Positions 1 to 37,289 of a DNA stretch of 37,289 nucleotides are shown here, one piece after another (position 1 is the stretch's first letter; each line of letters starts with the position of its first letter). The notes beneath the pieces are model-generated. The model did no database searches. It had not been told where the DNA came from and saw only the letters and a list, made by a program, of their open reading frames with translations. The DNA is from Dehalococcoidales bacterium. Lineage in GTDB: Bacteria > Chloroflexota > Dehalococcoidia > Dehalococcoidales > Fen-1064. The stretch is from the NCBI GenBank assembly GCA_035529395.1, contig DATKWT010000007.1, positions 1 through 37,289 on the forward strand. The letters are read 5' to 3'. The position numbers and the translations under genes were made by a program.

Positions 1-450
1 TGTGGCATCATGGAAGATTGTCGCCAGTAAAGTAGAAGATACCGCCAGAAGCAGACTCAATCGCTTTACATTTGTGCCACCCTTCCTGAGTATAAAGTTA
101 AGGATTCTCTTGGCAAGTCCAACCTGCTCAATAATGACACCAAACATTATCAGCATAAGGACATACATAACCGCTGCATTTGAGAAAGGCATCCACGCGT
201 TCGGTGCACTCTGAACACCAAAGGCTATCAGTCCGCCACCGGCCAGTAACGCCGTAATCCCTATGGGGATTGCTTCGGAAACCCAGAGTACCAATACCAT
301 GGCTAACAGGGCAAGGAAACTCTGCCCTCTGGGAGACAGGCCCTCAATTTCTGGTAACAGGAGTATTGTGATACAGACAAGCAGGGCCACACCAACCCAG
401 ATTAGTGTTCTTGTAGTTATACTGCTTGGCATTCTCAGTCTACCTGCCAT
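1..450 (-). CDS. SLC13/DASS-family anion:Na+ symporter, N-terminal part (runs off window)
   Basis: Translated from ATG at 448-450 toward the window edge, this gives 150 open codons with no stop. The protein is strongly hydrophobic, with helices near residues 17-32, 44-58, 63-79 and 90-108. Residues 56-62 read WVSEAIP, followed by a helix beginning ITALL; this W-x-x-EAIP-x-x-x-TALL pattern is typical of the divalent anion/Na+ symporter (DASS, SLC13, CitMHS-like) superfamily. Such proteins import dicarboxylates, citrate or sulfate across the inner membrane. An AAGGAG-like site (464-469 on the opposite strand) lies about 14 nt upstream, rather far, so the start is fairly but not fully certain. 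The gene is divergent from the CoA-transferase at 767, which could suggest uptake of an acid that is then CoA-activated (inference). Substrate cannot be told from this fragment. Confidence 0.8.
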   Translation of the reverse strand, partial: MAGRLRMPSSITTRTLIWVGVALLVCITILLLPEIEGLSPRGQSFLALLAMVLVLWVSEAIPIGITALLAGGGLIAFGVQSAPNAWMPFSNAAVMYVLMLIMFGVIIEQVGLAKRILNFILRKGGTNVKRLSLLLAVSSTLLATIFHDAT

Positions 451-566
451 AGTAAATAATAAATCTCCTTCTCTGTGAATTTAGAAACCCTGAGCTGTCG
501 GCGACAGTTCTGCTTCGACCGTGTGCCTGTGCCTATTCCACCATCTCTGAAAACGTTAACTTTGTC

Positions 567-586
567 AATACGTATTACTACGTAAT
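567..586. promoter_or_regulatory. Overlapping palindromes in divergent intergenic region
   Basis: The 316-base gap between the divergent transporter and CoA-transferase genes holds AATACGTATT at 567-576, a perfect 10-bp palindrome. It overlaps ATTAC-TAC-GTAAT at 574-586, a second inverted repeat. A TTGACA hexamer reading on the minus strand (563-568) overlaps the first palindrome, so a bound regulator could block the transporter promoter. No convincing -10 was found. The rest of the gap shows nothing recognisable. Confidence 0.35.
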
Positions 587-766
587 TTGCTTGTATTCTC
601 ATGTTCTATCCATGGCCACACCATGCTATTCGGGTTGGATGCCGGGGTAAATAAGCACTCTCAGGGTACTCCCGGTGAAGACATATACGAACACCTGCTT
701 TGATTTACAGGAGCCAGGGGGTTATATTGATGGTATTGTATAACCGGAAAAAGGAGGTTGAAGGGG

Positions 767-2077
767 ATGGATTCTGCTCTTGAGGGCATCAGGGTAATTG
801 ACGTATCTCAGGTAGTGGCTGTACCAATGGGTGCCCGGCATCTGGGGGATTTTGGTGCAGACGTAATACATATCGAGCACCCTCAGCGGGGAGACTTCTG
901 GCGAAGCCACCAGGCAGGACACGGGGGTGGTAATGGTGTCCCTTCTACAGTCAACTATAACTGGGAGGCCTTCAACCGAAACAAGAAAAGCGTTACTCTG
1001 GACCTGTCCACAGAGGGCGGTCGGGAAATCATCTACAAACTGGTGGAAAAGGCTGACGTGTTCGTGACCAATCTACGCATGTTCGAGCGGGAAAGGTACG
1101 CACTGGAATACGAGACCTTGAGTCGATTGAACCCGAGACTCATCTATGGCTCCATAACAGGCCTCGGTAAGAAGGGGCCTGAGCGGAATCTACCCTCATT
1201 TGACCAGACTGTCCACTGGTTTCGGTCGGGGGTAACGCATATGCTGACACCACCCGGAGCATCGGCCATTGGCTTTCGTGCTGGTTTCGGAGATACCGTA
1301 GCCGGGCTTGGCCTGTTTGCTGCGGTGATGACGGCATTATACGTGCGGGAAAGGACAGGAGTAGGGCAGGAAGTGGACCTGTCCCTGTTCCACACCGGGA
1401 TGTACCAGCTCTCGTTTGATATTGGGGGTGCTCTGATAACCGGCCGGGACATGCGAGATATTGCACCGGGTCAGATGGATGAAGAGGAACCGAGGGTGAA
1501 GCGCTACCGGGAACTGGTAGCTGAATCCGAGGCAGTGTTCAACCGCCTCCATGACTTCATGAAAGAGAATGTCCCCAACCCGATGTCAATGGATCATACG
1601 ACCGGGGACGACAGGATAATACACATCAACGTGCTGCAACCCGACCGTTACTGGGCAAAGGTCTGCCGGGCCCTGGGTCGGCCGGAGCTGGAGCATGACC
1701 CCAGGTTCGAAAATCACGAGGCCAGACTTGAGAATCACCTTGCCCTTTACACCATTATCAGAGACGCTTTCAAGAACAGGCCACTCGAGGAGTGGAAGTT
1801 ACGTCTCACTGAGGCCGGTATTCCTTTTGGTGCACAGCAGAAGCTCAGCGAAGTGGTCAACGACCCTCAGGGAAGGGCGAATGATTGCTTTGTGCCTTTT
1901 GACCACCCCACCTACGGACGCATCGAGGTGCTGGCCAACCCTCTCAATCTAAGTAAGACCCCGTCCAGTGTCAGACTACCGGCACCCGAGTTCGGCCAGC
2001 ACACCGAAGAGGTCCTTCTCGGGCTTGGCTACAGCTGGGAAAATATCGCTCAATTCAAGGAGCAACAGGTCATATAA
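767..2077 (+). CDS. CaiB/BaiF family (family III) CoA-transferase
   Basis: A 436-residue protein of the formyl-CoA transferase / carnitine CoA-transferase family, which moves CoA between carboxylic acids in the cytoplasm. The N-terminus (LEGIRVIDVSQVV, then GARHLGDFGADVIHIE) is the Rossmann-like CoA-binding start of the family. SFDQ near residue 146 aligns with the catalytic aspartate that forms the acyl anhydride. Length is usual for the family. I chose ATG 767 because AAGGAGG at 751-757 sits 9 nt upstream; a TTG at 758 in the same frame touches that site and cannot use it. The gene is followed by a 373-base gap, so it is probably monocistronic. The acyl substrate is unknown. The divergent anion transporter is the only contextual clue. 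Confidence 0.88.
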   Translation: MDSALEGIRVIDVSQVVAVPMGARHLGDFGADVIHIEHPQRGDFWRSHQAGHGGGNGVPSTVNYNWEAFNRNKKSVTLDLSTEGGREIIYKLVEKADVFVTNLRMFERERYALEYETLSRLNPRLIYGSITGLGKKGPERNLPSFDQTVHWFRSGVTHMLTPPGASAIGFRAGFGDTVAGLGLFAAVMTALYVRERTGVGQEVDLSLFHTGMYQLSFDIGGALITGRDMRDIAPGQMDEEEPRVKRYRELVAESEAVFNRLHDFMKENVPNPMSMDHTTGDDRIIHINVLQPDRYWAKVCRALGRPELEHDPRFENHEARLENHLALYTIIRDAFKNRPLEEWKLRLTEAGIPFGAQQKLSEVVNDPQGRANDCFVPFDHPTYGRIEVLANPLNLSKTPSSVRLPAPEFGQHTEEVLLGLGYSWENIAQFKEQQVI

Positions 2078-2450
2078 GACTGGGCTGTGCCCCTGTGACT
2101 GGACAGGTATGACCTTGATATTCTTGCCGACCATGCTGTCATCGTGACCGGAAGCTCAACTTGACAAAGCTGCCAGGTTACCCTAACATCGGGGGGCTGG
2201 CGGTAGGCCATGACCAGCCGGCAATCAGGCTTAATGAATATCGATTTAAACATAGCCCCACCGAATTGCGCGAACAGTGCCCTGCGCAGGCTGCCTGACA
2301 TTGATAAGCCTCACTGTCAACCCACCAGGCAGTTCCCTCATGCCCCGTGTTCGACCAACTGCAACCCTGTCTGAAGCATTCGCTTCCTTGGCTCACGTTA
2401 CCTGTGCTACCTGGTTTATCTGGCGCAGCCAGAGGTCTATGGAGTAATTC
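2078..2450. other. Non-coding gap after CoA-transferase
   Basis: No complete gene is visible. A short open stretch at about 2098-2163 on the plus strand, ending in TGA, reads LDRYDLDILADHAVIVTG and looks protein-like. It has no start codon or RBS and could be a remnant of a lost gene, but this is weak. The GGAG at 2441-2444 serves as the ribosome binding site of the next gene. Confidence 0.3.
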
Positions 2451-4352
2451 ATGGCGGAGAAGAATACGAGCGTTTCTGAAAGGCAACGGTACCAGTGGCC
2501 ACGGCCCCAGGTACGGAAAGCAGTCATCCTGGCCGCCGGTGTGGGTGACCGTCTGCGTCCGTTGACAGACCGGCTGCCGAAATGCCTCGTACCGGTAAAC
2601 GGAGTGCCGATTCTCGTCAATACACTGACCCACCTGGCAGACTCAGGGATAAAAGAGACGGTCATCGTAGTTGGTCACCTGAAGGAGAAAATCCTTGAGC
2701 GCATCGGTGGCCGGTTCCGGGGAATGAAGATAATATACGTGGAGTCGGAGCGCTACGCCACCACGAACAACATCTATTCCCTATGGCTTGCCCGAGAGTA
2801 CCTTGATGACGACATACTCCTTCTCGAAGCTGATGTGTACTTCGAACGCGAGTTACTCGACAGCTTGCTGCGTGCCGGAGGAGAGAACCATGCCGCGGTC
2901 GCACATCATCAATCGTGGATGTCCGGGACTGTGGTCCGGCTTGATAAGCACGACAGCATTGAAGCCATGGTAGAGTCCAGGCACCAGGGACCCGGTTTCG
3001 ATTACTCGAACACCTTCAAGACAGTCAACATCTACCGCCTCGGTGGCCGTTTCTTGCGTGAGCACTTCCTGCCTTGCCTCGATGCCACCATTGCCTTGGG
3101 CAACGTCCACGATTATTACGAGATGGTGCTGAATGAGCTTTGCAGCCAGGACGGGCTAACGATGGCCGCCGTCCGCTGTGATGCCATCAGTTGGATTGAA
3201 ATCGACAACCAGGACGACCTGACAGCAGCCAACTACCTGTTCGCCAGCAAGGAGCAGCGCTACGAGTACATTTCAAGTCTCCACGGTGACTACTGGCGTT
3301 ACGACTTTGTTGACCATGCTCTCCTCTACAACCTCTACTTCCCACCCGAAGTTTTACTCAATGACATCTCCAATCATCTGCGTGACCTCGTGCTCAACTA
3401 CCCCAGTGGCCAGAATGTTATTGCCAAACTGATGGCAACGCTCATCGACCAGCCATCGGAATGTATTATCGTGGGTAACGGCGCCTCCGAACTGATTAAG
3501 GTCATCGGTCGGCGGCTCAAGCAGCGGCTCATCGTACCGGTTCCATCGTTCAACGAGTGGGTTAACGCCGTACCGGAGGGGCTTGTCACCGAGTCGGTGC
3601 TCGAACCGCCCTCTTTCCAGCTGGACGTGGAAAGGTTCGCACGTGAGGCGGTCAACTGCGCTGCTGATATCGCCATCGTTCTGAACCCGAACAACCCGAC
3701 CTCTCTAGCGGTCCCGAAAGCCGACCTTACCTGGCTTGTCGAACGACTGACAGACAGAGCCATTCTACTCATCATCGACGAGTCCTTCATCGACTTCATG
3801 GCGAATGCCGGGGAAGCCACTATGGAGACCGAGACCGGGCAGTACCGGAACCTGGCGGTAATCAAGAGCCTGAGCAAGTGTTATGGTATTGGCGGGCTGC
3901 GTCTCGGCTATCTCCTGACAGACAATAGCCAGTTCGCCAGAGCGGTGCGGGAAGAGATTCCCATCTGGAATATCAACGCCTTTGCCGAGGCATTCCTCCG
4001 ACTTGCTCCGCGCTATCGTAAAGAGTTTGCCCTTAGCTGTGACCTCGTCCGGGCTGACCGGGATGAGCTTTACCGGGGTCTCTGCACGATTCCAGGGTTG
4101 ACCGCGTACCGGCCGGACGCCAATTTTGTGCTCTGTCGCGTACCTGATGACGCAATAAGCGGCCCGGAACTAACCCGGCAGCTATTCATCGAACACAATA
4201 TCCTGGTCAAGCACTGTGCCGGCAAGACGATGCCGGAGGCCGACCGCTACGTGCGAATCGCCTCCCGTACGGAGGCTGAGAACCAGACACTGGTGGAGGC
4301 ACTCGCGAGCCTCCTCTGCCAGAAGGCCTTCAAAGGGACGCAGAGTAAATGA
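2451..4352 (+). CDS. LicC-like nucleotidyltransferase fused to class I/II aminotransferase (PntC-like)
   Basis: A 633-residue two-domain protein. Residues 23-60 hold the sugar/choline-phosphate nucleotidyltransferase signature (KAVILAAGVGDRLRPLTD, then LPKCLVPVNG), with the NTP-binding Lys 44. TNNIYSLWLA at 105-114 and LEAD at 125-128 are typical of LicC-type cytidylyltransferases, and WIEIDNQDDL at 248-257 is the usual second metal-site region. Residues about 290-620 form a PLP fold-type I aminotransferase of HisC/CobD type: NPNNPT 412-417, DES 443-445, Schiff-base Lys 476 in SLSK, and Arg 484. The same architecture is known in PntC, which transaminates phosphonoacetaldehyde and activates 2-aminoethylphosphonate with CTP. 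No PEP mutase is in the window. A CobD-like decarboxylase making phosphoethanolamine is the main alternative. GGAG lies 6 nt before ATG. Confidence 0.82.
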   Translation: MAEKNTSVSERQRYQWPRPQVRKAVILAAGVGDRLRPLTDRLPKCLVPVNGVPILVNTLTHLADSGIKETVIVVGHLKEKILERIGGRFRGMKIIYVESERYATTNNIYSLWLAREYLDDDILLLEADVYFERELLDSLLRAGGENHAAVAHHQSWMSGTVVRLDKHDSIEAMVESRHQGPGFDYSNTFKTVNIYRLGGRFLREHFLPCLDATIALGNVHDYYEMVLNELCSQDGLTMAAVRCDAISWIEIDNQDDLTAANYLFASKEQRYEYISSLHGDYWRYDFVDHALLYNLYFPPEVLLNDISNHLRDLVLNYPSGQNVIAKLMATLIDQPSECIIVGNGASELIKVIGRRLKQRLIVPVPSFNEWVNAVPEGLVTESVLEPPSFQLDVERFAREAVNCAADIAIVLNPNNPTSLAVPKADLTWLVERLTDRAILLIIDESFIDFMANAGEATMETETGQYRNLAVIKSLSKCYGIGGLRLGYLLTDNSQFARAVREEIPIWNINAFAEAFLRLAPRYRKEFALSCDLVRADRDELYRGLCTIPGLTAYRPDANFVLCRVPDDAISGPELTRQLFIEHNILVKHCAGKTMPEADRYVRIASRTEAENQTLVEALASLLCQKAFKGTQSK

Positions 4353-4700
4353 TCGCTAGGGAGGGGCACTATCGTCCTGCGTAGGCGTAGCTTGCGCGCG
4401 TCACGCGGGCACGTGATAAAGCTTCTCAGAGCTATGGTATACACGTAGAGACCGGGCAGGATACCGAACTCTTCGGGGCGCATATCAGGTGATTCCTGAA
4501 GGCGGTGCCGGACCGTTTTTCAGTATTATAAAGACTTCGCATGTACAGTATTTCAGCGTTACGCAAAGGTCCAGGAAAGGGAAGCTGGGATTGAGATTGC
4601 ACGAAGCAGATAAGCACAGTGATTTGGCACGACAGTCCAGGTCTCACAGGAACAACTTGGGAGACTGAGTCGGATAGCCGAATAGGAGGGACACCTGAAG
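4353..4700. other. Gap between the fusion gene and class III PLP enzyme
   Basis: There is no supported gene on either strand; open frames here are short and lack protein character. The AGGAGGG at 4684-4690 is the ribosome binding site of the next gene. The 348-base length suggests the class III gene has its own promoter, but no clear -35/-10 pair was found. Confidence 0.3.
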
Positions 4701-6035
4701 ATGAGCTATAAGCGATCAGTAGCCGAGAAGAGGAAGTACAGCAGTGATGAGCTTCACGACATATACAACCGGTTTTCTTGCCAGTGTGACGAGAGTGGGA
4801 TGTATGACCAGTTCCTCGTCCCCGAGAAGGCAGAGGGATTGTACGTCTGGTTCAAGGACCAGAGTGAGCCATATATGGACCTGGGAATGGGCTTCTCCGC
4901 CCTGAACTTCGGTCACCAGCATCCAAGGATTAGAAGGGCGGCTGAGGAGGCGGTAAGGACAATCGACCATATTCACAGCTTCAACAGTGAGAGTAAACTC
5001 CTTCTGAGTAAGGCTCTTGCAGAGAAGACGCCCGGGACTCCGAACAAGAAGGTATATTTCCCCGTGGGTGGGGCAATGGCCGTAGAGACTTCCATCAAGC
5101 TGGCCAGGGCATATACCGGGAAAACCAAGCTGGCCTGCTTCACCGGAGCATTCCACGGATGCTCCTATGGTGCGATGATGGTTACCGATGACGCTATAAT
5201 TAACAAGCCGCAGTACATTCCCTACCCGGGAGAAGTAGTACGGCTTCCCTACGCAGATTGCTATCACTGCGACAGCCGCTCTGAGTGCCGTTATCAATGC
5301 CTCCGGATAGCCGAGCAGCGTCTCAGTCAGGACAAGGATATTGCCGCGTTGATAATCGAACCTGTCCAGGGGCACTCCGGGTTTATTATTCCTCCCAGAG
5401 ATTTTATATTCGGCCTGAAGAAACTATGTCAGGAACGGGGTATACTATTTATCGATGATGAAATTCAGGTTGGGATGGGGCGCAGCGGCAGGTTGCTTGC
5501 CGTTGAACATTCGGATGTTGAGCCTGATATCATCCTGCTGAGCAAGTCCCTGGCTGGTGGTTATTATCCACTTAGCGCTGTCATTGCCCGAGCAGAGATA
5601 TGGGACTGTATCTCCCCCACAGGTTCCGGCATTGGTTCGACGTTTGTAAACAGTCCGTTGGCGACACATATTGCCCTGGAAGTACTAAGAGTCCTTGAAG
5701 AAGACGGCCTCATAGAGAATGCTGAGAGAGTTGGCGACTACTTCACTGAAGAACTGAAGTGCCTGGAGCGATTCGGGAATATCGATAATGTGACCGGTCT
5801 TGGACTGCTACAGTCCTTCGCGGTGGTGAAGAGTAAGGAAACAAAGGAACCCGCTCCGGAAATTGCCAGGAAGATCCGCTCTGAGGCGCTAAGACAACAC
5901 CTGATAATCCTTTGTAGCGGTATGGAGCAGGATAGAATTAAGTTCACATTGCCCCTGTGGGTAAACAGAGAAGACATCGATATGATTATCGAGAGACTGC
6001 AGAACATCATGAAATCGGTGGTAGCAGTGAGTTGA
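4701..6035 (+). CDS. Class III PLP-dependent aminotransferase or phospho-lyase-like enzyme
   Basis: A 444-residue member of the GabT/ArgD/HemL class III family. Visible landmarks are the substrate/PLP loop VGGAMAVETSIKLAR (122-136), FTGAFHGCSYG (147-157), the cofactor-binding motif DDEIQVGMGRSG (252-263) with PLP-pyridine Asp 253, and the Schiff-base Lys 282 in LLSKSLAGGYYPLS. Residues 187-200 carry four cysteines (C187, C190, C196, C200), in the region where 4-aminobutyrate aminotransferases carry cluster or metal cysteines. Start ATG has AGGAGGG about 10 nt upstream. Some class III enzymes are phospho-lyases acting on phosphoethanolamine or on hydroxylated aminoethylphosphonate. Beside the fusion gene upstream and LicD downstream, action on an amino-phosphonate or amino-alcohol phosphate is plausible but inferred. 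Confidence 0.85.
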   Translation: MSYKRSVAEKRKYSSDELHDIYNRFSCQCDESGMYDQFLVPEKAEGLYVWFKDQSEPYMDLGMGFSALNFGHQHPRIRRAAEEAVRTIDHIHSFNSESKLLLSKALAEKTPGTPNKKVYFPVGGAMAVETSIKLARAYTGKTKLACFTGAFHGCSYGAMMVTDDAIINKPQYIPYPGEVVRLPYADCYHCDSRSECRYQCLRIAEQRLSQDKDIAALIIEPVQGHSGFIIPPRDFIFGLKKLCQERGILFIDDEIQVGMGRSGRLLAVEHSDVEPDIILLSKSLAGGYYPLSAVIARAEIWDCISPTGSGIGSTFVNSPLATHIALEVLRVLEEDGLIENAERVGDYFTEELKCLERFGNIDNVTGLGLLQSFAVVKSKETKEPAPEIARKIRSEALRQHLIILCSGMEQDRIKFTLPLWVNREDIDMIIERLQNIMKSVVAVS

Positions 6036-6176
6036 GCTCGGAGATACCACGTTTGTGCAAACGTTATGGCCGGTATCACCCACTGGGCATCAGGTCTGGC
6101 AATAGATAAGCAGTCTGGTAGTTCGCGGAGCTGCGGTTCGATTGAGTGATGTACCCCGACCAATCAGGCAATCACC

Positions 6177-6196
6177 CTCCAACCTGATGGTTGGAG
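6177..6196. terminator. Perfect 8-bp hairpin between convergent genes
   Basis: CTCCAACC (6177-6184), loop TGAT, GGTTGGAG (6189-6196). It lies in the 192-base gap where the class III gene (plus) and the dehydrogenase (minus) converge. There is no U-tract on either side, so it may be a bidirectional pause or RNA-stabilising structure and not a classical terminator. Confidence 0.45.
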
Positions 6197-6227
6197 TCAC
6201 GATACCAGCCTATCCAATCGCCAGTAT

Positions 6228-7226
6228 CTAGTACCCTCTCTTCTTGTCTACCACGTTAAACAACCTGTCGCCATTCAGATAACGCTTGAGATTTTCTGCG
6301 AACAATTCGGTTGCGAGTTCATATTCGCATTCGATGTCTCCAGAGACGTGGGGACTGAGGATTACATTGGGGAGCGCCCACAATCGGCTGTCGGCCGGCA
6401 AGGGTTCGGTGGCGAAGACGTCAAGTCCGGCGCCGGCGATCCAACCCTCCTCTAGTGCACGACTCAACGCCTCTTCATCGACCACATCGCCCCGGGCAAT
6501 GTTGACCAGATAGGCAGTAGACTGCATGGTTCGGAGTTCCTTCTCACCGATCAGTCCATTCGTTTCCGGCGTAAGCGGTACGGATAGCACGACGAAATCA
6601 CTCTCAGCAAGTAACCGGTGCAACTGGTCTCCGGGCAGCATTATGTCCACGTTTTCGGCATGTGTTATCTGCTCCGTCACCCTGCGAATCGCTATCACCT
6701 TCATACCGAAGGCCTTGGCCAGCCTGGCCACCTCTCTCCCGATAGAACCTAACCCGACAATCCCCATTGTTTTCGAAAGTAGCGTGGACGTCTTAAATTT
6801 CTGCCACTGCTTCGCTTGCTTCAGCTGAAAGCATAATGGCAACTGTTTAACCAGCATCAACGCTACCCCGAAGACAAATTCAGCGATTGGCGTTGCACTC
6901 ATACCCTTGATGTTTGTCATTATCACCGGACTCTTCAGAATATCCTCGGTCATGAGATGGTCGACCCCGGCGCTGAGTACCTGGATCCATTTCAATCCGG
7001 GAGTACGCCCGGCAAGGTCATGTGGAAGGTCAAACCCGAAGATTACCTCAGTATCAGCCAGTAGGAGATTGAGTTCATTCCTGGCAGCAGAGTCCCCCAT
7101 CCGTTCAGCACAAAGTAAATCCGAGACATCCACAACCTTGACACGGTGACTGACCGCCTCAATCTGCCTCAGACAAGCTTCCCCTACTGGAGTGGTCACC
7201 AGTATGCGAATTGATTCTCCTGGCAT
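6228..7226 (-). CDS. D-isomer-specific 2-hydroxyacid dehydrogenase family protein
   Basis: A 332-residue NAD(P)-dependent dehydrogenase. The dinucleotide-binding motif GLGSIG lies at 158-163, and the catalytic triad of the family is present: Arg 245 in NIARGDVVDEEAL, Glu 274 in FATEPLP and His 293 in LSPHVSGD. Length and domain order are normal. The enzyme would interconvert a 2-oxo acid and a D-2-hydroxy acid in the cytoplasm. The start at ATG 7226 has GGAAGGA about 6 nt upstream. It lies 17 bp downstream of the LicD-like gene on the same strand, so the two are almost certainly co-transcribed. Members of this family also reduce phosphonopyruvate in some phosphonate pathways, which would fit the neighbours, but the substrate here is not visible. 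Confidence 0.85.
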   Translation of the reverse strand: MPGESIRILVTTPVGEACLRQIEAVSHRVKVVDVSDLLCAERMGDSAARNELNLLLADTEVIFGFDLPHDLAGRTPGLKWIQVLSAGVDHLMTEDILKSPVIMTNIKGMSATPIAEFVFGVALMLVKQLPLCFQLKQAKQWQKFKTSTLLSKTMGIVGLGSIGREVARLAKAFGMKVIAIRRVTEQITHAENVDIMLPGDQLHRLLAESDFVVLSVPLTPETNGLIGEKELRTMQSTAYLVNIARGDVVDEEALSRALEEGWIAGAGLDVFATEPLPADSRLWALPNVILSPHVSGDIECEYELATELFAENLKRYLNGDRLFNVVDKKRGY

Positions 7227-7243
7227 ATGTGTCCTTCCCGATG

Positions 7244-8143
7244 CTAGCCGGCGCCGTCTCTTGCAAGGAGATGCTCTTCACCCGGCCGGTAGATGTAGCT
7301 CTGGCCCGGTCCGATTCTTTCCACGAAGAGAACACCCCTGTGGTCGTCGAACTTGACCACAAGAGCATAGAAGTCGACCCTGGATAAGTAAAGCCTGACA
7401 ACTCCCCGTTTGTTGGCTCGGGAAGTACCCATCCCGGCCACTGATATCAAGGCCCCGCTCACCGGCTGACCTTCCTGGTCCAGTACCATCACGGTAGCCG
7501 TGTGTCGTGGCATTATTCTGTCCAGCAACTGCTTTAATCTCCCCGCTCGACCGGGGGCAGTTGTATCAGGGATGCCAGCCAGAACATCCTCCTCGTAGTC
7601 CCCGGCCTGTTTCGGGACACGCCAGTCCGGGCCATACTTGACCTCAAGGTACTCCTCGGGTGGATTCGGCACGAGAAACCTCTCACCGAGGAACTCTATT
7701 TCTTTCAGGTCAGTAAGCAGGTGAACCGGGATGCGGATTCCCGGATACATGAATACCGCATTATCAAGCACCCGGTAGCAGTTCCAGTCAATCCTGAGGG
7801 ATTCCTTTACCATCGGTACGTACAGAGAGTAGTCAAGATGCTCGATTCTGAGGAGAAAACCTCGTTCTCTGAGTGTTTGCGCCACCGATTCTACCGTTTC
7901 CTCACTGAGTCCGTGCAGACCGATTACAGAACCGACATCAATATCGTCATCCCACGGAATGAAGGCATTATCCCTGATTGCACCGAGGCATGTCCCCTGA
8001 CGAAGGAAGAAGGTCACTCCGGCTTCGTCCATGACCTCTTTTATCTCGAGCAAGACCCTGGTCGCAGCGGGTATGTCTATCGTGTCCAGCAGACCCATAA
8101 TGCGCTCTAGTTCTGCTTCATCGGATGGACTGAGTTTATCCAT
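7244..8143 (-). CDS. LicD-family transferase with C-terminal carboxypeptidase-regulatory-like domain
   Basis: A 299-residue protein. Residues 48-70 hold the LicD signature: RQGTCLGAIRDNAFIPW followed by DDDIDV, with the metal-binding aspartates 65-67 and 69. YGPDWRVP (170-177) is the usual downstream LicD element. LicD proteins are nucleotidyltransferase-fold enzymes that transfer phosphocholine or related groups from a CDP donor to surface glycans. Residues about 216-285 form an additional beta-sandwich-like segment (ATVMVLDQEGQPVSGALISV, then a GVVRLYLS strand) resembling carboxypeptidase regulatory-like domains, unusual for LicD. ATG 8143 was chosen because GAGGAGG lies just upstream; a longer frame to 8233 lacks an RBS. 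It heads a two-gene operon with the dehydrogenase and lies near a LicC-like fusion, so together they could activate and transfer a small phospho- or phosphono-group. Confidence 0.8.
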   Translation of the reverse strand: MDKLSPSDEAELERIMGLLDTIDIPAATRVLLEIKEVMDEAGVTFFLRQGTCLGAIRDNAFIPWDDDIDVGSVIGLHGLSEETVESVAQTLRERGFLLRIEHLDYSLYVPMVKESLRIDWNCYRVLDNAVFMYPGIRIPVHLLTDLKEIEFLGERFLVPNPPEEYLEVKYGPDWRVPKQAGDYEEDVLAGIPDTTAPGRAGRLKQLLDRIMPRHTATVMVLDQEGQPVSGALISVAGMGTSRANKRGVVRLYLSRVDFYALVVKFDDHRGVLFVERIGPGQSYIYRPGEEHLLARDGAG

Positions 8144-8551
8144 TATCCTCCTCTGTAACTTGAAGACTTGCAAGGCACTGCATGAATGCCATGTTCCTGT
8201 ATCACCTGTATTACCAGATGCCGGACCCTTCATTCAGTGGGGCTCTGGTGATGGAAGTAAGTCTATTCGGAACACACAGGACTTGTCAACGCTGGACTCC
8301 AGGCCCTGCCCTGGGGACTGGCAGAACCTCTGTCAGCAGACTACCCGGAATTCGAGCATGAATGCCCAATACCTGCGAGCTGGTATTTAGAGAATGTTTC
8401 GAAAAATGCCCCCGGTCTTTATGTTTTATTTAGGATTCCGGTTGTATTCTGATAGTAGAGAGCAAGGAGACGAGTTGAGCAGTAAGGAGTACTGACAAAC
8501 TCCAGCTCAAGACCCCAGTAGACAGTCGCCTTACCTCTTACCGCCGAAACA
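8144..8551. other. Upstream region of the LicD operon
   Basis: About 400 bases without a credible gene. The open frame at 8031-8390 (plus) is a shadow of LicD and its leader. An AT-rich patch at 8415-8455 may hold a promoter for the minus-strand LicD operon, but no convincing -35/-10 pair was identified. Confidence 0.3.
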
Positions 8552-8590
8552 GAACACCGCAGAGTGACGCACTGCGGTGTTCGTCATTTT
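8552..8590. terminator. Strong hairpin downstream of the methyltransferase
   Basis: GAACACCGCAG (8552-8562) and CTGCGGTGTTC (8572-8582) form a perfect 11-bp stem with a 9-nt loop, followed by TCATTTT on the plus strand and TGTTT on the minus strand. It lies about 60 bases past the stop of the minus-strand methyltransferase gene, so it probably ends that three-gene operon. Confidence 0.6.
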
Positions 8591-8649
8591 ACCGGCACAT
8601 TCAGGGTTCTGCTTGAAGTGCTCAAGGTCTTCCTGCTGCCTTCTGACGA

Positions 8650-9210
8650 CTACTTCTTCCTGAAGCTAAGTATCCGGGCTTTCCCTATTTCTCCGGCATA
8701 GCTGATGATCGCTTCATCGAGTTCTTTCTCCAGGTTGAAGCCGGTACTTTCTACTTCCTCTTTGACCTCCTGCAGGTCCCTGTGCATCGGATAGACTGAC
8801 AGAAGACCGCCTGGCTTCATAAGCCTGCATAATTCGTTTAGTAACTGTTTCCTATCATCGGCTTCCGGAATGGACATGGAATGTAGAACATCATAAAGGA
8901 GCACTACATCGACCGATGCGTCGTCTAGGTGGACCTCTAATTCTCCGGCGGTATTCATTATTTCTATATTCTTAAGGCCTGATACCCGGGCTTTCGGCTC
9001 CACTCTACTCAGGGCTCTTTCGTCTTTGTCTAACGCATAGACCTTTCCGTTATCTCCGGCTATTTTCGCAGCCGGAATAGCGTAGTTGCCCGTGCCACAG
9101 CCAAAATCCAGGATGCTCTGACCCTTCTCAATGCCTGCTTTTCTTAGAAATACCTCCCCATTCGTTTGCAGCCATCTCTTGATATCAGTCTCCATATTGC
9201 CCATCCTCAT
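8650..9210 (-). CDS. Class I SAM-dependent methyltransferase
   Basis: A 186-residue Rossmann-fold methyltransferase. Motif I, ILDFGCGTGNY, is at residues 33-43; Asp 61 (ALDKDE) ends the second strand and should bind the SAM ribose. The motif IV region is VDVVLLYDVLHS, and LMKPGGLLSVYP is the post-motif signature. The fold is complete but short and has no obvious substrate domain. Three in-frame ATG codons lie within the first six residues (9210, 9204, 9195). The first is used here, but GATGAGG before the second makes 9204 equally likely. It is the last gene of a minus-strand run starting at 10165, 52 bp after the small membrane protein. Substrate unknown; membership of the ubiquinone/menaquinone UbiE-like group is only a resemblance. 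Confidence 0.82.
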   Translation of the reverse strand: MRMGNMETDIKRWLQTNGEVFLRKAGIEKGQSILDFGCGTGNYAIPAAKIAGDNGKVYALDKDERALSRVEPKARVSGLKNIEIMNTAGELEVHLDDASVDVVLLYDVLHSMSIPEADDRKQLLNELCRLMKPGGLLSVYPMHRDLQEVKEEVESTGFNLEKELDEAIISYAGEIGKARILSFRKK

Positions 9211-9262
9211 CTCTATATTGTATTAAGTTCATTCTTCTCTCCTTTTCTCGCCTCGGGTGGCG

Positions 9263-9490
9263 TCAGTCAAGGATAAGTCGTGCCCGCTTGAAACGGGCCA
9301 TCGCTGCCCGGAATAACCCCACACAGGCCACAGCCAGAACGGCCATGGCAATGAGCCTGACCTGCGTCCAGTCGACAGTTGTGATTATCTCGTTAAGGCG
9401 GTCCATTCCTCCTGACCCCATCTGGAAGAACACCATTCCTGCCACCTGTAAAATCACGAGAGGAAGGAAAGTGGCCGACATCAAGACCAT
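9263..9490 (-). CDS. Small two-helix membrane protein
   Basis: A 75-residue hydrophobic protein with predicted helices at about residues 4-22 and 44-62, ending in a basic tail (ARFKRARLIL). Its ATG directly abuts the TAA of the preceding gene (TAA at 9491-9493, ATG at 9488-9490), so translation is probably coupled; no separate RBS is seen. The C-terminal helix plus basic tail resembles the end of ABC-2-type permeases, so it may be a fragment or a free-standing small subunit. Not assigned to a family. Confidence 0.55.
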   Translation of the reverse strand: MVLMSATFLPLVILQVAGMVFFQMGSGGMDRLNEIITTVDWTQVRLIAMAVLAVACVGLFRAAMARFKRARLILD

Positions 9491-10165
9491 TTAGTCAGCG
9501 GTCACGCCTGACGTGGCTACGGCGTGATAAAGCGAAGCGAATGCCAGGTGAATCCACATGATTGACACAATAACTCCCACACCAAAGCAGATAAGTCCGG
9601 CTAAAGCAATAGGGATTGACAGCAGGCCAATAAAGAAGACCTGCCAGGCGTATCCGTCGGTCATGCGCCAGCTCTCCTTGACCGCGTCGATGACCTTCAT
9701 CCTCCGGTCTACCACCAGGTAGGGTGTAAAGGCTAGCTTGCAGGCAAATACGATGCCGGGTACTATCAGAAGTATCAGGCCAGCACAGACAATTGCACCC
9801 ACGAGTATATTCGCCAGTACTGCGTCCGCGTAGTACTTAAAGACCTCGAGTATATCTCCTGCCTTCGGTTGGTCGCTTCTGGCTGCTCTCAGATTCACAT
9901 AAGCAATACCGTATTCTATCGGTCCCAGTAGCAGAAGACCGTAGGTCAGCGATAGCACACTCAGTAGAGTTACGCCGGCAGCACGTGTTTCTTCAGCAGC
10001 ATCGAACCACCCGACAGGGATGGCTACGATGAAGCCGATTACTATTATCAGGAACAACTCAAGGAAGTAATCCTGTAGTCTTCGCCACCCATTTCCGTAG
10101 CTTGAACCCACACTCGGCACCAGTGTGACCGGCTCCTGCACTGTTTGCTTGTTGTCTTGAACCAT
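9491..10165 (-). CDS. Integral membrane protein, multi-helix, uncharacterised
   Basis: A 224-residue protein with about five transmembrane segments (approx. 34-52, 66-84, 113-140, 173-192, 196-215). The stretch LLIVPGIVFACKLAFTPYLV followed by VDRRMKVIDAVKESWRMTDG is characteristic of a widespread bacterial membrane family related to DUF975 and the glycerophosphodiester phosphodiesterase membrane domain, in which a conserved amphipathic loop (A-x-x-x-SW-x-M-T-x-G) links two helices. The biochemical role is unknown. Start ATG 10165 has an AGAGG-type site about 6 nt upstream. It is the first gene of the operon with the 75-residue protein and the methyltransferase. Confidence 0.72.
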   Translation of the reverse strand: MVQDNKQTVQEPVTLVPSVGSSYGNGWRRLQDYFLELFLIIVIGFIVAIPVGWFDAAEETRAAGVTLLSVLSLTYGLLLLGPIEYGIAYVNLRAARSDQPKAGDILEVFKYYADAVLANILVGAIVCAGLILLIVPGIVFACKLAFTPYLVVDRRMKVIDAVKESWRMTDGYAWQVFFIGLLSIPIALAGLICFGVGVIVSIMWIHLAFASLYHAVATSGVTAD

Positions 10166-10513
10166 TCCAGCCTCTTTCTATTTTACAGGTCGGGAACCTG
10201 TCGTTCTTGCCAGTTATGACGCGTCCCTTCATCCAGTTTCCTGAGTTTACTACAATACCTTCGGCCTGTCATCAGGGAGATGTCTGGTTATACCATGGCC
10301 AGGAGTACGACTGTCAACTCCTCCTTCTGGGTGAGCGACTTCCTATGCCTGCTGCGTCGTGCTGGCTGCTGATTTGTAGACTCCTGTACTGGAAGGTATG
10401 GCGCTCTGGTTTCCTATTCAGGCCCTCTATACAACCGGTAGATTGACGGCTGGTGATAGCGAAGCACGATAGGGAGTACCATGGTGGATGACAGGGTTAC
10501 CTGGCTGTTATTA
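10166..10513. other. Divergent intergenic region
   Basis: About 350 bases between the divergent membrane-protein operon and the tubulin-like gene. Open frames in it (for example 10207-10446) have no RBS and no protein-like character. Only the promoter at its right edge is recognisable. Confidence 0.35.
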
Positions 10514-10542
10514 TTGACACCGCTGTACATAAAGTGTAAAAT
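10514..10542 (+). promoter_or_regulatory. Sigma-70-like promoter of the tubulin-like gene, with palindrome over the -10
   Basis: TTGACA (10514-10519), a 17-bp spacer, then TAAAAT (10537-10542). This is a near-consensus housekeeping promoter 28 nt upstream of the GTG start. GTGTA-AAA-TACAC (10534-10546) is a perfect inverted repeat centred on the -10 and could be a repressor operator. Transcription would start near 10549. Confidence 0.75.
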
Positions 10543-10570
10543 ACACATTAAGTTGGCACTGAGGTAAAAA

Positions 10571-11746
10571 GTGAAACTGCTGGTTATCGGTTGTGGGCAG
10601 TGTGGCGGTAGAGTTGCTGATGAGTTTGCCCGAAGGGACAGAAGAGCGCGCGAGCAACGCGGCGTGTCAATTCTCAGCGAAGCCCTGGCTGTCAACACCG
10701 ATGTTGCCGACCTCTCCGGGCTGGTTTTTATCAAGACTGACCAGCAGCACCGGATTCTCATCGGGGGCCGTAAGTCCGGCGGCCACGGTGTTGGTAAAAT
10801 CAACGAGCTCGGTGCCGAAATCGCCAGAGAGGAAGGCGACCGGGTTCTAGAAGCCATAGGGAACTCGCAGCAGCACTCACGAGCAGATGCCTTTTTACTG
10901 GTCGCCGGTGCCGCCGGGGGTACCGGCTCCGGTGCGATTGCGGAGCTGACCCATCAGGTAAAGGAGCACCATCCGGATAAGCCGGTGTACACCCTTATTC
11001 TTCTTCCTTTCCGCTATGAAGAACTGACCGAAGAAAGAGCCATCTACAACGTGGGGACATGCCTGAAATCCGCATACCTGGTGTCTGATGCCGTCTTCCT
11101 GGTTGACAACCAGCGGTACATCACGGACGGCGAATCTATTAAAAACAACCTGACCAGGATAAACACGCGTGTGGTAGGTCCCTTCTATAACCTGCTGTGT
11201 GCCGGTGAAGAGAAAGACCCCAAGCGTATCGGCTCCCGTCTTGTTGATGCGGGCGACATAATCCAGACGCTATCGGGGTGGACCGTCATCGGGCACGGGC
11301 AGGCGTCTGTCTCGCGTGCCAGATTCCCCATGGCTGGGAAGCTTGACTTCAGGAACAAGGTGACTGAGACCGAAAAGGGAGTCCACGCAATGAACCAGGC
11401 TATTGCGAGCTTGTCACTCAAGTGCAGGCCGGAAGATGCCCGGAAAGCGCTCTACCTCCTGACGGCACCGCCGGAGGAAATGAGCATGAACCTGATTACG
11501 GACCTCTCTATGACACTGAAGAGCGTCGCCACGGAAGCCCTTATCCGCAGTGGCGACTATCCGAGAGGTCGGGACTCTATTCATGTTACTGTCATCCTGT
11601 CTGAACTGACGAATTCAGGCAGGATATCGGACTACTTCAGCAAGGCAATCCGCTACATCTACCTTAAGAAGCGGCGGGTAGGAGAACTCAAAGAAGGGCG
11701 GGAAGGACTGGAGGAAGCCCTGCGAGATATACCCCTGCTGCTGTAA
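10571..11746 (+). CDS. Tubulin/FtsZ-superfamily GTPase (non-canonical, FtsZ/CetZ-like)
   Basis: A 391-residue protein. The glycine-rich N-terminus (VIGCGQCGGRVADEF, 5-19) and GGTGSG at 116-121 form the nucleotide-binding loops of the tubulin superfamily. LVDAGDI at 224-230 (Asp 226 and Asp 229) sits where the T7 catalytic loop of FtsZ and CetZ lies and would hydrolyse GTP in the neighbouring subunit. The protein lacks the NTD context and C-terminal membrane-anchor-binding tail of cell-division FtsZ, so it is probably not the division protein. It starts with GTG; GAGGT lies about 6 nt upstream, behind a strong promoter. It is monocistronic and converges, 52 bp away, with two coiled-coil genes. 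A cytoskeletal or scaffold role is inferred from family only. Confidence 0.85.
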   Translation: MKLLVIGCGQCGGRVADEFARRDRRAREQRGVSILSEALAVNTDVADLSGLVFIKTDQQHRILIGGRKSGGHGVGKINELGAEIAREEGDRVLEAIGNSQQHSRADAFLLVAGAAGGTGSGAIAELTHQVKEHHPDKPVYTLILLPFRYEELTEERAIYNVGTCLKSAYLVSDAVFLVDNQRYITDGESIKNNLTRINTRVVGPFYNLLCAGEEKDPKRIGSRLVDAGDIIQTLSGWTVIGHGQASVSRARFPMAGKLDFRNKVTETEKGVHAMNQAIASLSLKCRPEDARKALYLLTAPPEEMSMNLITDLSMTLKSVATEALIRSGDYPRGRDSIHVTVILSELTNSGRISDYFSKAIRYIYLKKRRVGELKEGREGLEEALRDIPLLL

Positions 11747-11798
11747 GACGGGTGCTTCAGCCTCCCGTGGAATACTCCCCTTGCCGACTATGACTTCG

Positions 11799-12257
11799 CT
11801 ATGACGATTTTTCGCCCTGGAAGATGCTCCAGGCTTGTGTTCGGTCTTCAGTAAACTTCTGCCATACTTCCTTGATGGTTTCGTCGCGAACTTTCAAGGC
11901 TTCTCCTACGCTCCGACGGTACTCGTCGTGGACCTTCTCAATCGCCTTCCGGTATACCTCTTCAGCCTGTTGTTCCACCTGCTCCCTGTTCTTCAGGGCT
12001 TTTTCCATCGCCTTCTCACAGGTACTATTGGCCCGCTGTTCGCCTGCCTTGAAGGCCTTTTCCATCTGTTGTTCTTGCGTCTTATACCCTTTAGATACCT
12101 CTTTCTGAGCCTGGCGGTACATTGTGTAGGCGTTTTCGGCCTGGCTGAGAAGTCCCGCAATGTACTTACCGGCCAACTCCGGGGTTTCAGCGGCCGGTTG
12201 TGCAACCGTCTCTGGTGGCCGGGTGGTAGTGGTTTCGGTCTGCTCCTGTTTCTCCAT
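11799..12257 (-). CDS. Coiled-coil protein, uncharacterised
   Basis: A 152-residue, highly charged, helical protein. Residues 1-30 are rich in Thr, Pro, Glu and Gln and probably disordered; residues about 32-145 are one long Lys/Glu/Gln/Ala-rich helix with coiled-coil character (for example EKAFKAGEQ, EKALKNREQ, RKAIEKVHDEYRR). It has no signal peptide, membrane segment or enzyme motif. Start ATG 12257 has a GGGGG-type site upstream. It follows the long repeat protein on the same strand with a 124-bp gap and shares its layout (acidic, Pro/Thr-rich tail plus long helix), so both may act together. Function unknown. Confidence 0.7.
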   Translation of the reverse strand: MEKQEQTETTTTRPPETVAQPAAETPELAGKYIAGLLSQAENAYTMYRQAQKEVSKGYKTQEQQMEKAFKAGEQRANSTCEKAMEKALKNREQVEQQAEEVYRKAIEKVHDEYRRSVGEALKVRDETIKEVWQKFTEDRTQAWSIFQGEKSS

Positions 12258-12381
12258 CAGGATATTCCCCCTCTGTCTGTTTTCTTGTGTATCATTTCCT
12301 CACCTGACGGTGGTACCATTCCCTGCCTGCTGGTTGTACCGTGGCAGTGTGTTTCAGGGTGGCAATACTATACCAGTGCGT

Positions 12382-14013
12382 TCAGGCTTTATCTTCTTCG
12401 GTCTTCTCTTCGGTTTCTCTGGACTGGTCGGCCGCATACATCTTCGCCAGGGACTCCATCCGGTCCTCGATTCCTGTCCGGACTCTCTTTTCTCCGTCGC
12501 GCTTCGGCGGGCTGGATTTGATCTCTTCGGGCGCTGCTTCGGTAACATTCGGCGGAGTCTCGCTGGTTCCTTGGAGTATCTCAGCATCTGCCTCGGTCTC
12601 GTCGTCATCGGAACCGTGCACTACGGCGGCTTCCTCAACGGCCTGCCCAGCCTCCTCTTGTGTCATTCTGGCCGTCTCCCTGGTGGTATCAAGCAGTTGC
12701 TCGAAGACTCCTATCCAGGCCTCGGCGGCTTTCTCAGCACCTTTCTTGGATGATTCGGTTGCCTCCCGGGCTGCCTTCAGCGATGCTTCGGCGGCAATCC
12801 TGACTGACTCACTCACCTCCTGAGCGCGGCTGATGGCTGCCTGTGACGCTTGTGTCGATATCTCGGCTGCCTGCTTGGCGGATTCGCTTGCCTTACGCGC
12901 CACCTCCATGGTCTCTCGTGAGGCAGCTGCCCATGCCGAAACAGTATCAATGGCGAACTTGCTTATTTCTTCGGCCCTGTCGATAGCTCTCTGTGACGCT
13001 TGTTTCGATTCCTCGACGGCCGCCCGGACTGTCTCCCCCACTTCCTCGGCCTTGTTCAGGGCCGCCTGAGAGGCCCTGGTAGCTTCCTGGGCGGCTGCAG
13101 CAGCGGATCGTGTCGTTTCCTCCGCCCTGCGCAGGACTTCCTGTGAAGCCCGTCTTGATTCATGCTCTACTACAGCAGCGGACCGGGTGGCTTCCTCAGC
13201 CCTGGTTACGGTTTCTTGCGATGTCTTACTGGTTTCCTCGACTGTCTCCTCAGCCAGACGCACGAGTTCATCGGCCTTGCTTATCAGCTCCGTTGACGCC
13301 TTCCTTGTCTCCTGGATTGCCTCTGTGGCGAACCTGGCAGCGTTTTCCGCCCGGCCTATTGCCTGTTCAAAGGCTTCGGGGTATGTTACGATTGCCTGCT
13401 CGGCGGATTTGGCGAGTTTTTCGGCCTTGCGTACCGCGTCTCGCGATGCCTTCACCGCTCTTTCAATGGTCGCCTTCGCGGACTTGCTGGTCTCCTCAAT
13501 CCTATCCGTAGCTTCCTGGGAAGTGTCCGTCGCTCGCCGGGCAATCTCCGTTATTGACTGACTGAGCTCCTTAATCCTGTCCGTAGCTTCCTGGGACGAT
13601 TCCGATGCCTCATCGGCCGCTTCTCTGGCCAGTGTGACTGCTTCCTGTGCCTTGAGGCTGATTTGTCTTGATGCCTGACGGGAGCCCTTAGCCTCTTCCA
13701 TCGCGGCTTCAAAGGCGGTCGCTGACGCTTGAAAATCTTTCTGGACCGCCTTGACTATCTTCTCGGCCCGGCTTACTGCCTCCTGGGACGCACGTGTTGC
13801 CACTCTGGCAGCTTCTTCCGTCTGTCTGCTTATCTCCTCGGCCCTGGTAAACATCCTCTGCGAGATACGAACAGACTCCTCTGCGGCGTTCTTGGCGAGC
13901 AGGCCTAGCTGGTCAGCCTTGGCCACCGCCTCCTCAAAGGTGAAGCCGTCTTCCTCGGGAGGAGCGGCTTCCTCCGGCTTAGTTTCCTGGGGTCTGATTT
14001 GTTTCTTTGTCAT
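12382..14013 (-). CDS. Long alpha-helical protein built of 25-residue repeats
   Basis: A 543-residue protein. Residues 1-24 are a charged, proline-containing leader. Residues 25-463 form an array of 17 full 25-residue units plus one 14-residue unit. Residues 464-543 are an acidic, proline-containing tail. Each unit follows roughly A-S-Q-E-A-x-x-R-A-E-E, a variable middle with small residues at the a/d-like positions, then E-E-A/T. Twenty-five residues equal two heptads plus one hendecad (7 turns), which predicts a nearly straight, weakly twisted coiled coil. It has no signal peptide, membrane helix or catalytic motif. Start ATG 14013 has AGGAG about 9 nt upstream. Neighbours are the second coiled-coil gene downstream and the convergent tubulin-like GTPase. 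Its function is not recognised; a filament, spacer or granule/scaffold protein is possible. Confidence 0.8.
   Translation of the reverse strand: MTKKQIRPQETKPEEAAPPEEDGFTFEEAVAKADQLGLLAKNAAEESVRISQRMFTRAEEISRQTEEAARVATRASQEAVSRAEKIVKAVQKDFQASATAFEAAMEEAKGSRQASRQISLKAQEAVTLAREAADEASESSQEATDRIKELSQSITEIARRATDTSQEATDRIEETSKSAKATIERAVKASRDAVRKAEKLAKSAEQAIVTYPEAFEQAIGRAENAARFATEAIQETRKASTELISKADELVRLAEETVEETSKTSQETVTRAEEATRSAAVVEHESRRASQEVLRRAEETTRSAAAAAQEATRASQAALNKAEEVGETVRAAVEESKQASQRAIDRAEEISKFAIDTVSAWAAASRETMEVARKASESAKQAAEISTQASQAAISRAQEVSESVRIAAEASLKAAREATESSKKGAEKAAEAWIGVFEQLLDTTRETARMTQEEAGQAVEEAAVVHGSDDDETEADAEILQGTSETPPNVTEAAPEEIKSSPPKRDGEKRVRTGIEDRMESLAKMYAADQSRETEEKTEEDKA
12625..13941 (-). 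repeat. 75-bp-period coding repeat array
   Basis: This is the DNA behind residues 25-463 of the helical repeat protein: 17 units of 75 bp and one of 42 bp (13675-13716, residues 100-113). Units are diverged at the DNA level but keep exact length and register, which points to selection on protein periodicity and not to recent duplication. Confidence 0.78.
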
Positions 14014-14160
14014 GATGCGCTACTCCTGCATATTCTAGAACAGGTTAGCCACTTTATCAACCTTTTGTACTCGTCCGGAACATTAGTGACACTCCAGTAC
14101 AGGCGATGCTGGTTGCCGGAGTGCTGCTGGGTTCTCTCCTGCTCTCCCTGGTCCCGGGGT

Positions 14161-14595
14161 TCAGCCCTTCAGGGCTTCAAGGCAACTCTGCCAGGTGATA
14201 ATGTGCCTCTTCTCATCCTCGATAATCCGTTGAAGCAGGTCCACGGTCTCGCCGTCGAATTTGACCCTTTCAAGGTAGAGTCAGTAGTCCTTTACTGCCC
14301 GCTCCTAAATACAGACGGCGGCTTTGAAAAGCAAGGCCTTGCCCATGAGCGTGGTGATGAAACCTAGGAATGCACCTGCTATTGGAAACAGAAAACCCAG
14401 CGGAGAAGTCCTCCCACCGAGCCGTTCCAGGCACGCAGCCAGGCTGTCGGCATGTTCCTGTTCGTTTGCGATTGCTGCCCGGAGCTTGTCCATGCTCTCT
14501 TTGTCCGCGAAAGCCCTGGTCTGTGTCCGGTAAATCCGGGTCGCAAACCGCTCCATGTTCTGCATCCATTGGAGTGAACGTAATACTTTGCTCAT
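14161..14595 (-). pseudogene. Ferritin-like (COQ7/rubrerythrin-type) gene with two in-frame stops
   Basis: Read in one unbroken frame from ATG 14595 to TGA 14161, this is a 144-codon four-helix di-iron-type protein: MSKVLRSLQWMQNMERFA at the start, ANEQEHADSL with an E-x-x-H pair, a hydrophobic hairpin, then ERAVKDY and EDEKRHIITW with the second E-x-x-H-type pair. The frame is interrupted by TAG at 14305-14307 (after VCI) and TGA at 14281-14283 (after VKDY). No insertion or deletion is present, and the sequence beyond both stops still reads as family sequence. The start lies 7 nt after the stop of the flavin oxidoreductase, so it belongs to that operon. Recent nonsense mutation, sequencing error or stop-codon readthrough are possible. 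As written, only a 96-residue truncated product ending at 14305 is made. Confidence 0.75.
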
Positions 14596-14602
14596 GGCTC
14601 TC

Positions 14603-16600
14603 TCACATCTTCCTGACCACCTCGTTGGCGCTGAAGATGGCCTCCTTGATTCCCCTGACCTGTGAGCAGTCGCCTATCTTGTAGACCTCGGGGACCTTTC
14701 CCTCGAACTCAGTGAAGAGCGAGTCGTTTGACTTCCGCTCACCGAATCTCCGGGAGAGAATCACGGTATCGCAGGGTATGACCCTCCTCCGGTCCTCGTT
14801 GCCACCCACCTTCACGGTAACCTCTCTGCTGGCGATATCCTCAACCTCCGTTTCGAAGAGCACTTCAGGATTGTATATTCTGGCTGCCTCAGGGGTCTCC
14901 CGGGGCAGGTTTACGTCGGTCAGCTTCCGGAAAAGCCACCATCGGCGTGCCATGGACAGGTCACTGCCCAGGGAACTCTCGCTGCCTCTGCCCACAAGGA
15001 CCACGTCCTTGCCTTCCTGGGCCAGTGAGATGGCCAGTTCGACACCGAAGAGCCCCCAGACAACAACCCTCTGACCGACGGCCTTCCGGTTCTTGGACGC
15101 CTGGGCATGGGTAATCACTCCGAATTTTCCTTCGGCCACCTCCGGCATTGTCGGTGATGAGCCTGCGGCAAGGATGACCACGTCGGGACCTATCTCGGCT
15201 ACATCAGATGCGGTAGCCTCGCGGCAGACCCTCACGTCCACACCCAGCTTCCTCATCTGGTTCGTCAGGTATTCCACGATATTGCCGAAGTCAGCCGTCA
15301 ACGGGTTGAGTGCCAGTGTGGCCACCATGCCACCGAGTTGTGACTCCTTCTCTATCAGGGTCACCTTGTGGCCTCTCAAGGTGGCTACTCTGGCGGCTTC
15401 CATTCCTGCTACGCCGCCGCCAATTACCAGTACCTTCCTGGGCTTCTCGGCCGTGGTGAGCGGAATGGGTTGCTCCTGGATATCATAGTTCACCGTGCAG
15501 GGATTACCGCATCCGCCGACGTCACCGATGCACTTGCGGATGTCCTCCGGTCGCCCTTCGAAGTACTTCCTGGGGGTCTCCGGGTCGGCGCAGAGCTGTC
15601 TTCCCATGTAGATGATGTCCGCTTTCCCTTCTTGCAGGAACCTCTCCGCCATATCCATATCGAAGATGTTGCCCACGCCGATGACGGGCAGCCTGGTGAC
15701 CTGTTTCACGGCAGCGGCGAGGTGGATGAAGAGTCCCCAGGGGTAGTACATGGGTATGGTGATTCCCTCGCCGGCGCGTATCATGTCTCCCTGGGAAACA
15801 TCAAGGCCGTCCACTCCGGCTGCTTCCAGGGCAGGGACAATGATCTGAGTGGTATCTTCCAGGGTGATGCCCTTCTTGCCGAGGAGCTGGTCGGCACAGA
15901 TGCGCACGAATATCGGGTAGTCGTCACCGACCGCCTTTCGCATCTTTTGTATCGTTTCGACCGGATGACGGAGCCTGTTCTCCCAGCTGCCGCCATACTT
16001 GTCGGTACGGTGGTTGTAGAATGGTGAAATGAAGGAACAGCCGCCGGTGGCTCCTCCGTGGGAGCAGTGCAGCAGGACGCAGTCCAGACCGGCCGCCTTG
16101 GCCCTGGCCGCTGCTGCGGCAGTGTCGTTCTGGGACTGCTCGATGTTCTCAATGGTTACCTCAGTGTGGGGTATCGTGCGTCCGGCGGCAACGTAGAAGA
16201 GGTCGTGGGTGGCATGTGCCTCATCGGGGTAGGGTGGGGGCGAAGGGCCCCGTCCCCCCATGGGACCGCCAATGATACCCATCTGGACACCGAGTACCGA
16301 CCCGTGCTTGTGGATAGCGTCCGCCAGTTTGGTGAAACCGGGAATGAACTTGTCGTCGTACAGCCCGATCCCGCGGAATCCAAGAAGTCCCCCCTGCTGC
16401 ACCGGTGCGATAGGCGCTGTTGAGCCGACAGCCCCCATCATAATAAAGCCGGTCTCTCCGGCGGCTCTGGACTCGAACCATCGGATTGTCTGGTCATTGA
16501 TGAACCCGTCCTCACCGGCCGGCATATTGAGCAGCGGCGCCAGGCCTATCCTGTTCTTAACCCTCATACCTTTGATCTCGATTGGTTCCAGAAGTTTCAT
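14603..16600 (-). CDS. NADH:flavin oxidoreductase / 2,4-dienoyl-CoA reductase-like protein
   Basis: A 665-residue three-part enzyme. Residues 1-345 are an Old Yellow Enzyme TIM barrel (KNRIGLAPLLNMP; HCSHGG 178-183 with the His pair; SPFYNHRTDKYGGSWENR 192-209; VIGVGN 306-311) that would bind FMN. Residues 357-368 replace the usual 4Fe-4S ligand motif. Residues 388-665 are an FAD/NAD(P) domain (VIGGGVAGMEAARVA 392-406, then LIEKESQLGG). The normal motif is C-x2-C-x3-C-x11-C; here it is C357, Asp 360, C364, C368, so one ligand is Asp and the last loop is eight residues shorter. Start ATG 16600 has GGAGG about 10 nt upstream. The likely reaction is NADH-dependent reduction of an alkene or trimethylamine-like substrate, which remains unassigned. 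Confidence 0.88.
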   Translation of the reverse strand: MKLLEPIEIKGMRVKNRIGLAPLLNMPAGEDGFINDQTIRWFESRAAGETGFIMMGAVGSTAPIAPVQQGGLLGFRGIGLYDDKFIPGFTKLADAIHKHGSVLGVQMGIIGGPMGGRGPSPPPYPDEAHATHDLFYVAAGRTIPHTEVTIENIEQSQNDTAAAAARAKAAGLDCVLLHCSHGGATGGCSFISPFYNHRTDKYGGSWENRLRHPVETIQKMRKAVGDDYPIFVRICADQLLGKKGITLEDTTQIIVPALEAAGVDGLDVSQGDMIRAGEGITIPMYYPWGLFIHLAAAVKQVTRLPVIGVGNIFDMDMAERFLQEGKADIIYMGRQLCADPETPRKYFEGRPEDIRKCIGDVGGCGNPCTVNYDIQEQPIPLTTAEKPRKVLVIGGGVAGMEAARVATLRGHKVTLIEKESQLGGMVATLALNPLTADFGNIVEYLTNQMRKLGVDVRVCREATASDVAEIGPDVVILAAGSSPTMPEVAEGKFGVITHAQASKNRKAVGQRVVVWGLFGVELAISLAQEGKDVVLVGRGSESSLGSDLSMARRWWLFRKLTDVNLPRETPEAARIYNPEVLFETEVEDIASREVTVKVGGNEDRRRVIPCDTVILSRRFGERKSNDSLFTEFEGKVPEVYKIGDCSQVRGIKEAIFSANEVVRKM

Positions 16601-16655
16601 CTCTGCGTGTCCTCCCTGTTATTTGTGGGGTTACCGTATATCCAAATACCTATAA

Positions 16656-16671
16656 CCGGCATGCTTGCCGG
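16656..16671. terminator. Short perfect hairpin between uspA-like and oxidoreductase genes
   Basis: CCGGCA (16656-16661), loop TGCT, TGCCGG (16666-16671), in the 143-base gap. No U-tract follows on either strand, so it may be an attenuator or processing site rather than a terminator. Confidence 0.3.
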
Positions 16672-16743
16672 AATCATGGCGGGTTGTATCCGGTACTGAA
16701 TCACCGGTCCGCTATTCCGTTTACCCTGAATGCCCGGTCGGCT

Positions 16744-17178
16744 CTATACAATGCTCGCTCCCGGCACCCTGACGAGCAGGACCGGCCTGGTACTGGCGCG
16801 CATGACCTTCTCGGCAACACTACCCAGCGCCCAGCGGCTGACACCGGTGCGGCCATGCGTGGCCATGATAATCAGGCTGACGGCGACCTGCTCGGCGTAG
16901 TCGACAATCTCCTGGGCGGGAAGGCCAATGGTGACGGCCGACCGTATGCTAACCTTCTGTTCCGGATTGGTGAGTAGCTTCTTAGCGGCACGCTTGACAA
17001 CCTCCGTTATCTGCTCAAGGTAAATCTCGTGTTTGGCATAGTCCTCAGCCTCTGCCGAGTCACTCACGCAGAGCAGGATAATCTCAGAGCCCAGTTTCGC
17101 TGCTAGTTCCTCGGCGAATGGCAGGGCTAGCTCGGCACGGTCTGAGCCATCAAGGGGAACGAGTATTCTCTGATACAC
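16744..17178 (-). CDS. Universal stress protein, UspA family
   Basis: A 144-residue single-domain UspA protein. The N-terminus (YQRILVPLDGSDRAELAL) and the C-terminal ATP-binding region (MATHGRTGVSRWALGSVAEKV) are characteristic. The canonical G-x2-G-x9-G-S motif is present as Ala 106-x2-Gly 109-x9-Gly 119-Ser 120, with the first Gly replaced by Ala; nucleotide binding is probably retained. It starts with GTG at 17178, with GGAGGT 6 nt upstream. It precedes the flavin oxidoreductase on the same strand by 143 bp. UspA proteins are cytoplasmic and induced by stress or growth arrest. Confidence 0.9.
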   Translation of the reverse strand: MYQRILVPLDGSDRAELALPFAEELAAKLGSEIILLCVSDSAEAEDYAKHEIYLEQITEVVKRAAKKLLTNPEQKVSIRSAVTIGLPAQEIVDYAEQVAVSLIIMATHGRTGVSRWALGSVAEKVMRASTRPVLLVRVPGASIV

Positions 17179-17515
17179 TGGAGCACCTCCGACCGCGTAT
17201 TACGTGTTTCATGTGCTATTGGGTCTGATGATACACTACACGGCACATCGAATCAATACGGTAGTGGTTAAGAGGTCCGGGCTGACCCGTGGGGCGTCGG
17301 GACGAGACAGGGGTTGCCGTATACCAGGGCTGAAGCAGGGGGCTATCTACTTCTGGAGAGTAGTGCAGGAAAAAGAGAGAAGAACATGACTGGGGAACAG
17401 AACCTCGGTGAGGCAGGCGGCCGGAAGGCGAGTCTCTATGTTGCCCGTCCGCACAAGGACGCGGTAGAGGCGCTTCCTCAGCTGTCCGGTTTTGTGTTGC
17501 ACTTCGAGTTCGTGA
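17179..17515. other. Gap upstream of uspA-like gene
   Basis: 337 bases. A plus-strand frame of 55 codons (ATG 17386 to TGA 17553) is open but overlaps the end of the opposite-strand membrane-protein gene and shows no family character, so it is not called. The left part should hold the promoter for the uspA-like gene; none was clear. Confidence 0.3.
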
Positions 17516-17884
17516 CTATTCGTACTCTTCGCGGGATATTGCCACGAGTGTGATGGCAGTAATCCCCGGCACAATTAAGGGGAAGAGGGCGCAGATTGAA
17601 CCGGCAAGTGCCCAGCCCCAGTTCTTGCCCTGTATTGCGAAGATACCGCCCACAAGAGCGAAGACCGCGGTAACCAGAGAGACCACGGCGAGAACTATGA
17701 GTGTACTCAGGGCAATACCCATGCCGGGAATCCATCCAGTGACTTCCAAGGCCGTGCTTCCCACGGCAATGGCACAGATAAGCAGACCCACGAAGAGGAA
17801 CAGTCCCAGAGCACTGGAAACAATGCTCAGAATACCGGTAATCATGGGCATGGGACTCTTCCTGGTTCCAGAGGTTATCTCCAT
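17516..17884 (-). CDS. Four-helix membrane protein, uncharacterised
   Basis: A 122-residue protein with about four hydrophobic segments (approx. 13-43, 50-54 weak, 56-88 and 91-115) and a short charged tail (ISREEYE). The SPMPMITGILSIVSS start and IFAIQGKNWGWALAGSICALF resemble the DUF4064/DUF4190-type small membrane proteins common in Gram-positives and Chloroflexota. The start is ATG 17884, 9 nt after AGGAGG; an ATG at 17891 closer to the RBS is in another frame whose product is not membrane-like. It is divergent from the beta-rich protein at 18149. Function unknown. Confidence 0.7.
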   Translation of the reverse strand: MEITSGTRKSPMPMITGILSIVSSALGLFLFVGLLICAIAVGSTALEVTGWIPGMGIALSTLIVLAVVSLVTAVFALVGGIFAIQGKNWGWALAGSICALFPLIVPGITAITLVAISREEYE

Positions 17885-17979
17885 TTGTCATGTCCTCCTT
17901 CTAGCCTGTCCTGCTAGTTGGCATCATACCATTAGCATGTCAGCCTGCAATCAGGAGACTGACCGATTTCAGGTTAGAA

Positions 17980-18005
17980 AAAGGTTGACCTGGTAGTCAA
18001 CCTTT
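17980..18005. promoter_or_regulatory. Perfect 10-bp inverted repeat in divergent promoter region
   Basis: AAAGGTTGAC (17980-17989), spacer CTGGTA, GTCAACCTTT (17996-18005). It lies between the divergent genes at 17884 and 18149, about 38 bp upstream of the plus-strand -35. Its position suits an operator. As RNA on either strand it would also form a hairpin flanked by A and T runs. Confidence 0.5.
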
Positions 18006-18042
18006 CGGCCAGTGAGTGTTCGTTCGTTCGCCTGATGATGTA

Positions 18043-18071
18043 TTGACGGCCTCTATTATTGCTGCTATGCT
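18043..18071 (+). promoter_or_regulatory. Sigma-70-like promoter for small beta-rich protein
   Basis: TTGACG (18043-18048), 17-bp spacer, TATGCT (18066-18071). It lies 77 nt upstream of the ATG at 18149. Confidence 0.6.
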
Positions 18072-18148
18072 GTCAGGTAATTTCAATGGCCCGCTGGCAG
18101 GGATGCCGTGGGCATCAGCTCGCATGACATAATAAAGGAGGAAATGCA

Positions 18149-18448
18149 ATGGCAGTCGATGGCACCTACAATGTCGAGATTAACACGCCAATGGGCAACC
18201 AGACCGTGAAGCTCACCCTGAAAGCAGATGGTGACTCGCTCAGTGGCAACTCATCCGGACAGCAGGGGGAACAGTCATTCGATGGTGGCACGGTCTCGGG
18301 GAACGAGGCTACCTGGACGATTCAGGTAAGCGGTCCGATGGGACAGATGAAGCTTGACTTCAAAGCCACTGTTAGTGGTGACGAGATTTCCGGTCAGGTA
18401 CAACTCGGTTCCTTCGGTTCCGCCAATTTCAAGGGCACCCGGGTATAG
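18149..18448 (+). CDS. Small beta-rich protein, uncharacterised
   Basis: A 99-residue protein without signal peptide, cysteines or membrane segments. It is a series of short amphipathic strands with Gly/Asn/Asp turns: GTYNVEINTPMGNQTVKLTL, then a SGNSSGQQGEQSFDGG turn region, WTIQVSGPMGQMKLDFKATV and GSFGSANFKGTRV. The phrase P-M-G-N/Q occurs twice (residues 14-17 and about 63-66), which hints at an internal duplication and a small beta-barrel or lipocalin-like fold. AAGGAGG lies 7 nt before ATG and a good promoter lies upstream, so expression may be high. Short proteins of this kind occur widely beside metabolic genes; function unknown. Confidence 0.75.
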   Translation: MAVDGTYNVEINTPMGNQTVKLTLKADGDSLSGNSSGQQGEQSFDGGTVSGNEATWTIQVSGPMGQMKLDFKATVSGDEISGQVQLGSFGSANFKGTRV

Positions 18449-18466
18449 TACAACCCCAGGATAGAG

Positions 18467-18513
18467 CCTGCCACCAGCACGTTTCCAGGCGTTAATGTAG
18501 TACTGGCGGCAGG
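18467..18513 (+). terminator. Interrupted hairpin after the beta-rich protein gene
   Basis: CCTGCC-A-CCAG (18467-18477) pairs with CTGG-C-GGCAGG (18503-18513), an 11-position stem with one mismatch and a 25-nt loop, followed by TTATG. It lies 20-65 bases after the stop and before the end of the convergent hydrolase gene, a likely terminator without a strong U-tract. Confidence 0.45.
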
Positions 18514-18574
18514 TTATGCCTCTGCGCTAATGGTGCTGCGCGAGGTAGTATCCCCTGTCCATATAGCGCCCGGG

Positions 18575-19873
18575 TCAATCCACGATGGCCTGGTAGGCAA
18601 GGCCGGTAAACTCCTGGCGGATGTTGAGGTGCCGGTACGGTCCGACCTGTGTCATGACGATGCCAATGAGCTTCTCCACCGGGTCTACGAAGGGGTATGT
18701 GCAGAAGGCACCACCCCAGGTGTAGGTGCCCACTGACCAGGGAGTAGGGCCCGAATGCTCGGCCTTTAGGGTGTTGATATTATCGATGTTCCTGGCCACG
18801 GCAAATCCCAGGCCAAAACCGGCCCAGGGCCCGGGCAGCCAGATGGGCAAGTCCCCGGTGTGGATTTTGGTCATAAACTCCACCGTCTTGCGACCCAGGA
18901 TACGGGCGCCGTCCAGCTCTCCACCATTGAGCATCATCTGGTCGAAGCGGTAGTAATCAGCGATTGTCGAGACCAGACCACCGGAGCCCATGAAGTAGGT
19001 GTGCGGTTCTTTGACGAACCGGCTCTCCGGTGTCGGTGCGTCGGTCAGTTGAATGCGCAGGTCTTCACCAGGAGTGTAGCAGGCGGCAAACCGGTCAAGC
19101 TTCTCCACCGGGAGGTAGAAACAGGTGTCCGGCATGTTGAGGGGCCTGAAGATGCGCTCACGGAAGTACTCGTCCAGCGGCATACCTGACATAATCTCCA
19201 CCAGATGCCCGACTACACACGTAGCCCGAGAGTAGTTCCAGGCCTCGCCGGGATGACGGTTAAGCGGGACCTTTGCATAGCGCTTCACGAAATCACCAAT
19301 CGTTTCATCAGGTCTCTGGCGCTGCTGGACCTTCATAAACTCTTCCTGGGTCATGCCCCGGGGTGTGGCGGATAGTCCGGTGGTATGGGTAAGCAGGTGC
19401 CGGATGGTAATCGGGCGGTCGGCCGTGACCAGTCGGTAGGGCAGCAGGCCGGAGAACTCGTCCGGTGGGACAGGCTCGGCTACCCTGGGGTCGGCAAACT
19501 CAGGAATCCACTTACTCACCGGGTCGGAAAGCAGGAAATGGCCCTCCTCAAAGAGCATCATCAAGGCCACGGACGTTATCGGTTTGGTCATAGAGGCGAT
19601 ACGAAATATGGTGTCGGCTGTCATCGGGTTCCCGGATTCAACATCGCGGAGTCCGATGGTGTCCAGGTGTACGACACGACCGTGGCGGGCCACCAGGGTG
19701 ACAGCACCCGGTATCAGTTGCTGGTCCAGGTAGCGCTGCATCGCCGGACGAATCCGAGCGAGCCGCTCCGAGGACATCCCGACCTCTTCCGGTTTAGCCC
19801 TGGGGAGGCCTTCTGCCCCCGGCAGAGGACTGCTTCTGGTGGCGGCCTTCTTTGCGGTCTTCTTATCAGGCAT
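18575..19873 (-). CDS. Serine hydrolase of the class C beta-lactamase / esterase EstB family
   Basis: A 432-residue serine hydrolase. FRIASMTKP contains the S-x-x-K nucleophile motif (Ser 94, Lys 97), and NYSRA supplies the catalytic Tyr 214 (Y-x-x in place of the strict YxN of beta-lactamases). HSGPTP near residue 375 is the third-motif region (normally H/K-T/S-G). This pattern is usual for EstB-type esterases and D-aminopeptidase-like hydrolases rather than true AmpC. The Lys/Ala-rich first 25 residues do not form a clear signal peptide, so the protein is probably cytoplasmic. ATG 19873 is used; a TTG at 19879 lies closer to the AAGGAG site and cannot be excluded. The metallo-hydrolase gene lies upstream on the same strand, 38 bp away. 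Confidence 0.85.
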   Translation of the reverse strand: MPDKKTAKKAATRSSPLPGAEGLPRAKPEEVGMSSERLARIRPAMQRYLDQQLIPGAVTLVARHGRVVHLDTIGLRDVESGNPMTADTIFRIASMTKPITSVALMMLFEEGHFLLSDPVSKWIPEFADPRVAEPVPPDEFSGLLPYRLVTADRPITIRHLLTHTTGLSATPRGMTQEEFMKVQQRQRPDETIGDFVKRYAKVPLNRHPGEAWNYSRATCVVGHLVEIMSGMPLDEYFRERIFRPLNMPDTCFYLPVEKLDRFAACYTPGEDLRIQLTDAPTPESRFVKEPHTYFMGSGGLVSTIADYYRFDQMMLNGGELDGARILGRKTVEFMTKIHTGDLPIWLPGPWAGFGLGFAVARNIDNINTLKAEHSGPTPWSVGTYTWGGAFCTYPFVDPVEKLIGIVMTQVGPYRHLNIRQEFTGLAYQAIVD

Positions 19874-19911
19874 CGTCAATAGTCTCCTTCTTTAGTAATC
19901 AGTGCTGTGCC

Positions 19912-20568
19912 CTAGCGAGAATAGTCCAGTATCAGTATTTCCGTAGATGGTGGTAGCTCGCTCTTCGTCAAAGAGACGTAGCTTGCTCCCATCTTCCTGC
20001 TGGCAGGTCTGAGGTTGATGAGGTCATCGGCGCTGTATTTGGGGAACGAGCACTTCGACGTCTTGAAGTGCATCGGGATGACGACCGGCGGCTTCAGGCT
20101 CTCCCAGAGGTCGATGGCCTCCTGAAGCTCCATAGTAGCACCCGGTCCCCCGGTGGGGGCCAGAAGTACGTTCGTGCCTTTGAGTTCGGCGAGTGTTTCA
20201 GACGATAGCAGATGGCCCAGGTCACCGAGGTGGACTACCCGGATACCATCCACCTCAAACGAGAAGATGGTGTTCGGACCTCGCTGGGCTCCCTGGACCT
20301 CGTCGTGGTAGGAAGGTATGCCCCGGAACCGTATTCCCTTCACCATTTGGGTGCCTGTCCCCCGGACCACCTCCGGCTTGCCGGAAACGGCCTGTATATG
20401 GTTGTGGTCGCCATGCTCGTGGCTCACGGTGACGATATCAGCAGATACGTCGACAGGGCCGTAGTTGATGATGTCGCGGAAGCCGGTCTCGTAAGGGTCT
20501 GTTACTATGCTCAGTCCGACCTCCGAGGTAATGCAGAAACATGCGTGTCCAATCCATTCAATTTTCAT
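19912..20568 (-). CDS. UlaG-like metallo-beta-lactamase-fold hydrolase
   Basis: A 218-residue protein of the MBL superfamily (UPF0173 / L-ascorbate-6-phosphate lactonase-like). It begins MKIEWIGHACFCI, a typical start for the group; VTDPY (22-26) is an early metal-site loop. The HEHGDH motif at residues 50-55 is the two-metal H-x-H-x-D-H site. LGDLGH and PMHFKTSKC supply later ligands. The frame extends to 20763, but that extension is not MBL-like and overlaps the divergent glpK promoter; ATG 20568 follows GGGGGTG and gives the standard N-terminus. The serine hydrolase is 38 bp downstream, so the two hydrolases form a likely operon. The substrate is unknown. Confidence 0.85.
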   Translation of the reverse strand: MKIEWIGHACFCITSEVGLSIVTDPYETGFRDIINYGPVDVSADIVTVSHEHGDHNHIQAVSGKPEVVRGTGTQMVKGIRFRGIPSYHDEVQGAQRGPNTIFSFEVDGIRVVHLGDLGHLLSSETLAELKGTNVLLAPTGGPGATMELQEAIDLWESLKPPVVIPMHFKTSKCSFPKYSADDLINLRPASRKMGASYVSLTKSELPPSTEILILDYSR

Positions 20569-20672
20569 AAGCACCCCCATTAAGCCTGTATTACCGGGTC
20601 TGCCCAAGGATAGCACAACGGGCGAATCGCTTGCCAGCCAGAGGGTTAAACATAACGTTTTGCACACGCTTC

Positions 20673-20681
20673 TGTTATAAT
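20673..20681 (+). promoter_or_regulatory. Extended -10 promoter of glpK
   Basis: TG-T-TATAAT: TG at 20673-20674 and a perfect TATAAT at 20676-20681, 29 nt before the GTG start of glycerol kinase. There is no good -35, consistent with an extended -10 promoter or one needing an activator. AACGTT occurs at 20654-20659. Confidence 0.6.
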
Positions 20682-20710
20682 GGTGCCTGATTATCTTACA
20701 GGGAGACCGT

Positions 20711-22219
20711 GTGAAGGATAAAAACCACATTCTGGCTATAGACCAGGGTACCACGGGAAGCACTGCCCTCCTTTTCGATAAAGGCGGACGGGCACTTTCC
20801 TCTGCTTACCGTGAACTGCACCAGGTCTATCCCCGACCTGGCTGGGTGGAGCATGACCCGAAGGAACTCCTCAGTACATCGCTGGCGGTGGCCAGGGAAG
20901 CGCTGGAGAAGGAGGGAGTAGGCCTGTCGGACGTGTGCGGCATCGGGATTACCAACCAGCGGGAGACTACCATTGTATGGGACCGCCACACCGGCAAACC
21001 GGTGAGCAATGCCATTGTCTGGCAGTGCCGGCGCACCGCCCCTCTGTGCGAAGAGTTGAAAAGGCGGGGACTGGCCGGGTCAATCAGGGAGAAGACCGGC
21101 CTTATCATAGACGCCTATTTCTCGGCCACCAAGCTACGCTGGATACTGGACCATATTCCTCGGGGGCAACACCGTGCCGAGCAGGGCGACCTGCTCTTCG
21201 GGACAGTGGATAGCTGGCTGGTCTGGAATCTTACCGGTGGTGCCGTTCATGTCACCGACTACACCAATGCCTCGCGGACAATGTTATTCAACATCCACAC
21301 CCTCCAGTGGGACAACGACCTCCTCTCGGCCCTGGACATACCGGAGACTGTTCTGCCCGAAGTGATGCCATCCAGCCACGTGTACGGAGAGACGGTCCCC
21401 GGTGTTCTCGGGGACGTGCGCGTACCGCTGTGCGGGATAGCCGGTGACCAGCAGGCGGCCCTCTTTGGCCAGGCGTGCTATGAAGCCGGCATGGCGAAGA
21501 ATACCTATGGCACCGGCTCCTTCGTCCTGCTCAACACGGGTGACCGTCCGGTCCCGTCGGAAAAGGGGCTGGTGACGACTCTGGCCTGGGGGTTGGGCGA
21601 CCGTGTGACCTATGCCATGGAGGGGAGTATATTCATCACCGGGGCTGTCGTCCAGTGGCTGCGGGATGGCCTGGGCATTATCGAACAGGCTGCTGAGAGT
21701 GAAACGCTGGCCCGCGCTGTGCCGGACAACGGTGGTGTTTTCTTCGTTCCCGCCTTCGTTGGCCTGGGTGCCCCGCACTGGGACATGTATGCCCGGGGCA
21801 GCATCTTCGGGCTTACCCGCGGTACCACCAGAGAGCACCTCGTACGGGCGGCCCTGGAATCGATTGCCTACCAGTCTCGTGATGTCATTGAGACGATGAG
21901 TGTTGAGGCGAACCTGCAACTGCCGTTACTCCGTGTCGACGGTGGCGGGACGGCCAATGCCTTCCTCATGCAGTTCCAGGCTGACATGCTGGAAGTGCCC
22001 ATCCAGGTGCCCGCAGTCACCGAGACGACGGCACTGGGTGCCGCCTACCTGGCGGGACTGGCGACCGGACTCTGGCAGGATACCGCCGAGATTGCCCGGT
22101 TGTGGCAACCGGCGAAGACTTATGAACCGACTATGTCCCATGACCAGCGGGATACACTCTATGCCGGCTGGAAGCGTGCTGTGGAGCATGCCCGCGGCTG
22201 GGCTTCAGACGAGGAATAA
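20711..22219 (+). CDS. glpK: Glycerol kinase
   Basis: A 502-residue FGGY-family kinase of exactly the usual length. It phosphorylates glycerol to sn-glycerol 3-phosphate with ATP in the cytoplasm. The N-terminal phosphate-1 loop is [14 protein letters not shown] (9-22); [14 protein letters not shown] and [10 protein letters not shown] are glycerol-kinase-specific segments. [13 protein letters not shown] and [15 protein letters not shown] are the conserved core, and [19 protein letters not shown] is the adenosine-binding signature of the second half. It starts with GTG 20711, with GGGAG 5 nt upstream. No glpF or glpD is nearby. The sulfatase-like MBL gene follows after 30 bp and is likely co-transcribed. 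Confidence 0.96.
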
Positions 22220-22249
22220 CAGGGGAGCGTTCCCTGCGAGGAGGTTATC

Positions 22250-23524
22250 ATGGTTCAAAATAGAGAAGAGGAGTTTCAACCGAAAGAGATAAGGAGTCGG
22301 GCGATGGTGGATGAGGAGATATTCCCGGACATTTTCAAGATTGCGCAGACCTGGCCGGTGTCCGGGCCCAGCGGTCTTGCCATCACCAGCGAAGGTCTCG
22401 TAGTCGTCGATACCGGTGTCGGTTTCCGGGAGGGAGAAGACAGGGTGAGGAAAATCAGGGAGAGGACGGAAATACCCTTTCATACCATCATCTACTCTCA
22501 CGGACATGTCGACCATGTCGGTGGCGCCTCGGCTTTCCTTAAGGATGCCGAGGACAGGGGGCACCCGAGGCCGAGAATCATCGGTCATGAACTGGTTGCA
22601 CAGCGGCTCGATAAATACCGGATGCTGAAGGGCCGTCGTGCCTACATAGCGTCATTGCAGTTCCCCCGTCCTCAGGATAGACCATCTGCCAGGCAGGATT
22701 GGGCGTCGGTTCGTGAGCCATCATATGTCTATCCGGATACCACGTTCCACGACTATATGGAGTTCAAACTGGGTGGCCTGACATTTGAGATATATTATGC
22801 TCCCGGAGAAACGGACGACACGATATGGGTGTGGATTCCGGAGCGCAAGGTGGCCTTCATCGGTGACCTGCTTCTCGGGGGCTGCCCCAACACGGGCAAC
22901 CCGCTCAAGGAGCAGCGCTACACACTGGAATGGGCCGAAAACCTGGAGAGGATAGCGGAAAAGAAACCCGATTTCGTTGTCGGCAGCGGTCCGGTCATCA
23001 GTGGGGAAAATGTGGAGGAACGGCTTCTGAATACTGCCAGGCTACTCCGCTACATCCACGAGGAGGTCGTCCGGCTGCTTAATGAAGGCTACTGGATTGA
23101 GGACATACTGGAGAGGGTCAAAGTGCCGGAGGAACTGTCTGACAAACCCTATCTGGCGGGCAACTATGGTCACCCCACCTTTGTTATCCATGATGTGTAT
23201 CGTCGCTATACCGGCTGGTATGACGGCAATCCCAGTGAGCTTTTCCCTTCGAAGGGTGCAGATATAGCTGCCGAGATGCTTAATATTATCGGTTCGGAGA
23301 AGGTCACCGAAAGGGCCCGGCAGCTTCAGGTGGAGGGCAATGTTCAGCTTGCCCTGCATCTGGCCGACTTTGTAATCAAGGGAACTGAGGATGAGTCGGC
23401 TCGCAGTGAAGCGGTGCTGTTGAAGGCCGACCTGCTTGATGTCAGGGCTGGTGAAGTCCGCAACTACATTGCCGGGAACATCATGCGGACAAGTGCCGGA
23501 ATGCTCCGGGAAGAGGCCGGCTAG
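22250..23524 (+). CDS. MBL-fold hydrolase of the alkyl sulfatase (BDS1/SdsA) type
   Basis: A 424-residue protein. H84-G-H86-V-D88-H89 (SHGHVDHVGG) is the binuclear zinc motif. YYAPGETDDTIWVWIPERK and FIGDLLLGGCPNTGNP contain further ligands. The middle region GNYGHPTFVIHDVYRRYTGW followed by YDGNPSELFP is the signature of the dimerisation domain of linear alkyl sulfatases (BDS1, SdsA1). The C-terminal SCP2-like substrate domain of full alkyl sulfatases appears shortened, ending about 60 residues after the helical domain. There is no signal peptide, so it is cytoplasmic. Start ATG 22250 has AGGAGG 5 nt upstream, 30 bp after glpK. Hydrolysis of a sulfate or phosphate ester that yields an alcohol such as glycerol would link it to glpK, but that is inference. 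Confidence 0.85.
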   Translation: MVQNREEEFQPKEIRSRAMVDEEIFPDIFKIAQTWPVSGPSGLAITSEGLVVVDTGVGFREGEDRVRKIRERTEIPFHTIIYSHGHVDHVGGASAFLKDAEDRGHPRPRIIGHELVAQRLDKYRMLKGRRAYIASLQFPRPQDRPSARQDWASVREPSYVYPDTTFHDYMEFKLGGLTFEIYYAPGETDDTIWVWIPERKVAFIGDLLLGGCPNTGNPLKEQRYTLEWAENLERIAEKKPDFVVGSGPVISGENVEERLLNTARLLRYIHEEVVRLLNEGYWIEDILERVKVPEELSDKPYLAGNYGHPTFVIHDVYRRYTGWYDGNPSELFPSKGADIAAEMLNIIGSEKVTERARQLQVEGNVQLALHLADFVIKGTEDESARSEAVLLKADLLDVRAGEVRNYIAGNIMRTSAGMLREEAG

Positions 23525-23626
23525 CCGGAAGGGGTTTCCGTCTGTGAACGTAAGGGGTCGGTACGGTCTATCGGACTGTCCCGATTTCTTAACTTGAATA
23601 CTGGCGCCTGCCTGTCCAGCCAGACG

Positions 23627-23711
23627 GTAACCTTTTTCTTCCCGTTTTGTAACCATCCTGTAACCCTGCGGACGCGGTCTTAATATCCTCGTAACCTCAT
23701 AGTCTTATACT
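23627..23711 (+). promoter_or_regulatory. GTAACC direct repeats phased at about 11 bp upstream of a -10 element
   Basis: GTAACC occurs at 23627-23632, 23649-23654, 23660-23665 and 23691-23696 (offsets 22, 11 and 31). TATACT at 23706-23711 is a good -10; the -35 position is poor and lies next to the last repeat. This arrangement is typical of promoters activated by OmpR/PhoB-family response regulators, which bind 11-bp direct repeats. The downstream gene is the zinc-ribbon protein at 23805. Confidence 0.5.
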
Positions 23712-23804
23712 CTAGTCACGAAAGTCACCAGGCAAGGGTGTTGCGCGGGACGGCAAATTGGTCCCGAGAGTAATACACGGTTTCTTGCTTGTAGGGAGGT
23801 AGAA

Positions 23805-24020
23805 GTGGCACATTGGAATCTTAAGGGTTGCCCTCGATGCGGGGGGGATACGTACATTGACAGGGACCTGGACGGCTGGTATGAGAGCTGTCTGATGTGC
23901 GGATACTCAGGCAACGTTCCCAACGTTGCGCACAACACTGTGAAAGCAGACGCGGATGCGAAGGAACAGCCGGAAGAAACACCGGGCACAGCGCCTCATT
24001 CGGGCGTGAGTATTTCCTGA
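23805..24020 (+). CDS. Small zinc-ribbon protein, uncharacterised
   Basis: A 71-residue protein. Residues 9-32 hold CPRCGGD and CLMCGYSG, i.e. two C-x2-C pairs (C9, C12, C29, C32) separated by 16 residues, a classic zinc-ribbon/rubredoxin-like knuckle. Residues 42-71 are a hydrophilic, Pro/Glu/Thr-rich tail, probably disordered. The GTG start is preceded by AGGGAGG. The gene has its own promoter region with phased repeats. Function is unknown; it could bind nucleic acid or be a metal-binding adaptor. Confidence 0.75.
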   Translation: MAHWNLKGCPRCGGDTYIDRDLDGWYESCLMCGYSGNVPNVAHNTVKADADAKEQPEETPGTAPHSGVSIS

Positions 24021-24127
24021 GCCAGACCAGGCTCGCTGACAGCGTCCTGAACCAAAGACCACAGAGCGACCCCGACTGACCATATCAAGGGGTTGCCTGG
24101 CGTCAACAGCAGACTCAAGTTCTCCAG

Positions 24128-24172
24128 TGCTGGGAGCGGATGACCGACCACACCACCTGTCCGCTCCCAGCA
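24128..24172. repeat. Perfect 13-bp inverted repeat with 19-nt loop
   Basis: TGCTGGGAGCGGA (24128-24140) and TCCGCTCCCAGCA (24160-24172) are perfectly complementary. No T-run follows on either side (TATCCG on the plus strand). It lies in the 423-base gap after the zinc-ribbon gene and would form a very stable RNA hairpin, possibly a terminator-like or structured leader/small RNA element. Confidence 0.55.
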
Positions 24173-24275
24173 TATCCGATTCCCATCTACAGTCGCCTGC
24201 TCAAACACAGTCCTGTTGTGCCATACGAATGTGGGGTGTGGTATCAGGCTGACCCGTACCTGTTTCCTTACGAAA

Positions 24276-24326
24276 TCTTAATGGAATCTTTATGTTATCT
24301 TTATATTCTTTATGCCTCTCTTAATG
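24276..24326 (+). promoter_or_regulatory. Tandem TCTTWATR repeats at about 11-bp spacing (Pho-box-like)
   Basis: TCTTAATG at 24276, TCTTTATG at 24287, TCTTTATA at 24298, TCTTTATG at 24307 and TCTTAATG at 24319. The first three are exactly 11 bp apart; the remaining steps are 9 and 12 bp. The pattern resembles operators of PhoB/PhoP-type regulators (for example CTTAACCT-type repeats with 11-bp period). The small genes at 24444 and 24639 lie downstream. Confidence 0.5.
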
Positions 24327-24443
24327 GTACCGTGTTACGCTCAATAGTGAGAGTTCATCATTGAGACCTCAACAATGATGGTACATGCAGCGACGGGAAT
24401 CCGGCTTATGAAGCCTGACCGGCCGACTCTAAGGGGGTGAACT

Positions 24444-24590
24444 GTGGAGCGCAGGGAAGAACCAGAAAAGGTATTGGTACCGGTTCGTCGTCGTGAGACT
24501 ATTCAGGAGGAGGAGGAGCTTCAGGAGGAACTGGAGGAACCCCAGGAGGTTAAGGTACCCCGGATACCACGGAGGTGGCATATCTTCTGA
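24444..24590 (+). CDS. Possible small charged protein (48 aa)
   Basis: A GTG-started frame of 48 codons ending in TGA, with AAGGGGGTGA just upstream. The product is extremely charged: Arg/Glu-rich start (ERREEPEKV), a run of Glu/Leu/Gln (QEEEELQEELEEPQE) and a basic-aromatic end (PRRWHIF). It may form a short helix. Composition is low complexity, so the call rests on the RBS, the end of the frame just before the next gene, and the upstream repeat array. Function unknown. Confidence 0.38.
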   Translation: MERREEPEKVLVPVRRRETIQEEEELQEELEEPQEVKVPRIPRRWHIF

Positions 24591-24638
24591 GGCGTACTGG
24601 TATTGCATCGGGACGCTACGGTAAGAGGTTAGGAAAAC

Positions 24639-24872
24639 ATGATAAAGAACAGTGAAAAGTGGCTGGTAGTAGAAGAGAAGCTGGCTGAGCTCCGGAAAAT
24701 CGTGGACGAGAACTGGGATAGGGGTGAGTGGGAGCTGGCCGTGCTGGGTACAGGCGTCATTCGAGTCGTGGAGCAATCAAAAGTCAACGCTATAGAGATA
24801 CGGCAACGGGCCGATGACTTCTCCCGGACGTTTGATTCGATGCTGCAGAGGCATGAAGGCGCTTCGGGGTGA
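24639..24872 (+). CDS. Small hypothetical protein (77 aa)
   Basis: A 77-residue, mostly helical, charged protein (KWLVVEEKLAELRKIVDENW, GEWELAVLGTGVIRVVEQSK, IEIRQRADDFSRTFDSMLQR). It has no signal peptide, cysteine or known motif. ATG 24639 is preceded by AGGA about 6 nt upstream. It lies 48 bp after the 48-residue ORF and ends just before a hairpin terminator, so the two may form one transcript driven from the phased-repeat region. Not recognised. Confidence 0.55.
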   Translation: MIKNSEKWLVVEEKLAELRKIVDENWDRGEWELAVLGTGVIRVVEQSKVNAIEIRQRADDFSRTFDSMLQRHEGASG

Positions 24873-24885
24873 TTACCTGATAGAA

Positions 24886-25120
24886 CCCCTGTTAGATTCT
24901 ACTACAGCCTGATTCGGCGAGATAAAGAGCGTTCGCCGGGTTTTTCCCAATTCGAATATACCGGGTAAGACCTTTAGACAGGGTGCTGAAAAAGGGGAGT
25001 CCGGAGGGGCTCCGTCCCTTCTGAGGGGCCCCGCCTCTTCTGAGAGGCGCTCCATCTGGGCCGCACCGGGATTGGTCGAAAGGGTTTCTCATCACCCTGT
25101 TAGATAATGGCATCCTGATT
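24886..25120 (+). repeat. Imperfect direct repeat pair flanking a GC-rich structured segment
   Basis: CCCTGTTAGAT followed by CCTGATTC occurs at about 24887-24914 and again at 25095-25120. Each copy is directly followed by a different hairpin terminator. Between them, 24990-25060 is GC-rich and self-complementary (for example GGGGCCCC and GAGGCGCTCC blocks) with no ORF of protein character. This looks like a duplicated transcript end or an intergenic repeat element; the rest of the gap to 25237 is featureless. Confidence 0.45.
24915..24945 (+). terminator. Terminator of the 77-aa gene
   Basis: CGGCGA (24915-24920) and TCGCCG (24933-24938) form a 6-bp stem, followed by GG and TTTTT (24941-24945). 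It lies about 45 bases past the stop of the 77-codon gene. Confidence 0.6.
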
Positions 25121-25124
25121 CTAC

Positions 25125-25151
25125 ACGGACAGCTTGGGCTGTCCGTTTTTT
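25125..25151 (+). terminator. Strong rho-independent terminator
   Basis: ACGGACAGC (25125-25133), tetraloop TTGG, GCTGTCCGT (25138-25146), with six T residues at 25146-25151. This is the best terminator in the window. It follows the repeat element and precedes the 3' end of the opposite-strand cytochrome gene. Confidence 0.88.
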
Positions 25152-25237
25152 ATTTGCTGCCTGCCGACCTGGAAACTGATGGCATCTGCATACCCGGATT
25201 ATGGTCTGACCTGGCGGGGTGATGGGTAAGGCGCGTA

Positions 25238-26071
25238 TCACGGTCCGGTAATGCGCCACTCGTGTGCCAGGTGGCAGGCCTTGCAGTGGGTATCGGGGTG
25301 CATCTCATACGGGTTGTAGCACTCGACGGTATCATGGCAGGACTTGCATTTTACCACCGGTTCCGCCTGTTCGTGGGGCTGGTGACAGTCGCCACACGGG
25401 AACTGCATTGGCGCTTCAGTACTCCAGGTCACCCTGGATACCATTGTCTGGTGGCAGCCCAGACAGACGGCACGCGTAGGAACTGTCTCCTCACCAGCGG
25501 TAAGGAAATTATGGCAGGTCATGCAGCTTACATCGGTCATATCAGGCACTTTGATTGTGTTACGGGCGTGACACTCCAGACAGTCGGTGGCAGACGGTGT
25601 AAATATGTGCAGCGTGTTTGAGTGGCACGTGACGCACTCAATACCCCGGTCCATATCGTGCTGCTTGTGTCCGGCGGTGTCTGCCACCTGCTGCCATTCC
25701 GGGTCCCCGCTCTGATGACACTGCTGACACGACGCGTCTTCGACCTCAGCGTGGCTTTCAATCTCCTCGTAGCTCTTGAAGACGAAATCGCACAACTGGC
25801 CGGCGCTGGCCAGCAGACTCTGATGATGGCAGCTATGGCAACCGACTTCGGCGTGTGTGCTGCTGGCCCAGCGGTCCCAGGGCTCCTCCATTATATGGCA
25901 GGACTGGCAGAAACCGGGGTCGTTCTCCATGTAGTCCCAGAAGAGCACGAACCGGTAGACACCGAAGACAATACCGACCACCAGGATAAGTCCAATCGGT
26001 ATGCCAGCCTTCCTGGGTAACCGGAGTACCCGGTTCCAGAAGCACTTTGCTCTGTTGGACAACCATCTCAT
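25238..26071 (-). CDS. Membrane-anchored decaheme c-type cytochrome (NapC/NirT-like N-terminus)
   Basis: A 277-residue protein with an N-terminal membrane helix at about 22-44 (uncleaved anchor) and ten CxxCH heme-attachment motifs beginning at Cys 55, 78, 115, 146, 164, 183, 203, 226, 242 and 263. The N-terminal part (WDYMENDPGFCQSCHIMEEP) resembles the quinol-oxidising NapC/NirT/NrfH group, which passes electrons from menaquinol to extracytoplasmic reductases. The remaining hemes probably form a wire. ATG 26071 (MRWLSNR) was chosen; the frame extends to a TTG at 26119 without an RBS, and the basic n-region fits export. No partner reductase or cytochrome maturation gene lies next to it. The nearest neighbours are the radical SAM and Mo-cofactor genes. 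Confidence 0.9.
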   Translation of the reverse strand: MRWLSNRAKCFWNRVLRLPRKAGIPIGLILVVGIVFGVYRFVLFWDYMENDPGFCQSCHIMEEPWDRWASSTHAEVGCHSCHHQSLLASAGQLCDFVFKSYEEIESHAEVEDASCQQCHQSGDPEWQQVADTAGHKQHDMDRGIECVTCHSNTLHIFTPSATDCLECHARNTIKVPDMTDVSCMTCHNFLTAGEETVPTRAVCLGCHQTMVSRVTWSTEAPMQFPCGDCHQPHEQAEPVVKCKSCHDTVECYNPYEMHPDTHCKACHLAHEWRITGP

Positions 26072-26327
26072 CGATAGTCCCTTTTCGCTGGCGTGCTGCT
26101 GTAGCGGGTGGAGAGGCAAGAAGGACTACTCTGGTTAGTAGCGAAGCTGAGAGCGTCGGGTGCGAGTGATAGCACGTTCATGGTCGAATCAACTACATTA
26201 TAAGCTGGTGTTGCTGCGTATTCCAGTATTACCTGTGCTCTGCTTCTGTAAATCGGAGCCTTACCGTTTTACAACCTCATCCTGTGTTGTGTCACCCTTC
26301 TGTCTGAACGAGAGCATTTGTTACTCA

Positions 26328-27266
26328 CTACAGGCCTCTGAGGAAATCGGGGCGAAGGGAACGGGGGTCTCCATGCTCCACAATCCTCCGCAGTTGAGAG
26401 AGCATCATCTGCCTGTCATGCGGCAGTGTTCCCCGGACCGCCAGATAGTTGGAGGCGTGCATGGAACTGAAGAAGCAATCCGTGAAGCTGGAGTTCTGGA
26501 TTATCAGGATGAGTTCTTCTAAGGACCTGAAAGGGGATATCGGTTCGAAGCTTCCCTCCTGCCACTCACGGTACAGTGGTGTGCCAGGCACCAGCGTCAG
26601 TGTCAGTGCTCCCACGAAGTCCGGGTCCATGTCACTCAGGACTCTGGCCGTTGCCAGCGAGTGTTTCTCGCTCCCCTCGACACCGCCCAGACCGAGGATA
26701 ACGGTAATGGAGGTCAGGATACCGGCTGCCCTGGCACGGTGCGTTGCCTCTATTATCTGTGCAGAGTCGACACCCTTGTCTACATGGCGGAGAACATCAT
26801 CATCACCACTTTCCATTCCGATGTATAGTATACCGAGCTTGAGTTCTCGTAGTGCTTCGAGTTCCTCAGGACTCCGGCGCAGTATATCGCTGGCGGTAGC
26901 GTAGGCAGCCACCCTCTCCACGAAAGGGAGCTTGTCCTGCATGTGCGTCAGCACGTCTCTCAGGTGGCTGTAAGGATATACCAGGGCATCTGAGTCCTGA
27001 AGAAAAACCCCTTTCCCATCCCATTCCTGGGCAACAGCGTAGACTATTCTCGGTATTCCCGGAACAGTGAGCCCATGCCTGAGGAAGAGGGCAACGGCGT
27101 CTATTTCGCTCCGGACTTCCTCGATGTCGCGTATCTGGAGACGGGAGCCGTAGCTGCCGCAGAAGGTGCAGGTGCTGTTTGAGCAACCTGCGGTCAGGGG
27201 CAGAAACAGACTGTTTGCCTCGCTCGGGGGGCGTACGATTGCTGGTCGTTCGAAAGACATGGTCAT
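26328..27266 (-). CDS. Radical SAM protein (Elp3/MiaB-like fold)
   Basis: A 312-residue radical SAM enzyme. Residues 28-36 read CSNSTCTFC, i.e. Cys 28-x4-Cys 33-x2-Cys 36, the 4Fe-4S motif with one extra residue, as in the GCSxNxCxFC variety. ILYIGMESGDDDVLRHVDKG and TSITVILGLGGVEGSEKH are the typical later motifs (G-x-E-S-G, then I-x-G-L-G). Residues 244-270 (ALTLTLVPGTPLYREWQEGS) are the C-terminal signature of a family of stand-alone radical SAM proteins of unknown substrate. Start ATG 27266 has GGAG 6 nt upstream. It lies 257 bp upstream of the cytochrome gene on the same strand. Catalytic role unknown. Confidence 0.85.
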   Translation of the reverse strand: MTMSFERPAIVRPPSEANSLFLPLTAGCSNSTCTFCGSYGSRLQIRDIEEVRSEIDAVALFLRHGLTVPGIPRIVYAVAQEWDGKGVFLQDSDALVYPYSHLRDVLTHMQDKLPFVERVAAYATASDILRRSPEELEALRELKLGILYIGMESGDDDVLRHVDKGVDSAQIIEATHRARAAGILTSITVILGLGGVEGSEKHSLATARVLSDMDPDFVGALTLTLVPGTPLYREWQEGSFEPISPFRSLEELILIIQNSSFTDCFFSSMHASNYLAVRGTLPHDRQMMLSQLRRIVEHGDPRSLRPDFLRGL

Positions 27267-27330
27267 GCTCTTCTCCGCGTAGTATGGGAATAGTACCTAG
27301 TTGCACAAAATACCAGCTAGTATGTTCCGT

Positions 27331-27383
27331 AGGGTGAGACCCTTCGCTACACTCAGGGTGACACGCCACTGTCCTCAGTGGCG
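27331..27383. repeat. Intergenic palindromic element
   Basis: AGGGTGAGACCC followed by TTCGCTACACTCAGGGTGA (27331-27361) contains ACCCT/AGGGT arms. It is followed by a perfect hairpin CGCCACTG-TCCT-CAGTGGCG (27364-27383). On the opposite strand it reads like the CHPE(R)CSEGS pseudo-peptide that is often mis-called as protein in many bacterial genomes, which marks it as a dispersed intergenic repeat and not a gene. Confidence 0.55.
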
Positions 27384-27524
27384 CAGAATCTATTTTACAC
27401 GGTCGGGCCTGTGCTCTCAAGCTATTGAGGGTTACGGTGGTATTGCTCCACTTTGGAAGCGGTTCACCTATATGCTAAAATTGGCTAGTTGCGGTAACAG
27501 TAAAGCCGCGCAGACAGGAGTACC

Positions 27525-28139
27525 TTGGAAGCAAGTGGCATTATTCTAGCCGGTGGTCGGAGTCTGCGTCTGGGGTATGACAAAATCCTGGAGACAGTCG
27601 GTGGCCGGAGTCTTCTGGAAATAGTGGTAGATAGCATTACGTCCCTGTGTGGTGATATCATCGTTGTGACCGCCGAAGGGCATCCGATATCCCTGTCAGG
27701 GCATCACCCCGACCTGCAAATAGTGACTGATATTTATCCCGGTAAGGGGCCACTGGGTGGTATTTACACCGGGCTGCGACTCTCAAACACGAACTGCAAT
27801 CTCGTCGTTGCTGCTGACATGCCCTTTCTGAACCAGGCGCTACTGCACTACATGTTAGAATTGACTGATGGGTTCGACATGGTGGCGCCACGAGTGGAGG
27901 GCAAGGTGGAACCACTTCATTCTGTCTACACCGGGGGCTGCCTGAGGGTTATAGAGCAAATGTTTGAACGGGATGAACTGGGTGTCCATAAGCTACTGCC
28001 TCTGGTCAAGGCGAGATTCGTGGAGGTGGACGAGATAGCCAGGTTCGACCCTGAGCAGTTGAGCTTCTTCAATGTCAATACGGAAAAGGACTTGCAGAAG
28101 GCGAGGAAGCTATCCGGGGGTGACAAGGACGATGATTAG
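27525..28139 (+). CDS. mobA: Molybdenum cofactor guanylyltransferase (MobA)
   Basis: A 204-residue nucleotidyltransferase. SGIILAGGRSLRLGYDKIL (4-22) is the family signature G-G-x-S-x-R-x-G-x-D-K, with the catalytic Lys. VTDIYPGKGPLGGIYTGL and VVAADMPFLNQ (metal-binding Asp) follow, and PLHSVYTGGCL is typical of MobA. It attaches GMP from GTP to molybdopterin to give the guanine dinucleotide cofactor used by DMSO-reductase-family enzymes. Start is TTG 27525, with CAGGAG 4 nt upstream. The stop overlaps the start of moeA by 8 bp, so translation is coupled. Confidence 0.92.
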   Translation: MEASGIILAGGRSLRLGYDKILETVGGRSLLEIVVDSITSLCGDIIVVTAEGHPISLSGHHPDLQIVTDIYPGKGPLGGIYTGLRLSNTNCNLVVAADMPFLNQALLHYMLELTDGFDMVAPRVEGKVEPLHSVYTGGCLRVIEQMFERDELGVHKLLPLVKARFVEVDEIARFDPEQLSFFNVNTEKDLQKARKLSGGDKDDD

Positions 28140-29409
28140 TGTTGAAGAGGCCCAGGAGAGGCTTCTTGGCTTTGTTGATGTTCTGGGGAAGGAGGGAGTC
28201 CTCATCCTGGACTCCCCGGGTCAGGTACTTGCCGAGGATGTTTGCTCGGAAATCGATGTGCCTCCACTGGACAACTCTGCCATGGACGGCTATGCAGTCC
28301 GGTCAGGCGATACCGAAGGGGCAAGCCAGGATTCACCGCGACTGCTCCGCGTGATTGATACCGTAGCCGCAGGTTATGTCTCCGGGCAGGAGGTGACTCC
28401 GGGTACTGCAATCCGAATCATGACCGGCGCACCGATACCAGGGGGTGCCGATACTGTCGTCCAGTTTGAAAACACCGATGAGGTACAGCGACGCGAGGCC
28501 ACCGCCGGAAAGCCAATCACGGAGATAGGCATTCTGCATGAGACAGAGGTCGGCCTCAATGTCCGCAGGGCCGGGGAAGATATCAGGAAGGGTGCGCTGG
28601 TCCTGGCGGAAGGGACCGTAATCAGACCGGCTGAGGTGGGTGTCCTGGCTTCCCTGGGGAAGACCCACGTGGCGGTTATTTCCCGACCGGTAGTGGCGAT
28701 ACTGGCTACCGGTGATGAGCTTGTCGAGATAGGACAGCCGCTGCCGGCAGGTAAGATATACAACAGCAATACCTATAGCGTCGCTGCTCTGGTGCGGCGC
28801 TATGGTGGCATACCCAGGATTCTGGGGATAGCTCTCGATACAGAGGATTCCTTGGTAGCGGCACTCCGACAGGGGCTTGACGCCGACATGCTGATTACGT
28901 GCGGCGGGGTCTCCATGGGGGACTATGATGTGGTCAAGGACGTACTTGCCCGGGAGGGTGAAATCAACTTCTGGACGGTGCGGATGAAGCCGGGGAAACC
29001 GCTTGCCTTTGGCACTATCAGGGGGTGTGACAGAACGGGAGCACCGAAAGGGATTCCCCACCTCGGCCTGCCCGGTAACCCGGTGAGCTCGATGGTCACT
29101 TTCGAGATGTTTGCCCGCCCGGCTATCTTAAAGATGATGGGTAGGAAAAACTGGGATAAACCTGCGGTTGAAGCTGTACTGGAGGACACGGTTACCAATC
29201 GGGACGGACGCCGCGTCTTCGCGAGGGCGATTGTAGAAAAACGTGACGGCCAGTACTTCGCCCGGATAACAGGTCCCCAGGGTTCCGGTGTGCTTACCTC
29301 GATGAGCCTGGCCAACGGATTGGTGATTGTCCCCGAGGACACGGCTGAGGTGCAAGCAGGCGACATTGTCCGAGTGATGATGCTGGACTGGAATGAGGAA
29401 GTCGTCTAG
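28132..29409 (+). CDS. moeA: Molybdopterin molybdenumtransferase (MoeA)
   Basis: A 425-residue protein of normal length. PPLDNSAMDGYAVRS (44-58) is the MoeA N-terminal signature. The MoaB/MogA-like domain carries ILATGDELVEIGQPLPAGKI with the substrate-binding TGDE, and CGGVSMGDYD with the active-site GGVS-x-G-x-x-D. LPGNPVSSMVTFEMFARP near residue 320 is also diagnostic; the C-terminal beta domain ends the protein. MoeA inserts molybdenum (or tungsten) into adenylylated molybdopterin. ATG 28132 overlaps mobA by 8 bp; a longer frame to 28072 lies inside mobA and lacks family sequence. The stop overlaps the convergent surface-protein stop at a shared CTAG. Confidence 0.95.
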   Translation: MISVEEAQERLLGFVDVLGKEGVLILDSPGQVLAEDVCSEIDVPPLDNSAMDGYAVRSGDTEGASQDSPRLLRVIDTVAAGYVSGQEVTPGTAIRIMTGAPIPGGADTVVQFENTDEVQRREATAGKPITEIGILHETEVGLNVRRAGEDIRKGALVLAEGTVIRPAEVGVLASLGKTHVAVISRPVVAILATGDELVEIGQPLPAGKIYNSNTYSVAALVRRYGGIPRILGIALDTEDSLVAALRQGLDADMLITCGGVSMGDYDVVKDVLAREGEINFWTVRMKPGKPLAFGTIRGCDRTGAPKGIPHLGLPGNPVSSMVTFEMFARPAILKMMGRKNWDKPAVEAVLEDTVTNRDGRRVFARAIVEKRDGQYFARITGPQGSGVLTSMSLANGLVIVPEDTAEVQAGDIVRVMMLDWNEEVV

Positions 29410-31133
29410 GCCCTGCGTCTCCTCAGGAGCAGGAAGGCCAGGACCGCCAGCAAAGTGACCACACCGGCAGAGATACCCCCAACGAGACCCCAGTTGAACG
29501 GCATGCCCAATGGTACCTGAAGTGCTTTCAGGTCTTCCGCCACCAACGGTATTTCTTTCTCTTCTACTGCGAAGCTGTCCGTCATGTTGTCAATGCTCAC
29601 GTCATAGACTCCCGGCCTGTCCTGGGAGGTAATGAAGACCACCGTCTGGCTGCTGCTGCCTTCCAGCGACACGTCCTGAAAGGCGGTGACCACGCCGTTT
29701 ATTTCCAGTTCTACCCTATGGGTACTGGCGAAGTCACCGGTGTTGGTGACCAGGACGCTGATAGTAACGTCCTCTCTGCTGCTGACTTTACCCGGAGCCA
29801 CAGTGAGCCGGCTGGTGATGAAGGCGACCGGAGTTGGTGGAAGTGAGGTCGCTTCGACGGTAAAAGTGCCGGAGAGTGTATCGATTTCTACTTCATAGAT
29901 TCCCGGGGTATCATGTGAGGTGGTAAAGACTACGGTTCGGCTGGTGTCGCCATTCAGGGGGAGTTGCTGAACGGCGGTGGTTGTACCATCGATCTTCAAT
30001 GCCACCAGGTATGTTCCGGCAAGGTCCCCGGTATTGCTGACGAGCACCTTGATGGTTATCGTTTGCTGCATGCCTGCCGTGCCGGGTGTGATGGTAAGGC
30101 CGCTAACAGAGAATGCCGCCGGTCGGGTGGAAGCGATAACCGTATAGGGTGTGAAGTGAGTCACTTCCGTGGTCACTGTGTCGTTCACCGGGTCGACCGT
30201 AGATTCAAGGGGCAGCCACTCTTCGAGTTGGCCGTCCCATACGGCGGCAGTCAGCTGCCTCTCAGCGATACCCTCCGGTATCAGGGACTGGTCATAGCCC
30301 AGGCGGATGCGTACCGGCTGGTCAAACGTGGCACCATCCGGACCAAAATCGTAGACCGGACTGACAATCTCTGCATTTGTGGGAGCCGGCGGCGGTTCGT
30401 CCATTTCGGTAATGGTTAACTCGTTCAACGGTCCTCCCGCGGTTGTGAGGGCCGTGGTGCCCTGCGCGACGGTCAGTGTTGCTCTGCCGTCCGTGGATTC
30501 GGTGGTGAGTTCGCCATCCGGTGCCTCTTCGGTAGTGCTGTCCCCATCTCCTCCGTCGCTGCCATTACTACTGTCGGACTCCTGGTAGGTGACCGTGCCT
30601 ATTTCCTGGGACGGCGGCAGATATGAGGTGACAGTCAGCCATATCCCGGCCTGGACCTTGGCCTCAACAACCTCCCCGATGATGGTATAGGTACCGGACA
30701 TGCTGCCAGGGGGGAATGTCAAGGGAACAACGACGGTCTCCTCGACCGTCTCACCCTTGCCGGGAAACGGTTCTATGTTAAGGGTATAACTGGGATGAAG
30801 TGTCACCTCAGCCCCGGTATCACTGTGCCGGGCCATAATACGGGAAGTGATGTAGGCTGCACTGGGTGTCAGCCCTAGCAGGTCTTCTATGCAGGTGGCC
30901 TGACCGCTAACGGTGATGTAGAATACCTGGCTTCCCTGCACCTCGGTCTGGCTGAGCTGCATACTGTAGCTGAAGGTGAAGTAGTCGTCTATACTGAAGG
31001 CGGATGCCGGACTGGTGGTGATGAATGCCAGGCACATCGACAGGATGAGAATAACTGGTAACCAGCGGGCAGGCTGCGTTTGCCACCAGGTAGACCACAG
31101 CCGCCAGGCTTGTTGAGCCACTCCGTTGCACAC
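29406..31133 (-). CDS. Cell-surface protein with CARDB-like repeats and C-terminal anchor
   Basis: A 575-residue exported protein. Residues about 23-45 are a signal sequence (LPVILILSMCLAFITTSPAS). Residues 46-185 are a beta-rich domain beginning with SIDDYFTFSYSMQLSQTEV. A Ser/Asp/Glu/Thr linker follows, then a ZU5-like segment (VYDFGPDGATFDQPVRIRL ... THFTPYTVIAS). Two CARDB/Ig-like repeats each contain (T)I-V/K-VLV-x-NTGD, with TVVFTTS or TVVFITS. The C-terminus is a membrane helix (WGLVGGISAGVVTLLAVLAF) ending in RRRRA. It shares its second half with the next gene. Start is GTG 31133; a GTG at 31121 is spaced better from AAGGGG and is an alternative. It is probably co-transcribed with the larger paralogue upstream. 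Role: adhesion or envelope structure (inferred). Confidence 0.75.
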   Translation of the reverse strand: MCNGVAQQAWRLWSTWWQTQPARWLPVILILSMCLAFITTSPASAFSIDDYFTFSYSMQLSQTEVQGSQVFYITVSGQATCIEDLLGLTPSAAYITSRIMARHSDTGAEVTLHPSYTLNIEPFPGKGETVEETVVVPLTFPPGSMSGTYTIIGEVVEAKVQAGIWLTVTSYLPPSQEIGTVTYQESDSSNGSDGGDGDSTTEEAPDGELTTESTDGRATLTVAQGTTALTTAGGPLNELTITEMDEPPPAPTNAEIVSPVYDFGPDGATFDQPVRIRLGYDQSLIPEGIAERQLTAAVWDGQLEEWLPLESTVDPVNDTVTTEVTHFTPYTVIASTRPAAFSVSGLTITPGTAGMQQTITIKVLVSNTGDLAGTYLVALKIDGTTTAVQQLPLNGDTSRTVVFTTSHDTPGIYEVEIDTLSGTFTVEATSLPPTPVAFITSRLTVAPGKVSSREDVTISVLVTNTGDFASTHRVELEINGVVTAFQDVSLEGSSSQTVVFITSQDRPGVYDVSIDNMTDSFAVEEKEIPLVAEDLKALQVPLGMPFNWGLVGGISAGVVTLLAVLAFLLLRRRRA

Positions 31134-31235
31134 CCCTTAAGGTTTACGTTTGCTCATTTCATGCAGAAGGGAGGAGTGTTTACCCCTCCCCTCTGTGTTA
31201 TACTTATCCAGTTCCATAAGACAGGGGACTCTGGC

Positions 31236-33902
31236 CTAGTATCTCCGGCGCCTCCACAGCAGTATACCGACGACTATCGCGATGACGACTACGCCGCCAA
31301 TGATGCCGCCAATGAGTGCCCAGTTGGTTCCTACGTCATCATCTTCGATTTCCGGCTTCACGACGGTAAAGCTTGCCGATAGGTCATCGATGTCGACGGT
31401 GTAGATTCCGCCCATATCCTCGGACGTGGTGAAGGTCACCGTCTGGCTTGCGCCGGCGGCCAGTTTTACCATCTCGGTCTCCACAACCACGCCGTCTATC
31501 TTCAGTTCGACAAGGTAGGTGCCTTCCTGGCCGCCACGGTTGGCCACCCGGACGCTGATGGTAACGGTGTCACCGGGTTCGACCCTGGATGGGGTCACGG
31601 AAAGGTTGCTGGTGAAGATGTCCGCTGGTTTCGGCGGTACGATTACCGGTGGCGCTGTGACGGTGAACCTTCCGGTAAGGCCGTTGATGCTGATAGCGTA
31701 AGTACCATCAGCTTCTTTTGAGATGGTGAAAGATACCGTGACGTTCCCGTGGCCAGCAAGGGATATTTCCTTGGTCTCAGCCACTTCATTATTAATCATC
31801 AGTTCCAGAATATAGGAGCCGGAAAGGTCTCCGGTGTTCTCAACCAAGACACTGATTGTGACATCTTCGTCGATTTCAACCTCGTCAGGCATCACTGTCA
31901 GGTTGCTGGTCTGAAAGGAGGCGGGGGCGGTAGCCAACACAACGGCGAAGGTGGAGAAGTGGGTGACGTACGTGGTGACGGTGTTGTTCACCGTGTCAAC
32001 CACGGTCAAGAGCTTGATCCACTCTCCGGTGACCTCGTCCCAGACGACAATGACGATGTCCTCTTCATTAAAGCCCGCCGGTAGATCGGCTTCGGAATAC
32101 GACAGGGTGATGCCCACTGGCGGGTCAAACGTCGCCCCCTCCGGTCCGAAGGTGTAAGTCAGGGCGACCATGGAGTGGTCCGGGGGTGGTGGTGGCGGCA
32201 TTTCCATCTCGGTGGCGCTTATGAATGTCAGTGGCTCGCCTTCTGCGGTAAGACCTGTCGTTCCCTCGGGAACCGTGACCCAGGCCTGCCCATCTTCGGT
32301 CGTGGCAGTGACCTCGGTAAGGAATAAGCCGTCCTCTACCATGTCTTCAGACAGACAGGTAACGCCCGGTCCCTCCACGCACTCCGGTGCCTCCTCTTCA
32401 CCGTCGGGGGGCGGAGGGGGCGGAGGGGGCGGAGCCAGCGGCGTAGCGGTGGCACGGCCAATGGGCAAATCACTGCCAAGATAGATGTCGGCAAGCTTCC
32501 CTACCGTGAGGTCATTGATGCCCTCGGTAAACCACATCTCATAGCTGCCGCCGCTCTCAATTACGGTGGGTGCAGCTACCGAACTCCACAGACCGCCGGT
32601 GCTGCCGGCGAGGTCGCTGGCGCTCTGAATGGCCCAGGTCGTCCCATTACCGGAGGTAGCGTAGCCGATGGCCGTATTAGTACTGGCGAGGGTGGTCTTG
32701 ATAGTGGTCAGGTCCAGGGCGAGGATTGCGTCCAGGATATCGCCCACATCTTTAGCCGCAAGCGCGGTCCAGATATCACCGAGGCTGAATGACTGGAGTT
32801 CACTCCAGATAGTATCCACGCCCGTCCTGGTAAGGTTGGTCCTCGCCCCGGTGTACCACATATGGTACGTGCTGCCAACTTTGACCACACAGGGGTCGCC
32901 GACACTTTCCCAGACCGGCGTGCTGCTTGGGAGTACTTTGCTGTTCTGAACGGTCCAGGTCGTGCCATTAGCGGATTCGGCGTAGCCGATGACGGCGGCC
33001 GTGCCGTCAAGGACACCAATCGCAGCATCAAAGTCGGCGTTACCGGTATCTATCAGTGCATCGGCCCATTGCGACATCGTAAGGTCAGACTCGGTTCTCG
33101 TGTACCACATCTTATATGTGGTGTCATCACTATCATAGATTACACAGGGAGCGCCCACGCTGTCTCCAAGGTTGCCGTCCACAGCGGGGAAGACCTGGTC
33201 ATTCGGACTCCCCCAGGTTAAGCCGCCGTCGGTGGAGGTGGCGTGGCCGATGACGGTCCTGGTGCCATTCAGCACTGTCTCTACCGCAGTCTTCCGGTTG
33301 GCCTGGGTCTCGCCAAACCCGCTCAGGACAGGTGTCCAGTCGGCGGCGATTACCAGGTCTGATTCGGCCCTGGTGTACCACATGTGATAGGTGCCGCCAA
33401 TATTGACCACGGTAGGTGTGCCTTCACCGGTGAGTATGCCGCCGCCATCGTTCAGTACGTCATTGTTCTGAACGGTCCAGGTTATGCCGTCGGTTGAAGT
33501 GGCATACCCAATGACTGTGGTAGCACTGTCCAGAAGAGCGACCATGTCAGCCGCGTCCAAGGTGGCTGCCTTGTCTAATAGGCTATCAAGGTCCTGGGCA
33601 AGGATGTCATCGATAAAGTCAGAAAAGTCATACGTGCCGAGGTCATTGAGGCGAGACAGTACCTCGGTTTCGGTCTCGTTGAGATTAAGACGCGTGAACC
33701 ACATCTTGTAGGTGGCTCCGTCTTTAATCACCCACGAGTCGACCACAGCTCTTAGCCCGCCCATGGTGAGTTCGCCGGTGTATTTGGTCCAGGCCTGACC
33801 TGTGGGGTTTGCCGAGGCCGGGTTGTCCGCGACGATCGGGACAAGACTGAGGGCCAGCATTGACACCAGGATTATCGTCAGCACCTTGGTCATTGACTTC
33901 AT
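31236..33902 (-). CDS. Large surface protein: five-blade propeller-like repeats, CARDB-like repeats, C-terminal anchor
   Basis: An 888-residue exported protein. Residues 1-32 are a signal peptide (TKVLTIILVSMLALSLVPIV, ending PASA). Residues 40-490 contain five repeats of Y-(K/H/E)-MW-(F/Y)-T at about 66, 173, 264, 347 and 455, each followed by IG-x-A-(T/E)-S and usually -G-x-TW. This is the hallmark of five-bladed GH43/sucrose-like propellers. A nine-proline run (about 490-499), an acidic segment with three cysteines, a ZU5-like domain (580-655) and two CARDB-like repeats (660-840) follow. The last 29 residues are a helix ending in RRRRY. ATG 33902 follows GGAGGTGA by 4-7 nt; the longer frame to 33983 lacks a signal peptide. 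A glycan-binding role is inferred; no catalytic residues could be identified. Confidence 0.8.
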   Translation of the reverse strand: MKSMTKVLTIILVSMLALSLVPIVADNPASANPTGQAWTKYTGELTMGGLRAVVDSWVIKDGATYKMWFTRLNLNETETEVLSRLNDLGTYDFSDFIDDILAQDLDSLLDKAATLDAADMVALLDSATTVIGYATSTDGITWTVQNNDVLNDGGGILTGEGTPTVVNIGGTYHMWYTRAESDLVIAADWTPVLSGFGETQANRKTAVETVLNGTRTVIGHATSTDGGLTWGSPNDQVFPAVDGNLGDSVGAPCVIYDSDDTTYKMWYTRTESDLTMSQWADALIDTGNADFDAAIGVLDGTAAVIGYAESANGTTWTVQNSKVLPSSTPVWESVGDPCVVKVGSTYHMWYTGARTNLTRTGVDTIWSELQSFSLGDIWTALAAKDVGDILDAILALDLTTIKTTLASTNTAIGYATSGNGTTWAIQSASDLAGSTGGLWSSVAAPTVIESGGSYEMWFTEGINDLTVGKLADIYLGSDLPIGRATATPLAPPPPPPPPPDGEEEAPECVEGPGVTCLSEDMVEDGLFLTEVTATTEDGQAWVTVPEGTTGLTAEGEPLTFISATEMEMPPPPPPDHSMVALTYTFGPEGATFDPPVGITLSYSEADLPAGFNEEDIVIVVWDEVTGEWIKLLTVVDTVNNTVTTYVTHFSTFAVVLATAPASFQTSNLTVMPDEVEIDEDVTISVLVENTGDLSGSYILELMINNEVAETKEISLAGHGNVTVSFTISKEADGTYAISINGLTGRFTVTAPPVIVPPKPADIFTSNLSVTPSRVEPGDTVTISVRVANRGGQEGTYLVELKIDGVVVETEMVKLAAGASQTVTFTTSEDMGGIYTVDIDDLSASFTVVKPEIEDDDVGTNWALIGGIIGGVVVIAIVVGILLWRRRRY

Positions 33903-33942
33903 ACAGTCACCTCCAGTACAAGCAAGATATAGAGATAGAATT

Positions 33943-33971
33943 ATTTTCAAGTAATCCTGTCTATTTGTCAA
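33943..33971 (-). promoter_or_regulatory. Sigma-70-like promoter of the surface protein genes
   Basis: On the minus strand, TTGACA (33971-33966), 17-bp spacer, GAAAAT (33948-33943). It lies about 40 nt upstream of the ATG at 33902 and probably drives both surface-protein genes. Confidence 0.55.
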
Positions 33972-34060
33972 TACACCTGGCATATACCGTATGTTCAGAT
34001 GCTACCTTTGTGGCGGTGTTTCCCCATGTGTGGATACGTGGTATTCCTGCCAGGTGATAG

Positions 34061-34090
34061 TTGCACCGCTGCTAGGTGGTAGTGTATCAT
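34061..34090 (+). promoter_or_regulatory. Promoter of the cobalamin riboswitch transcript
   Basis: TTGCAC (34061-34066), 18-bp spacer, TATCAT (34085-34090). Predicted transcription starts near 34097, just before the riboswitch P1 stem at 34109. Confidence 0.5.
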
Positions 34091-34104
34091 ACTTCCTTGA
34101 ATAC

Positions 34105-34240
34105 GGTAACCCCGGGGCAGTCTGGATTTCAGCCGAAGTCCAGGCGCAGCTGGAGAGCAAGTTGGTGAGAATCCAACGCAGTCCCGCCTACTGTGACTCG
34201 CCTTAGGCGAGAAGCCAGGACGCCGGGCCCCGGGTATCCC
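34105..34240 (+). ncRNA. Cobalamin (AdoCbl-type) riboswitch
   Basis: The conserved core is clear: GTTGGTGAGAATCCAAC (34161-34177) is the G-GTG-x-AATCC hairpin. CGCAGTCCCGCCTACTGTGA (34177-34196) is the family's G-GTCCCGCC-ACTGTGA segment, and GAAGCCAGGA (34211-34220) is the 3' B12-box. Flanking ACCCCGGGGC (34109-34118) pairs with GCCCCGGGT (34227-34235) to close P1. CTGGATTTCAG and GTCCAGGCGCAGCTGGAG supply the inner stems. It controls the btuF-like gene and probably cobC, lowering expression when cobalamin is plentiful. Boundaries are good to about 10 bases. Confidence 0.85.
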
Positions 34241-34290
34241 GGACCTTCGCGGCACAAGGAGGTGGGATAATGAATGAGCCCTGACGCCAA

Positions 34291-34325
34291 GCCCTCATGT
34301 GGTTTACCGCATGAGGGCCTTAGTT
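34291..34325 (+). terminator. Riboswitch expression-platform hairpin
   Basis: GCCCTCATG (34291-34299) pairs with CATGAGGGC (34310-34318); CTTAGTTTAT follows. A second GAGCCCT at 34277-34283 could pair with the 3' arm instead, giving a terminator/antiterminator switch. The T-tract is weak, so the ligand may instead act on translation. Confidence 0.6.
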
Positions 34326-34367
34326 TATGCAGTTTATAATTACCAGTGATGTTGGAGGTAACGTTTC

Positions 34368-35267
34368 TTGAAATTAAAGCAAGGGATTGCACTCGTACTT
34401 TCCACAGTATTGCTGGCTGGCCTGGTAGCCGGGTGCCAACCGCAAAGCTATACTGATGATGCCGGCAGGCAGGTAGATATAGATAAAGCCCCACAGAGGA
34501 TTATCACTTTCGGACCAAGCATTACCGAGATTCTCTTCGCGCTTGGTCTGGACGACAGGATTGTCGGGGTTAGTGATTTCTGTGACTACCCCCAGGCGGC
34601 ACAAGACAAACCGAAGGTGGGCAACAGTTTCAGCCCATCTATCGAGAAGGTGGTTGAACTGGAACCGGACCTGGTCATGACCGTGGAACACGAGCAGTTC
34701 AACAGCGAACTGGAAGGCCTGGGAATCACCTACGTAGTCCTTGACCCCGAGGATGTGAGGAGTATCATGGACACCATCCGGCTGGCGGGGGAGGTTACCG
34801 GCAGGACCAAAGAGGGAAACCGGCTGGCCAGTGACATGGAGAAGGTGATATCCGATGTCACCACCCGGGTGGAGGGTGCCGCACGACCGACGGTCTTCTT
34901 TATGGTCGACGGTACTGACCCGAACATGCCGTGGACCGCCGGTGGAGGGTCTTTCATTCATGACGTAATCACAATAGCCGGCGGGGAGAATATCGCCTCC
35001 CGTGTAGTCGATGACTACACGCAACTGAGCATCGAGGAGATTGTCAATGCCGACCCGGATTTCATCATTATCCAGACAATGATGGGGGGTGTTCCCACGG
35101 TTGCCGTGGAAGTGCTGGAGCAGCACCCTATCTGGCAGCAGTTGAGCGCTGTTAAGGAAGGTAACATCTATCTCATCAATGGCGACCTCGTGTCTCGCCC
35201 CGGCCCAAGAATTACGCAGGGCCTGGAAGAGATGGCAAAGATACTCCACCCGGAGCTGTTCGACTAG
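34368..35267 (+). CDS. btuF: BtuF-like cobalamin-binding lipoprotein (ABC transporter substrate-binding protein)
   Basis: A 299-residue lipoprotein. The signal peptide (LKQGIALVLSTVLLAGLV) ends in the lipobox LVAG-C with lipidated Cys 23. The mature part is a class III (BtuF/FhuD-like) binding protein: YTDDAGRQVDIDKAPQRIIT, FGPSITEILFALGLDDRIVG and VSDFCDYPQAAQDKPKVGN are typical of BtuF. The second lobe continues through NADPDFIIIQTMMG and ends with the usual GPRITQGLEEMAKILHPEL. The start is TTG 34368, with GGAGGT 8 nt upstream. A cobalamin riboswitch precedes it, fixing the ligand as a corrinoid with good confidence. The BtuC permease and BtuD ATPase are not next to it; the following gene is CobC-like. 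Confidence 0.9.
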   Translation: MKLKQGIALVLSTVLLAGLVAGCQPQSYTDDAGRQVDIDKAPQRIITFGPSITEILFALGLDDRIVGVSDFCDYPQAAQDKPKVGNSFSPSIEKVVELEPDLVMTVEHEQFNSELEGLGITYVVLDPEDVRSIMDTIRLAGEVTGRTKEGNRLASDMEKVISDVTTRVEGAARPTVFFMVDGTDPNMPWTAGGGSFIHDVITIAGGENIASRVVDDYTQLSIEEIVNADPDFIIIQTMMGGVPTVAVEVLEQHPIWQQLSAVKEGNIYLINGDLVSRPGPRITQGLEEMAKILHPELFD

Positions 35268-35360
35268 GCGGCCCTGTTGACGGGTGTGGTACTATAAACG
35301 TAGTTGACTTGTGGGCGAGCCGTCGGAATGTGCGGCGGCTCGCTCGCTCAGGAGAGAGAC

Positions 35361-35978
35361 TTGTCGAGATTGCTGCTGGTAAGACACGGTACCACCGACT
35401 TTAACACCGGACGACGGTTCATGGGGCAGAGCGATATCGAGTTGAGTGCTGAAGGCTACCGGCAGGCGGAAAAGCTACGCGACTACCTGGCCAGGGAGAA
35501 GATTGACGCTGCCTACTCCAGTGACCTCAGGCGTGCCCTGGTGACAGCGGAGGTCATCTGCCAGGAACGCGGACTGGAGATTGTGACCTGCCCCGAATTG
35601 AGGGAGTGCGACTATGGTGAGTGCGAGGGGCTGACCTTCGGCGAGATTGGAAGCAGCTACCCGGAGGTGGCCGCACGGTGTATAAACTTCACTCTTGACC
35701 TGGAGTTCCCGGGCGGGGAGTGCTATCGGGACTTCTTCGAGCGCACCGGGCGGTTTCTGGAAAGGCTTGATAGCTACAAACCGGAAAAAACCGTGCTTGT
35801 TGTTGCCCACGACGGTGTGCTCAAGGCGCTCCTGTGTACTATGCTCGGGATAGACGGGAGTCACTGGTGGCAACTTAGACTGGACACCGCCTCCCTGAGT
35901 ATCATGGAGACACACCCTCGGGGTGCGAGACTGACCCGCCTGAATGATGTCTGCCATCTGGCGGCGGACACTGACTAA
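35361..35978 (+). CDS. cobC: Histidine phosphatase, alpha-ribazole phosphatase (CobC)-like
   Basis: A 205-residue phosphoglycerate-mutase-fold protein. LLLVRHGTTDFNTGRRF carries the catalytic RHG (His 9) and the second Arg. SSDLRRALVTAEVI, ELRECDYGECEGLTFGEI with the proton-donor Glu, and VVAHDGVLKALLC with the second catalytic His complete the family pattern. CobC removes the 5'-phosphate from alpha-ribazole phosphate or from cobalamin phosphate in nucleotide-loop assembly. The riboswitch and BtuF upstream (94 bp) support this reading over a general phosphatase. TTG 35361 is used: GGAG 6 nt upstream and the family N-terminus begin there; the frame to 35304 adds non-homologous residues. Confidence 0.82.
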   Translation: MSRLLLVRHGTTDFNTGRRFMGQSDIELSAEGYRQAEKLRDYLAREKIDAAYSSDLRRALVTAEVICQERGLEIVTCPELRECDYGECEGLTFGEIGSSYPEVAARCINFTLDLEFPGGECYRDFFERTGRFLERLDSYKPEKTVLVVAHDGVLKALLCTMLGIDGSHWWQLRLDTASLSIMETHPRGARLTRLNDVCHLAADTD

Positions 35979-36071
35979 CCGTACACTACCCGATTGCCTG
36001 CCTGTTCTTGCCGTGATAAACTGTGGCCAGCATACAAAGACGTACTACGTGCGCTGGCTATCAAGGAAAAG

Positions 36072-36719
36072 ATGGTCCCATTTATTACCTTTGAAGGCGG
36101 AGAAGGCAGCGGCAAGACTGTTCAGGCAAGGGCACTACACAGGAAATTGCTCCAGGCAGCCGTGCCTGCACTCCTTATCTACGAGCCGGGTGGGACACCG
36201 CTGGGCCGGAGAATCGGTCGCTGGCTGAAGTGGGGTCGAGCAGCAGACATGTCTCCCCTCAGCGAATTACTGCTGTTCAATGCTTCCCGTGCCCAGCTGG
36301 TCCGTGATGTTATTGAGCCCAATCTGAAAAACGGGACGGTGATCATCTGTGACCGGTATACCGATTCCACCGTTGCCTACCAGGGTTACGCACGGGGACT
36401 GGACATGGAGACTGTCCACCGTATTAATAGTATCGCTACCGGCGGACTATGTCCTGACCTCACCGTGCTGCTGGATATTCCGGTTGAGGAAGGCTTTGCC
36501 CGCAAGAAGGACCGGGCGCAGGACCGTTTCGAGCAGGAAGACATGGTTTTTCACCGGAGAGTCCGTGAGGGATACCGCGCTCTTGCTGCTGCGGAGCCGG
36601 AGCGCTGGCTGGTGATTGATGCCCGGCAGTCCAGAGGAGAGATAGAGCACCTGGTCTGGCCCAGGGTGAGCCGTCTGCTGGTGGAGATACTTGGTTCAGA
36701 AAATCAGATTGCCGAGTAA
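36072..36719 (+). CDS. tmk: Thymidylate kinase
   Basis: A 215-residue dTMP kinase of normal length. The P-loop GGEGSGKT is at residues 9-16; EPGGTPLGRRI (38-48) is the substrate loop; DRYTDSTVAYQGYARGLD (94-111) contains the DRY motif and the conserved YQG. DLTVLLDIPVEEGFARK and RFEQED form the lid region. It converts dTMP to dTDP with ATP. ATG 36072 (AAGGA 5 nt upstream) fits the family start; the open frame reaching 35994 lies before it and is not family-like. The stop overlaps the RNase HII frame by 11 bp. Confidence 0.95.
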   Translation: MVPFITFEGGEGSGKTVQARALHRKLLQAAVPALLIYEPGGTPLGRRIGRWLKWGRAADMSPLSELLLFNASRAQLVRDVIEPNLKNGTVIICDRYTDSTVAYQGYARGLDMETVHRINSIATGGLCPDLTVLLDIPVEEGFARKKDRAQDRFEQEDMVFHRRVREGYRALAAAEPERWLVIDARQSRGEIEHLVWPRVSRLLVEILGSENQIAE

Positions 36720-37289
36720 TCCTGGGATACCTACCCTTGCCGAGGAGAAAGTGCTCGCGGCGCAGGGGTACCTCCGTATTGCCGGCGTTGATGAAGTCGG
36801 TCGTGGCCCACTGGCCGGGCCGGTTGTTGCCGCTGCTGTCGTCCTTTCGCCGGACATAGATGCGCCCTGGCTGGGGCTGGTCAGGGATAGCAAGGTGTTG
36901 ACCGGACCGAAGCGTGAGCTTCTGTATCACCATATTCAGGAAGCGGCGCTCGGTGTCGGTGTCGGTTGCGTTGAATCCACGGTGATTGATGACCAGGGTA
37001 TTGTGCCAGCAACGCGAATGGCCATGAGACTGGCCATAGAGCAACTCCGACCGCCCCCGGAATCCGTGTTGATAGACTATATGACGCTTCCTGAGGTCAG
37101 GCTGCCGCAGAAGGGGATAACCAGGGGTGATAGCCTTTGTCTCTCCATCGCCTGTGCCTCCATAATCGCCAAGGTAACACGTGACCGCATGATGGTGGAG
37201 CTTGACCGTACTTACCCGGGATACGGGTTCTGTCGGCACAAAGGGTATGGCACCCGGGAGCACCTGGTCTGCCTGCGTCGGCTGGGGCC
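36709..37289 (+). CDS. rnhB: Ribonuclease HII, N-terminal part (runs off window)
   Basis: A frame open from at least 36709 to the window end (193 codons). It reads IAGVDEVGRGPLAGPVVAA at 36778-36834, the family signature with catalytic Asp 28 and Glu 29 in the D-E-V-G-R-G-P-L-A-G-P motif (counted from TTG 36709). It continues VLIDYMTLPEVRLPQKGITR and SIACASIIAKVTRDRMM, then YGFCRHKGYGTREHL, all typical of RnhB. It removes RNA from RNA/DNA hybrids and single ribonucleotides. Start options are TTG 36709, which keeps the PTLAEEK segment common in the family, or GTG 36751 behind GAGGAG. Overlap with tmk suggests coupling. Confidence 0.9.
   Translation, partial: MPSNPGIPTLAEEKVLAAQGYLRIAGVDEVGRGPLAGPVVAAAVVLSPDIDAPWLGLVRDSKVLTGPKRELLYHHIQEAALGVGVGCVESTVIDDQGIVPATRMAMRLAIEQLRPPPESVLIDYMTLPEVRLPQKGITRGDSLCLSIACASIIAKVTRDRMMVELDRTYPGYGFCRHKGYGTREHLVCLRRLG

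Follow-up and report, generated by a model that had tools for sequence, protein, structure and literature searches.

The window, by which we mean the whole stretch of 37,289 nucleotides that was analysed, carried three neighbouring genes, here called T1, B, and A. T1 (positions 10571 to 11746, plus strand) encoded a CetZ-like tubulin of 391 residues, and the two other genes were located on the minus strand: A (12382 to 14013) encoded a rod protein of 543 residues, and B (11799 to 12257), which lay downstream of A on the same strand, encoded a single-helix protein of 152 residues. T1 ran convergently with both B and A, and since A and T1 are convergent they are not co-transcribed. Promoter-like sites, identified by consensus match, were present upstream of T1 (10514 to 10542, plus strand, 11/12) and of A (14032 to 14060, minus strand, 10/12). 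The open reading frame of A began with ATG and was represented by homologues in related genomes. Comparison with the sister species gave dN/dS values of 0.40 for A, 0.26 for B, and 0.11 for T1; all three genes are under purifying selection, A the least.

The rod of A extended from residue 25 to about residue 463 (12628 to 13941, minus strand) and, as the original prediction had stated, consisted of 17 units of exactly 25 residues and one unit of 14. The evidence for the rod came from the autocorrelation, the profile, the hydrophobic periodicity, and the unit parse, together with the helices of an AlphaFold2 model. The autocorrelation was highest at lag 25 (z = 12.9 relative to composition-shuffled sequences) and had harmonics at 50, 75, and 100, and the column entropy of the units was 54.1 bits, compared with 71.1 bits (sd 0.83) for the shuffles. 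The units started at residues 25, 50, 75, and 100, and then every 25 residues from 114 to 439, with the single 14-residue unit at residues 100-113 (13675 to 13716, minus strand) being one hendecad short. A single-slip scan on the pure 25-residue register placed the best slip at -11 or +14, which are equivalent and amount to one hendecad, and never at ±1 or 2, in agreement with the claim that no unit slips by one or two residues. The last units were degenerate, and an independent profile placed an 11-residue step near residue 400. The literal signature ascribed to every unit did not hold, because [AT][SF][QRE]EA at the start fitted 3 of the 18 units and [RK]AEE at positions 8-11 fitted 5. A small residue was found at position 1 in 16/18 units and Ala at position 5 in 11/18 and at position 9 in 14, and the mean identity between the units was 26%.

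The hydrophobic pattern of the unit was 4-4-3 + 4-3 + 4-3, formed mostly by Ala, and the Fourier peak of hydrophobicity was at 3.570 residues per turn (25/7). The same period was kept across the family. Among 62 homologues of A, which were chosen by their C-terminal motif irrespective of period, the top lag was 25 or one of its multiples in 56, z at lag 25 exceeded 6 in 60, and the median hydrophobic periodicity was 3.58 residues per turn. In a drifting profile search the spacing of successive anchors was 7, 11, 14, 18, or 25 residues in 990 of 1018 cases and was never 23, 24, 26, or 27. A hydrophobic period close to 3.57 residues is expected of a long-pitch, nearly straight rod, so this part of the proposed near-straight, non-heptad coil agreed with the exact period (11+7+7), while the coiled-coil state itself stays a prediction. 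No 75-bp tandem array was present in A at the DNA level, which indicates that the repeats are old, and a recent DNA duplication was rejected on this ground. The AlphaFold2 model, calculated with 21 homologues as input, had low confidence overall (mean pLDDT 46) and contained long helices at residues 26-172, 183-203, and 211-462. The PDB matches of A were mostly designed helical bundles, and we take them to reflect its composition.

No family in Pfam or NCBIfam reached its cut-off for A, consistent with the statement that no named family has this repeat. Homology to MCP, LEA, or phasin families, which had been named as possible counter-evidence, was not found: neither the MCP signalling domain nor LEA matched A in Pfam or NCBIfam at E values up to 0.1, nor did they match any of the 21 homologues, and the phasin matches stayed below cut-off. 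For BORCS6 (PF10157), A scored 20 bits against a gathering threshold of 35, with 8/21 homologues matching at E values up to 0.001. Both BORCS6 and lipo_Ag473 were rejected as being below cut-off, and their matches were attributed to helical composition.

The C-terminal region of A consisted of a linker (residues 463-505; 12499 to 12627, minus strand) predicted to be unstructured (pLDDT about 30-38), a conserved motif, RMESLAKMY (residues 518-526; 12436 to 12462, minus strand), and an acidic tail (residues 533-543; 12385 to 12417, minus strand), with acidic ends also present in the homologues. The original prediction of an acidic and disordered tail holds in part, since the most conserved element of the family and a predicted helix also lie there. 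In the AlphaFold2 model a helix spanned residues 506-542, with pLDDT about 80 over residues 510-530. In the 21 homologues R518 and L522 were invariant and M525 was conserved in at least 90%. The best-conserved part of the family was therefore this motif, R-[LM]-[ED]-x-L-x-[RK]-M-[YF], and not the repeat, and in the 2.36-Mb genome of the window the pattern matched once, in A. The rod varied in length, unit number, and sequence with its period kept, and the sequence at the tip of the tail was fixed, as would be expected of a spacer carrying a docking peptide. We regard the motif as a candidate docking peptide, and the chance that A docks directly through it appears about even.

T1 matched both CetZ domain profiles above their curated cut-offs, namely PF00091 with 97.2 bits (E = 1.9e-27, cut-off 33) and PF21011 (CetZ_C) with 71.9 bits (E = 5.8e-20, cut-off 21.6), and its best solved relative was 4b46 (9e-45). 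The GTP-binding motif GGTGSG (G116-G121) and the T7-type acidic residues D226 and D229 were invariant in 20 T1 proteins. By its domains and conserved GTPase residues T1 is CetZ-like, and its polymerisation and a role in cell shape are predicted. Its terminal peptide, DIPLLL (11726 to 11743, plus strand), resembled the core of the FtsZ C-terminal peptide, which reads LDIPAFLRR in the same genome; a DIPSLL-type terminal peptide was common to T1 and the other CetZ paralogues. Two to four CetZ-like paralogues were counted per genome, and a canonical FtsZ, separate from T1, was present in 16/16 genomes tested. In the genome of the window, three more CetZ-like genes were located at L051:1744-3523, L052:9591-10769, and L053:353-1525; the one on L051 had a paralogue of B alongside and a membrane transporter-like gene at the place where A would be expected. 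B was modelled as a helix of residues 26-146 with pLDDT up to 98 and weakly resembled Phasin_2 and ATP-synthase b, and a fold search with its model gave no match. It was found beside 46 of the 74 T1 genes and was missing beside many others.

When 132 distinct CetZ-like proteins were placed in a tree, T1 formed one clade of 74. Of the 71 T1 loci that could be evaluated, 68 had A as a neighbour, 65 of them scored automatically and three by hand (L143, the divergent L071, and L042, where A lies upstream and runs in the same direction); no A was nearby at L065, L127, and L140, and three further T1 genes lay at contig ends and were hence not evaluable. In a test by position only, 69 T1 genes had a convergent ORF within 2.2 kb that was 250 residues or longer; this ORF carried the strict motif in its last 60 residues in 53 cases, had z at lag 25 above 6 in 60, and showed either property in 63. 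The other CetZ-like paralogues had A nearby only when they were in tandem with T1. The gene order in many relatives was A and B facing T1, often followed by the paralogue T2, gapdh, and enolase, with dnaX, a gene of 101 residues, and recR on the other side. In the genome of the window, T2 was on a different contig (L052), at the dnaX-gapdh place, and T1, B, and A were in the window. T2 alone at the gapdh/dnaX place was not accompanied by A. The flanking genes thus vary by lineage, from dnaX, gapdh, and enolase to unrelated genes in the family of the window, and A and T1 remain together. One chromosome (G008) carried two nearly identical T1-B-A loci (L033 and L034) about 1.37 Mb apart, which are either a recent duplication or an assembly artefact.

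The presence of the two genes was also correlated. Among 43 classified genomes that were at least 90% complete, 26 had T1 and A, 17 had neither, and none had one alone, in a count uncorrected for kinship that includes G053 (above 5% contamination) and G055 (with A inferred from contig-edge pieces). Weak matches such as those in G047 and G058 belonged to a membrane-anchored sibling family and were left out of the counts of A. In the genus g51, which is probably Dehalogenimonas, four of eight genomes combined T1 and A with the membrane-anchored sibling, and the other four had none of the three and retained only a T2-like paralogue or nothing. Divergent CetZ-like proteins without the terminal DIPSLL were observed in g51 genomes that lacked T1 (L200:6262-7473, L201:6170-7408, L202:6160-7266), which suggests that this peptide was lost along with T1 and A. 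As judged from gene position and joint inheritance, the genetic link of A and T1 is strong, and A very probably depends on T1 for its function.

Of 61 relatives, 35 had homologues of A, some of the weak matches being the sibling family. Among 301 sampled genomes of the phylum, those with A belonged to Dehalococcoidales, with a single exception from a different order of that class. The proposed search for homologues and their neighbours in Chloroflexota therefore revealed an A family across Dehalococcoidales with a CetZ-like tubulin as its near-constant convergent partner. From these homologues, A represents an unnamed protein family of wall-less Dehalococcoidales that is co-inherited with one CetZ-type gene. 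In the family that probably includes Dehalococcoides mccartyi 195 and Dehalogenimonas lykanthroporepellens, 18-50 reductive-dehalogenase matches per genome were counted. None of 72 genomes of the order had a murC match above the cut-off, which agrees with Dehalococcoides lacking peptidoglycan. Loss of the cell wall as the driver of T1 and A presence within the order was rejected because murC was not found in genomes with or without T1 and so does not separate them.

A second rod family shared the 25-residue period and was distinguished by a conserved N-terminal TKPLPQILDEMEANIRAAAEAARRAEEAA segment and a C-terminal transmembrane helix. This sibling family was found in 22/62 genomes (for example at L178:1173-3704 and L178:3845-5308, minus strand, L063:6902-8569, and L179:1910-3580), was not present in the genome of the window, and was missing from the g51 genomes without T1 and A. 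At L063 the sibling gene adjoined T1 and A, and two adjacent sibling genes were present in a genome which we take to be that of D. mccartyi 195. The repeat also occurred in two other settings. A PAS/histidine-kinase protein (L180:1709-4390, minus strand) had a regular 25-residue linker repeat (z 24.6 at lag 25), with a response-regulator gene alongside, and at L060:7651-9990 (minus strand) an A-like 25-residue rod was fused to C-terminal TPR-like repeats, with the docking motif replaced, in a 20-kb stretch without a CetZ-like gene. The 25-residue repeat thus appears to serve these bacteria as a general rod module, and the distinguishing marks of A, as far as its sequence and setting indicate, are its tail and its tubulin neighbour.

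Given its co-inheritance with T1, the most likely role of A is as a structural partner within an unstudied bacterial cytoskeleton. Our preferred reading, to which we assign a probability of roughly 0.6, is that A acts as a scaffold or cross-linker of the T1 CetZ-like cytoskeleton and docks through its C-terminal helix. A would be a dedicated accessory protein of the T1 tubulin, a "bacterial MAP", whose rod of about 65 nm, probably coiled-coil and nearly straight, could serve as a spacer or bundling element, and whose flexible tail, ending in the conserved short helix, may dock either onto T1 filaments or onto an adaptor, for example B. In these bacteria without peptidoglycan, A, T1, and B could together form a cytoskeleton for cell shape or membrane organisation that exists alongside the FtsZ division ring. 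We infer the coiled-coil state, the physical binding, the filament or cross-link role, and the cell-shape function of A from the observations above. The subunit repeat of FtsZ/CetZ filaments is roughly 43 Å, and one 25-residue unit is about 37 Å long, so that a ruler with one unit per tubulin subunit is unlikely. In its broader form, the proposal is that peptidoglycan-less Dehalococcoidales, including the cultured Dehalococcoides and Dehalogenimonas, have a two-part cytoskeleton of a CetZ-class tubulin and an obligate 25-repeat rod with a docking motif, in some species with membrane-anchored rods in addition; we consider this tentative, with odds slightly below even.

The main rival is that A self-assembles into a crescentin-like scaffold of the intermediate-filament type, which would take part in the same process as T1 with no contact, its motif binding the membrane, the envelope, or another protein. 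A is a long rod with flexible ends, the sibling proteins of the same period carry a C-terminal transmembrane helix, and the kinase and the TPR protein share the repeat, which means that the rod by itself needs no tubulin. The presence of A, however, tracks T1 specifically and not T2 or FtsZ, and we consider an independent filament unlikely, at something like one chance in five. Far less probable is a rigid monomeric single α-helix that would hold the tail motif and the N-terminus apart and connect T1 to an unknown N-terminal partner with no coiled coil. The helix of A is highly charged and rich in Ala and Glu with few large hydrophobic residues, and the unit number differs among homologues with the tail motif fixed, but the exact 3.57-residue hydrophobic periodicity across the family points to a helix-helix seam. 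It is still slightly more doubtful that A and B are phasin- or perilipin-like helices coating lipid or polyhydroxyalkanoate granules. Like Phasin_2, they have amphipathic Ala-rich helices, with Thr and Ser also abundant in the repeats, and sub-threshold Phasin_2 matches were obtained for B (E = 0.005) and for two of 21 A members (best 1.7e-7). Against a granule role, the proteins of the window scored below the curated cut-off (for PF09361, 17.4 bits for B against a gathering threshold of 24.9 and no match for A), PhaC_N was absent from 20/20 genomes with the Caulobacter control positive, and the gene neighbours differ, with strict linkage to a tubulin. Hitch-hiking of functionally unrelated neighbours is the least probable explanation, since shared ancestry within one order and a single genome of another order in the same class would account for part of the linkage but not for the persistence of the pair amid differing genes, its joint absence from half of the sampled g51 genomes, or the lone T2 without A.

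Among known systems, SF-assemblin, which forms striated microtubule-associated fibres in algae, is built of 29-residue segments of four heptads and a skip residue (PMC8435291). Both SF-assemblin and A are segmented helical rods with an exact non-heptad unit, a non-helical end, and a tubulin association, which for A is by linkage. SF-assemblin differs in being eukaryotic, in its period of 29 instead of 25 (7+7+11), and in having its head at the N-terminus; the A family had a mean z of 15.0 at lag 25 and 4.1 at lag 29 and so departed from the 29-residue period of SF-assemblin and giardin. We know of no C-terminal motif of the A type in SF-assemblin. By analogy, SF-assemblin is the nearest counterpart of A in its presumed working, not by descent. 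Crescentin and other bacterial coiled-coil scaffolds are long cytoplasmic helical rods with heptads and flexible ends; A resembles crescentin as a long helical rod with flexible ends and a candidate shape scaffold, and differs in its 25-residue unit and in its link to a tubulin paralogue. In Prosthecobacter, BtubA/B is accompanied by the bacterial kinesin light chain. Both that system and the T1-A loci combine a bacterial gene of the tubulin superfamily with a dedicated non-tubulin accessory gene, whereas T1 is CetZ-like and not tubulin-like and A is a repeat rod and not a TPR protein. T1 shares the GTPase and CetZ_C domains with CetZ of Euryarchaeota (PMC9856176, PMC9871819), its nearest solved structure being 4b46, and differs in being bacterial, in its FtsZ-like terminal DIPSLL peptide, and in the two to four paralogues per genome.

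Sparse CetZ-like groups have been described in Chloroflexota-Dehalococcoidia (PMC9871819), and a CetZ survey called the family archaea-specific (PMC9856176). Transcriptome work on Dehalococcoides listed several genes as "FtsZ" (PMC5102406), which probably include CetZ-like ones. In the open-licence literature we found no report of A, of its repeat, of its pairing with one CetZ paralogue, or of A and B as CetZ partners, and no paper on a 25-residue repeat in bacterial coiled coils. If the broader proposal of a two-part cytoskeleton is true, it would represent the first partner system known to be dedicated to a bacterial CetZ. Little is known of the partners of CetZ-class tubulins, the setting of shape in bacteria without peptidoglycan is an open question, and T1 has an almost obligate partner gene. 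The short candidate docking motif can be mutated, T2 and FtsZ provide built-in negative controls, and cultured relatives exist. For the design of nearly straight coiled coils, the exact 25-residue repeat also offers a natural template. Elsewhere in the window, two adjacent large proteins of 575 and 915 residues with CARDB domains (29406 to 33983, minus strand) are probably surface proteins.
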